Part shown: piece by piece, positions 1 through 64,000 of the stretch
Layout of the letters: every line of letters starts with the position of its first letter
Numbering within the stretch: the stretch's first letter is position 1
Assembly: GCF_000007345.1 (NCBI RefSeq)
Contig: NC_003552.1
Coordinates: forward strand, 5,084,001-5,148,000
Reading direction: 5' to 3'
Origin: Methanosarcina acetivorans C2A
Lineage (GTDB): Archaea; Halobacteriota; Methanosarcinia; Methanosarcinales; Methanosarcinaceae
DNA: 64,000 bases
Notes under the pieces: model-generated
Told to the model about the DNA's origin: nothing
Databases searched by the model: none
What the model saw: the letters and a program-made list of their open reading frames with translations, nothing else
Translations under genes and position numbers: made by a program

Positions 1-183
1 TTTTTCCGATGACGGTTAGTATATCTATTTTTGAAACCTATGTTTAATTGCTTTCTGTTAGAAGAAGGAAAAGATCCGGACCTTTACCCTGTACCTCTTC
101 AGATGCAATATGGTGTATCGATACGTGGAGTATTGATGAGCAGTTGTGGATTATTATGAGCAAATCGAACCAGAGGTATCAAA

Positions 184-978
184 ATGGATGACCTACCGGA
201 AGAAGTCCAGGAATTAATCGAAGAACTGGATGAAGCAGCAGAAGATGAAGATGAGGATGCAATTAAAGATCTGACCCAAAAGCTTCTGGCCACCGGGGTT
301 GATGTGGAAGCAATTACCCTCAAAAAACTCGCACTCCTGGTAATGGACGGAGAGGAGGAAATGACCCAGGGCTGGACACAGGTGGCAATCCAGATCGGAA
401 CGGACCCCTTCAAAACCCTTATAGAAGGGCTCGCAGCAGGCATGAGCCTTATCGGAAAAAAATACGAAGAAGGAGAAGCTTTTGTTCCCCAGCTCCTGAT
501 AGCTTCGGCTGCAATGTACGGCGGGATGGACCTTCTCGCCCCCTACATGAAACAGGATGAAAACAGCGGTTCAAAAGCTGCAACAGTTGTCATTGGCACG
601 GTTGAAGGCGACGTCCATGACATTGGGAAGAGCCTTGTAAAAACCCTGCTCAGCGCAAATGGCTTCAATTGCGTGGACCTTGGAAATGACGTCCCAGCCT
701 CCAGATTCATCGAAGCTGCAAGAGAGAATAAAGCAACCGCGGTTTCCATGAGCACCCTCATGACTACAACCATGGCCGAGATGCCGAAGGTCGTCAAAAT
801 GCTTGAAAATGAAGGCATCAGGGATAAATTACTGGTAATGGTTGGTGGAGCTCCTATCACAGCCGAGTATGCATCCCAGATAGGGGCAGATGTTTCTCCC
901 CACGATGCAGCCAGTGCAGCAAGCTGGCTGAAAGGAGCAGTTTTTGACTTCCCGTCTGAAAGCGTGAGATGGAGTTGA
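184..978 (+). CDS. mtpC: Methyltransferase corrinoid protein (MtpC-like)
   Basis: Cobalamin-binding protein of about 264 aa that carries the methyl group between a substrate methyltransferase and coenzyme M. The vitamin B12 motif D143-x-H145-x-x-G148 gives the lower His ligand, and a GG pair near 221-222 belongs to the Rossmann cobalamin fold. The preceding four-helix cap domain is residues 45-125. The first 30 residues are unusually acidic for the family. GAGG at 173-176 supports the ATG at 184. It is followed after 69 bases by a MtaA/MtbA-type methyltransferase and then an MFS transporter, the order described for the methylmercaptopropionate operon mtpCAP of M. acetivorans. Family certain; the specific substrate is inferred from gene order. 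Confidence 0.85.
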   Translation: MDDLPEEVQELIEELDEAAEDEDEDAIKDLTQKLLATGVDVEAITLKKLALLVMDGEEEMTQGWTQVAIQIGTDPFKTLIEGLAAGMSLIGKKYEEGEAFVPQLLIASAAMYGGMDLLAPYMKQDENSGSKAATVVIGTVEGDVHDIGKSLVKTLLSANGFNCVDLGNDVPASRFIEAARENKATAVSMSTLMTTTMAEMPKVVKMLENEGIRDKLLVMVGGAPITAEYASQIGADVSPHDAASAASWLKGAVFDFPSESVRWS

Positions 979-1047
979 ACTTTACAGGTGTTTTTGCGAA
1001 CTGACCTGACTAAAAAGCATAAACGGAGTAAAAAAGGAGAAAAAAAC

Positions 1048-2082
1048 ATGGTATCTGAGATGACCTCAAAAGAAAGGGTCTTTGCAATGCTCAACAGAAA
1101 GCCTGTTGACAGGGTCCCGGTGATCACAGGCTCTGTTATGGTCAAGGAATATATAGAGAAGAGCGGGAGTTCCTGGCCCGATTACCACAGCAATGCAGAG
1201 ATGATGGTCAATACTGTGAGCCTTATGCATACCGACGCCGGGCTTGACAATATTGTAATGCCTTTTGGAATGTTCATAGAATCAATGGCTCTTGGCCTTG
1301 AAGTGAAGATGGGAAGAATTGATATTCAGCCTTCGGTAAGGAGCTTTTTCAACAAGCCCGAGGAGGTAAAATATGACAACTTCCTTGAAGACAAATATGT
1401 ACAAACCACACTTGACGCCATAAAACTAGCAAAGGAAAAATACCCCGACGCAGCAGTTACGGCTTTTCTCGTAGCTCCCATAACACTTGCAGGAGACCTC
1501 ATGGGTGCTGAGAACCTGTCCATGCTCAGCATCAAGTGCCTCCAGAAGGAAAAACAAATGCAAAAAATGAAGGACTGGATTTCGATAGCCCTGGAAATTA
1601 ACAAGATCTATGCCGAGGCCTGTGTCGAAGCCGGAGCCGATATCCTGTACTACTCGGATGCATCCGCATCCCCCAACCTGGTAATGCCTGAGTTTTACTA
1701 CCAGGTAGCTGTTCCTGCTGAAAAAGAGATAGGGGACTTCGTGCACCACCTAGGATGCCCCTGGGAACTTCACATCTGCGGAGATACCGTCCCGATCATT
1801 GAAGGAATGGCATCCACAGGCGCAGACTGCCTCAGTGTAGAACAGGCTGTTAATATGGAAGAAGCAACCAAGATCGCCGGAGACGTGCCTGTTGTCGGGA
1901 ATGTGACCCCCCTCCTGATGGTCGAAGGCACGGAAGCTCAAATTATAGAAGAAACAAGAAAAGGGCTTGACGGCGGAGCAAAAGCAAGTATGCTCGGATG
2001 TGGAACCCCACCCCTGAGCAGTTCGGACAAGCTCAAAACCTGGGTAAAAGCTGCAGCTGACTGGTCTGCAGATAAGCTTTGA
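1048..2082 (+). CDS. mtpA: Methylcobamide methyltransferase, uroporphyrinogen decarboxylase family (MtpA-like)
   Basis: Zinc-dependent methyltransferase of the MtaA/MtbA/UroD barrel family, 344 aa from the ATG at 1048. This start has AAAGGAGA just upstream; the frame is open back to 988, but that extension is lysine-rich and unlike the family. Zinc ligands are visible as H242-x-C244 and C318. Known members move methyl groups between a corrinoid protein and CoM; MtpA has been described as acting on methylmercaptopropionate with MtpC. The partner corrinoid gene lies directly upstream and a transporter follows, which favours a dedicated substrate system over general MtaA/MtbA. Family sure, substrate inferred. 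Confidence 0.8.
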   Translation: MVSEMTSKERVFAMLNRKPVDRVPVITGSVMVKEYIEKSGSSWPDYHSNAEMMVNTVSLMHTDAGLDNIVMPFGMFIESMALGLEVKMGRIDIQPSVRSFFNKPEEVKYDNFLEDKYVQTTLDAIKLAKEKYPDAAVTAFLVAPITLAGDLMGAENLSMLSIKCLQKEKQMQKMKDWISIALEINKIYAEACVEAGADILYYSDASASPNLVMPEFYYQVAVPAEKEIGDFVHHLGCPWELHICGDTVPIIEGMASTGADCLSVEQAVNMEEATKIAGDVPVVGNVTPLLMVEGTEAQIIEETRKGLDGGAKASMLGCGTPPLSSSDKLKTWVKAAADWSADKL

Positions 2083-2339
2083 TCAGATAAGCTTTGGTCA
2101 TAAAAGCTTTGAAAGTTCATTGAAAAAAGTAGGAATTGCTGTTTGAAGAAAAAAGCTATCCAGGGAAGAAAAATCCTCAGTAAGAATGGGATTATCATCA
2201 TCTTTCCATTCAAGATCTTCCCAGGGACAGAAAAGGAGGGATCGGGATTCAGAACATCCGTTTAAGGATTTCTGATTCCCGTACTCCCCATTTACATCTG
2301 TAATCCGTGTTCTGAATTATTGTTATTGGAGCGACAGCT

Positions 2340-3707
2340 ATGGGAATTAATCAGGAAAAAATGAGTAAAGTAATGAAATACCGCTGGGTGGTTTTTGTTA
2401 TTCTCGCCTTCGCGTATTTCTTTGTGTATTTCCACCGCGTATCTACCGCAGTAGTTGCGGCTGACATCATGAATACATTCGGAGTGGGCGCTGCCTCTAT
2501 AGGGCTGCTCGGGTCCGCCTACTTCTATGCCTACACGGCAATGCAACTTCCAAGCGGGATTTTAAGTGACAGCTGGGGTGTAAAAAAGACAGCCGGAGTT
2601 TTCACCCTGCTTGCTGCAGTCGGAGCCGTCCTTACCGGAGTTGCCTCCAACTTTACCATGGTCCTTATCGGAAGAGTGTTAATAGGGATCGGAGTGGCAA
2701 TGGTCTACATCCCTGTAATGAAGGTGCTTGCTATCTGGTTCAAGAAGAACGAGTTTGCCTCAATGTCCGGAGTCCTGCTCGCAATAGGGAACATCGGCGC
2801 CCTCAGCGCTGCAGGTCCCCTTGCCATAATGGCAGCTGCTTTTGGAGACTGGCAGAAAGTCTTCCTGATGCTGGGCCTTTTTTCCGTACTGCTTGCAGTA
2901 GCAATCTTTGTGCTTGTAAAGGACAAACCCGAAGAGATGGGCTGTCCGACTATTCCGGAAATCGAAGCCTACGAAAAAGGTGAAAGATACATTCCTCCAA
3001 AAGCCGTTGAAAAGATTCCAATGGGAGAAGCCCTCAGGCAGACTTTCAGCTCCGGGATGAAGTTCTGGCCCCTATCCATCTGGTTCTTCTTCATGTACGG
3101 AAGCCTCATGGTCTATCAGGGCCTGTGGGGAGGCCCCTTTTTCAGGGATGTTCTAGGCTGGGACCAGGGGACCTATGCAGGTATCCTCTCCTTCATAGCA
3201 ATAGGCATGATCTTCGGCTGCCCTATTGCAGGCTACCTCTCGGATAAAGTGCTCAAGTCCAGAAAGAAAGTCCTCATCGCAGGCACTGCAGTATACATAG
3301 TGCTCTGGGGAGTCATCTGGTCCCAGGCAGGAAACATTACCAGCACCACTGCATACACCCTCATCCACTTCCTCTTCGGGTTCTTTGGAGGTTTCTTCAT
3401 CGTATCCTATGCCCAGATAAAAGAATGGTTCCCTGCATCGATTGTGGGGACTGCAACAGGGGCATACAATATCTTCCCCTTCCTTGGAGGGGCAATCTTC
3501 ATGACCTTAACCGGGAAGATGATGGAAGTCTCGGACGGGGCTGTTGCTTCCGTAGCCCAGTATAAATCCGTCTGGCTTCTCATGTTCGCCTGCATGGTCT
3601 TTGCCTTCCTTTGCCTGCTGGTCTCAAAAGAAAAAGGCGCAGAAAACACTGCTACCCCCGTAAAAATTACAGAAGCCGGGGAAGTACCTGTCGGGTCACA
3701 GAGATAA
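2340..3707 (+). CDS. mtpP: Major facilitator superfamily transporter (MtpP-like)
   Basis: Twelve-span MFS permease of 455 aa with a cytoplasmic loop near residues 185-235. The segment around residues 28-75 (HR..TAVVAADIM, LPSGILSDSWG) is the usual MFS TM1-TM3 region with the loop-2 signature. GGAG at 2328-2331 supports the ATG at 2340; an in-frame ATG at 2361 is an alternative. It follows the corrinoid/methyltransferase pair after a 257-base gap, so it may have its own promoter. By position it probably imports the methylated substrate, as proposed for MtpP; the sequence itself shows only the MFS family. Confidence 0.8.
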   Translation: MGINQEKMSKVMKYRWVVFVILAFAYFFVYFHRVSTAVVAADIMNTFGVGAASIGLLGSAYFYAYTAMQLPSGILSDSWGVKKTAGVFTLLAAVGAVLTGVASNFTMVLIGRVLIGIGVAMVYIPVMKVLAIWFKKNEFASMSGVLLAIGNIGALSAAGPLAIMAAAFGDWQKVFLMLGLFSVLLAVAIFVLVKDKPEEMGCPTIPEIEAYEKGERYIPPKAVEKIPMGEALRQTFSSGMKFWPLSIWFFFMYGSLMVYQGLWGGPFFRDVLGWDQGTYAGILSFIAIGMIFGCPIAGYLSDKVLKSRKKVLIAGTAVYIVLWGVIWSQAGNITSTTAYTLIHFLFGFFGGFFIVSYAQIKEWFPASIVGTATGAYNIFPFLGGAIFMTLTGKMMEVSDGAVASVAQYKSVWLLMFACMVFAFLCLLVSKEKGAENTATPVKITEAGEVPVGSQR

Positions 3708-4675
3708 GAAAATAAGGAAAGGTTTGGAGCAAAAATCAGGAGATAAGAAGTAAAGATAAGGAAAAGATAGAACAAAAATTTGGAAAAAATAAGAAGTAAA
3801 GATAGAAGGAATTGAGAGAAGACAGGTATCGGAGAAAAAACTGTCCAAAAAACAATAATTTTCCGTTTTTTCAAGTCTGAAAGCCGGGAAATGGGAATAG
3901 ATGTATTCTCTGGGCCTTACTCTCTCAAACTTCGAATAATGGACTCAAAAATCTGCCCGTGCTTGAGATTTGATTTACGAAGTGTAAAAAACCTCAAAGA
4001 TTAAAAACGAGCACAATTTCCTGAAGACCGAAAAAGAGTTTGCAGAGTATCTGAAAAACCTTAGTCTTCCGGACCTCAGTCTTCCAGGAAACACCCACAT
4101 CCATTCAAAAATCAAGGTAAATGGTTCTTCGTGTATTTTGCGGGAACAGTTATTTCCGAAGTGTGCATATAAGAATTTTAGAAAAGCAGAGTGGTTCCAG
4201 ACACGAAAATGCTTTCCTGTGAGTTTGCAGTAAAAACCTGCAAAAGGCGAAGAGCTTCATTTACACATCTTCCGCAGGAGTTTTCAAAGCTCTTGTGAAG
4301 TGTTTCACACCGATGGCAGTAAAAATAGATTCTCTAAGATGTGCTGTCATCATGTATCCCCAGAGCAGGCAGTAAGTCTGCAACACCACCTCTGTGCAGG
4401 CACATATTTGCAATTTTAATGTGTGCCTGCGCAATCTTTTTTACAGATTATCTCAGGAAATATGGAGGAAATATCCGGAGAACGTGGAACCCCGGGTCGG
4501 CTGTTTAAGAACTTTTTGATGTAATAAGAATAATAACTTTTTAATATCAAATACTCCTATACTAGGTTGTTTATAAATTTCAACTAATGTTTCCCTATTC
4601 TCTTCTGCTAATATTCAATGGCGTTGATCCTGTCACGCTGTCGTTTTACCCTGAAGGGTTATAAGTCCCTGGTGA
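3708..4675. other. Intergenic region with purine-rich tract and decayed coding traces
   Basis: About 970 bases. 3708-3850 is almost pure purine on the + strand and repeats the short phrase ATAAGAAGTAAAGATA. 4000-4235 (+) carries an open stretch without a plausible start, and 4240-4440 (-) carries overlapping open frames, one containing a C-x2-C...C-x2-C pattern, broken by stops. These look like gene remnants. I recognise no intact gene. The promoter of the regulator at 4682 should lie near 4540-4600, where the sequence is A+T-rich. Confidence 0.4.
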
Positions 4676-4681
4676 TTGAGA

Positions 4682-5536
4682 TTGGACCCATCTTGCCTGA
4701 TAAAAACAATCTTCTTATCCGAAAAAAGAAAAAATGTACTGGTTCTTCTCCTGAAAGAAGGGCCAAAGAGCATCGATGAAATAAAAGAGGCTCTTGATGT
4801 CAATTCAAGTGCCCTTATGCCCCAGATAAAGAAACTTCTTAAATGGGACCTCGTAACCTATGACCCAGTTGAAGACAACTATAAGTTATCGGATATGGGA
4901 GTCCTTATTGTTGAAAAAATCGAGGAATTTCTGAATATTATCAACATTTATGTAGAAAACCATGAGTACTGGGAAACCCGCGACCTTAGTGAAATCCCGT
5001 ATCATATGAGAAAAAGGATCGGGAACCTGAAGCATTGTGAGCTTCTGGAAGCAGACAGAGACTGTCTCTTTGAATTCCATCCGACCTTTGTCGAAAATGT
5101 CCTTGCCTCAAAATATGTTATGATGGCAAGCTCCACCTTTCAGCCCCAGACAGTCAGCATCTTTTCAAAGCTCCTCAAAAGGAACGCAAAGGTTTCTTTC
5201 GTACTTACGGAGCAGGTTTTCGATAAGTTTTTTGACGATTTCCCGGACCAATGTAAGTGTTTCCTCTCTCATGAAAACATGAGTGTTTCCATGCGTAGCG
5301 GGCATATAGGCCCTCTTACTCTTGTTGTAACGAACAACTTTATGGCACTCTGGCTCTTTGACAAGAACGGACGATTTGACGGGACCACACTTCTAAGTTA
5401 CGAGGAAAGCGCACTTAAATGGGGAAGAGAACTCTTCACTTATTACTCCAGCATCTCAAATATGGTATATATAGACCCAGATTCCGGAAAAATGGAGTTC
5501 ACGGGCTATAATATCACAAAAGCCAGTAAATTCTGA
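4682..5536 (+). CDS. Methanosarcina-specific regulator (Msr family, ArsR-like HTH plus DUF1724)
   Basis: Transcription regulator of about 284 aa. Residues 10-80 form a winged helix (SEKRKNVL, then GPKSIDEIKEAL, then SALMPQIKKLLKWDLV); the rest matches the DUF1724 effector domain of Msr proteins, which control methyltransferase genes in Methanosarcina. Start: GGTGAT at 4671-4676 is spaced well for the TTG at 4682; the TTG at 4676 overlaps that site. No ATG is available nearby. Position next to the mtpCAP-like genes suggests it controls them, as reported for the regulator adjacent to mtpCAP in M. acetivorans. Family call strong, target inferred. Confidence 0.8.
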   Translation: MDPSCLIKTIFLSEKRKNVLVLLLKEGPKSIDEIKEALDVNSSALMPQIKKLLKWDLVTYDPVEDNYKLSDMGVLIVEKIEEFLNIINIYVENHEYWETRDLSEIPYHMRKRIGNLKHCELLEADRDCLFEFHPTFVENVLASKYVMMASSTFQPQTVSIFSKLLKRNAKVSFVLTEQVFDKFFDDFPDQCKCFLSHENMSVSMRSGHIGPLTLVVTNNFMALWLFDKNGRFDGTTLLSYEESALKWGRELFTYYSSISNMVYIDPDSGKMEFTGYNITKASKF

Positions 5537-6025
5537 ATTGTTTCAGAATTTTTTTGTTTTTACCACTAGATTTCTCTCGATCTCGATTTAAGACTTCTAA
5601 ATTTCGATGCTTTTTCCAGCAGCTGTTTTATAATGAATATTCGTTATGTACGCCATTGTTCCTTGGACATAATCGAAGCTGTTATATAGTTGCTTCACAA
5701 AGAATAATTAATCTAGCTACATCCATCTATGCAGGATTTTTTTGACAGATGATTTATAATAAATTCCTCATAGATAACATAGCGGGATAAATTCCTGCCT
5801 AAAACAAAAATAACACGGTTAAGAGGAAATTATTTCAATTTATTAATAAAAGAGCTTATTAACCAGAATGTAATTTCGCTCAAGTCATGCTTTAGCAGCC
5901 TTTACTGCCTCTATGCTATTGATAATGCCGCCGATTGGCTGAAATACCTTTAATTCTTATCAGCCTTTGCTTGCGAGAGGAAGTTCTTAGACACTTACAG
6001 GACAATAAAATCGGAGGAAAAATAA
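5537..6025. other. Intergenic region
   Basis: About 490 A+T-rich bases. Short open frames exist but lack ribosome binding sites and family resemblance. It presumably holds the promoter for the small membrane protein at 6026; nothing else stands out. Confidence 0.4.
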
Positions 6026-6142
6026 TTGGGAAAGTTCAGGGTAAAAACCTGGGTCGTAGATCTGGTTTTTATGCACATTTTGTTCATTGCGATCCTGTAT
6101 ATAGTCTATGTTTTTATCGTGCCAGTAATAGTTCCAAGTTAA
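6026..6142 (+). CDS. Tiny single-span membrane protein (38 aa)
   Basis: Short gene starting at TTG 6026, with a strong GGAGG at 6013-6017 eight bases upstream, and ending at TAA 6140-6142. A basic N-terminus (KFRVKTW) is followed by one hydrophobic span, residues 10-37, that begins V-V-D-L-V-F and ends F-I-V-P-V-I-V-P. The span aligns position by position with the span of the next gene (shared D, F, LY, F, VP and final P). Function unknown. The paired arrangement and good start signals argue for a real microprotein, perhaps a membrane complex subunit. Confidence 0.6.
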   Translation: MGKFRVKTWVVDLVFMHILFIAILYIVYVFIVPVIVPS

Positions 6143-6219
6143 TTGTAAAGGAATGAATATCAGACTAAGGGCTGTTTATACCCAAAGATGATTATAAAAT
6201 GGATTAAAGGTGGTCTCAA

Positions 6220-6411
6220 GTGACGGAAGGGATGAAAACTCAGATAGGCGATAATAACAAAAAAAGAAAACAAGATCCCGTTAATGAGGAGGACAGGCCA
6301 AAAGGGCTGAAGTCCAAAAGTTACTATCTTGACGTGATCTTCATTCAGCTTTTGCTTCTGTTACTTCTGTATGGAGTCGCCAAATTTGTTGTACCCATGC
6401 TGAATCCTTAA
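6220..6411 (+). CDS. Small single-span membrane protein (63 aa), paralogue of the preceding one
   Basis: Starts at GTG 6220 with GGTGGT at 6209-6214. A hydrophilic, charged N-terminal half (residues 1-33, rich in K, D, N, E) precedes one hydrophobic span (residues 36-62) of the form Y-L-D-V-I-F ... L-Y ... F-V-V-P-M-L-N-P. The span matches that of the upstream 38-aa protein in length and key positions, so the two appear to be a duplicated pair, 77 bases apart and probably cotranscribed. I do not recognise the family. An alternative start is the ATG at 6232. Confidence 0.65.
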   Translation: MTEGMKTQIGDNNKKRKQDPVNEEDRPKGLKSKSYYLDVIFIQLLLLLLLYGVAKFVVPMLNP

Positions 6412-7454
6412 TTTAATTGGAAAAGATTTTGGTTTCCTTCGGGAAAGTGTTTCAAGCTCTTCCCGAAGTAGTACCACACTATTTTAAGTGTATTTTGAAA
6501 TTAAGGCTAGTTTATTGATTTATTGGTTAGTTGGTCCTGATTTCATCAAGATCTATTATCTTCCGAGTCGGTTATCTTCAAGATCTATTATCTTTCGAGT
6601 CGGCTATCTTCAAGATCTATTATCTTTCGAGTCGGCTATCTTCAAGATCTATTATCTTCAAGGTATGTTATCTTCAAGGTATGTTATCTTTTTACTCCGT
6701 TCACCTCTGCAAGGATATTCTTTTTAGGACACTTCCTGACAACATAGCTTTTTCCGGACCCAGAGCCGTTTCTGATGCTGCTGTTCTTTCTGACACCATA
6801 CTCATCTGAACTACTGGACAAAATAGGCAACTTTACTACAAATTGTTTTATTTATAACAGATGACATCAAATCCAGGGCCAGATGCCAGGAAAACCTAGA
6901 TCTGTTTGGAGATTTCCTGCTCTCAATAGATACCTCCTTTTTTTCCTGAAAAAAGAATATCCAATTAATATAGAAAAAATTGGTTCTTAAAAATGCAGGG
7001 ACTATAAGTTCACTAAAATTTCAGCTGAAAGTTAACACATTTTATAAACTGAATAGACCTGATCGAGAAATTTGAACATACAGGATTCAGGGAGATTTAC
7101 GCTAAAATATGAAAAGGTGAATAAGTACAATTTTAAAGGGTTGAAGCACATAACAAAATATCAAGAATGCCCTGACTTGCGACAAAACAAATATTGTTTT
7201 GATAATATTCTGATTTTTTGTTGATTTTGTTCCTCATGCTTTTCAGAAGGTCATACTGAATATTTATTAAAATGTGAAATAAAAAAGCGCTACATATGCC
7301 GATTTTGATTACAGAAAAGAAAAATATGTGAGAATAAAAGAAAGAATGTAAATACTAGTTATTTCTAAATAAATCATGTAGTTATAGAAAAATATTTAAT
7401 GAAGAATTTTTTAGTATCAAATGAAAAAAAATCAATAGATCGGGAGGACAAACT
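6412..7454. other. Intergenic region containing tandem repeats
   Basis: About 1040 bases without a credible gene. The tandem repeat at 6546-6690 is listed separately. Open frames across the repeat are products of its periodicity. 6840-7450 is very A+T-rich; the promoter of the DUF1699 gene is expected near 7360-7420. No RNA gene was recognised. Confidence 0.5.
6546..6690. repeat. 32-bp tandem repeat with 16-bp sub-repeats
   Basis: Units of 32 bases start at 6546, 6578 and 6610, with a partial fourth at 6642. Each unit contains TCAAGATCTATTATC followed by TTTCGAGTCGGCTATC. The array passes into two copies of a shorter TTATCTTCAAGGTATG unit. Copies differ by only one or two bases, indicating recent expansion. 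No function evident. Confidence 0.85.
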
Positions 7455-7862
7455 TTGAAAATAAGGGTTGTGAGTTCTAGAGAAGAAATCTTTACATTGA
7501 ATCCCAACGAAAGAATAGTTCACCTGGCATTCAGGCCTTCAAACAAGGATATTTTTTCCCTGGTCGAGAACTGCCCGAAGATTGAGGTAATACAGCTTCC
7601 GAAATCATACAGGCGCACGGTCTCAAAGTCCATAGAAATGTTCCTTGAAATGCAGCGCATCCAGCTCATAGAAGGAGATGTCTGGGGACACAGGAAAGAT
7701 ATAAACGAATACTACCGCATTCCTTCCTCTATAATTGAGGAGATTAAGGAACTGAAAATCGAAGGCAAGTCCACTGAGGCTATCGAAGAAAAAGTCTCAA
7801 GGGAAAGCAAACTTAACCCTGAAATGGTTGCATACATCCTCAGAAAGGATGTTACTGCATGA
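7455..7862 (+). CDS. DUF1699 family protein
   Basis: A 135-aa soluble protein of the DUF1699 family, found mainly in Methanosarcina; function unknown. GGGAGG at 7442-7447 supports the TTG at 7455. The N-terminal part is alpha/beta (IRVVSSREEIFTL, HLAFRPSNKDIF), followed by helical segments; the C-terminal 40 residues resemble a small helical domain with a possible helix-turn-helix (IEEKVSRESKLNPEMVAYIL). A close paralogue lies at 9970 on the other strand, differing mainly at its N-terminal leader. Both have long A+T-rich upstream regions. Confidence 0.75.
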   Translation: MKIRVVSSREEIFTLNPNERIVHLAFRPSNKDIFSLVENCPKIEVIQLPKSYRRTVSKSIEMFLEMQRIQLIEGDVWGHRKDINEYYRIPSSIIEEIKELKIEGKSTEAIEEKVSRESKLNPEMVAYILRKDVTA

Positions 7863-7905
7863 GCCTCTGAAATAAATTTTCAGGCTCTCCCCATTTTATT
7901 TTCTT
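7859..7905 (+). terminator. Stem-loop and U-rich tail after the DUF1699 gene
   Basis: GAGCCT at 7863-7868 pairs with AGGCTC about 20 bases later, with additional GAAA/TTTC pairing inside. A T-rich tract follows. The stem starts inside the stop codon region, so it is likely the transcription end of the gene. Confidence 0.55.
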
Positions 7906-8839
7906 TTAATTTTTATTGCTTTGTAATTTTAATTATTGATTTATTTGTGTTACCCTTTAAATAAAGGGTTTTATAGTTTTATTACTTTTCAAGTTTAGTT
8001 ACTATTTTATTTTTATTACTTCTTATATTTAATTACTGTTTTATTTTCAGTGTCTTGTAACTTTATATAATGACGCCTTTTTAAATAATTTGCCCCACAA
8101 TAACACCCGTAAAACGCAATAGAAAGAAATCTCTGGTTAAAGTTACTTTCCAATATGAAAGTGTACAAGTTTTTCAAAGCTGATACGATAAATTATTCTA
8201 AATTGTTCTATCAATCCTTGATAGCTTATCTTATATTTGTGAGATTTCAGGAATCGTATAATAGACCAGAAAAAATAGCAGGTCAAACAAAAAATAACAG
8301 GAAAACTGGATATTTAAATTAGAAGGCAGAATAGTGAATTTAGAGAAGAGATATTCCATTTTGACTTTGCCTTTATCCAGCCTATTTTTAATCCCATCGC
8401 CAACCCGGGCTGTCCTTAATCCCTGACAGAGGACTGTTCTTTAGGAGAAAGCAGGATTATGAAAGAAACCGTCGCCTCCAAGGAAGGACAACTTATCTTA
8501 ATTGGGAGCAAACTGAAGTTGTTTTTTTCGTATTATAGATCTCCAATCCTGATTTATGCAGGAGGTTTAGAAATTCACGGGATCCTAACATGCAAATCGG
8601 GAACCTGAAACACTACACACGTGAGATGTAAATCACGAATCTGGAGTACCACGGTAACCCCCGGAATTTCTATAAGCATATTAGAATAACTTAGGATAGA
8701 TATAGATATTTTTGTTAACCATTTGCGAAGAACTGGGAACTACATTGTAGACCGGGCAATTTCAAGATTCAATAAACTAAAAAGAGAAATTCCATAAAGA
8801 ATTCAAAAAACTTCCTGAAATATGTCTGTGCCGTGAAAT
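7906..8839. other. Intergenic region
   Basis: About 930 bases between convergent genes. 7906-8060 is a T-rich stretch with repeated ATTACTTTTA-like phrases and a short palindrome, CCCTTT-AAAT-AAAGGG, at about 7951-7966. No open frame with start signals or family resemblance was seen. Confidence 0.45.
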
Positions 8840-9724
8840 TCAATCTTCAAGTAAGTATTTTTTTACCCCTTTCCAGAGAAATCCCTTCGCCAGATCCTCT
8901 ACCGGAAACGGTCGGATTCCTTCCATTCTCTTTTCGATTTCCTTGAGATCATACCCCTCCTTCAGGATGATGAATTTGAATGCCCCTGCACTAAGGGCTT
9001 TCCCGGGACAGCCGTAAATACACTTTAAGCATAGAAAACAATCCATTCCAAAGACCGGTTTTCCTTCCAATATGCTGATGTTGTTTGCAGGGCATTTTTT
9101 TTCACACCAGCCGCAGCCACTGCAGTTCTCATTTACCTGAATTCTTTCCCCAAAGAATTTGGTCCCTTTTTTTTCCAGCTCCCCAAACATGGAGAATATG
9201 CGGTCTATGAACTTAGGCCCGGTTCTGCACACAACACCTGCTAGCAGGTCATCAGCTATACGCTCAACCTTTGAAGGCAGGATACCAAGCAGCCGGATAG
9301 CCAGCATATCATCGGTTTTCACCACCCAGTTTGAAGGCATAACTATCATCTTTTCATAAACAACCCGGTAGTTCTTTTTCTCCAGTTTGCGTATAGAGCT
9401 TACTCGGCAAGCTGTGTTGGGGGTTATATCCCCACCTCCAGAAACGGATATTACAGCCACTGGAACGATTTCATTGTTATCAGAAAGGCTGTCAATCCAC
9501 TGATATACAACCCCAGGAGCATTGAAAGCATGTACAGCGAATAATAGTACCAGAAGGTCCTCTTTATCTCCGAAGGGGAGATTTCCGGCCCTTATCTCGG
9601 ACCTGATAACAGATACCCCACGCCTCTCCAGTTCCTTCTGGAGAGTATCGGCAACCCGAGCTGTGCTTCCGGTTCCGGAAAAGTAGGCTATTTTGACTTT
9701 ACGGATTTTTCGCGACATTTCCAT
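8840..9724 (-). CDS. EFR1-type flavodoxin/ferredoxin fusion protein
   Basis: A 294-aa electron carrier. Residues 10-160 form a flavodoxin-like domain with the FMN phosphate loop FSGTGST near residue 15. The C-terminal third has two 4Fe-4S motifs, C-S-G-C-G-W-C-E-K-K-C-P and C-F-L-C-L-K-C-I-Y-G-C-P, near residues 198-243. Such EFR1 proteins are predicted oxidoreductases; partners are unknown. AAGGA upstream supports the ATG at 9724. It lies downstream of the DUF1699 paralogue on the same strand, separated by a strong hairpin. Confidence 0.8.
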   Translation of the reverse strand: MEMSRKIRKVKIAYFSGTGSTARVADTLQKELERRGVSVIRSEIRAGNLPFGDKEDLLVLLFAVHAFNAPGVVYQWIDSLSDNNEIVPVAVISVSGGGDITPNTACRVSSIRKLEKKNYRVVYEKMIVMPSNWVVKTDDMLAIRLLGILPSKVERIADDLLAGVVCRTGPKFIDRIFSMFGELEKKGTKFFGERIQVNENCSGCGWCEKKCPANNISILEGKPVFGMDCFLCLKCIYGCPGKALSAGAFKFIILKEGYDLKEIEKRMEGIRPFPVEDLAKGFLWKGVKKYLLED

Positions 9725-9861
9725 GATGGAGTTCCTTGAACGTGAGAAAGGAAGGCAATTTACCTGTAATTTATAGAACTGGTTTCAGAAATATAAATCT
9801 TCATGAAGGAAGGTTTGAAGAAGTATTCTGCAAGTAATATCAAAAAAGCCATAAAAGAATG

Positions 9862-9931
9862 AAAGTCTAACAAGACTTAAGTTGGAGATTAGATCACGAT
9901 AGATCTACCCGTTTAATCCGATCTAATCTCC
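9862..9931 (-). terminator. Two stem-loops between DUF1699 and EFR1 genes
   Basis: A 12-bp perfect stem is formed by GGAGATTAGATC (9884-9895) and GATCTAATCTCC (9920-9931) around a 24-base loop. A smaller hairpin, AAGTCT-AACA-AGACTT, precedes it at about 9863-9878. Being between two minus-strand genes, it may be a terminator, processing site or structured leader of the EFR1 gene. Confidence 0.5.
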
Positions 9932-9969
9932 AGTAAAACACCTACCAATATGCTTTATCCTGCTCGAAT

Positions 9970-10377
9970 TCAAGCAGGAGTTTCCTTTGTCAGGAGATAA
10001 GCGACCATTCCAGGATTCAGCTTGCTTTCTCGTGAAACCTTTCTCTCAATCTCCTCAGCGGACTTGCCTTCGCTTTTCAATTCCTTAATCTTTTCAATCG
10101 CTGAAGACGGAATTGCGTAATATTCGTTTATATCTTTCCTGTGTCCCCAGACGTCTCCTTCGAGAAGCTGGATGTGCTGCATCTGCAGGAACATCTCTAT
10201 AGATCTTGAAACAGTAGCTATATAAGATTTAGGTAGCTGAATGACCTCAATCTTCGGACATGTTTCAACCAATCCAAAGATGTCCTTATTCGAAGGTCTG
10301 AATGCCAGGTGAACAAGACGCTCATTCGGATTAAGTGTAAATATTTCTTCTCTGGAACTGACTACTCTTAGCCTCGT
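9970..10377 (-). CDS. DUF1699 family protein (paralogue), probable ACG start
   Basis: Paralogue of the protein at 7455, very similar along its whole length. Aligning the two places the start on an ACG codon at 10377-10375, six bases after GGGGGAG (10390-10384), exactly where the paralogue has TTG after GGGAGG. The frame is open further upstream, with a GTG at 10392 that would overlap the ribosome binding site and an ATG at 10431 lacking one. So either the gene uses a near-cognate ACG or starts upstream with 18 extra residues. Function unknown. Confidence 0.65.
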   Translation of the reverse strand, partial: TRLRVVSSREEIFTLNPNERLVHLAFRPSNKDIFGLVETCPKIEVIQLPKSYIATVSRSIEMFLQMQHIQLLEGDVWGHRKDINEYYAIPSSAIEKIKELKSEGKSAEEIERKVSRESKLNPGMVAYLLTKETPA

Positions 10378-10431
10378 GTTTTTCTCCCCCACTGTATAGT
10401 TCTTTTTTGATTGTATGTTGATATAAAACAA

Positions 10432-10803
10432 GGTTTACTTATTATAAAAAGTTATCCCATTGGACTAATATTATTTAGATAGTATTCAGACAATATCAGT
10501 GTATCAAGCTTATAGGAAAGACCCAAAAAAGCTAAAAAAAGAGTGGAGAAGGTATATACAAACCGGTTCTTTAAATTTTACTTCAAATTTTGCCGTTTTT
10601 CATACTATAATTTTTTTTAAAAAATTAATAAAATTATTTTTGCCTTTAATATCTTTTAGTTTCAGAATTAAATGAGACCCTCCTCAAGTAAAAGAAAAAT
10701 TTGATGCAGGGTCAGTTCCTGAAAAAAAGAAATGATAAATGAGTTAAACTCGGATATAATGAGCTTATTTCACAGTTTTTAGATCCAAAAGAAAATTTTA
10801 GAC
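10432..10803. other. Intergenic region
   Basis: A+T-rich 370 bases carrying the upstream region of the DUF1699 paralogue and the 3' flank of the DHH phosphoesterase. Nothing else recognised. Confidence 0.4.
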
Positions 10804-11697
10804 CTAACAAAAAAGCAGACGTGGAAAATCCATATTCTTTTTTTGGAACCCTGCAGCGTTCCTGTGCCCCCCACCTCCGTATTGCTGAGCAATTTCGGCA
10901 CAATCGGGGGAATCAGGATTTCCCGAATCTGACCTCAGACTGAATACCACCATATCTTCCACAGCCTGCCACATGATAGCAATATCATATTCAGGCTTCC
11001 TGTAGACGAATTCTCCAAGCTCGGAGATACTTCCGGTAGTGTTCACAAGCCTGGCTCTCCAGTTATGGAAAGTGCAATCTACCCCGCGTTCGAATGCTTT
11101 CTGAAGCTTGTAATTTTGAGATTCCAGGAGCAATTCACCGAGAGATATCATTTTATTTACAGTATCCTTGCATTCGGGCCCAGAACCAAGAAGCACTTCC
11201 CATGCCGGATCCTCAGGAGTTTTTACCATCAGACTGAAGCCAGCGCTAAAAGCTCGGGTCTCATCGTATTCAAACCTCCACATATCTTTGTCCCCGATAT
11301 AGGCAACAGCTGCAGGAGGTGAGAGAGTTTCGGGATGCGCGTACTCCCAAGTAAGTACACAGGCTGCTTTTTCAATAGACCTGATTCCCGGAATATTGCT
11401 CGAATTCCAGAGCTCAGGAAATTTCTCGATGGCAGTTTTGTGATGATCTATCCATGTCAGTTTAGGCCCGCAAACCTTTACGAATTCATCCATTTTATCG
11501 CTTGTAAAATCAAGAAGCCACACTTTCTCAGCTGCCCCTATTTCCTCTTTATTCCAGGATTCCTTGCCGTAATTTATAGCAACAAACTTTATGGCAAATT
11601 CATTTCGGTCATAGCAATTTCCAGCAACAGCGGCTGCACAGTATCCGTCATTATCATCGTGATAATAAATTAAAATCGTGCGTTTATTATCTGTCAT
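10804..11697 (-). CDS. DHH/DHHA1 family phosphoesterase
   Basis: A 297-aa enzyme with the DHH motif (W-I-D-H-H-K near residue 88), an N-terminal metal-binding YHDDNDGY near residue 13, and the C-terminal DHHA1 signature GGGGHRNAAGF near residue 275. These are the marks of nanoRNase/oligoribonuclease-like or cyclic-dinucleotide phosphodiesterases; the exact substrate cannot be read from sequence. No membrane span. GGGAGG lies ahead of the ATG at 11697. It stands alone, divergent from 12138. Confidence 0.8.
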   Translation of the reverse strand: MTDNKRTILIYYHDDNDGYCAAAVAGNCYDRNEFAIKFVAINYGKESWNKEEIGAAEKVWLLDFTSDKMDEFVKVCGPKLTWIDHHKTAIEKFPELWNSSNIPGIRSIEKAACVLTWEYAHPETLSPPAAVAYIGDKDMWRFEYDETRAFSAGFSLMVKTPEDPAWEVLLGSGPECKDTVNKMISLGELLLESQNYKLQKAFERGVDCTFHNWRARLVNTTGSISELGEFVYRKPEYDIAIMWQAVEDMVVFSLRSDSGNPDSPDCAEIAQQYGGGGHRNAAGFQKKNMDFPRLLFC

Positions 11698-12137
11698 TTC
11701 CTGTCCTCCCTTACTCTATAGGATATCCTGTGAATAAAACAGTCGTCCAAAACTACCTTCAAGAAAAACCCGCAACCTCATCTTTATCAGGGACTTGCTA
11801 TGCTCCAGAACCTCAAATAAGTGGTTTTTCTAGCAAATCACAGGACTTAATGTTTAAACCTTCTTTCTTCAATACTCAAACCTTCTTAAAAAATTTTTGT
11901 GCAAAATTTCTGAGGGTGAAAAGGAAAAATCTGGTTTGGAAAAATCTGGATGGAAAATACTGAATCAAGTGACAACAGATTAAAATAACAATATTTTTAA
12001 ATATCTTTTTTTATATAAATATAATAGGAGCCTAAAAGGGGGGAACGAAACGAAGTAAAAAACGGGGAAATACCAAAAACCTCTTGCAGGCTTGATACCG
12101 GATTTTATGAAAAATTCTCTGGAATAGAGGTAACATA
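11698..12137. other. Divergent intergenic region
   Basis: About 440 bases between divergently transcribed genes, so it should hold both promoters. Open frames here have no convincing start signals. A TATA-like run lies near 11995-12025, upstream of the zinc protein. Confidence 0.4.
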
Positions 12138-12503
12138 ATGAAGGGAAACGACAAAACAAAGGAATTTTGCAATATCTGTAGTCGGGAATTGCTGGAAGAT
12201 GTGCTGGTCGTTGACACCAGCCAGGATATGAAACCAATAAAATTCAAGGACGTTCACGGGGACAAGTCCGATCTGATATGCATCGAATGTGCAGCTGATT
12301 CGATTGAGAATCCACCCTTCTTATGTTCGAGATGCGGGCAGCCAGTCGAATTAGGAGAGCACTTCTATATATTGAAAGTAGGAACCACAAAACCAGGGGG
12401 TCCGAGGGTGGATTCTGAAGAAAAATGCACTGAAGATAGATACATCTGCATCAGGTGTTATGATGAGTTCATGAACCTTGAAGAGGAAATAGAAAGAGAC
12501 TAA
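12138..12503 (+). CDS. Small cysteine-rich, probably zinc-binding protein
   Basis: A 121-aa hydrophilic protein with four C-x2-C pairs: C-N-I-C (11-14), C-I-E-C (about 50-53), C-S-R-C (about 63-66) and C-I-R-C near 107-110, consistent with two zinc sites. GAGGTAAC precedes the ATG at 12138. I do not recognise a named family. Its role could be nucleic-acid or protein binding; this is inference only. Confidence 0.65.
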   Translation: MKGNDKTKEFCNICSRELLEDVLVVDTSQDMKPIKFKDVHGDKSDLICIECAADSIENPPFLCSRCGQPVELGEHFYILKVGTTKPGGPRVDSEEKCTEDRYICIRCYDEFMNLEEEIERD

Positions 12504-12674
12504 ATGAAAAGCCGTGTCTCTAAACATTGTTCTCTCCTCTGCTTTTAATTGATCCTTTTGAAGAAATCAGGAGTCAAATGCCCGAGATGCCCTAGACATA
12601 TGGAAAAAAAACAGAACTGATATTTCAGTTCTGTTCTAATTTCTCTTATTTTCTGGATATTTGCTTTTATTTTC

Positions 12675-12805
12675 TGAGCTCATCCCAAAACCAATTTTAT
12701 TTTCACATCACTAACAGTTTTAGAACTATTTTCATGCTTGGAAACTCGATTGATCATCTGGATTTGATAATCCAAAGGTGCAATTTTGAGTTTTGTGATC
12801 AGCTC
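12675..12805. mobile_element. MITE-like element, copy 1 (131 bp)
   Basis: Bounded by a 17-base inverted repeat: TGAGCTCATCCCAAAAC on the left and its imperfect complement (15 of 17) on the right. The first 36 bases are about 90% identical to the start of a second element at 18846-18935, and the right ends also match. No coding capacity. No clear target duplication was seen. Confidence 0.6.
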
Positions 12806-13074
12806 ACATATATATCTGTTTTTAGACTGGGTGTTTGTCAGGAAGTGATTTTTAAAATTATTTTACTGGATAATTTTATCAATAGCGGATAAAGAATTAA
12901 CTTATACTATGGGCTTTTAGGGGGCTTGCCTGAGAGCATTTTATGTCAATTCTTTTGGACAAAGGATCAGATAAATAAAGATTTAATGGGAGTATTGACG
13001 CCTGCTTTGAAACAGGGTTGAGAAAGCTGTTTTTAAGTAAGGTTGGGGAGGTATGACTGTTTTTAACCTTACGG

Positions 13075-13210
13075 ATGGAACGAACTAAAAATCCAGATGC
13101 GAAAACTAATCGCTGCATTGGAGAACTCCAATCAAGATTTGCGTGCCGAAAATATGACACTAAACCTTGCCGGAATTAAGAACCTATCCGAAAGTTGTTG
13201 CCTGCTGTAA
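13075..13210 (+). pseudogene. Decayed N-terminal fragment, possibly of a transposase
   Basis: Starts ATG 13075 (M-E-R-T-K-N-P-D-A) and shifts frame within an A run at about 13101-13104 to continue as R-K-L-I-A-A-L-E-N-S-N-Q-D-L-R-A-E-N, a short coiled-coil-like stretch, before a stop at 13208-13210. The leucine-spaced helix followed by nothing resembles the beginning of some transposases, but the family is not certain. Confidence 0.35.
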
Positions 13211-13309
13211 CTTTTACAATATGCAATATGCAAAACCGAAGCGGATACTCTGATATTATAGACCTATTGTAACTTTTCAACACGCATTTTGACTTTTCGG
13301 ATAGGCTCT
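13180..13309. repeat. Inverted-repeat element (about 130 bp)
   Basis: ACCTATCCGAAAG at 13182-13194 is mirrored by CTTTTCGGATAGGC at 13293-13306. Internal TGTAACTTTT phrases occur twice. It overlaps the end of the decayed fragment at 13075 and sits 70 bases before fmdF. Probably an insertion-sequence relic or MITE of a different family from the 12675 element. Confidence 0.5.
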
Positions 13310-13379
13310 AAGTGCAAAATGACCGAAGGGGAACTGCTGTGCGGCGGATGCACAGTATAACGTAAAGGGGGTAAGCAAA

Positions 13380-14420
13380 ATGCAAGATGATATGCGATTG
13401 CCTGTCTTTGCAGAAAAAAAAGACAGACAGCTGATTTATAAGCCTGAAAGATGCATTGGTTGCGGGACCTGTGTACAGGCATGCCCTAAAGGTATCCTGG
13501 CAGTGGGGGCTGTGGGAGCTGTGGTAAGAGGGTTATTGGATGCGAATTTTCTGGAAATGAAGGAACGTGAAGAATGTATTGCCTGTGGTATTTGTGCGAG
13601 AGTCTGTCCCACCGGGGCTCTTGAGTTGAGACAGGAAGGAAAAACCCTCAATGACAGATCCTATATTTTTGAAGCTATGAAACCAACAACAGTAAACGAA
13701 AGATGCGTTCACTGCGGGCTTTGCGAAGATATCTGCCCTCAGGGCTGTATTGAGGTAACCAGGGAGATTTCACCCGACGGAAAGCTGAAGCTTGTCGGAA
13801 AAACCGATATCGATACAGAGTGCTGCGTCCACTGCGGCTGGTGTGCTGCTGTCTGTCCTGTTAACGCCATTGTTGTGGAAAAGCCCTTTGAAGGACGCTG
13901 GACCGGGAGCGAGGATACCTGCCAGACCTGTCACACCTGTGTGGAAACTTGTCCTACAAATGCCATTTTCAATAAAAAAGCCAAACCCGGAGAAAAAGTC
14001 GAAAAGATCAGTCACCGCCCTGATGCATGTATTTACTGTGGAGCCTGTGCGGTTTCCTGTCCTGTAAATGCTATTGATGTCAGAAAAACTGCAATTCTGC
14101 CGGATGTGGAGAAAAAGAGTGTTCTTGAGAAAAAGCTGCTTGAAGCCCCTGTTCCTGAGGCTCTGCTCCGCACTCGCCTTGAAACGGATGAGTATGCGTG
14201 CCTGGGCTGTGGAAACTGTGTGATTGTCTGCCCTGTAAATGCCCTTTATAGCCGTGAACTTGCTTCTGGGTACCTGAACGATATGGACGAAAAAGCTCTC
14301 CTTGAGGTTAAGAACGGCATAATTTCGGTCGTAAACCAGGACGTGTGCGGAGCAGATGGAGCCTGCGCCATGATCTGTCCCGTTAATGCTATCTGGCTTG
14401 TGAAAAGAGAGGTGAAATAA
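13380..14420 (+). CDS. fmdF: Formylmethanofuran dehydrogenase polyferredoxin subunit F
   Basis: A 346-aa polyferredoxin that passes electrons to the formylmethanofuran dehydrogenase catalytic core. Eight ferredoxin motifs follow one another: seven are full C-x2-C-x2-C-x3-C-P and the last, near residue 325, reads C-G-A-D-G-A-C-A-M-I-C-P, with Asp in place of the second Cys. Eight cluster sites agree with known FwdF/FmdF. A GGGGGT stretch just upstream supports the ATG at 13380. It abuts fmdA (TAA then ATG with no gap), marking the first gene of the operon visible here; fmdE is not upstream. Confidence 0.9.
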   Translation: MQDDMRLPVFAEKKDRQLIYKPERCIGCGTCVQACPKGILAVGAVGAVVRGLLDANFLEMKEREECIACGICARVCPTGALELRQEGKTLNDRSYIFEAMKPTTVNERCVHCGLCEDICPQGCIEVTREISPDGKLKLVGKTDIDTECCVHCGWCAAVCPVNAIVVEKPFEGRWTGSEDTCQTCHTCVETCPTNAIFNKKAKPGEKVEKISHRPDACIYCGACAVSCPVNAIDVRKTAILPDVEKKSVLEKKLLEAPVPEALLRTRLETDEYACLGCGNCVIVCPVNALYSRELASGYLNDMDEKALLEVKNGIISVVNQDVCGADGACAMICPVNAIWLVKREVK

Positions 14421-16175
14421 ATGGCAGGAACAATTACAATCAAGAACGGATACGTCTTTGACCCTCTCAATGAAATTAATGGGGAAATTATGGATATTTT
14501 CATCAGAGACGGAAAAGTTGTAAAAGAGCTTTCTGCAGCCGAAATTAAAGAATCAAAGATTATTGATGCTTCCGGTATGACGGTAATGCCTGGAGGCGTT
14601 GATTCTCATTCTCACGTTGCAGGCCCAAAGGTCAATACCGGAAGGATGATGCGCCCTGAAGATCACTATAAAGCAAACCTTAAGAAGACTTCACTAACTC
14701 ATTCAGGTTCAGGTTACACTGTTCCTTCCGTTTACAAACAGGGGTATGATTATGCAGCAATGGGTTACACAACAGTATTTGAACCTGCAATTCCTCCTCT
14801 TGAAGCTCGCCACGCTCATGAAGAGATGTGTGCAACTCCACTCCTTGATATGGGAGGATATCTGGTACTGGGAAACAACTTCTTTTTGATGCACTATCTC
14901 AGAGACGGAGATCTTGAAAGAGCTGCTGCTTATGTGGCCTGGATGATGAAAACTCATAAAACTTATGGAATCAAATGCGTCAACCCTGCAGGAGTAGAAA
15001 ACTGGGGATGGGGTAAAAATGTAGGTTCTCTTGACGAAGCCAACATCCACTTCGAAATTACTCCGCGGGAAGTGATAAAGGGACTTGCCGAGGTCAACGA
15101 ACGCCTCGGTATGCCAGTACCTATCCATCTGCATGCAAACAACCTGGGGCACCCCGGCTGCTATACAATTACGAAAGATTCTCTCAAAATTCCCGATGGC
15201 GTAAAGACCAGGCAAAATATGGACGTGGAATGGGCAGAAACAAAAATGGATCCCTCAAGGGACCGTTCCATATATCTTGCCCACCTGATGTTCAACAGTT
15301 TTGGGGGCACCACATGGGCAGATTTCGAATCCAAAGTTAAGGATATTGCGGGATATATCAACAACAAGGATCACGTAGTAATCGACAGTGGGTGCACTCC
15401 TTTCGGAGAAGCCACGTCTATGACCGGAGACGGGCCTGCCATTCACGATCTTTACGTACTTACAGGAAACAAGTGGTCGAATACCGACGTTGAGATGGAG
15501 TGCGGGTCAGGTGTCATTCCCTTTACCTATCTCAAGTCCAATCCCGTACACAGCGTGCAGTGGGCAATGGGTCTTGAATGTCTTTTACTTATCAATGATC
15601 CCTGGAAGACGATCATGACCACGGACAGCCCCAACGGTGGACCGTTTACGAAATATCCTGAGGTAATGACCTGGATAATGTCCGAGGCTTTCAGGAAGCA
15701 GACCTTCGGTGAATGCCACAAGTGGGCAAATGACAGGAGTGCACTCGGAGGCGTAAACCGTGAGCTTTCCCTCTACGACCTTGCGATCCTGACCAGGGCC
15801 AATCCTGCCAAGACAATTGGCATGGCTCACAGAAAAGGCTCTCTCGGAGAGGGCGCAGACGGAGATGTTACAGTCTACAACTTAAACCCTCAGCAGCTTG
15901 ACCCGAACAACTACGAAGCCCTCCTCAGGACTTTCAGAAAGGCAGAATACACTGTAAAGGGAGGAGAAATTGTGGCGGTTAAAGGAGAGATTGTTTCCCT
16001 GCCTGAGAAGCGGACTTACTATTCCGAAGTGCACGTAGAAAATGAGCGGGAAAAGGAGATGCTGGCTGACGTGAAGGAATGGTTCAGGTACTACACTCTG
16101 GGCTTTGCCAACTACCCGACTCCAGAGAAATACCTGGCAAACCCGACTCCCATACAGGTAAACGGTGAGAGGTGA
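14421..16175 (+). CDS. fmdA: Formylmethanofuran dehydrogenase subunit A
   Basis: A 584-aa amidohydrolase-superfamily subunit that interconverts formate and formylmethanofuran at a dinuclear metal site in the first step of CO2 reduction (last step of methyl oxidation). Metal-binding H63-x-H65 occurs in GGVDSHSH; further His/Asp ligands lie in I-H-L-H-A-N-N near residue 234 and T-T-D-S-P-N-G near 397. Length fits the family. Starts one base after fmdF ends and is followed by fmdC after four bases, so translation is likely coupled. Confidence 0.93.
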   Translation: MAGTITIKNGYVFDPLNEINGEIMDIFIRDGKVVKELSAAEIKESKIIDASGMTVMPGGVDSHSHVAGPKVNTGRMMRPEDHYKANLKKTSLTHSGSGYTVPSVYKQGYDYAAMGYTTVFEPAIPPLEARHAHEEMCATPLLDMGGYLVLGNNFFLMHYLRDGDLERAAAYVAWMMKTHKTYGIKCVNPAGVENWGWGKNVGSLDEANIHFEITPREVIKGLAEVNERLGMPVPIHLHANNLGHPGCYTITKDSLKIPDGVKTRQNMDVEWAETKMDPSRDRSIYLAHLMFNSFGGTTWADFESKVKDIAGYINNKDHVVIDSGCTPFGEATSMTGDGPAIHDLYVLTGNKWSNTDVEMECGSGVIPFTYLKSNPVHSVQWAMGLECLLLINDPWKTIMTTDSPNGGPFTKYPEVMTWIMSEAFRKQTFGECHKWANDRSALGGVNRELSLYDLAILTRANPAKTIGMAHRKGSLGEGADGDVTVYNLNPQQLDPNNYEALLRTFRKAEYTVKGGEIVAVKGEIVSLPEKRTYYSEVHVENEREKEMLADVKEWFRYYTLGFANYPTPEKYLANPTPIQVNGER

Positions 16176-16179
16176 AGGC

Positions 16180-17046
16180 ATGACAGAGGGAGTACTTATT
16201 AATAAAATGACCGAAACCGGAAAAAGTGCCGGAGAAATGGAAGAAGTAACGCTTATTCCTAATAAAGCAATTGACATTAAACTGGAAGCAGACGTGATTA
16301 CTCCTGACTCCTTTGCAGGCAAAAGTGCAGAAGAAATAGGAATGCTTTCCGTCTGGCAGGGACCTACGACCTATCCTCTTTCCGATTTCTTTGAAGTAAC
16401 AGGCAATGCAGGCAGTTCTGCCGCCGAGACCCTGATCCGCATAAAAGGCGATGCAATGAGGATCAAAAGGATCGGAGAAGGCATGAGTGCAGGCAAAATT
16501 GAAATTGAGGGTTCTGCAGGTATGCATGTCGGGACCGGAATGAAAGGAGGCGAGATCGTCGTTTACGGAGATGCCGATTCCTGGGCTGGCATGGAAATGC
16601 TTGGCGGGCTCCTGCACATCAAGGGCAATGCCGGGGACCATGTGGGCTGTGCTTACAGAGGCAAGTGGCACGGCATGAAAGGCGGGTGCATAATTATCGA
16701 AGGGTCGGCCCGGCACCAGCTCGGAGGCGGCATGGACGGCGGCGAAATTCTTGTGGAAGGCAATGTTGAAGGCTTCTGCGGGATTCGCCAGAACGGCGGG
16801 CTCATTGTCGTAAAAGGCGGGGCTCTCCGCACAGTGGGAGTAGAAATGGCAGGCGGAACCATAGTTGTAGGGGGTAAAATTCAGCGCTTCTCCCCGGGTT
16901 TCGAATTTGTGTCCATGGAAAACAAAGTCACTTCGGGTGAGACTGAGATAATAGGCGAGTTCAAGAAGTTCACAGGGGACTATGCGATCAGCAAGAGGGC
17001 AAAAGGAGCTCTCTATGTGTCTGCAGACGCAAACCCGGAGCTCTGA
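16180..17046 (+). CDS. fmdC: Formylmethanofuran dehydrogenase subunit C
   Basis: Right-handed beta-helix subunit of 288 aa, related to the C-terminal domain of glutamate synthase. Repeats of the type G-x-x-M-x-G-G-x-I-x-V-x-G run from about residue 100 to 235. I place the start at ATG 16180, preceded by GGTGA (16171-16175), rather than the in-frame GTG at 16165 that overlaps the fmdA stop. It anchors subunits A and B in the enzyme. Operon member. Confidence 0.9.
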   Translation: MTEGVLINKMTETGKSAGEMEEVTLIPNKAIDIKLEADVITPDSFAGKSAEEIGMLSVWQGPTTYPLSDFFEVTGNAGSSAAETLIRIKGDAMRIKRIGEGMSAGKIEIEGSAGMHVGTGMKGGEIVVYGDADSWAGMEMLGGLLHIKGNAGDHVGCAYRGKWHGMKGGCIIIEGSARHQLGGGMDGGEILVEGNVEGFCGIRQNGGLIVVKGGALRTVGVEMAGGTIVVGGKIQRFSPGFEFVSMENKVTSGETEIIGEFKKFTGDYAISKRAKGALYVSADANPEL

Positions 17047-17056
17047 GGTGAGAGGC

Positions 17057-17446
17057 ATGGAAGTATTACTCATTACCGGAAGTACGATTGACGAAGGCAA
17101 GCTTGCCAAAGGCGGGGACAAGTTCACGGATGAGTACACCATGGAGTGTGCATCCTGCTGGATTTCTCCTGTGGATTTCGTGTCCCTATGTTCCCCTGAA
17201 AAAGTAAAAGTAACAAGCAGGGACGGGAAACATTCGATTGTTGTTTATGCGAAATGTACGGATTCGGTCCAGCCGGGACAGGTGTTCATGCCGAGGGCTA
17301 TCTGGTCGAACGTTATCATCGATCCCGACACCCTTTCTACGGGCTCTCCTCTCTATAAGGGCGCCCCTGTAACAATCGAGCCCACTGAAGAAGAGGTTCT
17401 CAGCGCCGAAGATGTAGTGTTGAAAGTTTATGTCGGAGGGCAATAA
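17057..17446 (+). CDS. fmdD: Formylmethanofuran dehydrogenase subunit D
   Basis: A 129-aa molybdopterin dinucleotide-binding domain protein (double-psi barrel), corresponding to the C-terminal domain of molybdopterin oxidoreductases and forming the cofactor site with subunit B. The ATG at 17057 follows GAGGTGAGAGG, whereas the frame extends further upstream into the end of fmdC. Typical features include MECASCWIS and F-M-P-R-A-I-W-S-N near residue 76. Fits the family length. Confidence 0.9.
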   Translation: MEVLLITGSTIDEGKLAKGGDKFTDEYTMECASCWISPVDFVSLCSPEKVKVTSRDGKHSIVVYAKCTDSVQPGQVFMPRAIWSNVIIDPDTLSTGSPLYKGAPVTIEPTEEEVLSAEDVVLKVYVGGQ

Positions 17447-17448
17447 AC

Positions 17449-18750
17449 ATGATTTACAAGGATATAATCTGTCCGGTCTGCGGGGCAGCCTGTGACGATA
17501 TCCAGGTTGAATTAGGTGACGGAAAGATTGAGGCCAGAAACGCATGTAAAATGGGAAACGCCAAATTTCAGGAAATTTTTAGTCCCCACAGGCTCAAACA
17601 GTCTCTTGTAAAAGTTGGGGGGAAACTGACACCTGCTGCCTGGGATGAAGCTCTTGAGAGAGCTGCCGATATCCTTGTTTCGGCAAAGCGTCCCCTGCTT
17701 TTCATGGGCAGTGAAACCTCCTGCGAAGCCCATGAAGTAGGGCTCAAGATAGGAGAATACCTTGGTGCGCTTGTCGACTCCAATTCAACTGTCTGTCACG
17801 GGCCAACAGCTATGGGAATTCAGGAAGCAGGAAAAGTCGGTGCAACCGAAGGTCAGAAAAAAAACAGGGGAGACCTGATAGTTTACTGGGGAACAAACCC
17901 CCTTGACTCCATGCCGAGACAAATGTCCAGATATGCTGTTTTTCCCAGGGGTTACTGGACCAAACGCGGACGTTTTGACAGGACAGTTATCACTGTAGAC
18001 CCGAGAAGAACTCCAACGGCTGTTGCTTCCGACCTGCACGTGCAGCTTAAACCGAACTCTGATTATGAACTGATAAGTGCACTTCTCACTCTGCTTCACG
18101 GAAAAACCCCTCATCCCTCAGTAGAAGAGATTACTGGAGTGCCTATTCCTGTTATAGAAGAGATGCTTGATATGATGAAGGACTGCAACTTCGGGGCTAT
18201 TACAGTAGGTCTCGGGCTTGCATCTTCAATGGGGAAGTACAGGAATTCCGAAATTGCCATGAACCTCGTAAAGGAACTGAACAATTATGCCAAGTTTACT
18301 CTTGGAGCTATTCGCGGCCACTGTAATGTTGCAGGCTTTAACCAGATTGCTTCGTACATGTATGGTTACCCCTTCGGGCTTGACTTTATGCGCGGGCACC
18401 CGCGTTACAATCCGGGAGAATATACGACCGTGGACGTACTCCGAGAAAAGGATGTGGATGCAGCCCTTGTGGTGGGTGCTGACCTTGTAAGCCATATCCC
18501 TGCTGACTGTGCAGCTTACCTTGGAAAAATACCTATGGTCTGCGTGGATATTACTCTGTGTCCGACTACAGTTGTTTCAGATGTAGTGCTTCCGGGTGTT
18601 ATCGATGCCATGGAGTGTGACGGAACCTTCTACAGGCTTGATGATGTGCCAGTGCACGTTGAACCCTTCACGAGCTCACCCTTCGAATTCACTCAGAGCA
18701 ACGAAGACACCTTAAAACAACTCTTTAAGAAGATTAAAGCAAGGAAGTAG
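17449..18750 (+). CDS. fmdB: Formylmethanofuran dehydrogenase subunit B (catalytic)
   Basis: A 433-aa catalytic subunit with an N-terminal 4Fe-4S site (C8, C11, C15 and C33) and the metal ligand Cys116 in STVCHGP; it is Cys, not selenocysteine. It reduces CO2 to formate at the Mo- or W-bispterin cofactor. The sequence does not tell molybdenum from tungsten type, but the F-A-C-D-B order matches the molybdenum operon of M. barkeri. CGGAGGG at 17434-17440 precedes the ATG, three bases after fmdD ends. Last gene of the operon. Confidence 0.92.
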   Translation: MIYKDIICPVCGAACDDIQVELGDGKIEARNACKMGNAKFQEIFSPHRLKQSLVKVGGKLTPAAWDEALERAADILVSAKRPLLFMGSETSCEAHEVGLKIGEYLGALVDSNSTVCHGPTAMGIQEAGKVGATEGQKKNRGDLIVYWGTNPLDSMPRQMSRYAVFPRGYWTKRGRFDRTVITVDPRRTPTAVASDLHVQLKPNSDYELISALLTLLHGKTPHPSVEEITGVPIPVIEEMLDMMKDCNFGAITVGLGLASSMGKYRNSEIAMNLVKELNNYAKFTLGAIRGHCNVAGFNQIASYMYGYPFGLDFMRGHPRYNPGEYTTVDVLREKDVDAALVVGADLVSHIPADCAAYLGKIPMVCVDITLCPTTVVSDVVLPGVIDAMECDGTFYRLDDVPVHVEPFTSSPFEFTQSNEDTLKQLFKKIKARK

Positions 18751-18845
18751 TTATTTACAGGTTATTTCTTTCTGCAATAAAGAAGTTGAAAAAAACAATA
18801 ACTCGAAATTTCCCGGACCTTTGGTAAATGAAAAATTAGCATATA

Positions 18846-18935
18846 GTGAGCTCATCCCAAAACCAATTTTATTCCCTCATCAAGATCCCAAATTAGAGAT
18901 TAAAAGGGCCAATTTCAAGTTTTGGGATCTGCTCA
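18846..18935. mobile_element. MITE-like element, copy 2 (90 bp)
   Basis: Same family as 12675-12805: begins TGAGCTCATCCCAAAAC and ends with the imperfect complement (14 of 17). It lies 95 bases after fmdB, so the two copies bracket the fmd operon. Shorter in the middle than copy 1. No coding capacity. Confidence 0.6.
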
Positions 18936-19004
18936 ATATTAATATTGGGTTGTGCTGTCCTCATAAATGAGGAAATTTGGACTTATTACTATGGTGGAGA
19001 AAAG

Positions 19005-19181
19005 ATGAAAGACAGGTTACTTTCTATCTCGTCGGCTCTTATGTTTTTGATTCTAACATCAACTGCGGCTTCAGCCGATAAATGTACAAAAATTAGTAGC
19101 GGATCTGAGCTTGCTATTGATGCTAATAACGTATCGTGGGTAGGAAGCCATGGAATCGTTTTTTGGTCCCATAACAAATAA
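19005..19181 (+). CDS. Small secreted protein, probably a truncated surface protein
   Basis: 58 aa with a clear signal peptide (K-D-R-L-L-S-I-S-S-A-L then a hydrophobic run, ending A-S-A near residue 22). The remaining 35 residues (..AIDANNVSWVGSHGIVFWSHNK) resemble the first blade of propeller-type Methanosarcina surface proteins and then stop, so I think this is the N-terminal stub of a longer gene. GGTGGAG at 18993-18999 supports the ATG at 19005. Confidence 0.45.
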   Translation: MKDRLLSISSALMFLILTSTAASADKCTKISSGSELAIDANNVSWVGSHGIVFWSHNK

Positions 19182-19324
19182 TTTCATGATCTTAAATATC
19201 TTTGATTATATTGTCATTTGTAAAAATAAGAGCTTCGATACTAAGGGGATTCGAAACTACTGATTTATAAACTCAATTTGTTGTCCAAAAATTCACAATT
19301 CAGATATAATTTTGATATTTAAGA

Positions 19325-19987
19325 TCAATTCTTGTAATATTCTACTACATATCCTGGTCCATAATCATAGATCCTATGATTTCCGTTATTCACCAACATT
19401 CTTATTTTTTCTTTCGTGTAATAATAACAATCTACGTTACGATAATAAAGCATAGCTTCTCTTAATGGAGTTTGAAATGCATATTTTTTGGGAAGACTAA
19501 ATATAACTTTCCCATTATGGTTTGTTGCAGCAATCATATTATTTAAGATAGGTCTAGGATCTTTAAAATATTCAAATACGCCCAGAGCGACACACACGTC
19601 AAACCCACTCTGTAATTCCTTTGTAGCATCGCCTACGGAAAGATGTGCCTTTATTTTACTCTTATTGCAGAATTGCTTTGCTAATTTAATCATTTCTGGA
19701 GCGACATCTATTCCCCATACATCTGCCCCTCTTTTTGCACATTCTACAATATATTTTCCAGATCCACATCCAATCTCCAGAATTCTCATTCCTTCTTTTG
19801 GATCTGAAATAGCAAGTGTTATTTTCAGCCTTTTCAGCAATCCTGGTCTTCTTAACCAAGAGTTGATTAAGGCGTCAGTCATATTTTTTGGTTTATCATA
19901 ATATGCATCAAAGTCCTCTGCTATTGTTTCAAAGTATTCTCCTATATCTCTAGTTATATAACCACCTCTTAATTGAAGTAAACTCAA
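19325..19987 (-). CDS. Class I SAM-dependent methyltransferase
   Basis: 220 aa with the SAM-binding motif ILEIGCGSGKY near residue 70 and WGIDVAPEM near 92. Its start region overlaps the end of the deacetylase gene by 38 bases; the best-looking ribosome binding site (GAGGTGG) lies inside the predicted N-terminus, so the real start may be about 10 residues later. Paired with a polysaccharide deacetylase, it may act on a surface glycan or glycolipid; that is inference. Confidence 0.7.
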   Translation of the reverse strand: MSLLQLRGGYITRDIGEYFETIAEDFDAYYDKPKNMTDALINSWLRRPGLLKRLKITLAISDPKEGMRILEIGCGSGKYIVECAKRGADVWGIDVAPEMIKLAKQFCNKSKIKAHLSVGDATKELQSGFDVCVALGVFEYFKDPRPILNNMIAATNHNGKVIFSLPKKYAFQTPLREAMLYYRNVDCYYYTKEKIRMLVNNGNHRIYDYGPGYVVEYYKN

Positions 19988-20774
19988 AGTCTTTCAATAA
20001 TTGTTTAAATCTGGTTTCTGTCTTGTGGATATTGTAATAATGAAACCATTTCAACTCAGGGATTTTAGGCTGTTCAACGTCTATTTCCCACGGATGCAAA
20101 TATATTATAGCAGACCTTCCGTTCTTATTTATTGATTTTATCGAATATTTAATTAGTTCATATGGAAAGAATCTCATATAAAATCCTCCTGCTATTGGAA
20201 TATTCTTAAGTGGAAGATGTAACACACTCAATGGCAGTTCATAAATCCCCTCACTAGATCCGCCACAAATATGTTCTGTAGAAATTTGATATGGGTATAA
20301 AGGTGCATCTGGCATTCCATATAGGGGAGTTTTTACAGGAAAAACGCTAGAATCATATTTTATTCCACAGTTTTTCATAATATCTATTGCCCATGAGGTA
20401 TTCTTCATTATTGTAAAGTTACTTGCTCTATGGCAAACTACTTCTTCACCTGTAATTGATTTTATAATTTTTATGGACTTAATAAGTTCTTTCTTGAACT
20501 GAAGAGGGGTCAGTCTGTTTATTGGTTTATGACTATAACCATGCGTTCCTAATTCATGATTTAAGTCATGAATCCGCTTAATCAACTCTGGGTGACGTTC
20601 AGCAACATAACCCAACACAAAAAATGTTGCCTTTACATCTCCAAGAATTGATAGTATTCTGTCAGTGCTGGTTACTATTCTATCTTCGTATTTTGTCCAG
20701 CAAGATATATCCGTATCCATATACCAATCTTCAACATCTATTGTTAATATGTTATGTATGTTCTTGATTGTCAT
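19950..20774 (-). CDS. Polysaccharide deacetylase family protein
   Basis: 274-aa NodB-type carbohydrate deacetylase. The metal and catalytic motifs are visible: T-I-D-V-E-D-W near residue 11, E-L-G-T-H-G-Y-S-H near 75, and a C-terminal IYLHPWEID near 225. The C-terminal region matches the DUF3473-type deacetylases found with exopolysaccharide or archaeosortase systems. No signal peptide, so it is probably cytoplasmic. Low GC like its neighbours; upstream lies insertion debris, so a larger glycan locus may have been cut. Confidence 0.8.
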   Translation of the reverse strand: MTIKNIHNILTIDVEDWYMDTDISCWTKYEDRIVTSTDRILSILGDVKATFFVLGYVAERHPELIKRIHDLNHELGTHGYSHKPINRLTPLQFKKELIKSIKIIKSITGEEVVCHRASNFTIMKNTSWAIDIMKNCGIKYDSSVFPVKTPLYGMPDAPLYPYQISTEHICGGSSEGIYELPLSVLHLPLKNIPIAGGFYMRFFPYELIKYSIKSINKNGRSAIIYLHPWEIDVEQPKIPELKWFHYYNIHKTETRFKQLLKDFEFTSIKRWLYN

Positions 20775-21049
20775 GCTTTTGACCCCAATTAGAACTTAGG
20801 CGGTAAACCAAAAATCAACGCTGTTAATCCACTAACTGCCAAAACATATTTACCATCCTTCCTATAACATATTCCGCCATTCTGCAGGATAGAGGAACTT
20901 GTAGTGTTTTTTCAATATGTACTTAATCATATTTATTTTTTTTCAATAGTCGGAAGATATGCTATATTTCATAGTCCTTAGAGCGTGTCTTAAAATTCGT
21001 CCTCATTCGGATAAAGATTTGATCTCAGCCAGGCTTCTGCTCATGTCGG
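20775..21049. other. Junction region between deacetylase gene and intron array
   Basis: 275 bases. On the minus strand a short open stretch (20790-20900) reads like the C-terminal end of a broken gene but has no start and no recognised family. 20990-21049 (GAGCGTGTCTTAAAA onward) looks like an insertion-sequence end. It adjoins the 3' end of group II intron A. Confidence 0.35.
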
Positions 21050-21766
21050 ATAAAAAAGCGGTTATCCGCTTTCCCTCTCCTAAGAACGGTACGTGACATT
21101 TTCACGTCATACCGCTCAAGCATTCTATAACCCTTTCAGTATCGGGCAGCAGTTGTTTTTTGTGGCACTCTTTTCTGAACTTTAATTTGTTCTGACGTTC
21201 ATGAAAATAGTCATTGTCAAAGAATGGATTCATTTTTATTTTTAAAGGAATATGTCTCTGGATTCTGGTAGTAGATAGAAGCAGTAGTTCATTGCTCTCA
21301 GTTTTGAAATTCCAACGCCGAGTGTTGTTTGGCTTCCAGTATTTGTTTACAATCCACTTTTGTGATTTGTTAGGATGCCTTCTTTTTACCCAATTCCATA
21401 ACATTTTCCATATTATATGGTCAAGTATATGAAAAGTCTCAGAGGAGACAACTGATCGATGATAGTTAGTCCAACCTCTTATTATGGGATTTAATTTGGC
21501 AATCAAGAATTCCTGAGACCAGCCTTTTCCTGCTTTTATAGTTTGGCTGATTTTTTCAACAAATTTTTGTATGGATTCTCTAGAAGTTTAATCAACAATT
21601 TGTCTCGATATTTGCGGAAGTTCCAGCCGAGAAAGTCAAAGCCTTCAGTAATATTAGTTATCAAAGTTTTATCATCAGATAGTTCAAGACCTCTTTCCTT
21701 TAGAAAGGTCTTTAACAGATCTTTTATTTCTTGAGCCGTTTCTTCTGAATCAGCAGTAACAATAAG

Positions 21767-23640
21767 GTGAGTAGCCCGGGGGAGTTTCACCCCCAGGCCC
21801 TCTCAGCACCGGACTTGAACCTCTCAGCTCATCCGGCTCCCATTATCCAGCCTCAGGAAAAATCCCCATTTGCCAGTGAACAAAAAGTTTTGGATCCCTT
21901 CTGGCAATTTTCCCAAGCCAGTATCTTGCTCGTCGCTTGTGCCCTGAAAGTTTCTTGTATTTGCGCAAGGCCCAGCGAGTCAAGGCACGATTCATATGCT
22001 TGAGTACACAGTACAGTTCAGATTTGTAAAAGAGACCATAGTAGTTGACCCAGCCTCTAACTATAGGATTATACATATGGGATAGGTCTTCTAACGTTAA
22101 ATCGGGTTTGAGGTGCATACGCCAATTATGGATTTCTTGCTGCATAGACTTTTTAGCAGTATTACTGACTGCAGGAGTGAAGTTGATAAAGTGTTTTCCA
22201 TACTTGTTTTTGGACCTACGGGGTCTAAAGGTGTATCCGAGAAAATCAAATTTTGTTTCAGGATAATCCTCTTGCCGATCGTCATCTTTACAGTAGACGA
22301 TCCGTGTTTTAGTTGGATGTAGTTCAAGTCCAAATTCAGACAAACGCTTTTCTAACTTAATCCTCAGTCGATCTGCATCTTTCTTGCTTCGGCAGTGTAT
22401 GACACTATCATCGGCGTATCTTTCAAATGGATTATACCGATGATGACTATCCATCCACTGGTCAAAAGCATAATGAAGAAACAGATTCGCAAGAAGCGGA
22501 CTAACAACGCCTCCCTGGGGAGTTCCTTTTGTCCGTTCATTGACTGTTCCATCTGCCATCTGAAAGGGTGCTTTGAGCCATCTCTGAATGTAGAGAATGA
22601 TCCATGGTTTGTCAGTATGCATACTGACTTGCTTCATTAGCAGATCGTGATTAATATTGTCAAACAATCCTTTGATATCGAATTCCAGTAACCAGTTATA
22701 TCTCCAACAACGCTTACGTGTTGCAGCAAGAGCGTCTGCAGCTGACTTGCCGGGTCTATAGCCGTAAGAGTCGGGGTGAAAGAGTGGTTCTAATTGCGGT
22801 TCCAAATAGATTTTTGTAACCATCTGTGCTACCCTGTCGAGTACTGTGGGAATTCCCAGAATGCGAGTTCCGCCGCTCTTTTTAGGGATTTCGATTGCTT
22901 TCACTGATGGGGGGAAATAGCAGCCAGAGGACATTCTATTCCAAATCTTATAGAGATTGTTTGTTAGATCTGATTCAAAAGCTGCAATGTTTTCATCATC
23001 AACACCAGCAGCACCTTTGTTTGCTTTTACTCTCTGAAAAGCTTCTTGTACTATATCTTTAGAGATTTCATAAGGCTTTGTTTCGTCCATGGGTTCCTCC
23101 CTTGATTTGTCAGGTTGACCAATTTTCAAAACTGGATAACACAATCCCTTCGCTTCACTCCCATTACAGGAGCTTCATCACTACTACGGATTGTTCCGCC
23201 CCTGTACATCGCTTCGATACTTTCCTCCTTACGGGTCCTCCGCTTGGAATTTTCTCTTACCATCGAAGTACAGGTTCCCACGTTCCACACAGAAGCCTGT
23301 GCTAAGTTCACGCCACCTTCATGCCGGCCACCATCTGGTCAGTAAACAGGTTTCTTCCAGACTTATCCCAGGTTAACGACTACCCCCTGGTTTTGATGAC
23401 ATCCCTACGCTTTCGACACTTTATCAGTGGTTCATTGCGTTCGTCTCCATAGCACATACCTGACGAGGTCAAGTCTCGCCTTTTCCATAACGCTCACTAC
23501 CATGGCTTTTGACCACAGCAGCTTATGGTGGTTTGGAATCTCTACCTGTATAGCGATTCCGAGGGGCCCACCCTCATCTTCTATGCAGCATAGTTACACT
23601 ATGCGACATTCTGTCACACGGATTCGCTTTCGTGGCGCAC
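21767..23640 (-). mobile_element. Group II intron B, intact
   Basis: Begins GTGCGCC at 23640 and ends near 21767; domain V is recognisable at about 21805-21839 and a domain VI hairpin (GGGGG/CCCCC) precedes the 3' end. About 1.87 kb, with a full-length reverse transcriptase gene. The exact 3' base is set by the restored reading frame of the host gene; the canonical AY end would fall one base earlier. Different subtype from introns A, A' and C. Confidence 0.85.
21843..23090 (-). CDS. ltrA: Group II intron reverse transcriptase/maturase (intron B)
   Basis: Apparently intact, 415 aa from the ATG at 23090, which follows GGGAGG by five bases. RT blocks are complete: GIPTVLDRVAQ, Y-G-Y-R-P-G-K-S-A, F-D-I-K-G-L-F-D-N-I, TPQGGVVSPLLAN and the active site Y-A-D-D near residue 245, then the maturase domain with P-I-V-R-G-W-V-N-Y-Y. 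No HNH endonuclease is evident at the C-terminus. It would splice and mobilise its own intron. Confidence 0.92.
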   Translation of the reverse strand: MDETKPYEISKDIVQEAFQRVKANKGAAGVDDENIAAFESDLTNNLYKIWNRMSSGCYFPPSVKAIEIPKKSGGTRILGIPTVLDRVAQMVTKIYLEPQLEPLFHPDSYGYRPGKSAADALAATRKRCWRYNWLLEFDIKGLFDNINHDLLMKQVSMHTDKPWIILYIQRWLKAPFQMADGTVNERTKGTPQGGVVSPLLANLFLHYAFDQWMDSHHRYNPFERYADDSVIHCRSKKDADRLRIKLEKRLSEFGLELHPTKTRIVYCKDDDRQEDYPETKFDFLGYTFRPRRSKNKYGKHFINFTPAVSNTAKKSMQQEIHNWRMHLKPDLTLEDLSHMYNPIVRGWVNYYGLFYKSELYCVLKHMNRALTRWALRKYKKLSGHKRRARYWLGKIARRDPKLFVHWQMGIFPEAG

Positions 23641-24508
23641 AGTCATCAGCAAAACGGGCACAATTGACTTTGTGCCTGTTTTGATGAGATTTGTCAATTG
23701 TTCCATCTGATCTGGAGTAAAATCTCATTGCTAAGGCGTTTTCTAAGCCGTTTAAGGCCATATTTCCAATTATTGGAGATATGGGGCTTCCTTGTGGTGT
23801 GCCTTTTTCCGTAGGAAACAGATGATAATTCTCGACATATCCGGCTTTTAGAAACTCCTTAAGGATTCGTTTATCCATAGGGATGTTGTCAAGTATCCAA
23901 GTGTGGTTGATTTCATCAAAGCAGGCTTTAATATCACCTTCGACAATCCATTCAGGAGCAATTTTCTTGCTTAAACAGATGTGAAGGTAGGCGTAAGCAT
24001 CTTTAGTTGAGCGGTAAGGTTTAAACCCAAACGAAGTCTTGTCACCTATAGCAGATTCGATTGGACCTAGCACCAGAGAGTGCAGGGTTTGCATTGCTCT
24101 GTCATACATAGTTGGTATGCTAAGAGGTCGTAGTTTACCGTTCTTCTTTCGAATGTACTTTCGTGTTAATGGTTTTGCACGGTAGCCCTTGTTCGTTAGT
24201 TGTAAAGCGGAACGCATCTTATCTGCCGACGATGACCAGATAATTCCATCAATTCCGGGAGTTCGGCTTCCCTTGTTAGTGGTTACTTTACGAACTGAAA
24301 GTAGTTTGGCATATAAGGACCGGGTCAGAAGACGGGAGAGTTTGTTCACGGTTATCCATTTTCCGTTCTTAGCTGCACTTGCAATTCGAGACTGAAGGTT
24401 ATTAACAACTTCTTTAACTCTTTTCCAATCAATGCTTTTCCATTGTTGGGTGAGTTCTTTGTCTGTAAGGTCCGTAACCGAAGTTATCTCTGGTTTTCTT
24501 ACATTCAT

Positions 24509-25064
24509 AATTAACAATCCCTGTTGCTTTCGTGACCAATGGCAAGTGGGCATGCTTTCGCATTAAGGAAAGAGTTTTTTTTTTCCCTCCTCTATATTCC
24601 CCGTTACAGGGAATCTTTAGCTTTTTGCCATTTCCTCTGCCACCTGTGGTATTGGTTTTCCTCACGGAATTCCTACCTTATAGGGCCACAAATGGTTTAC
24701 CGAGTTCTATACCATAGATAGTTGTTGGACACTTAGGAGGATCCTATAGGCCGGAAGCTCATATGTCCATTCGTTATGACACGGAACCAGATTGTCATAA
24801 CCGAGCTTCATTGCCGTTTTGGCTCATGCGTAATTCAACCTGCTTTCGCATGTTGCAAGTCACGACCCCTGTGAATCTTCACCTTTCGGTTCTCCATATG
24901 TCCATTTCCCTAGCGGTTTGGAACTGTCAGGTTCAGTTTTACACCTCGTTGTCCTCTGAGCTTTGCACAAATCCGTTGCCAGAGATGCACATCAGAGTAG
25001 AGACATTCTGAATGGATAGAAAGGCGGATTGTACCGCAATCCATGGCATAACTTCTCGTCGCAC
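24509..25064 (-). ncRNA. 5' ribozyme region (domains I-III) of intron A
   Basis: Non-coding 556 bases from the intron 5' end to the start of its reverse transcriptase. The matching region of intron A' (25791-26342) is nearly identical and that of intron C (27715-28255) is diverged but alignable. Small open frames inside are not genes. Confidence 0.7.
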
Positions 25065-25790
25065 AGGCCCTCCTTGCGGTGTGCCTTTTTCGGTAGGAAA
25101 CAGATGATAATTCTCAATATATCCGGCTTTTAGGAACTCTTTAAGGATTCGTTTATCCATAGGAATGTTATCAAGTATCCAGCTGTGGTTGATTTCATCA
25201 AAGCAAGCTTTAATATCACCTTCGACAACCCATTCAGGAGCAACTTTCTTGCTTAAACAGATGTGAAGGTAAGAATAAGCATCTTTGGTGGAACGATAAG
25301 GTTTAAACCCAAATGAAGCCTTGTCACCTGTATCAGATTCGATTGGCCCTAGAACCAGAGAATGCAGGGTTTGCATTGATCTGTCAAACATAGTTGGTAT
25401 GCTAAGGGGTCGTAGTTTACCGCTCTTCTTTCGAATGTACTTCCATGTTAATGGTTTTGCACGATAGCCTTTGTTCGTTAGTTGTAGAGCGGCACGCATC
25501 TTATCTGCCGATGATGACCAAATGACACCATCTATTCCGGGAGTTCGACTTCCCTTGTTAGTGGTTACTTTACGTACCGAAAGAAGTTTGGCATAAAAGG
25601 ACCGGGTCAGAAGACGGGAGAGTTTGTTCACAGTTTTCCAATTTCCACTCTTAGCTGCACTTGCAATTCGGGACTGTAGGTTATTAACGGCTTCTTTCAC
25701 TCTTTTCCAATCAATGCTTTTCCATCGTAGAGTGAGTTCTTTGTCTGTAAGTTCCGTAACCGAAGTTATCTCTGGTTCTCTTACATTCAT
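25065..25790 (-). pseudogene. Reverse transcriptase of intron A', N-terminal part
   Basis: Starts at ATG 25790 (M-N-V-R-E-P-E-I-T-S) and runs in frame through the RT fingers (GSRTPGID, PLSIPTM, FGFKPYRS, EGDIKACFDEINH) to GTPQGGP, where the 5' end of intron A interrupts it. The active-site YADD block and maturase domain are missing, so it is inactive. Confidence 0.85.
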
Positions 25791-26342
25791 AATTAAACAA
25801 TCCCTGTTGCTTTCGTGACTAATGGCAAGTGGGCATGCTTTCGCATTGAGGCATTTTTTTTTTCTCCTCTATATTCCCCATTACAGGAAACCGTTTGCTT
25901 TTTGCCAATTCCTCTGCCACCTGTGGCGTCGGTTTTCCTTACGGAATTCCTACCTTATTAAGGACCGCAAATGGTTTACCGAGTTCTATGTCATAGATAG
26001 TTATTGGATACTTAGGAGGATCCTATAGACCGGAAGCCATATGTCCATTCGTCATGACACAACATGGGATGTCATGACCAGGCTTCGATGCCATTTTGGC
26101 TCATGCGTATTAACCTGCTTTCGCATGTTCTACGTTACGATCCCTCAAACAGATCTTCACCTTTCGGTTCTCCATATATCCTTTTCCCTAGCGGTTTGGA
26201 ACTGTCAGGTTCAGTTTTACACCTCATTGTCCTCTGAGCTTTGCACAGATCCGTTGCCAGAAATGCACATCAGAATAGGGACATTCTGAATGGATAGAAT
26301 GGCGGGTTGTTCCGCAATCCATAGCATAACTTCTCGTCGCAC
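25065..26342 (-). mobile_element. Group II intron A' (5' part only)
   Basis: 5' end GTGCGACG at 26342, ribozyme leader, then a reverse transcriptase gene cut at TPQGG by intron A. Nearly identical to the first 1.28 kb of intron A, giving a direct repeat of that length. The rest of the intron, which should follow intron A, is not present in the window. Inserted in an IS21-type istA gene. Confidence 0.85.
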
Positions 26343-26906
26343 CATGTTATCATAGAGAATCTCCTGTGTAAATCCTCCAAAGTACTCAAAGGCGTTCAGA
26401 TGACACTGGATAAGAGTGGAAGTGTCTATGCCCAGTGTAAATTCAACATATTTCATCCTGGAATATCCAAGAATCATGTTGAAGCAAAAGAGTTTCTTTA
26501 TCTTTCCATCAACCTCAACTGTTCCCATCTCTGCCCAGTCAACCTGAGCCTGTACACCTGGTTTTGTTTCATAGCGGAATACAGCAGGGACTCCCTGCTG
26601 AGGTCGGACTTCTCTTACAAAGTCCTTGACGATGGTCATTCCTCCATCAAAACCCATTTCTTTGATTTCCCGATAGAGCCGAGCAGCAGTGTAGGAGCCT
26701 TCTTCAAGCTTTTTGAGTATATAAGGTTTATATGGATCAAGCTTGCTCTTTCTTCCGGGACGTTTCTGGGGTTCAGGTAAGGTTTTCAGCTGGAGATATT
26801 TCCTCACAGTTTTCCTGTCAAAACCGGTTTGTCTGGCGATTTCACTAATGCTCAAGTTTTGTGAACTTAAATCTCGAATCAAGAATAAATCCTCCTTTTT
26901 CAGCAT
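26343..26906 (-). pseudogene. istA: IstA transposase, N-terminal 188 residues
   Basis: IS21 IstA with N-terminal helix-turn-helix (ISEIARQTGFDRKTVRKYL, residues 19-37), followed by the first catalytic block Q-V-D-W-A-E-M-G near residue 125 and F-G-G-F-T-Q-E-I-L-Y-D-N-M at the cut. Intron A' follows immediately after the D-N-M codons. DDE catalysis is incomplete, so the element cannot move itself. Confidence 0.85.
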
Positions 26907-26994
26907 GATTCACAATCCTCGAACTTTTCTCAAGGATTGAGAATTGGGGAATTTTAATCCGCCGAAAATGGGGAATTCTTAACCGCCGTTGACA
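26343..26994 (-). mobile_element. IS21-family element, left part
   Basis: The end at 26994 begins TGTCAACGGCGGTTAAGAAT on the minus strand, typical of IS21 ends, with internal repeats around GGGGAATT. It carries the first part of istA, which intron A' interrupts; the rest of istA, istB and the other end are not in the window. It is inserted in the TPQGG region of the intron C reverse transcriptase. Confidence 0.8.
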
Positions 26995-27714
26995 TCCTCG
27001 AGGAGTACCTGCTTTGGTTGGATTCAGGTGACGTTTATATACAAAATCTGCTTTAAGAAATTGAGTAAGTATTGACTTGTCCATAGGGATGTTGTCGAGT
27101 AACCACTGATGATTAATGTGATCAAAACATCCTTTGATGTCACCTTCCAATATCCACTGGGCTGAGCTTTTCAAGCAGAGACATCGAAAGATTTGCTCAC
27201 ACGAATCTTTTGTGTCTCTGAACTTTCTGAAACCAAAGGAACGAGAATCAGAAGTTGCTTCTGCAATGGGTTCAAGAGCTAATGAGTATAAACACTGCAT
27301 AGCTCGATCATACATTGTAGGGATACCTAGAGGACGTTTTTTTACCTGCTTTATTAATGAAGACTCTTTTTAAGGTTGAGCTTTGTATCGATTACCAGTT
27401 AGACTAAGAGCAGCCAGTATTTTGGACGTTGGAGTTAACCATTTCTTACCGTCAATTCCAGCTGTTCTTTTTCCTTTATTTTGGGTTACTTTCCTAACTG
27501 CCAAAAGTTTGGCATAATAGGAGTGGGTTAGTAAGTATTCGAGTCTCTTGACAAGATGCCACTTATTCTGTTTGACTGCTTTTGTAATCCTGACTTGCAG
27601 CTTATTAACGCTCTGTTCCACTAAAAAACAATTAATATTATTCCATTTTTGGCGAAGATGAGTGTCTGTAAGACTCTTATCTTTTGCAGATATCGTTGAA
27701 TGACTTACATTCAT
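26995..27714 (-). pseudogene. Reverse transcriptase of intron C, broken
   Basis: Starts at ATG 27714 (M-N-V-S-H-S-T-I-S). A missing base near 27371 turns the expected L-K-R-V into a stop; the frame resumes at 27340-27315 (GIPTMYDRAMQ) and runs to N-P-T-K-A-G-T-P-R-G, where the IS21 end enters. Two inactivating changes, no YADD or maturase domain. Confidence 0.85.
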
Positions 27715-28255
27715 AAGCTTGCCTTCATTCATACAATAGAATACCATATAGGCAAGTTTGCACCTTTTCAGGTTAGGGCAAAGTTAGAACCCCTATTCAA
27801 TCCATTACAGATTGACATTCGCTTTTTGCCTAATCCTATACCCTCTATGCCATTGATTCCCTTCACAGGGTCTCTACCTTTTTTAGGGGCATATAGGGCT
27901 TGCCAAGTTTTATGTTATAAATAATGCAAATGCTTTAGAAGCCATCTATAAGCCGGAAAGCGTCTGTCCATTTTCTGCGATGTCTATAACACCATCACGC
28001 CTGCTTTCATACCGTTTGGTTCAAGCGTATCAGTCTACTTTCGCTTGTCAATTTTCACGACCCGTACAATGGTTCAACATATATTTCTTCATGGCATTTT
28101 TACCCTAGCAAATGACCCAAATTAGACTTTCAGGCATCTCCACATTGTCTTACGAGCTTAGCACATCTGCATTACTACTGATACACCTCATAATAGGGTT
28201 ACCCCAAATGGAAAAGGTAGCACAAGGCAATTTATGACATAACTTCTTGTCGCAC
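26995..28255 (-). mobile_element. Group II intron C (5' part only), outermost of the nest
   Basis: 5' end GTGCGACAAGAAG at 28255, leader of about 540 bases and a damaged reverse transcriptase gene, cut by the IS21 element at 26994. Same general type as introns A and A' but clearly diverged, so older. Its upstream exon at 28256 onward is A+T-rich and non-coding. The 3' half is missing. Confidence 0.8.
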
Positions 28256-28676
28256 TTGCAGAACTTTCGGTACGCTACCTTAATGAGTTTTCAAATTAGT
28301 GAGGTTTTGCCATTTTTCACATAATCCCTTTATTTCAGCTAATATTTAACAGCATAGCTTATTTTGTGAAAAATTTATCTAATAACGACTTAAAATCTAT
28401 TTAATTCGTTATTCTTATCTATAATTAAAATTGGAGTGATAAATAATTCATTAATCAGGAAATAAACTTCATTTGAACTTTCTAAACATAACAATTATTT
28501 ATGTTTTTATGTAATTTATGGAAATAAGTTGCAATAAATTTTAATTTTTAAATTGAATGTAATATTATATCAATTTTTGAGCTTAATTCGTATTCAAAGA
28601 AATTTTGAAGTATTATTTCGGAGGCTTTAAAGGTAATTTTTTGTCAAAATATGTAATTTTAACCGATTTTTTTATT
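28256..28676. other. A+T-rich intergenic region
   Basis: About 420 bases upstream of intron C. No gene or repeat recognised; base composition is lower in GC than the housekeeping parts of the window. Confidence 0.4.
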
Positions 28677-28874
28677 TTAAAACATTTTTATCAATTTTGG
28701 CAGAACCTCAAGTGATTTCAGTTTATTGAATAGCTTGGAGACTTGTACAAAAGACTCATAATAATTGGACGCCTCTAACGAGAATTCAAATTTGCCCAAT
28801 TGAATGGCTCTATTATAGCTGAGTTTCTTATAAAATCCGACTTCGTTGGTCCGAATTTTTCGTATAAATTTCAC
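28677..28874 (-). CDS. Possible small protein (65 aa)
   Basis: GTG start seven bases after the stop of the upstream methyltransferase gene, with only a weak GAAAG as ribosome binding site. Basic, no cysteines, no membrane span, no recognised family. Could be a translationally coupled small protein or a chance open frame in A+T-rich DNA. Confidence 0.25.
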   Translation of the reverse strand: MKFIRKIRTNEVGFYKKLSYNRAIQLGKFEFSLEASNYYESFVQVSKLFNKLKSLEVLPKLIKMF

Positions 28875-28880
28875 AGTCTT

Positions 28881-29618
28881 TCATTTGGTTGCAGCCATTA
28901 TAGCAAGGTTGCGGGACTTCCATAAGCAATCAACATATCTAAACCCTGCTGCCTTCATATTATGGAATGTCTCCCATAACTTTCCGGGCTTATCGCCCAT
29001 TTTTTGGGCATTTTCCAGCCGATTAAGCTTCAGCTCGTCAAAGGTCCATTCCTGTCCAAGTTTTTCTTTAAGGCGTATAACCAGAGAAGATATGCTGTTA
29101 TTAAACTCCCATTGATCAATAATAAGAGAATTTTCCCTAAAAAGATCCCCGTTTATAAATAAACCCTGGTCTTTCAGAACTTTATGGATATCGGAGTACA
29201 ACCTGATTCTGTTTTCAAACTCCACGTGATGTATAGAAAAACAGGATACAACAGCATCAAATCCCCTATCTTCGGTTATGCCTAAAATCCCTTGATTTAA
29301 ATCTTGTTTAACTACAGTTATATTTCTATTATCCCTGAACCTTTCACTACTCCGCCTTATCATTTCATCAGAAAAATCAAGCAGAAGAACATTTGCATTA
29401 GGCTTTAACTTCACAATTTCAGCGGTCACATCGCCTAAGCCGCAGCCCAGATCAATCATCTTAGGGCTGATGGCTGCCAACTCTGTTGCAAGCCTTGAAA
29501 TAATTGACAGCATTTCTCTCCTTTCAGGTATAATTATATCAGCCATCAGAGCATAATTTTCAGCAGCTTCTGGATTAGTCCATCCTTCCTTAATCTCTTT
29601 CTCCATATCTAACGACAT
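28881..29618 (-). CDS. Class I SAM-dependent methyltransferase
   Basis: 245-aa soluble methyltransferase with motif I M-I-D-L-G-C-G-L-G-D-V near residue 55, an acidic LLLDFSDEM near 78 and the post-motif block FDAVVSCFSIHH near 118. Start either at ATG 29618 or ATG 29606 four codons later. Substrate unknown; the protein at 43315 shows a similar layout, including C-terminal W-(K/Y)-S-R-N/M and aromatic residues, and may be a distant relative. Lies inside the low-GC stretch ending at tRNA-Thr. Confidence 0.75.
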   Translation of the reverse strand: MSLDMEKEIKEGWTNPEAAENYALMADIIIPERREMLSIISRLATELAAISPKMIDLGCGLGDVTAEIVKLKPNANVLLLDFSDEMIRRSSERFRDNRNITVVKQDLNQGILGITEDRGFDAVVSCFSIHHVEFENRIRLYSDIHKVLKDQGLFINGDLFRENSLIIDQWEFNNSISSLVIRLKEKLGQEWTFDELKLNRLENAQKMGDKPGKLWETFHNMKAAGFRYVDCLWKSRNLAIMAATK

Positions 29619-29776
29619 TTCTTCTATCGATTATAAATCCCTCTTGAAGATTATATTACTTTCATCAGCTTAAACCCTGAAACCTTCTAGCAATTTCGTT
29701 ACAGGGTTTGAAACCAGATCTTGAGTATTTGAATCAAACTTCAGCCCAAAATATCATGAAATTAGTAGCTTGAGAG

Positions 29777-29974
29777 TTAAATTTCAGCCAAAAAAAGAAA
29801 AATAAGTAGGATTTTAGGACTGATATATTTCAAAATTCGACGTTGACACAGTCTTTCAGTAAAACAGTGATCCATAAACTCCAAGATCAACTTCTTGTTT
29901 GCATCAGAAATCGGCGCAGCGTTTAGTGATTCCATATGCTGTAGAAGATTATAGTTATAAATTCCCACATCCAC
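29777..29974 (-). pseudogene. Tyrosine integrase, N-terminal fragment
   Basis: 65 residues resembling the SAM-like DNA-binding N-terminus of archaeal tyrosine recombinases (Y-N-Y-N..L..L..A-P-I-S-D-A-N-K-K-L-I-L-E-F-M-D-H-C), followed by an unrelated hydrophobic tail and a stop. GAGGTGAAAT precedes the ATG at 29974. No catalytic domain (R..HxxR..Y) is present. It ends only 50 bases from the 3' end of tRNA-Thr, the usual place for such integrases. Confidence 0.6.
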
Positions 29975-30025
29975 AATTTCACCTCTTTATGTGAAAAAGT
30001 GGGCTTTAAACAAAAAAAGAAAAAA

Positions 30026-30096
30026 GCCTCGGGCGGGATTTGAACCCGCGACCTCGTCCTTACCAAGGACGCGCTATACCCCTAAGCCACCAAGGC
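30026..30096 (-). tRNA. tRNA-Thr (GGT anticodon)
   Basis: A 71-base cloverleaf: 7-bp acceptor stem (GCCTTGG/CCGAGGC with one G-U pair), D arm, anticodon stem CGTCC/GGACG with loop TTGGTAA (anticodon GGT), five-base variable loop and T arm GCGGG-TTCAAAT-CCCGC. CCA is not encoded. The gene borders the accessory stretch with the integrase fragment. Confidence 0.95.
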
Positions 30097-30284
30097 ACTG
30101 CTGCTGTAAGAGCAACTCCAAAATATCATACTACAGATATAAAGGTTTCGACTGAATAAGGTAGTAAATGGAAAAAAGGCCCATTACTGTTTGAAAATAT
30201 GGAGGGATATGCACAAAAAATAGAGGGAATTACAGGGAAGATTGCCCATCTATTTAAAAAATATTTTTTAGTAGAGCCCTGATT

Positions 30285-30797
30285 TCAGAGTTTCCAGCGT
30301 TCATCTATGGGGAAGCGCTCGTTGATCCACATGAGGACATGGTTGTGGTGGACTATTTTGTAGGTACGGGAGAGGATGGGGATTCCATCGAAAGTGGGTT
30401 CGCCTTCAAGGATTTCGAGTTCTACCATGTCTCGCCGGGTTTCGAGGTTGTGGCTGCGCAGGATACGGCCGATTGGGATGTCTGCCCGCATGAGCTGGTC
30501 TCGCATCGTTTGGGGCATACGTTCCAGGGGGGAGAGGGACCTTGCGTGAACCAGAACCGTATCTCCGGCATAAAGCCGGACTGTCCTGTCGTTTACCTCG
30601 CTGCCCTCTTCTACCCCGAGAAGTTCAGCCATTTCCTTATCGGCTTTGACCACATATTGAGACTCGGTTTTCACACTGACCGGTTTTCGGGTCATTATTT
30701 CAAGAAGAAAAGTTACGGAACCGTCAGTCCCACAACAGACCCGGAGGCAGGTGGGAATTTCGAGACTTTTCAGTTTTTCAAGGAAATCTCCTTCCAG
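30285..30797 (-). CDS. Chorismate lyase (DUF98 family), probable CTG start
   Basis: About 170 aa. The family converts chorismate to 4-hydroxybenzoate, thought to feed methanopterin synthesis in methanogens. The ATG at 30695 would drop 34 family-like residues: upstream, in frame, the DNA encodes L-E-G-D-F-L-E-K-L, I-P-T-C-L-R-V and G-T-D-G-S-V-T-F-L-L-E, all conserved in DUF98. No ATG, GTG or TTG lies in this extension, but GGAGGT (30809-30804) sits six bases before CTG 30797. The downstream half includes R-T-Y-K-I-V near the C-terminus. Probably cotranscribed with the DUF5611 gene. Confidence 0.75.
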   Translation of the reverse strand: MEGDFLEKLKSLEIPTCLRVCCGTDGSVTFLLEIMTRKPVSVKTESQYVVKADKEMAELLGVEEGSEVNDRTVRLYAGDTVLVHARSLSPLERMPQTMRDQLMRADIPIGRILRSHNLETRRDMVELEILEGEPTFDGIPILSRTYKIVHHNHVLMWINERFPIDERWKL

Positions 30798-30866
30798 AAC
30801 TATACCTCCAGATAAATGCTGCAGGATATTATTGATAATGTGAAATAAAAATGAGCAGTCAGAAAG

Positions 30867-31181
30867 TTATGCCTCTCCAACTTCCTTTTTCGCCATTTTC
30901 AGGCGCTCTTTTGCCGTATACCCGGTAGCCATGAGGAGAAAATCCCGGTAGGCTTTGTTGGTCTGCAGGATCGTTTCATCATCCTTTACAGTAACATCGG
31001 AAACCGTGTCCACACAAAGCTTTTTGTTCTCTACCCAGACCGTTATTTTTGACATTGCCCCATATGAGGTCTCGAAGCGGTCCCCATTCCGGGAGATTTC
31101 AACAGGGAAGCATTCCTGCATTACCTGATAGATTCTGTCAGGTTCAGGTTTAAACCCGCGCTTTAACTTGTATTGCTGCAT
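30867..31181 (-). CDS. DUF5611 family protein
   Basis: A 104-aa soluble protein; I assign DUF5611 from memory of Methanosarcina annotations, so the family is tentative. GGAGG seven bases upstream fixes the ATG at 31181; the open frame to 31268 is not used. It has an alternating beta pattern (DRFETSYGAMSKITVWVENKKLCVDTVSD) followed by a basic C-terminal helix. Upstream neighbour of the chorismate lyase gene on the same strand, 69 bases apart. Confidence 0.65.
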   Translation of the reverse strand: MQQYKLKRGFKPEPDRIYQVMQECFPVEISRNGDRFETSYGAMSKITVWVENKKLCVDTVSDVTVKDDETILQTNKAYRDFLLMATGYTAKERLKMAKKEVGEA

Positions 31182-31973
31182 TACTATCCTCCAATAAGAT
31201 ATTTTCATCTCAGATAAAGTTTGCTCAGAGCTTCTTTGCCTGGAACATACAGGAATAATCCGGAGCAAGCGGAATATCTAATCCTGAAAGGTGGCTTTTT
31301 CTTCAGGGCTCAGAGCCATGTATTTTTACTTCAGGCATATTCACAAAATTTTGAGCTACTAAAGTTGATTTTTCGGTACTACTGCAATGTTTCTGATTAT
31401 TGCAATGTTTCTGAATACTGAAATGTTACTGAATACTGAAATGTTACTGAATACTGAAATGTTACTGAATACTGAAATGTTACTGAATACTGAAATGTTA
31501 CTGAATACTGAAATGTTACTGAATACTGAAATGTTACTGAATACTGTTATTTTTCGGATAACCTCAATTGGTATAACCGCAATTGGTATAACCGCAATTG
31601 GTTCCAGAGCAGATAAACACTCACTATTAATTTGAATATTAGAGTTAATCAGTATTAAATTAATTATAAATATGTATTTGCCCCACCCTATAATACTTTA
31701 TTTAAATACGTTCATACGTTATTAAATACTATTAAATGCGGCTGCAATCAGCCAGATGCAGCTGTTATAAGGATTACAGGAATTATAAGGATTTTAGGCC
31801 TGAAAACAGGACCTTCGGTTCAAAAACAGGAGTATTTGGAACAAAAACAGGAAGCTGGATTTAGAGAATAGCAGGCTTAATATCCGGCTTAAAATGTGTA
31901 CCTTAATCCTGAAACTGTCGGATATCTTACTGATTTCTAAAAGATTGAACTGAAATAAAAGGAGAAACGGAAC
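31182..31973. other. Intergenic region with tandem repeats
   Basis: About 790 bases between divergent genes. 31395-31550 is an 18-bp tandem array (listed). 31565-31605 has three copies of a 15-base phrase like ACCGCAATTGGTATA. The rest is A+T-rich; promoter of the PPOX protein expected near 31900-31940. Confidence 0.5.
31395..31550. repeat. 18-bp tandem repeat array
   Basis: The unit GAATACTGAAATGTTACT starts at 31413 and repeats every 18 bases through 31538 (seven exact units), with degenerate copies at each edge. Because 18 is a multiple of three it opens a spurious reading frame. No flanking cas genes or spacers: not CRISPR. Confidence 0.9.
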
Positions 31974-32348
31974 ATGGTAAAACTTCCTGCAGATGTAAAA
32001 GAAGCACTTGCAAACCAGCAGGTTGCCTCCCTAGTGACAGCAGACAAGAACGGAGTGCCAAACGTATGCCTGATGGGTTTTGTACAAGCAAGAGATGATG
32101 AAACCATTATTATGGCAAACGTTTTCTGGAAAAAGACCGAGGCAAACCTGAAAGAAAACCCGAAAGCTGCCCTCAGTGCGTACATGCCTCCGATGAAAGC
32201 CTATCAGATAAAGGGAAGCGTGGAACTTATCAGTGAAGGGCCTCTCATGAATGAGGTTATCGATTGGGTCGCCTCGAAGATGACAAACCTTAAACCCAAA
32301 GGAGCTGCCCTCCTCCACGTGGAAGAAATCTACAGTGTAAGTCCTTGA
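31974..32348 (+). CDS. Pyridoxamine 5'-phosphate oxidase-like flavoprotein
   Basis: A 124-aa split-barrel FMN-binding protein of the PPOX-like class (V-A-S-L-V-T-A-D-K-N-G-V-P-N-V near residue 17). GGAG at 31961-31964 supports the ATG. Such proteins bind FMN, F420 or heme; the precise role is unknown. Stands alone. Confidence 0.75.
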   Translation: MVKLPADVKEALANQQVASLVTADKNGVPNVCLMGFVQARDDETIIMANVFWKKTEANLKENPKAALSAYMPPMKAYQIKGSVELISEGPLMNEVIDWVASKMTNLKPKGAALLHVEEIYSVSP

Positions 32349-32985
32349 CCTACCGCAGGGGAAAGGATCGCATAAGAATAATGAAAACAGAGACCTCAAA
32401 CTTTCAGAGGCCTCAAACCTTTTTCATTTTCACACTTCCAGAAAAGAAGCTTTCTCCTTCGAGTTAATAATTTTAAATAGTCTTATTGTTTCTAATTCTG
32501 GAAAAGTGCTATTATATAGTTTTACAGATTTGCAATAGCAACCTCTGATATCGCAACTTTTTCCCCGCTACATACTTGCATTTAAGGGTTTAACCTCAGC
32601 ACCTGATCATTGTTTCTGCGACACAAATGATAAGAAGCAACCATAAGAAGCAACCATAAGAAGCAACCATAAATAGGATTATACTTATCATGATTCATGC
32701 AAAAAAAGAGATATGACTGGAAAGTCTTAATCCAGACCAAGAGATATGACCTTAGTTTGAAATCATTCTGTATACCCGATCAATTGCTTTAATGATCTGT
32801 TGGCTTGATCGATCAGCTACTTAAATCGGTCAATCACTTTAATAAACCATACTTTAAGCCGTTAATCTCTTTAAGAAGGAGACAAGAATTAAGTCGCTTT
32901 AACTCTATTTGAATTAGCTTACTATCTGCTTACTAATGGAGAATAAGATCCAAGAACTGCAATCAATAAAGGAAGGTGACCCCGG
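32349..32985. other. Intergenic region with short repeats
   Basis: About 640 bases. 32633-32672 carries three copies of AAGAAGCAACCAT. 32760-32880 has repeated phrases around TCGATCAGCTACTTTAA / CGGTCAATCACTTTAA, a weak direct repeat upstream of the next gene. No gene seen. Confidence 0.4.
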
Positions 32986-33288
32986 ATGCACAAAACACTC
33001 AATCTTGATGATTTAATCGCCAAAAAGAAGAAAGACAATGCAGAGACAGATTCCGGAATGGGAGACGAAGAGCTATACGACCTGATTATCCCCCCCGGAA
33101 CGGTTGTGTCCATAATCTACGATATAGTGGAAGAATTTGAGCTTGAACCCATAACTCGGAAGATGCCTGTAAGTATTGCAAACAGTGAAGAAAGGGAGAT
33201 TCTTGTCCTTCGCGGACCTCTTGAAAAGGTTCAGGCCGCAGAAGAATTCCTTTATAAGGAAATGAAAGCCTGGATTGAAAATCAGTAA
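32986..33288 (+). CDS. Conserved hypothetical protein (100 aa)
   Basis: GGAAGGTGA before the ATG at 32986. An acidic, lysine-rich N-terminus (residues 1-28) leads into a compact alpha/beta domain (D-L-I-I-P-P-G-T-V-V-S-I-I-Y-D-I-V, then I-L-V-L-R-G-P-L-E-K-V). I do not recognise the family. It is convergent with the methanogenesis marker 2 gene. A methanogen-specific role is possible but not shown. Confidence 0.6.
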   Translation: MHKTLNLDDLIAKKKKDNAETDSGMGDEELYDLIIPPGTVVSIIYDIVEEFELEPITRKMPVSIANSEEREILVLRGPLEKVQAAEEFLYKEMKAWIENQ

Positions 33289-33416
33289 CTCCAAGAGCTC
33301 CCGGCCAGAGAGAAATAAAAGTCGTAGGAACAGGTGCTGGAGAAGTGAAATAAAAACTTTCCAGCAAAAAAATACTTTTTCTTTGAAATCAGTATAAAAC
33401 ATGCAGAAAGGTCCGA

Positions 33417-34415
33417 TTATTCGGAACCTATACCTGTTTCGGAAACTATACCTGTAATACTGTCTTTAGAAAAGTCAAAAACGGTTACTCTGCCTGTTTT
33501 ATCGTAGATATCGAGTTTTGAGCCTTCTTCGATTATTCCTATAACTGCAGCTGTGAACCCCGTTTCTTCAAATACGCCCACGCACTCTTCTGCATTTTTC
33601 GGGTCCGCAGTAAAGACATAACCTGTTCCGGGGTGCACTTTCAGCCATTGTTCAAAGTCCACATCTGCCGGCCTTGGAACCTTTTCCAGATCCACGGAAG
33701 CTCCCACCCTGCTCGTCTCGCAAAGCATTCCGAGCGTGCCTATCAGCCCGGGGTTGCTTATATCCTTCCCGGCGCTTGCAAGCTTTTTCTTTGCTATTTC
33801 CTGGGTTACAAGATAATTATCCCTTAGCACCGAAGGCTCCTTAAAAGAAGTCGTATCCCAGCTGTAAGGGGAATTTGGGCCGATTTTTCCGTCCATATCA
33901 TAAGCTGCAATTACCAGGTCACCGGGCTTTGCTGTATCACTCCTGATTACGCAGTCCCTTCGGACAATCCCTATGATAGCAACGGAAAGGGAATTGTACT
34001 GGGTGTCGGGATGGACGTGCCCTCCTACCACAGGGACTCCGAACTTCCTAACCCCCTCAGCCAGCCCTTCCATCAGTTCCCTGCAGGCCTGAGAAGAATT
34101 TGCAGAGGCAATATCCACCATTGCAAGAGGCTTTCCACCCATGGCTGCAATGTCATTTATGTTAACGACCACAGCCCCGTACCCTGCCCACCAGGGGCTT
34201 GCATCCAGCAGCCGCCCCCAGATGCCATCGGCTGCAAAGAGGATAACATCATCTCCTCCAATATCGATCACTGCAGCATCGTCCCCAAAATCAACGATCG
34301 CGTCCCCATATTCCGGGCGAACGGCTTCGAAGATGGAAACTATGTCCTCAATCTGTTTTTTGCGGGTAACCCCTTCAAAACTCCTTATCCTTTCTGCTAG
34401 CTCTTCCAGATTCAA
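33417..34415 (-). CDS. Methanogenesis marker protein 2 (AIR synthase-like)
   Basis: 332 aa of the PurM/AIR-synthase superfamily. D-F-G-D-D-A-A-V-I near residue 42 and G-G-H-V-H-P-D-T near 131 are the nucleotide-binding signature and glycine loop; the domain order matches methanogenesis marker 2, present in nearly all methanogens. Related enzymes use ATP to activate amide or acyl groups; the substrate is not known. Single gene. Confidence 0.8.
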   Translation of the reverse strand: MNLEELAERIRSFEGVTRKKQIEDIVSIFEAVRPEYGDAIVDFGDDAAVIDIGGDDVILFAADGIWGRLLDASPWWAGYGAVVVNINDIAAMGGKPLAMVDIASANSSQACRELMEGLAEGVRKFGVPVVGGHVHPDTQYNSLSVAIIGIVRRDCVIRSDTAKPGDLVIAAYDMDGKIGPNSPYSWDTTSFKEPSVLRDNYLVTQEIAKKKLASAGKDISNPGLIGTLGMLCETSRVGASVDLEKVPRPADVDFEQWLKVHPGTGYVFTADPKNAEECVGVFEETGFTAAVIGIIEEGSKLDIYDKTGRVTVFDFSKDSITGIVSETGIGSE

Positions 34416-34712
34416 TCAAAGGCTTCCTGTTTGTTTTTTAATTGTATCAATACTGGTTAACAAAATTCATAATAAGATAACGATAAACTGATGATAAACT
34501 AATGGTAAGGTCGCAATATTCTTCCTTAATACCAGAGAAATGCAAAGCACTATGGTCAGTACGTAATTCGGGTTATCCTTTATTTTTTTTGTTCTTTGAT
34601 CCGGTAAAAGGGAGCGACAGCTTTTTATTAAATAATTATATCCTAATAAGTCTACCTAATATAATTTCGGCTCTATAAAAGTCTCAAATTGCTGAAATAA
34701 GGAGTGAAAAAC
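34416..34712. other. Divergent intergenic region
   Basis: About 300 bases between marker 2 and the ferredoxin gene, containing an A+T-rich segment near 34625-34665 that is the likely ferredoxin promoter. Nothing else recognised. Confidence 0.4.
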
Positions 34713-34889
34713 ATGGTAGCTAAAATCGATGCAGACGCCTGCACAGGCTGTGGAAGCTGTATAGATGAATGCCCTGCAGCTGCAATCTCCCTCAGTGACG
34801 ATGACATTGCAGTTGTAGACGAAGATGAATGCCTCGACTGCGGTGCATGTGAAGATGCCTGCCCGAATGGGGCAATCACCCTCGAGTAA
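34713..34889 (+). CDS. 2x[4Fe-4S] ferredoxin
   Basis: 58-aa bacterial-type ferredoxin with two complete motifs, [12 protein letters not shown] and [12 protein letters not shown], and a very acidic surface. GGAG at 34701-34704 places the start at ATG 34713, not the GTG at 34704. Low-potential electron carrier in the cytoplasm; partner unknown. A hairpin terminator follows. Confidence 0.9.
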
Positions 34890-34909
34890 CGCTTTTAAAA
34901 TAAGTCAGA

Positions 34910-34938
34910 GAGGCGGAGTTCTCAAACTCCACCTTTTC
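34910..34938 (+). terminator. Terminator after ferredoxin
   Basis: GGCGGAGTT (34912-34920), loop CTCA, then AACTCCACC (34925-34933), followed by TTTT. It is also at the 3' side of the convergent nifB gene and may serve both. Confidence 0.6.
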
Positions 34939-34987
34939 GGCTCCGGCTTTAAAAGTTTTAACCCGAAACCGAATATCTTCGAGTTTT

Positions 34988-35959
34988 TCAGGCTTCTTTT
35001 TTCCCGTTCTTCTCAAGAACTGCCCTTGCTTTTTCCATATCTTCTTTTGTCTGGATTTTGATAACCTTTCTGCGTTCTTCACTCATCTGCGACATGTCCT
35101 GAGCAAGGAGTCCGTAAGCATCGGCTCTGCACTGCCTGCAGTGGCGCATCTGCATAACATAAGGCTCACAGGCTTCCTGAACGGCTTTCCGCTCTTCGGG
35201 GGTGGGGGGTTCAAGATCTGCAAAGGCTCCCTGGTTGATCAGGGGCATGACGTTCATAATGTAAACCCCGAGTTCATTGAGTTTTTTGGCGATTTCGATT
35301 ATGTGTTTGTCATTGATGCCCGGGATGAGCACGGTGTTGACCTTGACAACAATTCCTGCATCAATCGCTGCCTTTATTCCATCAAGCTGGTTTTTGATCT
35401 GGATCTTGGCAGCTTCAACCCCTTTGTAGACCTTACCGTGGTAGAATATATGATCCACGATCTTCGCCTGAATTTCGGGGTCTATTGCATTTACCGTAAC
35501 CGTAAGTGTGGAAACTCCCGTACGCAGAATTTCAGGCAGTTTTTCGGGAAGCATAAGTCCATTTGTGCTCATGCAGAGGGTTATTTCAGGGAACTCGTTT
35601 CTTATAAGTTCAAACGTCTCAAATGTCTCATCATTAGCTAAAGGGTCTCCTGGCCCTGCAATTGCAACGACTTTGATGAACGGATACTCTGCCAGGATCT
35701 GCTTTGTCTTTTCAAGGGCTTCTTCTGGAGTCAGGACTTTACTCGTAACCCCGGGTCTGCTCTCATTTACGCAGTCAAATTCCCGGACACAGAAGTTGCA
35801 CTGGATATTGCACGCCGGGGCAACAGCCAGGTGAATTCTCCCGTATTTATGCTGGGCGTTCTTGTCGTAACAGGGGTGCTCGGAAATCTTTCTCAGGAGC
35901 TCTTCCCCAAGTATGGGACCGTTATTTTTCTCTTTGATAGGTTGGTTTTCTTCTGGCAA
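34988..35959 (-). CDS. nifB: Nitrogenase cofactor biosynthesis protein NifB (radical SAM)
   Basis: 323 aa. NifB core without the NifX-like tail, as in archaea. Radical SAM cluster motif C-N-I-Q-C-N-F-C near residue 50, followed by R-E-F-D-C-V-N-E-S-R-P-G, A-G-P-G-D-P-L-A-N and the C-terminal C-R-Q-C-R-A-D-A-Y-G-L near residue 277. Builds the NifB cofactor (L-cluster precursor) for nitrogenase. Stands alone, away from any nif structural genes in this window. Confidence 0.9.
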   Translation of the reverse strand: MPEENQPIKEKNNGPILGEELLRKISEHPCYDKNAQHKYGRIHLAVAPACNIQCNFCVREFDCVNESRPGVTSKVLTPEEALEKTKQILAEYPFIKVVAIAGPGDPLANDETFETFELIRNEFPEITLCMSTNGLMLPEKLPEILRTGVSTLTVTVNAIDPEIQAKIVDHIFYHGKVYKGVEAAKIQIKNQLDGIKAAIDAGIVVKVNTVLIPGINDKHIIEIAKKLNELGVYIMNVMPLINQGAFADLEPPTPEERKAVQEACEPYVMQMRHCRQCRADAYGLLAQDMSQMSEERRKVIKIQTKEDMEKARAVLEKNGKKEA

Positions 35960-36171
35960 ATTATTCGCCTCCGCTCGGAATATTTAAAAGTGAAGTAAAA
36001 TCTAAGTAAAGGGGGATTTTATAATGTCTAAAGCACCTATTGATACACCCCTTCATATACATTGTGGAATCATTACGGAACTATTTAGAGGAATATTTGA
36101 AACTTTCTTTGCAAATTCTTTAAAACTATTTCAGAACTATTGTAGATTCTGGTATGATTTATTCCGCCTTT

Positions 36172-36525
36172 TCAATCTGAAAAATTGTTCATCTCGCACC
36201 ACTTGCCTTCTCCTTCCCAGACCCTTACAAGAAGGGGAAAGCCAAACCTGTTCAGAAGGCGGGCATGGATATGCTGGCAGAGGTATTCGGAGCTGGGAAA
36301 TTCTATAAGATCATTTAGCAGGGTATGATCATATTCCTGAAGGGTTTCCTTAATACCTTTTTTCAGATCATAAAAATCAATTACCATACCGTTTTCCCGG
36401 ACTTCTCCTTCTACCACTACCTCGATTTTATATGTATGCCCGTGTACTCTTCCGCATTTCCCGTGCCCTGGAAGGTAATGGGCGCTGTCAATATAATCAA
36501 TTACTCCCAATCTCATTTTTGTCAT
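36172..36525 (-). CDS. queD: 6-carboxytetrahydropterin synthase (QueD)
   Basis: About 117 aa of the PTPS/QueD family. Zinc-binding H-Y-L-P-G-H-G-K-C-G-R-V-H-G-H-T-Y carries the His triad and catalytic Cys; Y-D-H-T-L-L-N-D follows. Start: AAGGGATGA is correctly spaced for ATG 36525; ATG 36534 lies inside it. Makes carboxytetrahydropterin for preQ0, used in archaeosine of tRNA. Follows queE in the same direction after 126 bases. Confidence 0.85.
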   Translation of the reverse strand: MTKMRLGVIDYIDSAHYLPGHGKCGRVHGHTYKIEVVVEGEVRENGMVIDFYDLKKGIKETLQEYDHTLLNDLIEFPSSEYLCQHIHARLLNRFGFPLLVRVWEGEGKWCEMNNFSD

Positions 36526-36651
36526 TTTATTCATCCCTTTTAGGACTAACTGCTCCTACCATTTGACCACTTGCAGTGTATCGCTTCTTATTTTGTTTAA
36601 ACTGTAATTCTGCACTTTTATATCATAACTTTCTGCCGCATCCAGGTATGA

Positions 36652-37419
36652 TTATAAGCAGCCCCACATCCTGTGGGTCTGGGGGATGATACGCGTGTCG
36701 GCAAGTTCAAGCAGGGTTTTTTGCAGTTTTAAAATGGTCTGCACGGACGCCTGTGTAAACCGTGGAGTTCTTACCGCACTACCAACCGGCGTTTCGGGCT
36801 GCAGTATAATACAGGATACGTCGGAGGCTATTGCCTCGGCAGCCAGAACTACGGTTTCGGGCCTTGTATCCCTTCCTACAACGATCTTGCAAAAGCAGTC
36901 TCTCAACTTGTTTTTTTTCAGTAGGCTAAAGCACTTAATCGTATTTTCCACATGCATATCCCGGGTTTCAGGGCGAATTTCCCTGAGAGCTTCCGGGAGT
37001 TTAAAGTCCCCTGCGACATAGGTGATGTTTTCACGCAGCTTCCTTGCCTGCTCCGGCAGGGTCATGTTGGACTCCAGGTAAAGAGGCACGGGAAGTTTCA
37101 GTTTTTCTATGAAATCCGCATGCAGAAGAGGCTCTCCTCCTGTAAGGGATACCGAATGGAGTTTTTTGAACGGCTGCAGCAGAGATTCCAGTTTTTCTAC
37201 GTTTATAGGGTTTGGGATTTTTTCGAAAATGCCGTTTCCCTCAATTATTTCATAATCGCAGGTCCCGAGATTTTCAAAATTCGTATCACAGTAGTTGCAA
37301 TTAAGGTTGCAGCCTGAAAACCGGACAAAAGCCTGCCTCACGCCAACGTAGGGACCTTCTCCCTGCACAGAGCAGAAGATCTCTTTTATGGACGCGGCTT
37401 CATAGCTTGAAGAGGACAT
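36652..37419 (-). CDS. queE: 7-carboxy-7-deazaguanine synthase (QueE)
   Basis: 255-aa radical SAM enzyme with C-N-L-N-C-N-Y-C near residue 34 and S-L-T-G-G-E-P near 93; [15 protein letters not shown] near the N-terminus is diagnostic of QueE. Converts carboxytetrahydropterin to carboxydeazaguanine. Starts directly at the stop of the DUF366 gene, indicating one operon. Confidence 0.9.
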
Positions 37420-37980
37420 TTACACCACCCCGAGAGGGCGGGACTTCCGGAGGTCCTTTTCTATATCCTCAAATTCCCTTACGTAAGCTTCCCCGATTTC
37501 CTGCATGAAACGCACAATGCTTTCATCGTCGCCTATTCCGGCTTCTCTCAGGTTTCCGTATACTTCGTGAGAAACATTGATCCCGAAGTGGATCTTCTGG
37601 GAAACCGCCGAAGTACTTGCAATTGATACGGTCAGCTTCTTCCCTTTGAGGAAAAGGTCATCTCCTTCCCTTGAGGTATAAACTCCCAGGCCGGAAAGGT
37701 ATTCCCCTACAATTGCGGTAAAAAGGCGCTGGCGTGCATAGACCAGTTTCAGGTCGGTAGAATCGAAATGCTCTATAATGAAACTCACCATGTCTTCGGA
37801 CCAGATGGACTCGTTTGCTCTTCGGTCTTCGAGGTCAATCATGTGCTCGATTTTTACGTCACATGCCCCTCTGAAAACAATTATCGAGTCTTCCTGCACT
37901 CCGAAGCTGTTGTATGCCCAGAGGGAAGAAATCTGGCTCCCGTCGTAGTCAAATTTATCGGGTAAAATGATACACTTCAT
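37420..37980 (-). CDS. DUF366 family protein
   Basis: 186-aa soluble protein of DUF366, often found beside archaeosine/preQ0 genes. Its exact function is not known to me. R-L-F-T-A-I-V-G-E-Y-L-S and S-A-V-S-Q-K-I-H-F-G-I-N-V-S are the conserved-looking blocks. Position between queC and queE supports a role in deazaguanine synthesis or tRNA archaeosine. The start codon at 37980 is ATG. Confidence 0.75.
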   Translation of the reverse strand: MKCIILPDKFDYDGSQISSLWAYNSFGVQEDSIIVFRGACDVKIEHMIDLEDRRANESIWSEDMVSFIIEHFDSTDLKLVYARQRLFTAIVGEYLSGLGVYTSREGDDLFLKGKKLTVSIASTSAVSQKIHFGINVSHEVYGNLREAGIGDDESIVRFMQEIGEAYVREFEDIEKDLRKSRPLGVV

Positions 37981-38104
37981 GGAACTCTCTCTGCAACTCT
38001 CTCTTAACGCTTTCTGTAACTCATTCTCTAGAGCATTCCTTTCTCTAGAGCATTCGATTCAGCTGCGGCTTCTGCAGCCTTCTGCTCTGAATGCTTTTTC
38101 AGGT

Positions 38105-38800
38105 TCAGACCCCAAGCCTTTCCAGAAGCGGGTCTTTTGTACCTGTATTTTTGAATGCTCTGGCTCTTCGCACACAGCTTTCGCACCCCCCGCAGGGAGT
38201 CTCTTCCCCGTGGTAGCAGCTCCAGCTGTATTCCAGGGGAGCCTTTACTTCGAGAGCCTTTTTAACGATCTCCGTTTTTCCGAGTTCGATCAGAGGAGCC
38301 AGTACCCGTACCCCATTCTGGGTAGAATAAGAAAAAGCATTGTCCATTGCCTCTACATAAGCCATAGAATTGTCAGGGAAGGTCCCGGCTTCTTCTCCAT
38401 TGAAACCCACCACAAGATAATCACAATCTCTGCTTTCGGCAAAGCTTCCTGCAATATTCAACATGACACCATTCCTGTTCGGAACCCAGACAGCCTTTGC
38501 AGAAGCTTCGGTAATCGCAGCTGGAGCTGCCTCATCAATGTCTTCAAAGGACAGAGCAGGCACGTCTTCACCCCTGTTTACGAGGGACGTGTTTGTTATT
38601 CCTGCAAGCCAGTCCAGTTTGATTACTATGTGTTCGATTCCGTAATGTTCGCAGACTTTTCGGGAATACTCGATCTCCCGCTGCCCGGCTCGCTGCCCGT
38701 AATCAAAGGTAATTGCCATCTCAATTTCCAGGCTTTCGGCTGCAATCGCAAGTGCTGCAACTGAATCAAGCCCACTGCTCAGGAGGGTTATAGCTTTCAT
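38105..38800 (-). CDS. queC: 7-cyano-7-deazaguanine synthase (QueC)
   Basis: 231 aa. PP-loop ATPase motif L-L-S-S-G-L-D-S at residues 6-13, F-D-Y-G-Q-R-A near 33 and the zinc cysteines C-Y-H-G..C-G-G-C-E-S-C near residues 198-213. It amidates and dehydrates carboxydeazaguanine to preQ0. First gene of a queC-DUF366-queE-queD set; 124 bases to DUF366. Confidence 0.9.
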
Positions 38801-39012
38801 TCCTTCCTCACTAACTCTAATTTTACGGATAATTTCCCTGTACTTGCTGCTCTTACAGGATTCTTTCAGTATTCTTCAGAGAATATTCCGATAATACCAA
38901 TAACTTATATTTAAAAATAGCTACTCTCAGGATGGAAAATTTCCTTTTCGGGGAAAAACCGGGGCATGTATTAAATATTCAGGACGTCTAATACTAAAAG
39001 AGGTGGGATTAC

Positions 39013-39513
39013 TTGATAGGAATTATTTCAGACTCGCATGACAACCTGACAGCTATCCGGAAAGCTGTGGAATTCTTCAACAAAAAACAGGTAAAGGCGG
39101 TGCTGCACGCAGGGGATATTATTTCTCCGTTCACGGTAAGGGCCTTTAAAGAACTGAACCCAAAACTCTATTTTGTATTCGGGAACAACGACGGAGACAA
39201 GGTAACCCTGACAAAGTGGTTTGAGGAAATAGGAGCCGTTTCCTGCGGAGACTTCGGAGACCTGGCAATTCAAGGGATGCATATCGCCCTCCTGCACGGG
39301 ACAAACGAAGCCCTTGTCAAAGCCCTTGCAGAGTCAGGGGATTTTGATGTGGTAGTCAGGGGCCACACTCACGACCCGGGAGTCAGAATGATCGACGGAA
39401 CCCCGGTGATAAATCCGGGAGAATGTTCGGGAGTACTGTCAGGAAAAGCTACGGTTGCAATCCTTGAAATTGCAAACCTGAACGTCGAGATTACCGAACT
39501 TGAAATTGACTGA
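39013..39513 (+). CDS. YfcE/MJ0936-type metallophosphoesterase
   Basis: 166 aa with the calcineurin-like motifs S-D-S-H-D-N (6-11), H-A-G-D-I, F-G-N-N-D-G and G-H-T-H-D-P. Hydrolyses phosphodiesters in vitro in the family; natural substrate unknown. TTG start at 39013 with AGGTGGG at 39001-39007. Followed by an unusual T-rich repeat array. Confidence 0.85.
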   Translation: MIGIISDSHDNLTAIRKAVEFFNKKQVKAVLHAGDIISPFTVRAFKELNPKLYFVFGNNDGDKVTLTKWFEEIGAVSCGDFGDLAIQGMHIALLHGTNEALVKALAESGDFDVVVRGHTHDPGVRMIDGTPVINPGECSGVLSGKATVAILEIANLNVEITELEID

Positions 39514-39550
39514 TCACATTTTTGCTCCTTTTATAATTTTTACCTTTTTT

Positions 39551-39640
39551 GTTTCTCTACCTTTTTTGTTTCTCTACCTTTTTTGTTTCTCTACCTTTTT
39601 TGTTTCTCTACCTTTTTTGTTTCTCTACCTTTTTTGTTTC
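39551..39640 (+). repeat. 17-bp tandem repeat with oligo-T runs
   Basis: Unit GTTTCTCTACCTTTTTT starts at 39551, 39568, 39585, 39602 and 39619, ending in a partial unit at 39636. It begins 38 bases after the phosphoesterase stop. Each unit has a T6 run on the sense strand, so it could act as a series of archaeal terminators. Confidence 0.9.
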
Positions 39641-39730
39641 AATAGAAAACACTAACCATATAAAGGAGATGACTTATTTTTTATTTCAATAGTTTTTGAA
39701 ACAATTTCCCCGTTAAAGGTTGTAATAACA

Positions 39731-40153
39731 ATGGAAACAATAGAATCGAAAGAAAAGGAGCAAAAAGAACTTCTGCAAAGCAGGCTTACTGAAACGGAAA
39801 ATTCTTCGGGAAAAAGGAAAAGTACCCTCATTTTTGCCTGCTCGGGTTTATCAAATACAGGAAAACTTACAATGCAGGCAGCGTCAGCTCTTGCTTTCAG
39901 GAGACCGGATAAGTACCGGGCTGCTGCTGCTCACAAAGGGGTTGGAGCGGCAGAGGATGCAGCTTCCGAAGGCTTCCGAATTCTTGCCCTTGATGGCTGC
40001 ACGGACCGCTGTGCTACGAAAAAACTCGATGAAGCCGGGATGCAGGCCGATGTTTACCTTATGGTTACGGAGCTCGGGATTGAAAAAACCAGACCTTCGG
40101 ACGTGAAACCCGAATATGTGGAAAAAATCATACGTACGATAAAGAATGCCTGA
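39731..40153 (+). CDS. DGC domain protein (putative zinc-binding)
   Basis: 140 aa. An acidic, glutamate-rich N-terminus (1-30) precedes a compact domain with C-S-G-L-S-N-T-G-K and A-L-D-G-C-T-D-R-C-A, the D-G-C motif that names the family. Four conserved cysteines may bind metal. Often next to metal or sulfur metabolism genes in archaea; role here unknown. Convergent with the next gene. Confidence 0.75.
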   Translation: METIESKEKEQKELLQSRLTETENSSGKRKSTLIFACSGLSNTGKLTMQAASALAFRRPDKYRAAAAHKGVGAAEDAASEGFRILALDGCTDRCATKKLDEAGMQADVYLMVTELGIEKTRPSDVKPEYVEKIIRTIKNA

Positions 40154-40164
40154 ATTTTTAACTT

Positions 40165-40866
40165 TCAGTATCCCCGCTTGAGAATCCCTGCCAGTTCATC
40201 TGCATGAGGCATTCTTTCTTCTATTTTTGCACAAACTGCTTCGAGATCATATTCGAGGCGAAGGAGTTCGGTTTCTCCGGTTTCCGTGTCAAAGACCGCA
40301 CAACCTGCCCTTGTGTCCCCGTCTCTTGGCTGTCCCACCGAACCCGGGTTTATGATTTTCAGGGCCCCGAGTTCCCTGATCATGGGGATGTGAGAGTGCC
40401 CGACTACGAGGAATTCGGCATCAACAGGTTCCATCGGGTCTGTAAGCATTGCCATGATAGCTTCGTCCGGGGTCTCGGGCTTTATGTACTCGAATATGGA
40501 GCGGGGGCTCGCATGGGTTAAAAATAGCTTCTTTCCGTCGATCTCTTCCCTGACGACGAGAGGAAGTTTCTGCAGGTATTCCATCTGGGACTGATCGAGA
40601 ACTCCCCAAGTGTATTCTCGTGTTGCAATCGAGAGATGTTTGTATCTGTATCCGCACTGGCAGTCTACTTTGAAAGCAACAGCGTTGTCGTGGTTGCCCC
40701 TAAGAGTCGGGATGTTCTTTTTTCGCAGGAGCTCTATGCATTTGTCCGGGTCAGGTCCGTAGTCCACTATATCTCCCAGACAGATTACCCTGTCATGCGG
40801 GACTTCAAGAACTGTCTGGAGGGCTTCAAGGTTTGCGTGGATATCGGCTATCAGCAGGATTTTCAT
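40165..40866 (-). CDS. Metallophosphoesterase (protein-phosphatase-like)
   Basis: 233 aa with A-D-I-H-A-N (7-12), L-G-D-I-V-D-Y-G-P, L-R-G-N-H-D and V-G-H-S-H-I-P, the full set of calcineurin-like metal ligands. Longer than the YfcE protein at 39013 and of the phosphodiesterase/serine-threonine-phosphatase-like branch. Substrate unknown. AAGGAGAAAAAC precedes the ATG at 40866. Confidence 0.85.
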   Translation of the reverse strand: MKILLIADIHANLEALQTVLEVPHDRVICLGDIVDYGPDPDKCIELLRKKNIPTLRGNHDNAVAFKVDCQCGYRYKHLSIATREYTWGVLDQSQMEYLQKLPLVVREEIDGKKLFLTHASPRSIFEYIKPETPDEAIMAMLTDPMEPVDAEFLVVGHSHIPMIRELGALKIINPGSVGQPRDGDTRAGCAVFDTETGETELLRLEYDLEAVCAKIEERMPHADELAGILKRGY

Positions 40867-41003
40867 GTTTTTCTCCTTTTCAGTAAACGCACTGATATTA
40901 GAAAAAGTTCGGGGCTACTGATCCCTGTTTATTAATCTGTGTCTATTAATTCATTCCTATTGACTCTGGGCTGCCACGGATCTGTCTACCTTCAAAATAA
41001 GAA

Positions 41004-41039
41004 AGAAAAAAACCTGAAACCTGAAGAATCCGGTTCAGG
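41004..41039 (-). terminator. Terminator of the hydantoinase/oxoprolinase gene
   Basis: On the minus strand CCTGAACC pairs with GGTTTCAGG (one bulge) and is followed by seven T. The hairpin overlaps the stop codon. Confidence 0.55.
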
Positions 41040-42963
41040 GGGAAAGCTCCCGCATTCCTACTCCCATTACTAGCAGGTTTGTTTCCATCGGGGGATATTT
41101 CCAGCCGTCAGGGGAAATGGTTTTTTTCTCAATAGAAATTTTGACCTGATTTCCGCTGAGACCACAGTCTTTCATATAGTCCTCAACGAGCTTTTTCCCG
41201 AGTTCCGTTGCTGCGTTCAGGGCTTCTACATAAACATCAAATCTCAGCCTGCTGCCTGGGGCAAAGACCAGGAAATCCTTATCAGGAGACATCAGGCTTG
41301 CAGGCCTTATCAGAATTTCCACCCTTTTGATACCTTTCCCTGCAAGGGCTCCTACTGCGTTTCCTACCTCGGCATGTTCGGGGACCAGAATTTCAGCATA
41401 TATGAATTCCTTGAGTTCTTCCCGGTAAGCCCGAACAGGCCCTCCGAGAAAGACAACAGGGATTCCGAGCTTGAACTTTGCAGGATAATTTCCATCCAGT
41501 ATTTTTTCAACGGCTGTGCATGGTACTCCCTGCAGGATATATGAAAGGAGGTGAAGAGACATGTTCCTTGCAACCCTCTTTTTTACGGCAGTACAGAATT
41601 CCCCTGGTGACATGCGCATGAGCCTTGCAAGCCTTTCAGCCCCTATTCTGGAGGCTTCTTCATTCCAGGCAGTATAATCTCCGAGTACATGCAAAGCATC
41701 GGTAGGTGTAAAGCCGATTGCCTGGACAAGGCGCTTTTTAATAAGGGAATCCAGGGTCTGAGGGTGAAGGTCTTTTCGGATCAGGACTTTGATTTCAGGT
41801 ATGGAGACAGGTTCTTCTCCGATAGCTCCCAGCACTTCGGCTTCGGCTTTGCTCAGCTCGCCTGCCGGGTAGCCTGACCTGACAAAAAACTTTGTGGGCT
41901 GGATATTTTCGCAGAGGTCTTCTCTTGAAGGCATGGGCACCCTTTTGAGGGAATTCAGGAAATCAGGGTACTGGGCTGCAGCTACTGCCAGGGGGACAAC
42001 TCTCCTTGGTCCGAGAAAAAGCTCCCTGTCCACGGTCCAGACGTGGCTATCTCCCCCTGTAGCTGTTGTCTCCATCCTGATTGCACGGACCCGCGTCTTC
42101 CAGCCGCCCACAACTGCCCCTTCGTCGCTCAGGTCAGGGACTCCCATACAGATCGAGGAGATATCGGTACTTGTCCCACCTACATCCACAACCGCACAAG
42201 TCTTCAGCCCTGAAAGGTAAGATGCGCCCACGAGGCTTGCCGCAGGGCCTGAAAAGATAGTTTCTATCGGTTTTTGCAGAGCATCTTTTATCCCGACAAC
42301 CGATCCGTCACATTTGAGCATGAGGAGCTGAGCATTGATTCCTCTTTTTCTGATATCTGCAATAATGGACTGGACAAACTGCCGGGTTATGGGGATCAGC
42401 TGGGCATTCAGGAAAGCTGTAACTGCCCTTTCGTAGGCTCCCAGTTCCTGTGAGAGTTCGTGCCCGCAAACTGCAGGCAGCCCTGTAAGCTTAAGTATGG
42501 AGTCCCTCGCTTTAAGCTCGTGTTCAGGATTTCGGGTGCTGAAATAGGAAGAGACGGCAAAAGCTGATACTTTGTCCATTACGCGCAGGGCAAATTCTTC
42601 AATTACTTCCAGGTCGAGAGGAGATACTTCTTCTCCGTTGTGGTTATGCCCTCCACTGGCAAAGAGCACGTGTCCTGTGGGCAATTCCTTTTCAAGGGGA
42701 TGGTCCCCTATAAGGATCAGAGCTACGGGAAAACCTGTTCCTTCAAGGATAGTATTTGTGGAGAGAGTCGTCGAGACCGACACCAGTTTTACGTTTTCGA
42801 GATACTCTGGATTAAGACCGTCAATTACGTTCTTGATGCCGGAAAGGGGGTCGGGATAGGTTGTCAGGGCTTTATTTAAGTCTACAATCTCTCCGTCCGA
42901 ATCCTTTACGAGCACTGCATCGGTGTAAGTGCCCCCGGCATCAATCCCAAGGCTGTAATGCAT
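41035..42963 (-). CDS. Hydantoinase/oxoprolinase family protein
   Basis: 642-aa ASKHA-fold ATPase of the HyuA/5-oxoprolinase family: phosphate-1 motif GIDAGGTYTDAV at residues 6-17, and V-V-D-V-G-G-T-S-T-D-I-S near 263. The C-terminal third is not part of the usual HyuA core but continues a conserved archaeal arrangement. No HyuB partner lies nearby, so it may act alone; in methanogens the role is unknown. Confidence 0.8.
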   Translation of the reverse strand: MHYSLGIDAGGTYTDAVLVKDSDGEIVDLNKALTTYPDPLSGIKNVIDGLNPEYLENVKLVSVSTTLSTNTILEGTGFPVALILIGDHPLEKELPTGHVLFASGGHNHNGEEVSPLDLEVIEEFALRVMDKVSAFAVSSYFSTRNPEHELKARDSILKLTGLPAVCGHELSQELGAYERAVTAFLNAQLIPITRQFVQSIIADIRKRGINAQLLMLKCDGSVVGIKDALQKPIETIFSGPAASLVGASYLSGLKTCAVVDVGGTSTDISSICMGVPDLSDEGAVVGGWKTRVRAIRMETTATGGDSHVWTVDRELFLGPRRVVPLAVAAAQYPDFLNSLKRVPMPSREDLCENIQPTKFFVRSGYPAGELSKAEAEVLGAIGEEPVSIPEIKVLIRKDLHPQTLDSLIKKRLVQAIGFTPTDALHVLGDYTAWNEEASRIGAERLARLMRMSPGEFCTAVKKRVARNMSLHLLSYILQGVPCTAVEKILDGNYPAKFKLGIPVVFLGGPVRAYREELKEFIYAEILVPEHAEVGNAVGALAGKGIKRVEILIRPASLMSPDKDFLVFAPGSRLRFDVYVEALNAATELGKKLVEDYMKDCGLSGNQVKISIEKKTISPDGWKYPPMETNLLVMGVGMRELSP

Positions 42964-43314
42964 AAAAAAAATGACTCCTTTTTCTGTTTATTTTTGTTTT
43001 TAGGCTTGCAATCTGAGACTTCAGTACAATAACCTGGTTGTGTTAAAACTAATATGGTTTAGGTATACTGAACATCAGATAAAAGGAATTGCTTATCGCT
43101 GTGAACATTAAATCCAGAAATCGAAAGCGATTTTTTATTTTTATCCCGCAAAATTCAGGAAATTCGGGTTTGAAATTGGATTCCAGACAAAATTAATTTA
43201 GCGGAAAAATTGGATTTACTTTAAGGAAAAAAAATTAATCACCCCATTTCTGAAAAGAAAAAGACATTTCAATAAATTTCAATAATATACTAAGACCAAG
43301 AGGGACTTACCGAT
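42964..43314. other. Divergent intergenic region
   Basis: About 350 bases with promoters for the hydantoinase family gene and the methyltransferase at 43315. A+T-rich, with a TATA-like AATAAATTTCAATAATATAC near 43270-43290. No gene. Confidence 0.4.
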
Positions 43315-44016
43315 ATGACTCCTGCAAAACCTGCCAAGAACGCCACTCCTCATCTCCCGAAGGATTACGATGCCCGAATATCCGATTTGCTCCCATACTA
43401 CTCTTCTTTTCACCAGGAGATTATTAATTTCGTCAAATCCTTTCCTTCCAGCCCGAGAGTATGGATGGATACCGGATGTGGGACCGGAACCCTGATTAAT
43501 AAGGCAATTGAGGAATTTCCCGATACAAAATTTCTATTACTTGACCCTTCGGAAGGCATGCTGAACCAGGCAAGAGAAAAACTATCTTCCTGCCCTGCCG
43601 GAAGACTGGAATTTCTGAGAGCTTCCCCTACCCAGGAATTCTCCCAAAAATTAGAGGAAAAACCAGATGTGATAACTGCTATACAGTGCCACCACTCCCT
43701 CAACCGCAAAGCCAGGACAAAAGCCACAAAAGTGTGTTATGACCTGCTGAAGGAAGGTGGAATTTACATAACCTTCGAGAACATCAGGCCGCTAACAGAA
43801 GAGGGCATTAACATAGGAAAAAAATACTGGGGGAGCTTTCAGTTAACTCACGGCAGGAGGGAGGAAGAAATAGAGGCTCATCTCAAACGTTTCGATACTG
43901 AATATTTCCCCATAACTGTCGAAGAACACCTGGACTTGTTGAGAAAAACAGGGTTTAGGACCGTTGAGTTGTTCTGGTACTCTTACATGCAGGCCGGGTT
44001 TTACTGCATTAAATAA
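43315..44016 (+). CDS. Class I SAM-dependent methyltransferase
   Basis: 233 aa. Motif I W-M-D-T-G-C-G-T-G-T-L near residue 46, acidic L-L-L-D-P-S-E-G-M near 75 and C-H-H-S-L-N near 124. Similar in layout to the protein at 28881, including an aromatic C-terminus (ELFWYSYMQAGFY). Substrate unknown. ATG at 43315 after GGGACTTACC. Confidence 0.75.
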   Translation: MTPAKPAKNATPHLPKDYDARISDLLPYYSSFHQEIINFVKSFPSSPRVWMDTGCGTGTLINKAIEEFPDTKFLLLDPSEGMLNQAREKLSSCPAGRLEFLRASPTQEFSQKLEEKPDVITAIQCHHSLNRKARTKATKVCYDLLKEGGIYITFENIRPLTEEGINIGKKYWGSFQLTHGRREEEIEAHLKRFDTEYFPITVEEHLDLLRKTGFRTVELFWYSYMQAGFYCIK

Positions 44017-44214
44017 GACATTCATTTGTTACCCGGACTTACAGCCATTTGCATACCAAATACAAATAGACCAACACTACAGGAGCTATTATTATAGAGC
44101 GGCTTGAAATGTATATAATGTCGCGATTTAGAATAAAAAATCGAATAAAACAGAAAGAAATCCGGAACAAAAACAGAAAAAAAAGAAAGAAAAAAGAAAT
44201 TCAAGGTAGTTTGT

Positions 44215-45048
44215 TTACACGTCCACCTTATTGAACCTCCAGAGGGATGTGGCCAACATTGCGAGGGCAAAGATCATCAGACCCAGGAAAGACATGCTGA
44301 TATCGAATAGTGTATACACATAGTGGATGCCGATTACAGTGAAGTTATCTCCCAGAGCAAAGTATCGAATTCCGTCTGCCAGAAGTGTTAACGGGTTAAA
44401 CATTGAGAGGAATTTGAGAATAGCCGGGAAGGATTCAATGGGATATAACGCGTTGCTCACAAAGAACAAGGGCATACTGAGTAGGGTAAGAATAGACTGC
44501 ATTCCTTCAGGGTTCTCAATGGTGATGGCAATAGAACCTGAGAGGAAAAGAAAACCCAAAGTGAAAATCCCTACAAGTAAAAAGATGCCTATGATTGAGA
44601 TTAACGTTTCAGTAAGCGTATATCCTTTAAAGAAATCCATTCCTATCAGTTTCCCGAATCCTATTATCATGCTGGTTTGAATAAATGCTTTTGTCACGCC
44701 GGAAAGTCCGACCCCCAGGATTATATGAAATCTGGGAACCGGACTTGCGAGAGTTTCTCTCAGCAAGCTAAATTTTTTATCAAACATGAGGGAAGTGCCT
44801 CCGAAAAGGCTGCTGAACAGCACATCCATGGCAATTATCCCGGCGCCCATAAAGGTAAGGTAGTCAACGTTCTGAACTCCCTCCATGGGGGGAACAAGAG
44901 AGGTCAGCTGGTCAAAACTCTCTGACATTGCAAGCCCGAAGAATGCCAGCCACATCACAGGCTGGACCAATGAACTGATAAGCATTGATTTAAATCTAAA
45001 GAACTTCAGCATATCTCGCCAGTATATGGCACGAAACTGGAAACTCAT
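44215..45048 (-). CDS. ABC-2 type exporter permease (DrrB-like)
   Basis: 277 aa, six predicted membrane spans, ABC-2 permease signature around residues 180-235 (SIAITIENPEGMQSILTLLSMPLFFVSNALYP split over that region). Overlaps the ATPase gene by four bases. Likely pumps a lipid, antibiotic or similar compound out of the cell. Confidence 0.85.
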   Translation of the reverse strand: MSFQFRAIYWRDMLKFFRFKSMLISSLVQPVMWLAFFGLAMSESFDQLTSLVPPMEGVQNVDYLTFMGAGIIAMDVLFSSLFGGTSLMFDKKFSLLRETLASPVPRFHIILGVGLSGVTKAFIQTSMIIGFGKLIGMDFFKGYTLTETLISIIGIFLLVGIFTLGFLFLSGSIAITIENPEGMQSILTLLSMPLFFVSNALYPIESFPAILKFLSMFNPLTLLADGIRYFALGDNFTVIGIHYVYTLFDISMSFLGLMIFALAMLATSLWRFNKVDV

Positions 45049-46046
45049 GCCGAGACCCCCATCGGTTCTCCCATCGGTTCTAAACCTTCAACTTTCTCCT
45101 GCGGTTCTCCTTCCCTCAAGCCGTGGCCGGTGTAATGGACGAAAACATCATCCATTGAAGGCTTCTTGATGTTTATGGTTGTGATGTCTATTCCTGCCTT
45201 CCGTATCTTATCTATAATTTGAGGGAGTACGTGAGTTACATCTTCCCCGATCATAACTCTCAGAGACTTGGTATCTTCCGTAACGGTTTTTACCGATCCG
45301 ATTGTCCTTAAAATCTCTGCAACGGTGTTATTATCGTCAGTTTCCAGATAAATCAGGTCTTTACCGAGTTTATTCTTTAATTCTTCTGAAGTCCCGGTTA
45401 CAATAATTTTCCCGTGATCGATTATGCTAATCCTGTCACTGAGCTGATCGGCTTCTTCCATATAGTGGGTTGTCAGGAATATCGTAGTGCCTTCTCTCTT
45501 AATCTCTCTCAAATATTCCCACATCCGCATCCTTGTCTGGATATCAAACCCTATTGTTGGCTCGTCCAGGAAAAGGACTGCGGGTTTTGTCATCAAGCCC
45601 CTTGCAAGCTCCAGTCTTCTCTTCATACCCCCGCTCAGATCTTTTACCAGGGTATCCCTTTTGTGTTCCAGTTCTATTAGTTTTAAAAGCTCATCGATAC
45701 GCTCTTTTCTTTCTTTTTTTGACATCGAATAGATCTTACCGTGGTATTCAAGATTCTCACATACAGTCATTTCATGGTCGATGCAAAGCATCTGAAAAAC
45801 AATACCTATTGACTGTCTTACATGTTTCGATTCCCTTTCCACGTCATATCCGTTTACTTTAGCTTCCCCTTTCTGGATCTTCCGAAGCGTAGTAAGAATA
45901 TTAATTACAGTACTCTTACCCGCTCCATTTGGACCAAGAAAAGAGAATATTTCTCCCTCTTTTACAGCAAAACTGATGTTGTCAACAGCTTTAACAGAGC
46001 CATACGAGTGCTCAAGACCATTGACCTCTATGACATTTGCGGTCAC
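45045..46046 (-). CDS. ABC exporter ATP-binding protein (DrrA-like)
   Basis: 333 aa with Walker A GPNGAGKST near residue 38, signature L-S-G-G-M-K-R-R near 138 and Walker B A-V-L-F-L-D-E-P-T-I-G. The C-terminal domain with V-H-Y-T-G-H is typical of the DrrA/daunorubicin-resistance branch. Partner of the permease gene immediately downstream; a two-gene operon. Confidence 0.9.
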   Translation of the reverse strand: MTANVIEVNGLEHSYGSVKAVDNISFAVKEGEIFSFLGPNGAGKSTVINILTTLRKIQKGEAKVNGYDVERESKHVRQSIGIVFQMLCIDHEMTVCENLEYHGKIYSMSKKERKERIDELLKLIELEHKRDTLVKDLSGGMKRRLELARGLMTKPAVLFLDEPTIGFDIQTRMRMWEYLREIKREGTTIFLTTHYMEEADQLSDRISIIDHGKIIVTGTSEELKNKLGKDLIYLETDDNNTVAEILRTIGSVKTVTEDTKSLRVMIGEDVTHVLPQIIDKIRKAGIDITTINIKKPSMDDVFVHYTGHGLREGEPQEKVEGLEPMGEPMGVSA

Positions 46047-46957
46047 CTATAATCAACCCCTTCCCACTCCGTGTTAAACTTACTCTATCACTCTGACTAA
46101 ACCCCAATTAGAAGTGATAAGAGTTTCAGGATATTATTGAAACAATTAAGTTTGGATAAATATCGAGATAGTTTTACACAAGTAGTTGTAACTCAGATGG
46201 CTTATATAATTAGGAAATAAAGATTCTGAACTAAGTTCCTATAAGCTCTTTGTTTTCTGTTTTTTACTTGCCGATAGATATTTAAAATTCTACTTAATCT
46301 TCCATTTTTAGGGGGATTGAAGATCCAACAACATTTCCGAGTTTGTTTTTTGAAAATATTTTATTTCCAGAACAATTTTTATTCAATAAGGATCATAAAT
46401 AAGGAGGAGATATCTTAATATAAAGGAGCTTTACTCGAAGTAATTTTAACTGTGCAAAACAAAAAACTTTTGGAAAGGAAGGCAGAGGGAATTACAAAAA
46501 AATTAAGACGAACTTGTAAATTTTCATCCATTAAAATTGAAAATCAGGTTGTAAGTTTCCATCCATATTTACAAGCTCTCCATTTTAGTGACAGGAAATT
46601 GACGAAAGTCCAGAAAAAGTCGAGATAGAAATTCCTCTGACTCTTTTGTAGATATGTCAAGACTGAACATTGTATCCTGTATATTGATCTTTTGTTAAAT
46701 ACATATTTTTTGCAGCCACTTCAGGCATTTACAGCAAATGGGGATCGGAGTCTATAGCAGGATAATGATGTTAGGCTTGATTAGCAATATTGCAGACCTG
46801 AAACTGAAGATTATTACATTTTTAAGAATGAAGGCAAAGAAGCACTTATTTGAAGGACAGGACAATTAAATTTAAAAACTTCACCGATATTTATAAATAG
46901 AATGAAGTAGACAAGCACTTACCGGTTGCCGATAGAAAAAGGAGGCAAAAGAATAGT
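46047..46957. other. Intergenic region upstream of amt
   Basis: About 910 bases between divergent operons. 46513-46580 holds an imperfect 35-base-spaced repeat, TTGTAA-x-TTT-x-CATCCAT, with an inverted TTTACAAG close by. 46390-46460 and 46800-46900 are A+T-rich. The amt promoter is listed separately. No gene seen. Confidence 0.45.
46890..46933 (+). promoter_or_regulatory. amt promoter with possible operator
   Basis: TATA box TTTATAAATA at 46890-46899, with the start expected near 46920-46925. At 46921-46933 ACCGGTTGCCGAT is close to the operator ACCGGCTTCCGGT that I recall for NrpR in M. mazei (10 of 13 match). This position, on top of the start site, would fit a repressor. Confidence 0.35.
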
Positions 46958-48367
46958 ATGTTAAAAAATGTACAAAAACTAGGAAAATTCTTGATAATTA
47001 TCTGTATGATATTTATAGCGCTGTCCTCGCCGGCGTTTGCCGCAACGGCAGAGGAAAACGCAGTAGCTATCGAAGGGGTGCAGACTGCACTGACTTTCGT
47101 ATGGCTGCTTCTGGCAAGTGGACTGGTATTCTTCATGCATGCAGGCTTCTCCCTTGTGGAAACGGGGCTTACAAGGAGCAAAAACACTGCCAATATCCTG
47201 ATGAAAAACTTCATGACGATTGTCCTCGGCATCCTGATCTACTGGGCTGTGGGCTGGGGTGTAATGTATGGAGCCGATGCAGCTGGACTTATAGGAACTG
47301 ACCAATTCTTCCTTTCAGGTGCCGACAATGCACTCTGGAATGGCTGGTTCTTCCAGATGGTCTTCGCTGCCACTGGAGCAACAATCGTTTCTGGAGCAAT
47401 GGCCGAGAGGACTAACTTCAAAGCATACCTTATATATTGTATCATGATGGTAGCGGTAATCTACCCCGTGTACGGACACTGGGTCTGGAGCGGAGCTGAC
47501 CTTGCTCTCCTTACCGGAGCCGACAGCCCGATTGTGCAGGCAATAGGAGTCCCGAGTCATGACTTTGCAGGTTCTGGAGTCGTGCACTCAATCGGAGGAT
47601 ATTCCGCTCTTGCAGGCGTGCTCCTTGTGGGCGCAAGGATAGGGAAATTTAAAGACGGAAAAGCCGTGCCAATACCGGGTCACAACCTGACCATCGCCTT
47701 CCTGGGAACCCTGATCCTTGCCCTCGGATGGATAGGGTTCAACGGTGGGAGTACCCTTGACGGGAATGACCCTTACATGAACTTGGTCGTAGTCAACACC
47801 TTCCTGGCAGCAGCTGCCGGAGCTGTTGTGACGATGTTAATTACCTGGATGAAAACCGGAAAGCCTGACCCTTCCCTTACCGCAAACGGGCTTCTTGGGG
47901 GGCTTGTTGCAATCACTGCTCCGTGTGGTTCGGTTAACAACTGGGCAGCCATTATCATCGGAGCCATTGCAGGAATAATAATCTATGCAGGAGTCATGTT
48001 CAATGAAAACACGCTGAAAGTAGACGACCCTGTAGGCGCAATTGCCGTACACGGGTACTGCGGAAGCTGGGGCCTGATCTCTGTAGGGCTTTTCTCGATC
48101 GGAATTGGGAACGGGATCCTTGCAGATGCCGCATATGCTGCTGAAGTGCCAGGGCTCTTCTACGGAGGAGGAATTAGCCTGTTGCTGATCCAGTTGATAT
48201 CAGTACTATGTTCCATTGTCTGGGCATTTGGGATCTCATTTATAATCTTCAAAATCCTTGATGCTGTAGTAGGGCTCAGGGTCTCTGAAGAAGAAGAAAT
48301 CATGGGTCTGGATATCTGCGAACACGGAATCAGAGCGTACCCTGAATACCTGATGAGGGAGGAATAA
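46958..48367 (+). CDS. amt: Ammonium transporter Amt
   Basis: 469 aa. Cleavable N-terminal signal-like segment, then eleven membrane spans. Ammonium-channel histidines lie in D-F-A-G-S-G-V-V-H-S near residue 203 and V-H-G-Y-C-G-S-W-G near 362; the aromatic gate and T-R-S-K-N segment near 73 also fit. GGAGG precedes the ATG. Next gene is glnK, two bases after the stop, so the PII protein likely regulates transport directly. Confidence 0.93.
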   Translation: MLKNVQKLGKFLIIICMIFIALSSPAFAATAEENAVAIEGVQTALTFVWLLLASGLVFFMHAGFSLVETGLTRSKNTANILMKNFMTIVLGILIYWAVGWGVMYGADAAGLIGTDQFFLSGADNALWNGWFFQMVFAATGATIVSGAMAERTNFKAYLIYCIMMVAVIYPVYGHWVWSGADLALLTGADSPIVQAIGVPSHDFAGSGVVHSIGGYSALAGVLLVGARIGKFKDGKAVPIPGHNLTIAFLGTLILALGWIGFNGGSTLDGNDPYMNLVVVNTFLAAAAGAVVTMLITWMKTGKPDPSLTANGLLGGLVAITAPCGSVNNWAAIIIGAIAGIIIYAGVMFNENTLKVDDPVGAIAVHGYCGSWGLISVGLFSIGIGNGILADAAYAAEVPGLFYGGGISLLLIQLISVLCSIVWAFGISFIIFKILDAVVGLRVSEEEEIMGLDICEHGIRAYPEYLMREE

Positions 48368-48368
48368 C

Positions 48369-48716
48369 ATGACTAAAATGTGCAAAGTAGAAGCAATAAT
48401 AAAACCCCTGAAACTGCATCAGGTAAAGGATGCCCTGGAAGAATCCGGCTTTCCAAGCCTGACAGTTACCGACGTTAAAGGTCGTGGTCAGCAAAAAGGG
48501 ATTGTGCAGCAATGGAGAGGTAAGAAATACTGTGTGGATCTCCTTCCAAAAACCAAAGTAGAAGTGGTTGTACCGGAAGAGGAGGTCGAAAAAATTATAC
48601 AGGTGATCCAGAGCACGGCCTATACTGGGGAAATAGGAGACGGAAAGATCTTCGTTATCCCAATTGAAACCGTAGTAAGGATCAGAACCGGAGAAAGGAA
48701 TGGAGATGCCCTTTAA
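48369..48716 (+). CDS. glnK: PII nitrogen regulatory protein GlnK
   Basis: 115-aa PII protein. T-loop G-R-G-Q-Q-K-G to R-G-K-K-Y (Tyr54 at the position of the uridylylated Tyr51 of GlnK), then the ATP/2-oxoglutarate B and C loops (Y-T-G-E-I-G-D-G-K-I). Binds Amt and blocks it at high nitrogen. The TAACATG junction ties its translation to amt. Confidence 0.93.
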   Translation: MTKMCKVEAIIKPLKLHQVKDALEESGFPSLTVTDVKGRGQQKGIVQQWRGKKYCVDLLPKTKVEVVVPEEEVEKIIQVIQSTAYTGEIGDGKIFVIPIETVVRIRTGERNGDAL

Positions 48717-48803
48717 CCAGGCCCCTCTTTTCTTTCTTTTTCACTTAAATTATTCACCTTAATTAACAAATACGAAAAAATTCAAGGAATAAGGCAAGAT
48801 ACC

Positions 48804-49235
48804 ATGATGACCAAAACAAAATCGGAAACTCCAACCTTTGAGATCCCTCGCGGGTACGGAATGCCCGTAATCAACCTGTACTTCTGGGTAGGGCTGGTTT
48901 CTGCAATCCTGCTTAGGGGCATAATTATAGCAGATCACTACAGTGTGTTCTGGGGAAAGGCTATATGGTATCTTGGAGTCACAGGTTACCTCTGGTTCTT
49001 CACACACAGATACCACATTGCAAAGCGAAGGTTCGGTGTAGTAAAAGACCTGGATCTGCTTGAAAAGGTGAGAACCAGACAGAAACTTTCAGAAAAAGAC
49101 CTTGAAGGAATGGAATATCTGCTCTGGAGCCTTTCCGTATCAAAAGAGCGTTCAAATTACCTTGTGATCTCGCTATTCTCAGTAATAGCAGTTTGCCTGT
49201 CTCTCTGCCTTGATCTGGGAATCCTGAAACTCTAA
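48804..49235 (+). CDS. Small membrane protein (143 aa)
   Basis: Two or three hydrophobic spans: about residues 24-44, 52-66 and 118-140, with a basic central loop (R-Y-H-I-A-K-R-R). Not recognised. It follows glnK after 87 bases and may belong to the same transcript; an association with nitrogen regulation is a guess from position only. Start either ATG 48804 or 48807. Confidence 0.6.
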   Translation: MMTKTKSETPTFEIPRGYGMPVINLYFWVGLVSAILLRGIIIADHYSVFWGKAIWYLGVTGYLWFFTHRYHIAKRRFGVVKDLDLLEKVRTRQKLSEKDLEGMEYLLWSLSVSKERSNYLVISLFSVIAVCLSLCLDLGILKL

Positions 49236-49964
49236 AAAATTCTCCTTTATAAAGAAGCTCCTTATTAAGGAGCCTCTCAATATTTTTTCTTTTTAATCTC
49301 TTTGATGGTCAATCTTTATCCGATTGATGTTTTGAAACCCTTAAATGTCAGCAGTTCCTTTAAAGTCCACTTTGACTCGGTAATCCCTGCTTCTCTCGCA
49401 GGTGTATTTTTACATTAAATTCCTCTTTCATCTTTGTACGTTACTCAATGCTCTCTAGAGAAGAAAAAATGAATGCAATAGAGCTTCATTTGATGTTCCA
49501 ACCATTATTACTTGCAGACTCAAGAGAATTAGTAGAAGATGTTGCAACATGAAGTAAAACATTAAGAAACTCTTGATAGCTATAATTTGCTTCAGCAGGT
49601 AAAATTATATTAGCAATACTAAGAAGTTCTTAAGACACAGCCAGTTTTACTGGCTGTGTCTGCACCAAACACGGAGTCGTTTTTTTGGTTCAGTGAACGA
49701 CTCCATGATCCATAGCTTTTTAATTAAACTTTGATTCGTAAGTGATTTAATCCCTAATTTGACAGATTCTGCTAATTAATACAGTATTTTCTTACACAAA
49801 ACACGTTGCATTGACACACTACAGTTTAATAAATTAAAAAATGTTCAAAAATCATAAGATGCAAGACAAAACTTTGAATTGTATTAAGAAAACAGAAGCA
49901 TTAAGCCCATTTCAACATTATAAAATGTGTGCTTCTGTCAAATTTGGGTTTAATTACTAAAAAA
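49236..49964. other. Intergenic region with two hairpins
   Basis: About 730 bases. The stem-loops at 49633-49704 are listed separately. 49460-49550 shows open codons (ATGAATGCAATAG...) that may be a fragment of a lost gene. No intact gene. Confidence 0.45.
49633..49704. other. Pair of strong stem-loops
   Basis: AGACACAGCCAG-TTTTA-CTGGCTGTGTCT at 49633-49661 is a perfect 12-bp hairpin. Twelve bases later GGAGTCGTT (49673-49681) pairs perfectly with AACGACTCC (49696-49704). They lie far from any gene end, so they may belong to a small RNA or an insertion end. Confidence 0.5.
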
Positions 49965-50522
49965 TTACTCTTGTTGTTCTCTTTTATCAGGCAGTTTTTC
50001 AGGAATCTCTTCAGCAAGTGCTTTTTGGAACCTCTTCATCGTATTCTGGTAATCTTCTTCAGTTTTAATCAAAATGTTTCCATATACAGGAATGAAGGTA
50101 TATCCCCTTTCATCGTTTCCTTTAGTGCAAAAGAAATAGGTTTCCCCTGGCTGTAGGAGTTCATCTCCCTCTGTAAGAAGCAGAAATGTTTCATGGTTGA
50201 TGGTTTGGAAGCCACCTCTTTGATTTACGATAACTTTTCCTGAAACATCACCTTTTATTGTTTCTAAGACCTCAACGCTGAAATGTGTACGGACATACGG
50301 CTCGGCGGAGTTACCAACTTGCTCAATGACTTTACCAATGAATACATCAGTTGCAGCACCAATTAGTTCTCGGTCATCAGAAACATTGTATGCATAGAGA
50401 GCAGTACCATAGGAGATTTGTATATCATCACCTGTTTCATTTGGTTGAGCGATATAAACAATGGTGCTTAGGATGGCTGCAAGTATGAAGACTGCGAATA
50501 GCTTATTAAATTTATTTTCCAT
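49965..50522 (-). CDS. Membrane-anchored or secreted hypothetical protein
   Basis: About 185 aa. N-terminal hydrophobic segment (residues 8-27) as signal peptide or anchor, then a domain with beta pattern (V-F-I-G-K-V-I-E-Q, S-V-E-V-L-E-T-I-K-G-D-V-S-G-K-V-I-V-N-Q-R-G-G) seen in many secreted proteins of unknown function. Charged Glu/Lys-rich tail. AGGA spacing favours ATG 50522 over 50531. Confidence 0.6.
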   Translation of the reverse strand: MENKFNKLFAVFILAAILSTIVYIAQPNETGDDIQISYGTALYAYNVSDDRELIGAATDVFIGKVIEQVGNSAEPYVRTHFSVEVLETIKGDVSGKVIVNQRGGFQTINHETFLLLTEGDELLQPGETYFFCTKGNDERGYTFIPVYGNILIKTEEDYQNTMKRFQKALAEEIPEKLPDKREQQE

Positions 50523-50573
50523 TATTTTCATTCCTGTAGAATTAATATAGATAATTATAAGAGACTATATAGT

Positions 50574-51043
50574 CTACTCCGAGTGTGGTTCTACTTGTTG
50601 GATAGTCACACATTTATTGTTTGGATTACTGTGGTTAAGTCCCAGTGCATGTTCTAATAGTCCTAATTAGTGTGAAGCAGCCATTTGTAACTAGATGTGT
50701 AGCTGTCGAAATAGTATTACATTGAATCTGATTAAATCTGTGAATGTTGCTAAAGGTTGGTAGCATCCAACAGTTGTATCATCTTCGTCGTAATAGTCAC
50801 CATATTGGAGATCTTCATATGTCCAAATGGTATCTGGTAAAATATCGACTTCACAGAGATCATTCCATAAGTCGAATGAGTACTCTTGAGCAGTAGTGTA
50901 TTGTGTACTTCCTCCGTAGCGGATTTCTCCATCATCGACAGCACTACAGCCTGAGACGTAGACATCGGCTGAGGCCACGCTAATCGAACTCATGATCAAC
51001 ATTGTGATCAATATCAAAAAACGTTGGTTCTGTGTTCCTTCAT
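50574..51043 (-). pseudogene. Decayed matrixin-like secreted metalloprotease
   Basis: Signal peptide and N-terminal domain (51017 to 50691) are followed, after a stop at 50691, by further coding traces ending at 50574-50576, including H-A-L-G-L-N-H-S-N-P, which fits the tail of the metzincin zinc motif HExxHxxGxxH. The N-terminal Met is also shifted: ATG 51043 (M-K-E-H-R-T-N) needs one extra base to join the frame. At least two frameshifts, so not functional. Confidence 0.55.
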
Positions 51044-51760
51044 TTTATTTCACTTCTTATTTTAAGGCAGGATTACGCAAACCTTAACATCGCCAAAGCC
51101 AACCATAACCTTGCCTCAGGATGTTCCGAGATTCAAGCAGACTCTATAAAGTCAGTTTGAACATAACCCACATTATTACAATGTGTCATTATAGCATTAT
51201 TTGCCAACATATTTAAGAAACAGAGTCATAAATTAAACAACGTTACTACATAATATTACCCATTTTTAAAAAAATAACACCATATTTAACAAGCTGTTTT
51301 ATAGAAAAAACATAGATTTAGGTCTTCCACGCCAAATATCTGTAGAAAAGCAGAAGCCAATTATAGCCAAAAACACATAAAGCCTTATTATTCTCATCTT
51401 TATGATGATATACTGATCCTTATAAGGACAAACAAACGGTCATTCAACAACTTAAAATAATCTTCAACAAAACTTTTATTGTTATATGTTTTCACTATCT
51501 TTTTAGTGTGCCACTTCTGCTTATCCGTAAACAAAATGTTCTTTCCAAACATTTTTTCACACTTTTTTTATTATTTTCATCAGTCCAAAACCTCAACTGA
51601 GGTTTTTCTCACCTTCCATAGCTTCAACTATTTCATATTTTGTGACGTTCCTGAATTTTATTCAGAATGATTTCTGCAATCTAATTTTCTACGCTGCTTC
51701 TGTTTCTCTCTTTTCATTTACTTCTTTCTAATCTTCCCTGCAAATTCTCCAATTGATTGA
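51044..51760. other. A+T-rich intergenic region
   Basis: About 720 bases, low GC, no gene recognised. It lies between the decayed protease and the broken IS5-type transposase and is probably insertion debris. Confidence 0.4.
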
Positions 51761-52420
51761 TTATTTTTGATTTGTTTGTTTCATAAGTGCTTTTTTGAAG
51801 TTTGTAAGTCCTTCTTTGTAGGTTACTACGGTTGTAAATTCTATTTCGTAGAGATTCAACAGGAAATTATTATCAACAATGCTAAACAATTCAGAAGATA
51901 GAGCTAGCAGATAGAGCCAATTAACCAGTTGACCAGCATAAGCAGCATCAGCCCAAATAAGCTGCAATCGAGAGAATTTTCCTTTAATTTGTTCCAGAAC
52001 AAGTTTAGCTCCATCTCGATCCTGAATATTCGCTGCATGAACTACAACCATTACAACCATTAATAGTAGCCCTGTTGTATCCACCAGAATGTGGCGCTTT
52101 CGTCCTTTGACTTTCTTGCCAGCATCATAGCCGCGTACTCCAGGTGTTTCTGTGGTTTTGACCGATTGACTATCCAAAATCGCTGCACTCGATTCTGGTT
52201 CTCTGCCATTTGCAATTTTCAGTTCAGTTCTTAGCGCAGCATTTATGCGCTCCCAAATTCCGTAAAGACGCCAAAGACGGAAATAGTGGTAGACAGTTTG
52301 CCATGAGGGAAATTTGTGTGGTAACATTCACCAGGCACAACCGGAACGTAGCAAATAGAATATGCCATTCAATATTTTTCGATAGAGATGAACACGTTTT
52401 TTGCCTCGAATCCGGGATAA
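51761..52420 (-). pseudogene. Broken IS5-family transposase
   Basis: N-terminal coding continues upstream of 52327 in the same frame (L-N-G-I-F-Y-L-L-R-S-G-C-A-W) and is cut by an in-frame TGA just before M-L-P-H-K-F-P. The middle carries the DDE region I-L-D-S-Q-S-V-K and K-K-V-K-G-R-K-R-H-I-L-V-D-T, but after A-D-A-A-Y-A-G-Q the sequence diverges into an unrelated end. Nonsense and truncated; IS427-like group. Confidence 0.7.
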
Positions 52421-52552
52421 GGAACAAAAACACCACCAACCTCCATAAAGATCTTGTTTATGGATCAGAGAAAGAGATAAAAATATGGTGAAAAATAAAT
52501 AAATAGATACATATAAATAACTTAATTGGCGATTCTATTTGGGGTGAATATT

Positions 52553-52852
52553 ATGGCGGAGACTTTGAGATTATCACCAGCTATTTGTGCATATCCAGAC
52601 GACACATACGAAAATCTGAAGATAGAAGTGGTTCTTCCAGGAGTAGAAAAAGAGAATATTTCTTTCAAGGTTGTGGAAGACGGTTTTTATATAAGAGCCA
52701 CCAAAGAAGGGGTTGAGTATGTGGACAGCTATGCAGTATGCTGCCCTATAAGCCCTGAAAAAGCTACTGCAACCTATTCCAACGGAGTCCTGAAAGTTAC
52801 CGTACCTTATCAACAGCCTTTCGAAAAAGCAATGGACGTAAAAATTGAGTAA
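52553..52852 (+). CDS. Hsp20/alpha-crystallin-like protein 1
   Basis: 99 aa, with GGGGTGA at 52541-52547 before ATG 52553. It is one alpha-crystallin-like domain: a first strand pair N-L-K-I-E-V-V-L-P-G-V, then N-G-V-L-K-V-T-V-P-Y near the end, the G-V-L motif of small heat-shock proteins. No N- or C-terminal extensions, so it is minimal. A paralogue follows 80 bases later; both are short for the family. Confidence 0.65.
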   Translation: MAETLRLSPAICAYPDDTYENLKIEVVLPGVEKENISFKVVEDGFYIRATKEGVEYVDSYAVCCPISPEKATATYSNGVLKVTVPYQQPFEKAMDVKIE

Positions 52853-52932
52853 ACGGATGTTTAAGAGATTTAACTTGCATAACCCTTGAGCAACTTTAAC
52901 TTGCGTAACTTTTCTTATAGGAGGAGCATTTA

Positions 52933-53241
52933 ATGGAGAATCCAGTTCCCAGGATAATAAAAACTCCAATTGTTGCCATGTATCATGATGATAAACATGA
53001 AAACCTCACTATAGAAATCGAACTTCCAGACGTCATGAACGAACATATAACTCTTGCGGTGCATGAAAACAGTTTTTACATTAAAGCCTACAGCGAAACT
53101 GTTGAATACCTGGGATCTTTTTTTCTGGACGGGCCCGTAGACCCGGAAAAAGCCGTTGCAGTAAACAGTAATGGGATGCTCACTATTAAAGTTCCATATA
53201 AAGAAGGATTTGCTTGCGCCAGATACATTCCTATAGACTGA
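52933..53241 (+). CDS. Hsp20/alpha-crystallin-like protein 2
   Basis: 102 aa, paralogous to the preceding gene along the whole domain (N-L-T-I-E-I-E-L-P-D-V; N-S-N-G-M-L-T-I-K-V-P-Y). GGAGGAGCATTT lies upstream of the ATG at 52933. Probably cotranscribed with it; a small chaperone or an adaptor domain. Confidence 0.65.
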   Translation: MENPVPRIIKTPIVAMYHDDKHENLTIEIELPDVMNEHITLAVHENSFYIKAYSETVEYLGSFFLDGPVDPEKAVAVNSNGMLTIKVPYKEGFACARYIPID

Positions 53242-53378
53242 AAGCTTGAAGATAAAAAAAGCACTGAAAGAGAAAAAAATCCTGAAAAGACTTAATTTTA
53301 TATCTAATCAATTTTTATTATAATTAACTTGAATAGAATAAGCTATTTTGATCAATTTCTATTGCAAGAGGAGATACT

Positions 53379-53603
53379 ATGAAAATTGTTAAGTGCAGCG
53401 ATCTGGGGTTCAAATGTAACTTCATGGCTGCTGGTAATGAGCTTGAAGAAGTCGAAAAAGATATATTTGATCATATAGAAAAAGAACATAAAGAAGAACT
53501 TGACAAGATGTCCGAAGACGATATCGACCATCTGAAGCATCGCGTATCAACCCTTCTGGGAAGGAGCTGCGGTTGCGGTGCCCTCCATACTGATGACCTT
53601 TAA
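53379..53603 (+). CDS. DUF1059 family protein
   Basis: 74 aa, acidic, with C5 near the start (K-C-S-D-L-G-F-K-C), a helical H-I-E-K-E-H-K-E-E-L and C-G-C-G-A near the C-terminus. DUF1059 proteins are small and of unknown function. AAGAGGAGATA precedes the ATG. It follows the two Hsp20-like genes and is itself followed by an oligo-T repeat array. Confidence 0.75.
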   Translation: MKIVKCSDLGFKCNFMAAGNELEEVEKDIFDHIEKEHKEELDKMSEDDIDHLKHRVSTLLGRSCGCGALHTDDL

Positions 53604-53654
53604 ATCAATATTTACCCGGGTTTTCCCGGTACAGACTTTTTTCAGAATTTTTTT

Positions 53655-53770
53655 GTGAACACGATTTTTTTTGTGAACACGATTTTTTTTGTGAACACGA
53701 TTTTTTTTGTGAACACGATTTTTTTTGTGAATACGATTTTTTTTGTGAATACGATTTTTTGTGAATAAGG
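53655..53770 (+). repeat. 18-bp tandem repeat with oligo-T runs
   Basis: Unit GTGAACACGATTTTTTTT starts at 53655, 53673, 53691, 53709, 53727 and 53745, the last copies drifting to GTGAATACG. It begins 52 bases after the DUF1059 stop. Each unit contains T8 on the sense strand. Similar in kind, not sequence, to the array at 39551. Confidence 0.9.
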
Positions 53771-53861
53771 TTCAGCAAAGAATAGAGCTCAGGCCGAAAG
53801 CCCTTATTCAATACTAAGAAGTTCGATCCTTATCCGAAATATTACTCATGAGAACATATAC

Positions 53862-54344
53862 TCATGTATTAAGAACCCAGATCTGGTAATTAAGCAGCAC
53901 CGCAAAACTGACCCAGAGAAGATAGGGAATAAGGAGATAGGAAGCTGTCTTTGAAACCTTCCAGAATTGTATAACCGTCAGCAGGATTGCAAGCCAGAGC
54001 AGGAGAATTTCAAGAAAGGCGAGATAAGGAGACTGCAGTCCGAAGAAAAGGAAAGACCAGAATATATTGAGGCCCAGCTGTAACCCGAAAAGAAAAAACC
54101 CCACCCTGACTTCTTTTTCCTGCAACCCCTTTTTCCACATAAGGAAAAGGGAAATTCCCATAAGAATATAAAGCGCTGTCCAGACAGGGAAAAAGACCCG
54201 GGAAGGAGGATTTAACGCCGGTTTTTCAAGCAAAGGGTACCAGCTTTCCAGAGAAGAAGATGTGAATATAGAGCCGACAACCCCCGCTAACAGACAGATT
54301 ATAATAGAGGCTAGAAACCTGAAGACATTTTCTTTCTGAGACAT
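53862..54344 (-). CDS. tspO: TspO/MBR family membrane protein
   Basis: 160 aa, five membrane spans, with P-A-L-N-P-P-S-R-V-F-F-P-V-W-T-A-L-Y near residues 42-59 and a tryptophan-rich loop typical of TspO/peripheral benzodiazepine receptor proteins. Binds tetrapyrroles in other organisms; function in archaea is unproven. Confidence 0.85.
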   Translation of the reverse strand: MSQKENVFRFLASIIICLLAGVVGSIFTSSSLESWYPLLEKPALNPPSRVFFPVWTALYILMGISLFLMWKKGLQEKEVRVGFFLFGLQLGLNIFWSFLFFGLQSPYLAFLEILLLWLAILLTVIQFWKVSKTASYLLIPYLLWVSFAVLLNYQIWVLNT

Positions 54345-54648
54345 ATACCCCCAGGAACATTATACTTCAACGCTAATTAATATTAAGGTTAGAAAAATTA
54401 ATATTGAGGTCAGAAAAAGCTTCAATTTTCTTTTCCTGTTTACTAGAGTTTTTTGAAAAAATTTCCCAGAAAGAGGAGACAAAATAAAACCCTACTTGGA
54501 AATTCACTTCTCCTGGAATGAGATTTATATACAGGATAATAGAAATATACATAGCGAAGTCGGGGATGAACCACATAAATATTTTTAGAGCTTGTTTAGT
54601 CCTGTCTAGAGCTTTGAGTGTACCCTATTTCATAGGAAAATACAGAAA

Positions 54649-54684
54649 GATATATATAAGAACAAATAGGTAAATGGTTACCTA
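54649..54684 (+). promoter_or_regulatory. glnA promoter with palindromic operator
   Basis: TATA box GATATATATAAG (54649-54660), followed six bases later by TAGGTA-N6-TACCTA (54667-54684), a perfect inverted repeat. The same motif, with identical CAAATAGGTA, sits at the same place in the glutamate synthase promoter. Fits a repressor of the NrpR type, which in Methanococcus uses GGAA-N6-TTCC. Confidence 0.6.
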
Positions 54685-54707
54685 ATGCCTAGTGAGGATG
54701 AAATCAA

Positions 54708-56051
54708 ATGGTGCAGATGAAAAAGTGTACAACTAAAGAAGATGTATTAGAGGCTGTAAAAGAACGAGACGTAAAGTTTATCCGGACTCAGTTCACGGAT
54801 ACACTCGGCATCATCAAAAGCTGGGCAATTCCTGCAGAACAACTGGAAGAAGCTTTTGAAAACGGTGTAATGTTTGATGGTTCTTCGATTCAGGGTTTTA
54901 CAAGGATCGAAGAGTCCGATATGAAACTCGTGCTTGACCCTTCAACGTTCAGGATCCTACCCTGGAGACCTGCAACAGGCGCAGTCGCCAGAATTCTCGG
55001 AGACGTATACCTTCCCGATGGGAAACCCTTCCAGGGAGACCCAAGGTATGTCCTGAAGACCGCAATCAGCGAAGCTGAGAAGATGGGTTTCTCAATGAAC
55101 GTAGGACCAGAACTTGAATTTTTCCTTTTCAAACTTGATGCAAATGGAAACCCGACAACGGAACTTACCGACCAGGGCGGATACTTCGACTTCGCTCCCC
55201 TTGACCGTGCACAGGATGTACGCAGAGACATTGACTATGCCCTGGAGCATATGGGATTCCAGATCGAAGCTTCTCATCATGAAGTCGCACCTTCGCAGCA
55301 TGAAATCGACTTCAGATTCAGCGATGTACTTAACACGGCCGATAACGTCGTGACCTTCAAATACGTGGTAAAGTCAATCGCCTACCACAAGGGATACTAT
55401 GCAACCTTTATGCCAAAGCCCCTCTTCGGAGAAAATGGTTCAGGTATGCACAGCAACCAGTCCCTCTTCAAAAATGGGAAAAATGCCTTCTACGACCCGG
55501 ACACTCCTATGCAGCTTTCCCAGGATGCAATGTATTACATCGGAGGGCTGATGTCCCACATCAAAGAGTTTACAGCTATTACAAACCCGGTGATAAACTC
55601 CTACAAGAGGCTTGTCCCAGGATATGAAGCTCCTATCTACATTACCTGGTCCTCAAAGAACAGAAGTTCCCTTATCCGTATCCCTGCAACCCGCGGAGAA
55701 GGAACCAGAGTGGAACTCAGATGTCCGGACCCCTCATGTAACCCCTATCTGGCTTTTGCTCTTATGCTGAGAGCCGGGCTTGACGGAATTAAGAGCAAGA
55801 TCGACCCAGGAGAGGCGACAAACGTTAACATTTTCCACCTAACGGAAAAAGAACGTGCAGAAAGAAGCATTCACTCCCTCCCAGGAGACCTCAAAGAAGC
55901 AATCGATGAGATGAAAGGCAGCCAGTTCGTAAAGGAAGTACTCGGAGAACACGTCTTTAGCCATTACCTCTGTGCAAAAGAAATGGAATGGGACGAATAT
56001 AAGGCAATCGTTCATCCCTGGGAACTTGAAAAATACCTCCCTATGCTGTAA
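54708..56051 (+). CDS. glnA: Glutamine synthetase type I
   Basis: 447 aa; makes glutamine from glutamate, ammonia and ATP. Beta-grasp domain M-F-D-G-S-S-I-Q-G-F near residue 54, catalytic N-V-G-P-E-L-E-F-F near 130, and G-S-G-M-H-S-N-Q near 245, with R-I-P-A-T-R near 325. No adenylylation loop Tyr in the usual position could be identified, so control is likely by GlnK/2-oxoglutarate as in M. mazei. GTGAGGATG precedes the ATG. Confidence 0.95.
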   Translation: MVQMKKCTTKEDVLEAVKERDVKFIRTQFTDTLGIIKSWAIPAEQLEEAFENGVMFDGSSIQGFTRIEESDMKLVLDPSTFRILPWRPATGAVARILGDVYLPDGKPFQGDPRYVLKTAISEAEKMGFSMNVGPELEFFLFKLDANGNPTTELTDQGGYFDFAPLDRAQDVRRDIDYALEHMGFQIEASHHEVAPSQHEIDFRFSDVLNTADNVVTFKYVVKSIAYHKGYYATFMPKPLFGENGSGMHSNQSLFKNGKNAFYDPDTPMQLSQDAMYYIGGLMSHIKEFTAITNPVINSYKRLVPGYEAPIYITWSSKNRSSLIRIPATRGEGTRVELRCPDPSCNPYLAFALMLRAGLDGIKSKIDPGEATNVNIFHLTEKERAERSIHSLPGDLKEAIDEMKGSQFVKEVLGEHVFSHYLCAKEMEWDEYKAIVHPWELEKYLPML

Positions 56052-56862
56052 GGATAATCGCCTTTGATTTAGGGTTAGCCGGATAAAATTCCGTAATGAA
56101 AACTAAAAAAGAGTTTAATAAGAATCGGATTGCACACCTTATCCGGCAGGTGTGTCCCACCTCTCCAAAAACCATCTTCTGTTTAAAAAACGGAATGGCT
56201 CTTTTCAGAAAAGGGGAGGTTTCTTTTATTGGGATAAAGCGTTTTCTATTTTTTTCTGAAAAACTGGACCGAAAACGGATTTCGGTATAAAAATGCTTTC
56301 CTCAGAAAAGCCTGCAATATCAGTTCACGCTTTTCAAGTTTGTCTCATTATTTTTTTGGCAGACTGCAGTATCAAAAATTAATCTAATGTAAAAGAGGCT
56401 GGCAACTCTGAGCAGGACAACGTCATAACTGTCTATCTGTCCGGAAATACGGGCAATATTACAAGGAAAAAAAGAAAAAATTAAGCGGTTAAAACGTCAT
56501 GCTTTGCAGTATTACTGTAAGCAATTCTGCTTCTGAAAAAAGAAACATATATATATTGTCAAATAGGTACTAAATTACTTACTTCCCTTAGTGGCGACCC
56601 TCTCAGTTTCTTTGAAATAACTAAAAGCAAAGGCAGGAAAGCTATCACGAATTCATATCACATATATAATAAAAATTAAATTAATTTAAGTAAAGAGATC
56701 CCCCTCACTTACGAGAACTTATAGAATTATCCCCTGAAATCCAGTTTATCCAGCTGGCAAATTTTTTGACTATTTCTCAAAAATGAGCCGCAGAAATTAG
56801 TAAACATTACTGGCAAAAGTACTACATCGCGTTCATTTCTATTCATTTCTAGAGTGATCAAA
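56052..56862. other. Intergenic region upstream of glutamate synthase
   Basis: About 810 bases. It contains the promoter listed at 56546-56581 and a T-rich segment near 56340-56360. Short open frames at 56096 and elsewhere lack start signals. Nothing else recognised. Confidence 0.45.
56546..56581 (+). promoter_or_regulatory. Glutamate synthase operon promoter with palindromic operator
   Basis: TATA box ACATATATATATTG (56546-56558) followed by TAGGTA-N6-TACTTA (56564-56581), one base off a perfect palindrome. Same arrangement as glnA. About 280 bases before the first gene, so the leader would be long. Confidence 0.55.
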
Positions 56863-57915
56863 ATGTGTGGAATAATAGGCTTTATAGATCGAACAAAGTC
56901 CAGAATGGACGGGTCGAGCATAAAAGCCGCCCTAAGTCTCATGAATGAAAGAGGCAGTGGAGACGGGGCAGGCTATGCTGCATACGGAATTTATCCTGAA
57001 TATGCAGATTATTATGCTCTTCATGTTTTCTTTGACAACCTGGGAGAACCAAAAACGAAGGTTGACGAGATCCTCGATCTCTGGGGAGAAATCGTTCACC
57101 AGGAAGAGATCCCTACAACCCCCCAGCCAGGTTTGAAAAAGGTCCATATACCCTGGAGATACTTCTTCAAGCCCTCAAAAGACCTGATGGAAGGAAGAAT
57201 GGATTCCGAAAAAGACGTTGTCACGTACATCGTCATGGAAGTAAACGCCAATGTAAAAGGTGCCACAATTTTCTCCTCGGGGAAAAATATGGGAGTTTTC
57301 AAGGCTTCCGGCTGGCCGGAAGATGTAGGAAACTTTTACAGAATCGAAGACTACAAAGGGTACATCTGGCTTGCCCATAACCGTTACCCAACAAACTCTC
57401 CGGGCTGGTGGGGAGGAGCTCATCCTTTCAACCTGCTTAGCTGGTCAGTGGTACACAACGGCGAAATTACCTCATACGGTACAAACCAGCGCTATGTGGA
57501 AGGATATGGGTACAAATGCACCCTCTTTACCGACACTGAGGTTGTAGCCTATCTCTTCGACCTGCTCGGGAGGCAGCACGAGCTTTCTCATAAGATGGTT
57601 GTCCGGGCTCTTGCCCCGCCGTTCTGGGACGATATCGACCGCATGCCGGCAAAAGAAGCCGAATTAAACAAGGCAATCCGTCTGACCTACGGGTCCGCCC
57701 TTATGAACGGGCCTTTTGCTATTGTAGTAGGGACAGATAACGGGATTGTAGGCTTTACTGACAGAATTAAACTGCGCCCCCTTGTAGTTGGGGAAAATGA
57801 AAACAAGCTTTATATTTCCAGTGAAGAAGCAGCAATAAGGGTCATTGACCCCGAAGTAAAGAACGTCTACACTCCCAGAGCAGGAGAACCAATCATCGGG
57901 AGGTTTATAGAATGA
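56863..57915 (+). CDS. Glutamate synthase, glutamine amidotransferase subunit
   Basis: Class II (Ntn) amidotransferase domain, about 350 aa. The start must be ATG 56863, giving M-C-G-I-I-G with the catalytic Cys at position 2; the open frame to 56854 would mask it. W-L-A-H-N-R-Y-P-T-N-S-P-G-W-W-G-G-A-H-P-F-N and N-G-E-I-T-S-Y are substrate-loop motifs. In archaea the usual large subunit is split into separate proteins, and this is the first. Overlaps the next gene by four bases (ATGA). Confidence 0.9.
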   Translation: MCGIIGFIDRTKSRMDGSSIKAALSLMNERGSGDGAGYAAYGIYPEYADYYALHVFFDNLGEPKTKVDEILDLWGEIVHQEEIPTTPQPGLKKVHIPWRYFFKPSKDLMEGRMDSEKDVVTYIVMEVNANVKGATIFSSGKNMGVFKASGWPEDVGNFYRIEDYKGYIWLAHNRYPTNSPGWWGGAHPFNLLSWSVVHNGEITSYGTNQRYVEGYGYKCTLFTDTEVVAYLFDLLGRQHELSHKMVVRALAPPFWDDIDRMPAKEAELNKAIRLTYGSALMNGPFAIVVGTDNGIVGFTDRIKLRPLVVGENENKLYISSEEAAIRVIDPEVKNVYTPRAGEPIIGRFIE

Positions 57916-59423
57916 CGCTCGGAAGTGTACCCCCAAAGTATAAAGTCAGCATTGACCGCGACCAGTGCATGGACTGCGGACGCTGCATTGAAAATTGTTC
58001 CTACGGAGTATACAGAAGAGAAGGCGACAGGATCCTGATCGAGTCCAGGAAATGTACAGCCTGCCTTCGCTGTGTTGCAATGTGCCCGAGGGACGCAATC
58101 ACCCTTACGGAAAAACCCGTAGACTACCGTTCCCACCCCATCTGGACCCGGGAAGCCAGGGAAGATATCATTAACCAGGCCCGCAGCGGAAAGATCATCC
58201 TTTCAGGGATGGGAAATGTCAGGGACCTTCCAATTATTTATGACCGTCTTCTCCTTGATGCCTGCCAGGTCACAAACCCGAGCATCGACCCCCTGAGAGA
58301 ACCCATGGAACTCAGGACTTATATCGGGAAGAAGCCGGCCAAACTCAAATTCAGAAGAACCGAAAGTGGAGACGTCGAGCTTGAAACAAAGCTGGCCCCC
58401 AACCTGAAACTTGACACCCCTATCATGATCGGGCACATGAGTTTCGGAGCCATCAGCCTTAACTCCCAGCTCAGCATGGCAAAAGCCGTAGCCGAAACAG
58501 GGACGTACATGGGGACCGGAGAAGGAGGGCTGCATAAAGAGCTCTATCCCTACCAGGACCACATGATCGTACAGGTCGCTTCAGGCCGTTTCGGGGTTAA
58601 CATTGACTACCTGGAAAGAGGTGCTGCCATTGAGATCAAGATCGGACAGGGAGCAAAGCCGGGCATAGGAGGACACCTCCCCGGAGAAAAGGTAAACGAA
58701 GAGGTCTCCAGAACCCGTATGATCCCTCTGGGCAGTGACGCCATCAGTCCTGCTCCTCACCATGACATTTACAGCATCGAAGACCTTGTCCAGCTTGTCA
58801 GAAGCCTGAAAGAGGCAACCGAATGGAAGAAACCGGTCTTTGTGAAGATTGCAGCCGTGCACAATGTGGCACCCATCGCCGCAGGCATTGCCCGTTCCTC
58901 TGCAGACGCAGTGGTCATTGACGGGTTCCGCGGAGGGACCGGGGCAGCCCCGAAGGTCTTCAGAGACCATGTGGGAATTCCTATCGAAGCTGCAATTGCC
59001 AGCGTCGACCAGAAACTCAGGGACCAGGGTGTCAGAAATGAGATTTCCATCATCGCAAGCGGAGGGATAAGGAATAGTGCCGACCTTGCCAAGTCCATTG
59101 CACTCGGAGCAGATGCAGTCTACATTGGAACTGCTGCCCTTGTCGCTCTGGGATGCAGAGTCTGTGGAAACTGTTACAGAAACCTCTGCCCCTGGGGCAT
59201 TGCTACCCAGCGCCCGGATCTTGTGAGCAGGCTTGACCCCGAAGCCGGAGCAGCACAGGTTTCAAACCTGATACACGGCTGGACCCTGGAACTCAGCGAA
59301 CTTATGGGCGCAGCAGGCATCAACAGTATAGAAAGCCTGCGCGGAAACAGGGACCGCCTGCGCGGATACATGCTAGATGAAGGAATGCTTAAAATCCTGG
59401 ACGTACTGCCAGCGGGGGCCTGA
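57912..59423 (+). CDS. gltB: Glutamate synthase, FMN and iron-sulfur catalytic subunit
   Basis: 503 aa. Two N-terminal 4Fe-4S motifs (C-M-D-C-G-R-C-I-E-N-C and C-T-A-C-L-R-C-V-A-M-C-P), then the FMN barrel with G-E-G-G-L-H-K-E-L, and a cysteine site C-R-V-C-G-N-C-Y-R-N-L-C-P near residue 416. It forms glutamate from 2-oxoglutarate and ammonia transferred from the first subunit. Ferredoxin domains at the N-terminus suggest entry of electrons from the F420 subunit. Confidence 0.92.
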   Translation: MTLGSVPPKYKVSIDRDQCMDCGRCIENCSYGVYRREGDRILIESRKCTACLRCVAMCPRDAITLTEKPVDYRSHPIWTREAREDIINQARSGKIILSGMGNVRDLPIIYDRLLLDACQVTNPSIDPLREPMELRTYIGKKPAKLKFRRTESGDVELETKLAPNLKLDTPIMIGHMSFGAISLNSQLSMAKAVAETGTYMGTGEGGLHKELYPYQDHMIVQVASGRFGVNIDYLERGAAIEIKIGQGAKPGIGGHLPGEKVNEEVSRTRMIPLGSDAISPAPHHDIYSIEDLVQLVRSLKEATEWKKPVFVKIAAVHNVAPIAAGIARSSADAVVIDGFRGGTGAAPKVFRDHVGIPIEAAIASVDQKLRDQGVRNEISIIASGGIRNSADLAKSIALGADAVYIGTAALVALGCRVCGNCYRNLCPWGIATQRPDLVSRLDPEAGAAQVSNLIHGWTLELSELMGAAGINSIESLRGNRDRLRGYMLDEGMLKILDVLPAGA

Positions 59424-59425
59424 AT

Positions 59426-60169
59426 ATGAAGACTGTAAGAATTGATGCTAAAGGCATGCACTACACCCCCCTAAACCAGAAAATCAGGGCCGCAGTTGCG
59501 GATGGGACGGAAGAGATTATAATCGACAACGTGCTCGGACAGCGCTTTATCGGAGACGGAGTTAGAGGCGATGTCCGCATCATAATCAACGGGGTTCCCG
59601 GAGGAGACCTGGGAATGTTCATGAGCGGACCTACCTGCATAGTCAACGGGAATGCCGAACATGCTCCAGGAAACACAATGAACAGCGGCATGCTTGTGAT
59701 CCACGGAAGTGCAGGAGATGCGGTCGCCCACAGTATGAGGGGAGGCAAGGTCTTTATAAGGAACAACATCGGATACCGCGGCGGCATCCACATGAAACAG
59801 TATGAAGTGGAAGCCAGACCCATACTTGTCGTAGGGGGCACAGCCCACTCCTTCCTTGGGGAATACATGGCCGGAGGCCTTGTGCTGGTGCTTGGGATAG
59901 GCAAGGAAAAAGCCATGACTGACCGGGGTATCGGAAGCGGGATCCACGGTGGAGAGATTATTATCCGCGGGGAAGTGGATGACTATCTGCTCGGGGTCGG
60001 AGCCAAGAAATTCGAGTTTACGGAAGCTGACCTGGAACGCATAGCCCCGATTATAAAGAGCTTCTGCGAGCAGTTCGGGTATGACTCCACAGAGTTCCTG
60101 GACACAAATTACACAAAGATCGGACCTGCAAGCAGCCGGCCTTTTGCAAGCAAATACGTCTGGGAGTGA
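59426..60169 (+). CDS. Glutamate synthase, GXGXG domain subunit
   Basis: 247 aa. Right-handed beta-helix of the glutamate synthase C-terminal family, the same fold as FmdC in this window: G-x-G-V-R-G-D-V, G-G-D-L-G-M-F-M-S-G and repeated G-x-G..G-G-x-I/V-x-I from residue 30 to 190. Two bases separate it from the previous gene. Structural third part of the enzyme. Confidence 0.92.
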   Translation: MKTVRIDAKGMHYTPLNQKIRAAVADGTEEIIIDNVLGQRFIGDGVRGDVRIIINGVPGGDLGMFMSGPTCIVNGNAEHAPGNTMNSGMLVIHGSAGDAVAHSMRGGKVFIRNNIGYRGGIHMKQYEVEARPILVVGGTAHSFLGEYMAGGLVLVLGIGKEKAMTDRGIGSGIHGGEIIIRGEVDDYLLGVGAKKFEFTEADLERIAPIIKSFCEQFGYDSTEFLDTNYTKIGPASSRPFASKYVWE

Positions 60170-60175
60170 TCAGAA

Positions 60176-61213
60176 ATGGCAGAAAAGAAACCAATCAGTA
60201 AGAGTTACCTTGACCTGAAATCAAAAGTCTGGGACACCGGCCTCTGCTCAGGCTGCGGGGCCTGCGTTGCAGTCTGCCCTGCTGACGCCCTGTATTTCGA
60301 AACAGGCGGCGATTCCACACATCCTAAGAGCAATAACTACTGCAAAGCAGCTGTTGACGACGTGCCCTGCGGAGCATGCTACGAGGTCTGCCCGAGACTG
60401 GACGAACAGTCTTCAAGCCTGCTGGGAGACTACCTGGAAATCACTACCGGAAAAGCAGAATTCGACGTCCCTAGAAAGCAGAGTGGAGGAGCAGTAACTG
60501 CAATCCTTGCAAACGCCCTCGACACCGGCCTTGTGGATGCCGTGGTCACCGTCACCGAAGACCCCTGGACCCTCAAGCCGCGCTCCATGGTAATCACCTC
60601 AAGTGAAGTCCTCGTAGGACAGGCCGGAAGCCGCTACAACTGGTGGGTCCCCCTTGTCTCTTCCCTCAAAGAAGCCGTCGTAAAGCGAAAGTACAGGAAC
60701 GTAGCAGTGGTAGGAGTCCCCTGTGTGGTCCAGGCAGTCCGCAAGATGCTTGAATCCGACCACCAGCTGATTAGCCCCTACAAGAAATCCATCCGCTTCG
60801 TAATAGGGCTTTTCTGTACCGAAAGCTTCGACTACGAAAAACTCATTGCCGGCAAGCTGAAAAGCGAGTACGCCCTCGAGCCCATGAAAGTCTGCCGCAT
60901 TGACGTCAAAGGCAAGCTCGAAATCACCCTTAACGACGGGACCCAATACGTGATCCCTCTTGCCGAACTCGAAGACACCGTCCGCCCCGGCTGTGCAGTC
61001 TGCACGGACTTTACCGCCCTCACAGCCGACATCTCCGCCGGCGCAGTGGGGAGTCCTAATGGATACACCACCCTTGTGGTCCGTACCCTGGTAGGACAGC
61101 ACCTCCTGGAAAACGCAGTTGCCAACGGAAAGCTGAGCATAGGAGGCGGCGAGCTTAACCTGGGAATCATCGAGAAACTCGCCACAAAGAAGCTGGCAAG
61201 AAAACAAGAATAA
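60176..61213 (+). CDS. F420 hydrogenase/dehydrogenase beta subunit family protein (FrhB-like)
   Basis: 345 aa. N-terminal 4Fe-4S motif C-S-G-C-G-A-C-V-A-V-C-P near residue 23, more cysteines C-G-A-C-Y-E-V-C-P near 65, then the FrhB domain with G-V-P-C-V-V-Q-A-V near 186 and F-C-T-E-S-F near 216, the flavin and F420 sites. As last gene of the glutamate synthase operon it most likely feeds electrons from reduced F420 to the FMN subunit, in place of NADPH or ferredoxin. Inferred from family and gene order. Confidence 0.85.
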   Translation: MAEKKPISKSYLDLKSKVWDTGLCSGCGACVAVCPADALYFETGGDSTHPKSNNYCKAAVDDVPCGACYEVCPRLDEQSSSLLGDYLEITTGKAEFDVPRKQSGGAVTAILANALDTGLVDAVVTVTEDPWTLKPRSMVITSSEVLVGQAGSRYNWWVPLVSSLKEAVVKRKYRNVAVVGVPCVVQAVRKMLESDHQLISPYKKSIRFVIGLFCTESFDYEKLIAGKLKSEYALEPMKVCRIDVKGKLEITLNDGTQYVIPLAELEDTVRPGCAVCTDFTALTADISAGAVGSPNGYTTLVVRTLVGQHLLENAVANGKLSIGGGELNLGIIEKLATKKLARKQE

Positions 61214-61236
61214 AAATTACCTCAAAATCGAATTTA

Positions 61237-61265
61237 GATGGAGCCAACAAACTCCATCTTTTTTA
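61237..61265 (+). terminator. Terminator of the glutamate synthase operon
   Basis: GATGGAG (61237-61243), loop, CTCCATC, then a run of T. Lies 23 bases after the last stop. Confidence 0.7.
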
Positions 61266-61288
61266 CGTTCTTTTTTTGCAAACCTGGA

Positions 61289-61774
61289 TTATATTTGAAA
61301 CCATTCCCCTGGGAATTTACTATTTGAGGTAATTTCCGTAACCGTTTCAACTACTATCCCTTCTTCTTCGTCAACAAGGAAATCTACTATCCTGTTTTCT
61401 GACCGTATCCTCAAAGCCGGAGCACACCCGGATCCGGCGTAACCTTCAGGAGTTGGATGACAGGAATAAACCACGCCTACAATCGTTGCTCCTTCCCGGG
61501 TCATTTGTTTAGCACGGCTGTCATTAAGTGCAATTTGAGCCACATGAGATGCATTTGTTTTGAGCCATTCCGATTCAGATTCATTGTACGGGGGAAGAAC
61601 GGGTATGGCAGAGAAATTAATACTCAAATTACCTACATCTTCACTTACAGATGCATCTGTGCTGTCATTTGATGTTTTTGAAGAATTTCCGGTTGATTCT
61701 TGACCAATACATCCAACGCAACTGCCAATAATCAAAAAACAGATCAACGAAATAATTTTTAATTTGACTTTCAA
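61289..61774 (-). CDS. Secreted lipoprotein-like protein
   Basis: 161 aa. Basic start, hydrophobic segment, then I-I-G-S-C-V-G-C-I-G, which fits a lipobox at Cys22, followed by a Ser/Thr/Asn-rich linker (26-60). The rest has two cysteines (C-H-P-T near 106; C-A-P near 118) and an acidic patch. No recognised family. Confidence 0.65.
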   Translation of the reverse strand: MKVKLKIISLICFLIIGSCVGCIGQESTGNSSKTSNDSTDASVSEDVGNLSINFSAIPVLPPYNESESEWLKTNASHVAQIALNDSRAKQMTREGATIVGVVYSCHPTPEGYAGSGCAPALRIRSENRIVDFLVDEEEGIVVETVTEITSNSKFPGEWFQI

Positions 61775-61828
61775 TACAAAACCCCTGGAAGTTAGTTTAT
61801 TCTTATAACAAATATACCTCTATAACTT

Positions 61829-62947
61829 TTATTTCCCACGCACTTTTCTGCCAAAAATCAGATATGTGAGCAGGACTGAAACACCTGCCAGCTCAGAACC
61901 CGGAAAAGGAACTTCCTCTCTCGGCCCGGTTATTGTGTTGTTTTCAGAATCATTAAAAATAAGATCTTCTTTGCCGTTTAAATTTGCAATGTTATTCTTT
62001 AGAATGTTGTTCCTGCTGGAATTATTGATGTTTATCCCATACCCCGTGTTATTCGAAGCATAATTGCTGTCCAGTATATTGCCAGAAGAATCTATCAAAA
62101 ATATCCCACTGATATTATTGGAATTTGCGACATTGTTTAACAGACTGTTATTGTTACTGCTTTGGAGATTTATACCGCTCCAATCGTTTGAGCTGGCGGA
62201 GTTATTTATAAGATAGTCATAACCGGTTTCTATCAAAGAAATACCAATACGGTTATTTGACGCGGTATTATTAACAAGCGTGTTATTGTAAGAAAAAAAC
62301 AGCTCAATTCCAAATCCTGCATAAGTCCAATTTGCAGTATTATTACTCAGTTCATTGTTACTGCTGAATTCATAAAGAAGTATGCCATAATGATTATTCA
62401 GGTTTAAAATATTATTATTCAACCTGTTGTTGCTGGAGTTCCATAGCAAAACTCCTATCCGGCTCATGGACACACTATTATTGGCAAGAGTATTATTAGA
62501 AGAATCAAGAAGATAAACACCAAAACTGTTTGATGAAATATTATTGCCGCTTATAAGAGCCTTACTGACATTTTCTAAATAGATCCCGGTTTTATCTTCC
62601 CCGTATTCGTCTGTTTTGGCACCTGTTATCTGGAGTCCATTGATGGTTACACTGTTTGCAGTCACATGGAAAACGTCGCCTTTCGAGCTGGCAGCCCGGA
62701 TAATCGTTTCATCGGAATTTCCGGAATAAGACTTGATTGCCAGTTCTTTATTCACATTCACGTTTTCCTCATACGTGCCGGGATAGACGAGAATCGTATC
62801 TCCTGAAGTCGCGTTATCGATAGCTTCCTGTATAGAGGTATAATCTGCTCCTTCGCTGTCATCTACCGAAATTGTGTCTGCAGCCCCTGTACCGGCAAAG
62901 ATTAACAAAAAGATGAAGGTTATCAGATAACAGAATTTTATTTTCAT
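61829..62947 (-). CDS. Surface beta-helix protein (NosD/parallel beta-helix repeats)
   Basis: About 372 aa, with a signal peptide (residues 1-25, A-A-D cleavage) followed by a parallel beta-helix: about 12 turns with N-N-x-x-x-N-N and S-S-N-N patterns from residue 70 to 345. The C-terminal tail has P-F-P-G-S-E-L-A-G, a short hydrophobic segment and basic end (G-R-K-V-R-G-K), resembling a PEF-CTERM type anchor. Cell-surface protein; function in cell-wall or adhesion suspected. Start ATG 62947; 62953 is also in frame. Confidence 0.7.
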   Translation of the reverse strand: MKIKFCYLITFIFLLIFAGTGAADTISVDDSEGADYTSIQEAIDNATSGDTILVYPGTYEENVNVNKELAIKSYSGNSDETIIRAASSKGDVFHVTANSVTINGLQITGAKTDEYGEDKTGIYLENVSKALISGNNISSNSFGVYLLDSSNNTLANNSVSMSRIGVLLWNSSNNRLNNNILNLNNHYGILLYEFSSNNELSNNTANWTYAGFGIELFFSYNNTLVNNTASNNRIGISLIETGYDYLINNSASSNDWSGINLQSSNNNSLLNNVANSNNISGIFLIDSSGNILDSNYASNNTGYGININNSSRNNILKNNIANLNGKEDLIFNDSENNTITGPREEVPFPGSELAGVSVLLTYLIFGRKVRGK

Positions 62948-63327
62948 ATACAACCTCTTGAAATTAAAAACCGGGACTTTCTTACCTTTGACATGTGGAG
63001 TTCAAATCTACTCTAGAAAGTTCGTTTGAACTCTACCAAATATCTTTTTAAATGTTCATTTTTCCATGAACTTACTTTTATAATTAATTTGTGGCCAAGT
63101 CATCCAACTGACAGGATATATAAATTAAAATCCGAGTTTTTTTGAGATTTATAGAGGAATTAGATTGATAGTTAGATGATTTGGCCATAAAACATTAAAA
63201 GAACTAGTAAAAATGAGTTTATGGAGTTTGGAAGTATTTCCGTATACCTTATTGGTAAGCATTAGGTTCTGAAATTAAACGTATATATGTGAGGAGTTAA
63301 AACTCCTCATTTTTTTCGGTGATTGAT
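62948..63327. other. Divergent intergenic region
   Basis: About 380 bases between divergent genes. Contains the palindrome at 63290-63316 (listed) and T-rich stretches. Promoters for both genes expected. Confidence 0.45.
63290..63316 (+). terminator. Perfect hairpin with oligo-T before the UPF0228 gene
   Basis: TGAGGAGTT-AA-AACTCCTCA (63290-63309) is a 9-bp stem with a run of seven T after it. It lies 11 bases before the start codon of the next gene, so it could act as a leader terminator or attenuator. Confidence 0.5.
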
Positions 63328-63864
63328 GTGAATAAAATTAGCAAAGTAGTAGTTGTTTTTATTGCTCTTCTAACCTTCTTAGCACTGATGATGCAATCTC
63401 AAGAAGTTAAAACACCTGGTTTACTTATTCAATTTGAAAATGAAACTAGTGAGGCGGAAGTTAAAGCCATTCTTGAAAATTACGACATACCCGTGAATTA
63501 TACCATAGACTATAATTCTAATATTGGGCGAGGAATGTACTACATAGAAGTTGATGAAGATAAAATATATGAATTAAGGAAAGATGAAAACTGGACTTCT
63601 GTAGTTGAAATCAAAAAAGGAAATTATAACATAATTATGTTATCTGAAGAATTTGTTCCAGATGAAAATGTTCTCGCAATGCTGGAAAAAAATAACCTTC
63701 AGTTGAAAAAGGCTGTTGTGTGTTATATCCAGTTTGGAGATGGATCAGCGCCCTGGGTTGTTGGAGAGAATTGTATTCTGGAGAGGGATGCAATCAGGAT
63801 AAAAAACGAACTCGAAACAAATGAGAAAGTTTTGATTGTAGGTCTGGATGATATTGTAGGGTAA
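63328..63864 (+). CDS. UPF0228 family protein
   Basis: 178 aa. One N-terminal membrane anchor or signal (residues 5-24), then a soluble domain with D-E-D-K-I-Y-E-L and E-T-S-E-A-E-V-K-A-I, typical of UPF0228, a family known mainly from Methanosarcina. GGTGAT at 63318-63323 supports GTG 63328; an earlier GTG at 63319 overlaps it. Function unknown. Confidence 0.75.
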   Translation: MNKISKVVVVFIALLTFLALMMQSQEVKTPGLLIQFENETSEAEVKAILENYDIPVNYTIDYNSNIGRGMYYIEVDEDKIYELRKDENWTSVVEIKKGNYNIIMLSEEFVPDENVLAMLEKNNLQLKKAVVCYIQFGDGSAPWVVGENCILERDAIRIKNELETNEKVLIVGLDDIVG

Positions 63865-64000
63865 AAACCCTGTACTGAATTAGAACTATAGAAATAATGA
63901 GACAGTGCAACGATAGTTCTATAAGTGCCGGTTTAATCCCCTTTTTCTTTGCTATTCAAAGTGGAGTTTTCATTTTTGAAGGTACATATGTAATCCACCA
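63865..64000. other. 3' end of window
   Basis: 136 bases of flank; no gene can be judged here. Confidence 0.3.

Follow-up and report, generated by a model that had tools for sequence, protein, structure and literature searches.

A paralogous pair of putative single-span membrane microproteins downstream of genes fitting mtpCAP-msrH in Methanosarcina acetivorans

Identification of the gene pair

Two very short open reading frames on the same strand of the Methanosarcina acetivorans genome, each with one hydrophobic stretch, raise the questions whether they are genes at all, whether they are related to each other, and what such small proteins might do in the membrane. They are contained in a stretch of 64,000 nucleotides, termed the window here, which corresponds to positions 5,084,001-5,148,000 of the 5,751,492-base genome. 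An earlier note, made from the sequence alone, had described a tandem pair of paralogous microproteins at this site; its coordinates, lengths, start codons, the GGAGG, and the gap of 77 bases between the genes were re-checked and are correct. The two genes, designated B and C, are the following:

6026..6142, plus strand: microprotein B, 38 aa; TTG start preceded by GGAGG; single predicted membrane span
6220..6411, plus strand: microprotein C, 63 aa; GTG start preceded by GGTGG; basic polar tail, then one C-terminal predicted span

Both products are smaller than about 100 aa and contain one predicted transmembrane helix, with hydropathy values of 3.09 for B and 2.45 for C. Among the ORFs of 30-69 aa in the window, B and C are the only ones combining a strongly hydrophobic stretch with a ribosome-binding-like 5-mer, and no ORF of this kind was obtained in 30 Markov-resampled windows. 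Together with the paralogy score and the conservation across species described below, this resampling excludes chance, and B and C are real genes. Structure prediction with AlphaFold2 on the alignment of C yielded one helix from residue 30 to 61, in which block 41-50 reached a pLDDT of 94; the tail was of low confidence, and the model overall had a mean pLDDT of 67.2 and a pTM of 0.35. A scan for bacterial-type promoters gave a score at shuffle level. The Rfam scan of window positions 4400-8600 returned no RNA match, which leaves room for an RNA of an undescribed type. Immediately downstream of C, at window positions 6546-6690, a 32-base unit is present as a direct repeat in about 4.5 copies.

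Paralogy and a third gene

The hydrophobic spans of B and C can be aligned without gaps, as the earlier note had observed, and the alignment extends across the entire helix; both share the residues K-x-[YW]-x-x-D-x-x-F-x-[HQ] ... L-Y ... F-[IV]-V-P. Scored with BLOSUM and without gaps, B against C gives 68, a value reached by none of 5000 shuffles (mean 29, sd 6), in which residues were permuted within hydrophobic and polar classes, and a profile comparison of the two gave an E value of 5.6e-8. By these measures, B and C are evidently true paralogues.

At other loci, a third paralogue, A (36 aa), is located upstream of B. Common to all three are K, Y/W, D, F, H/Q, L-Y, F, and V-P. A is an open gene in four genomes (G007, G009, G022, and G024) and degraded elsewhere, to a degenerate open frame in G013, a fragment in G014, and a broken copy in all four genomes of the sister genus (g5). 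In the window, a remnant was recognised with a DNA profile of the four intact A genes and by alignment:

5850..5942, plus strand: remnant of paralogue A (pseudogene)

Its E value of 0.066 is weak taken alone. The same profile matched at the orthologous place in the relatives L033 (E 9e-4), L036 (0.033), L037 (0.098), and L038 (0.2), in part in L035 (E 0.75), and not in L034. The B-C pair appears to be the remainder of an older A-B-C triplet. The old duplication proposed in the earlier note is supported as to age and wrong as to number, since three genes were produced and not two. The cluster would have arisen by duplication prior to the split of Methanosarcina and the sister genus; its ancestral form may have comprised a divergent two-helix gene followed by A-B-C, of which B and C would be the surviving members. 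In L037 (9173-9314) and L038 (8723-8861), additional degraded fragments of C and B lie between intact B and intact C, a sign of recombination inside the cluster.

Searches of Pfam, NCBIfam, PADLOC, and PHROGs revealed weak matches only, all below the cut-offs. The top Pfam match of C was ALN (another-regulin; E 0.085), and membership in ALN and its kin was rejected at 13.5 bits versus the 25 required. MtrG was likewise rejected, as PF04210 matches genome G000, the one that contains the window, solely at G000:C1:328063-328251, far from the window. Among PDB sequences, the pooled profile A4 had no match, and the single one of query A2 (E 1.5) was judged to be due to chance. In open-licence PMC, the searches turned up no paper on B or C, nor a methanogen paper for MA4168, MA4169, or MA4170, and the matches listed there for ribosome profiling in M. 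acetivorans contained nothing on this locus. A, B, and C apparently constitute a small, previously undescribed family of membrane microproteins.

Distribution and selection

With profile A4, matches at E 0.01 were obtained in 20 of 111 Methanosarcinaceae genomes. One of them, in G015 (E 0.004), contains a stop and lies on the opposite strand of a 601-aa ORF; it was dropped as chance, leaving 19 carriers. A second weak match in G000 (2516072-2516143, E 0.005) was dropped for the same reason. The carriers are 15 of the 30 Methanosarcina genomes and all four of the sister genus. In a sample of the phylum, 13 of 392 genomes matched, every one in Methanosarcina or g5, and none in another genus. The family is narrow, confined to two genera and missing from 15 of the 30 Methanosarcina genomes. 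C is present in all 19 carriers (in G024 partly under N) and B in 18, G017 having C alone.

Remnants of A, B, or C at the syntenic place in non-carrier loci were searched with tblastn and a DNA profile, and none were detected in 17 stretches. In three of these, L110, L115, and L116, the sequence ahead of the DUF1699 gene is only about 0.6-0.8 kb long. L115 and L116 derive from G013 and G022, which have the family on other contigs, and L117 from G015. Viral contigs yielded no match to query A1, and plasmids a single partial match to C (E 1).

In full-length relatives, C was matched with E values from 1e-13 to 1e-32. Synonymous change per site exceeded non-synonymous change in seven of eight pairs for B, the exception being G035-G037 with zero synonymous change. 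For C, the same was true in ten of ten comparisons of the helix and nine of ten of the tail, the tenth tail being unchanged. These values are indicative of purifying selection on B and C in most comparisons. Between the window copy and those of G007 and G009, dN/dS was 0.54-0.68, and constraint is therefore weaker there. With frames kept across species as well, the view of the earlier note that B and C are conserved membrane proteins is supported. The note had also named conservation of both at matched spacing as a check: both genes are conserved, and the 77 bases of the window are matched at six of 19 loci (76-81 bases), but not at the other 13 (203-326 bases in 12, 567 in one). Of 20 aligned copies of B, 12 have TTG at the start position, four have CTG, and four have CTA; in the last group, the N-terminus is therefore uncertain.

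Inside the span, the polar residues D and H/Q are conserved, and the tail of C carries a conserved G-M-K-x-Q motif. A helical period of conservation was not found in A, C, or the pooled set (p 0.72-0.81), and B gave p 0.06. No clear contact face is therefore apparent, which speaks against a simple one-face contact.

Tandem paralogues, loss and decay of copies, and patchy presence would suit small hydrophobic toxins whose tandem copies are retained and drift, belonging to a toxin-antitoxin or stress-persistence type. The conservation of polar residues and tail argues against this, as do the results of the searches, which detected neither a known toxin family nor an Rfam RNA (4400-8600) and gave no match on viral contigs; we regard toxins as very improbable.

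Gene neighbourhood

The pair is preceded by genes for methylated-sulfur metabolism, as judged from domains and gene order, and followed by a DUF1699 gene:

184..3707, plus strand: corrinoid protein, methyltransferase, and MFS transporter; fits mtpC-mtpA-mtpP by domains and order (names from PMC7374477, PMC11267899)
4676..5536, plus strand: FilR1-type regulator; fits msrH (Pfam FilR1_middle, E 1.3e-33; name from PMC7374477)
7455..7862, plus strand: DUF1699 gene, bounding the locus in 30 of 30 Methanosarcina genomes

The mtpCAP-msrH locus of M. acetivorans is described in passages of PMC7374477 and PMC11267899, mtpCAP being MA4164-MA4166, and positions 184-5536 of the window fit these methylmercaptopropionate genes. 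The fullest locus, L048, contains hypF, DUF1699, a coiled-coil gene, mtpC, mtpA, mtpP, msrH, a divergent two-helix gene, A, B, C, and DUF1699. L093 of the sister genus has the same order from the mtp genes onward, with A broken. A second DUF1699 gene is located in the window at 9970-10431. DUF1699 is multicopy, with 12 matches at E 1e-10 in G000 and matches in all 30 Methanosarcina genomes; no paper naming it was among the matches listed in open-licence PMC.

The cluster is often found downstream of mtpCAP-msrH in both genera. One reading is that B and C serve MtpP, the MFS transporter, or the mtp methyl-sulfur system as a whole, as subunits or regulators dedicated to it. The order mtp - msrH - (A)-B-C shared by L048, the window, and L093 agrees with this, and the msrH stump in L036 (residues 222-286, B and C intact) implies that the ancestor had the regulator at that place. 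With mtpP detected at E 1e-120 in 14 of the 111 genomes, ten have both mtpP and the family, nine the family only, four mtpP only, and 88 neither (Fisher p 1e-6, without correction for ancestry). For the 30 Methanosarcina genomes alone, the respective numbers are 8, 7, 1, and 14 (p 0.014, likewise uncorrected). For G034, which has mtpP only, the contig stretch L125 ends just beyond the msrH homologue, before the syntenic place. A parallel from the genus is sORF_05 of M. mazei, a small membrane protein beside a trimethylamine permease according to passages in PMC11456600. Evidence on the other side comes from the nine of 19 carriers without mtpP, whose B and C frames are intact. The mtp genes are missing at the site in L033, L043, and L045-L047 and are also absent from second A-B-C loci, and, as to possible co-regulation by MsrH, the upstream regions of mtpC and B have only one 9-mer in common, in two related loci. 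As just 10 of 19 carriers have mtpP, B and C were rejected as mtp operon components in the sense of constant co-occurrence, and they are not simply an mtp subunit. The link appears to be old and not strict. A dedicated role in the mtp system is distinctly unlikely in our estimation, and MtpP, although the best single partner candidate by gene history, is weakened by these nine carriers and stays a doubtful one.

The second A-B-C loci (L040, L041, and L042) have unrelated neighbours. That the cluster moves there as a unit would be expected if A, B, and C formed a membrane assembly of their own, a hetero-oligomer perhaps including the divergent two-helix protein. The gene for the latter adjoins the cluster in L039, L041, L044, L047, L048, and L093-L096. 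In the window, however, no such gene adjoins B-C. Most carriers have lost A, and G017 has C alone, so that the full set is evidently not needed; such an assembly is unlikely. Relatives of the two-helix gene are present in 96 of the 111 Methanosarcinaceae genomes (examples are L048 4028-4231 and G000:C1:4005116-4005301), and several genomes contain a second copy divergent to A-B-C. For the family-wide paralogue, no obvious common neighbour was seen in the contexts viewed.

The atp operon upstream suggests another connection, namely that B and C help to assemble or regulate the A-type ATP synthase, whose genes are close by. A duplicated C-terminal piece of atpI is located beside the cluster in L044 (2853-3339), L045 (9508-9999), L046 (7822-8352), and L047 (71-379), accompanied in three of the four by a copy of atpK (c subunit), at a site downstream of the main atp operon. 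These pieces look like the result of local recombination, the hypF-DUF1699 neighbourhood is present without B and C in other genomes, and second loci are situated elsewhere, all of which makes an ATP synthase factor most improbable.

Proposed role of B and C

The earlier note had considered a small complex subunit, and this role is plausible for B and C. We give an even chance to the reading that each, with its single span, assists or regulates a larger membrane protein as a subunit. B and C, presumably translated, would each insert one helix, with the basic N-terminus in the cytoplasm as the positive-inside rule predicts, and the tail of C may serve as a cytoplasmic contact arm. The tail of C is conserved and polar residues are kept within the span, from which we infer protein contacts rather than a bare anchor, and both proteins would be bound to the larger one. 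That 18 of 19 carriers retain both B and C, with A decaying, is in favour of such subunits, and so are neighbours that are often a transporter plus its regulator. Against them stand the half of the Methanosarcina genomes that lack the family and a gene order in which no partner is constant, mtpP being missing in nine carriers.

Single-span accessory microproteins of membrane proteins are known in KdpF, CydX, phospholamban, and the regulins. Like B and C, these are of 30-80 aa with one helix, and in phospholamban as in C a basic tail on the cytoplasmic side precedes the helix, but there is no sequence kinship, the best match being that to ALN mentioned above. Genome G008, which we take to be M. 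mazei S-6, has no match to profile A4. sORF_05 is therefore probably not a member of the family, and the M. mazei small-ORF data set can probably not be used to test B and C. That data set reports 314 unannotated small ORFs (PMC11456600, in part). sORF_05 (MM_RS18880), described in the same passages, resembles B and C in being small, membrane-associated, and close to genes for a methyl-substrate permease and methyltransferases, but its operon, with the trimethylamine permease, differs from the B-C locus.

MtrI, MtrR, and the single-span Mtr subunits are small proteins at an energy-conserving membrane complex of the same genus and comparable to B and C in this respect; unlike these, MtrR lacks a transmembrane domain, and the part of MtrA to which MtrI binds is the cytosolic one, as stated in parts of PMC12774963 and PMC13370731. 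Since small proteins acting on Mtr were found recently (excerpts of PMC12774963, PMC13370731), another set is worth testing, and B and C add a lineage-specific conserved family in a genetically tractable methanogen. The mtp locus is reported to rise about 100-fold under methyl-CoM reductase limitation (PMC11267899, in part). A, B, C, and the two-helix partner might represent a membrane module co-evolved with the methylmercaptopropionate locus, tuning how methylated sulfur compounds are taken up or used in an emergency, by the pathway that mtpCAP enters under methyl-CoM reductase limitation; we consider this quite improbable.

The erosion of the triplet, with A lost repeatedly and C in all carriers, constitutes a natural experiment on which member matters.
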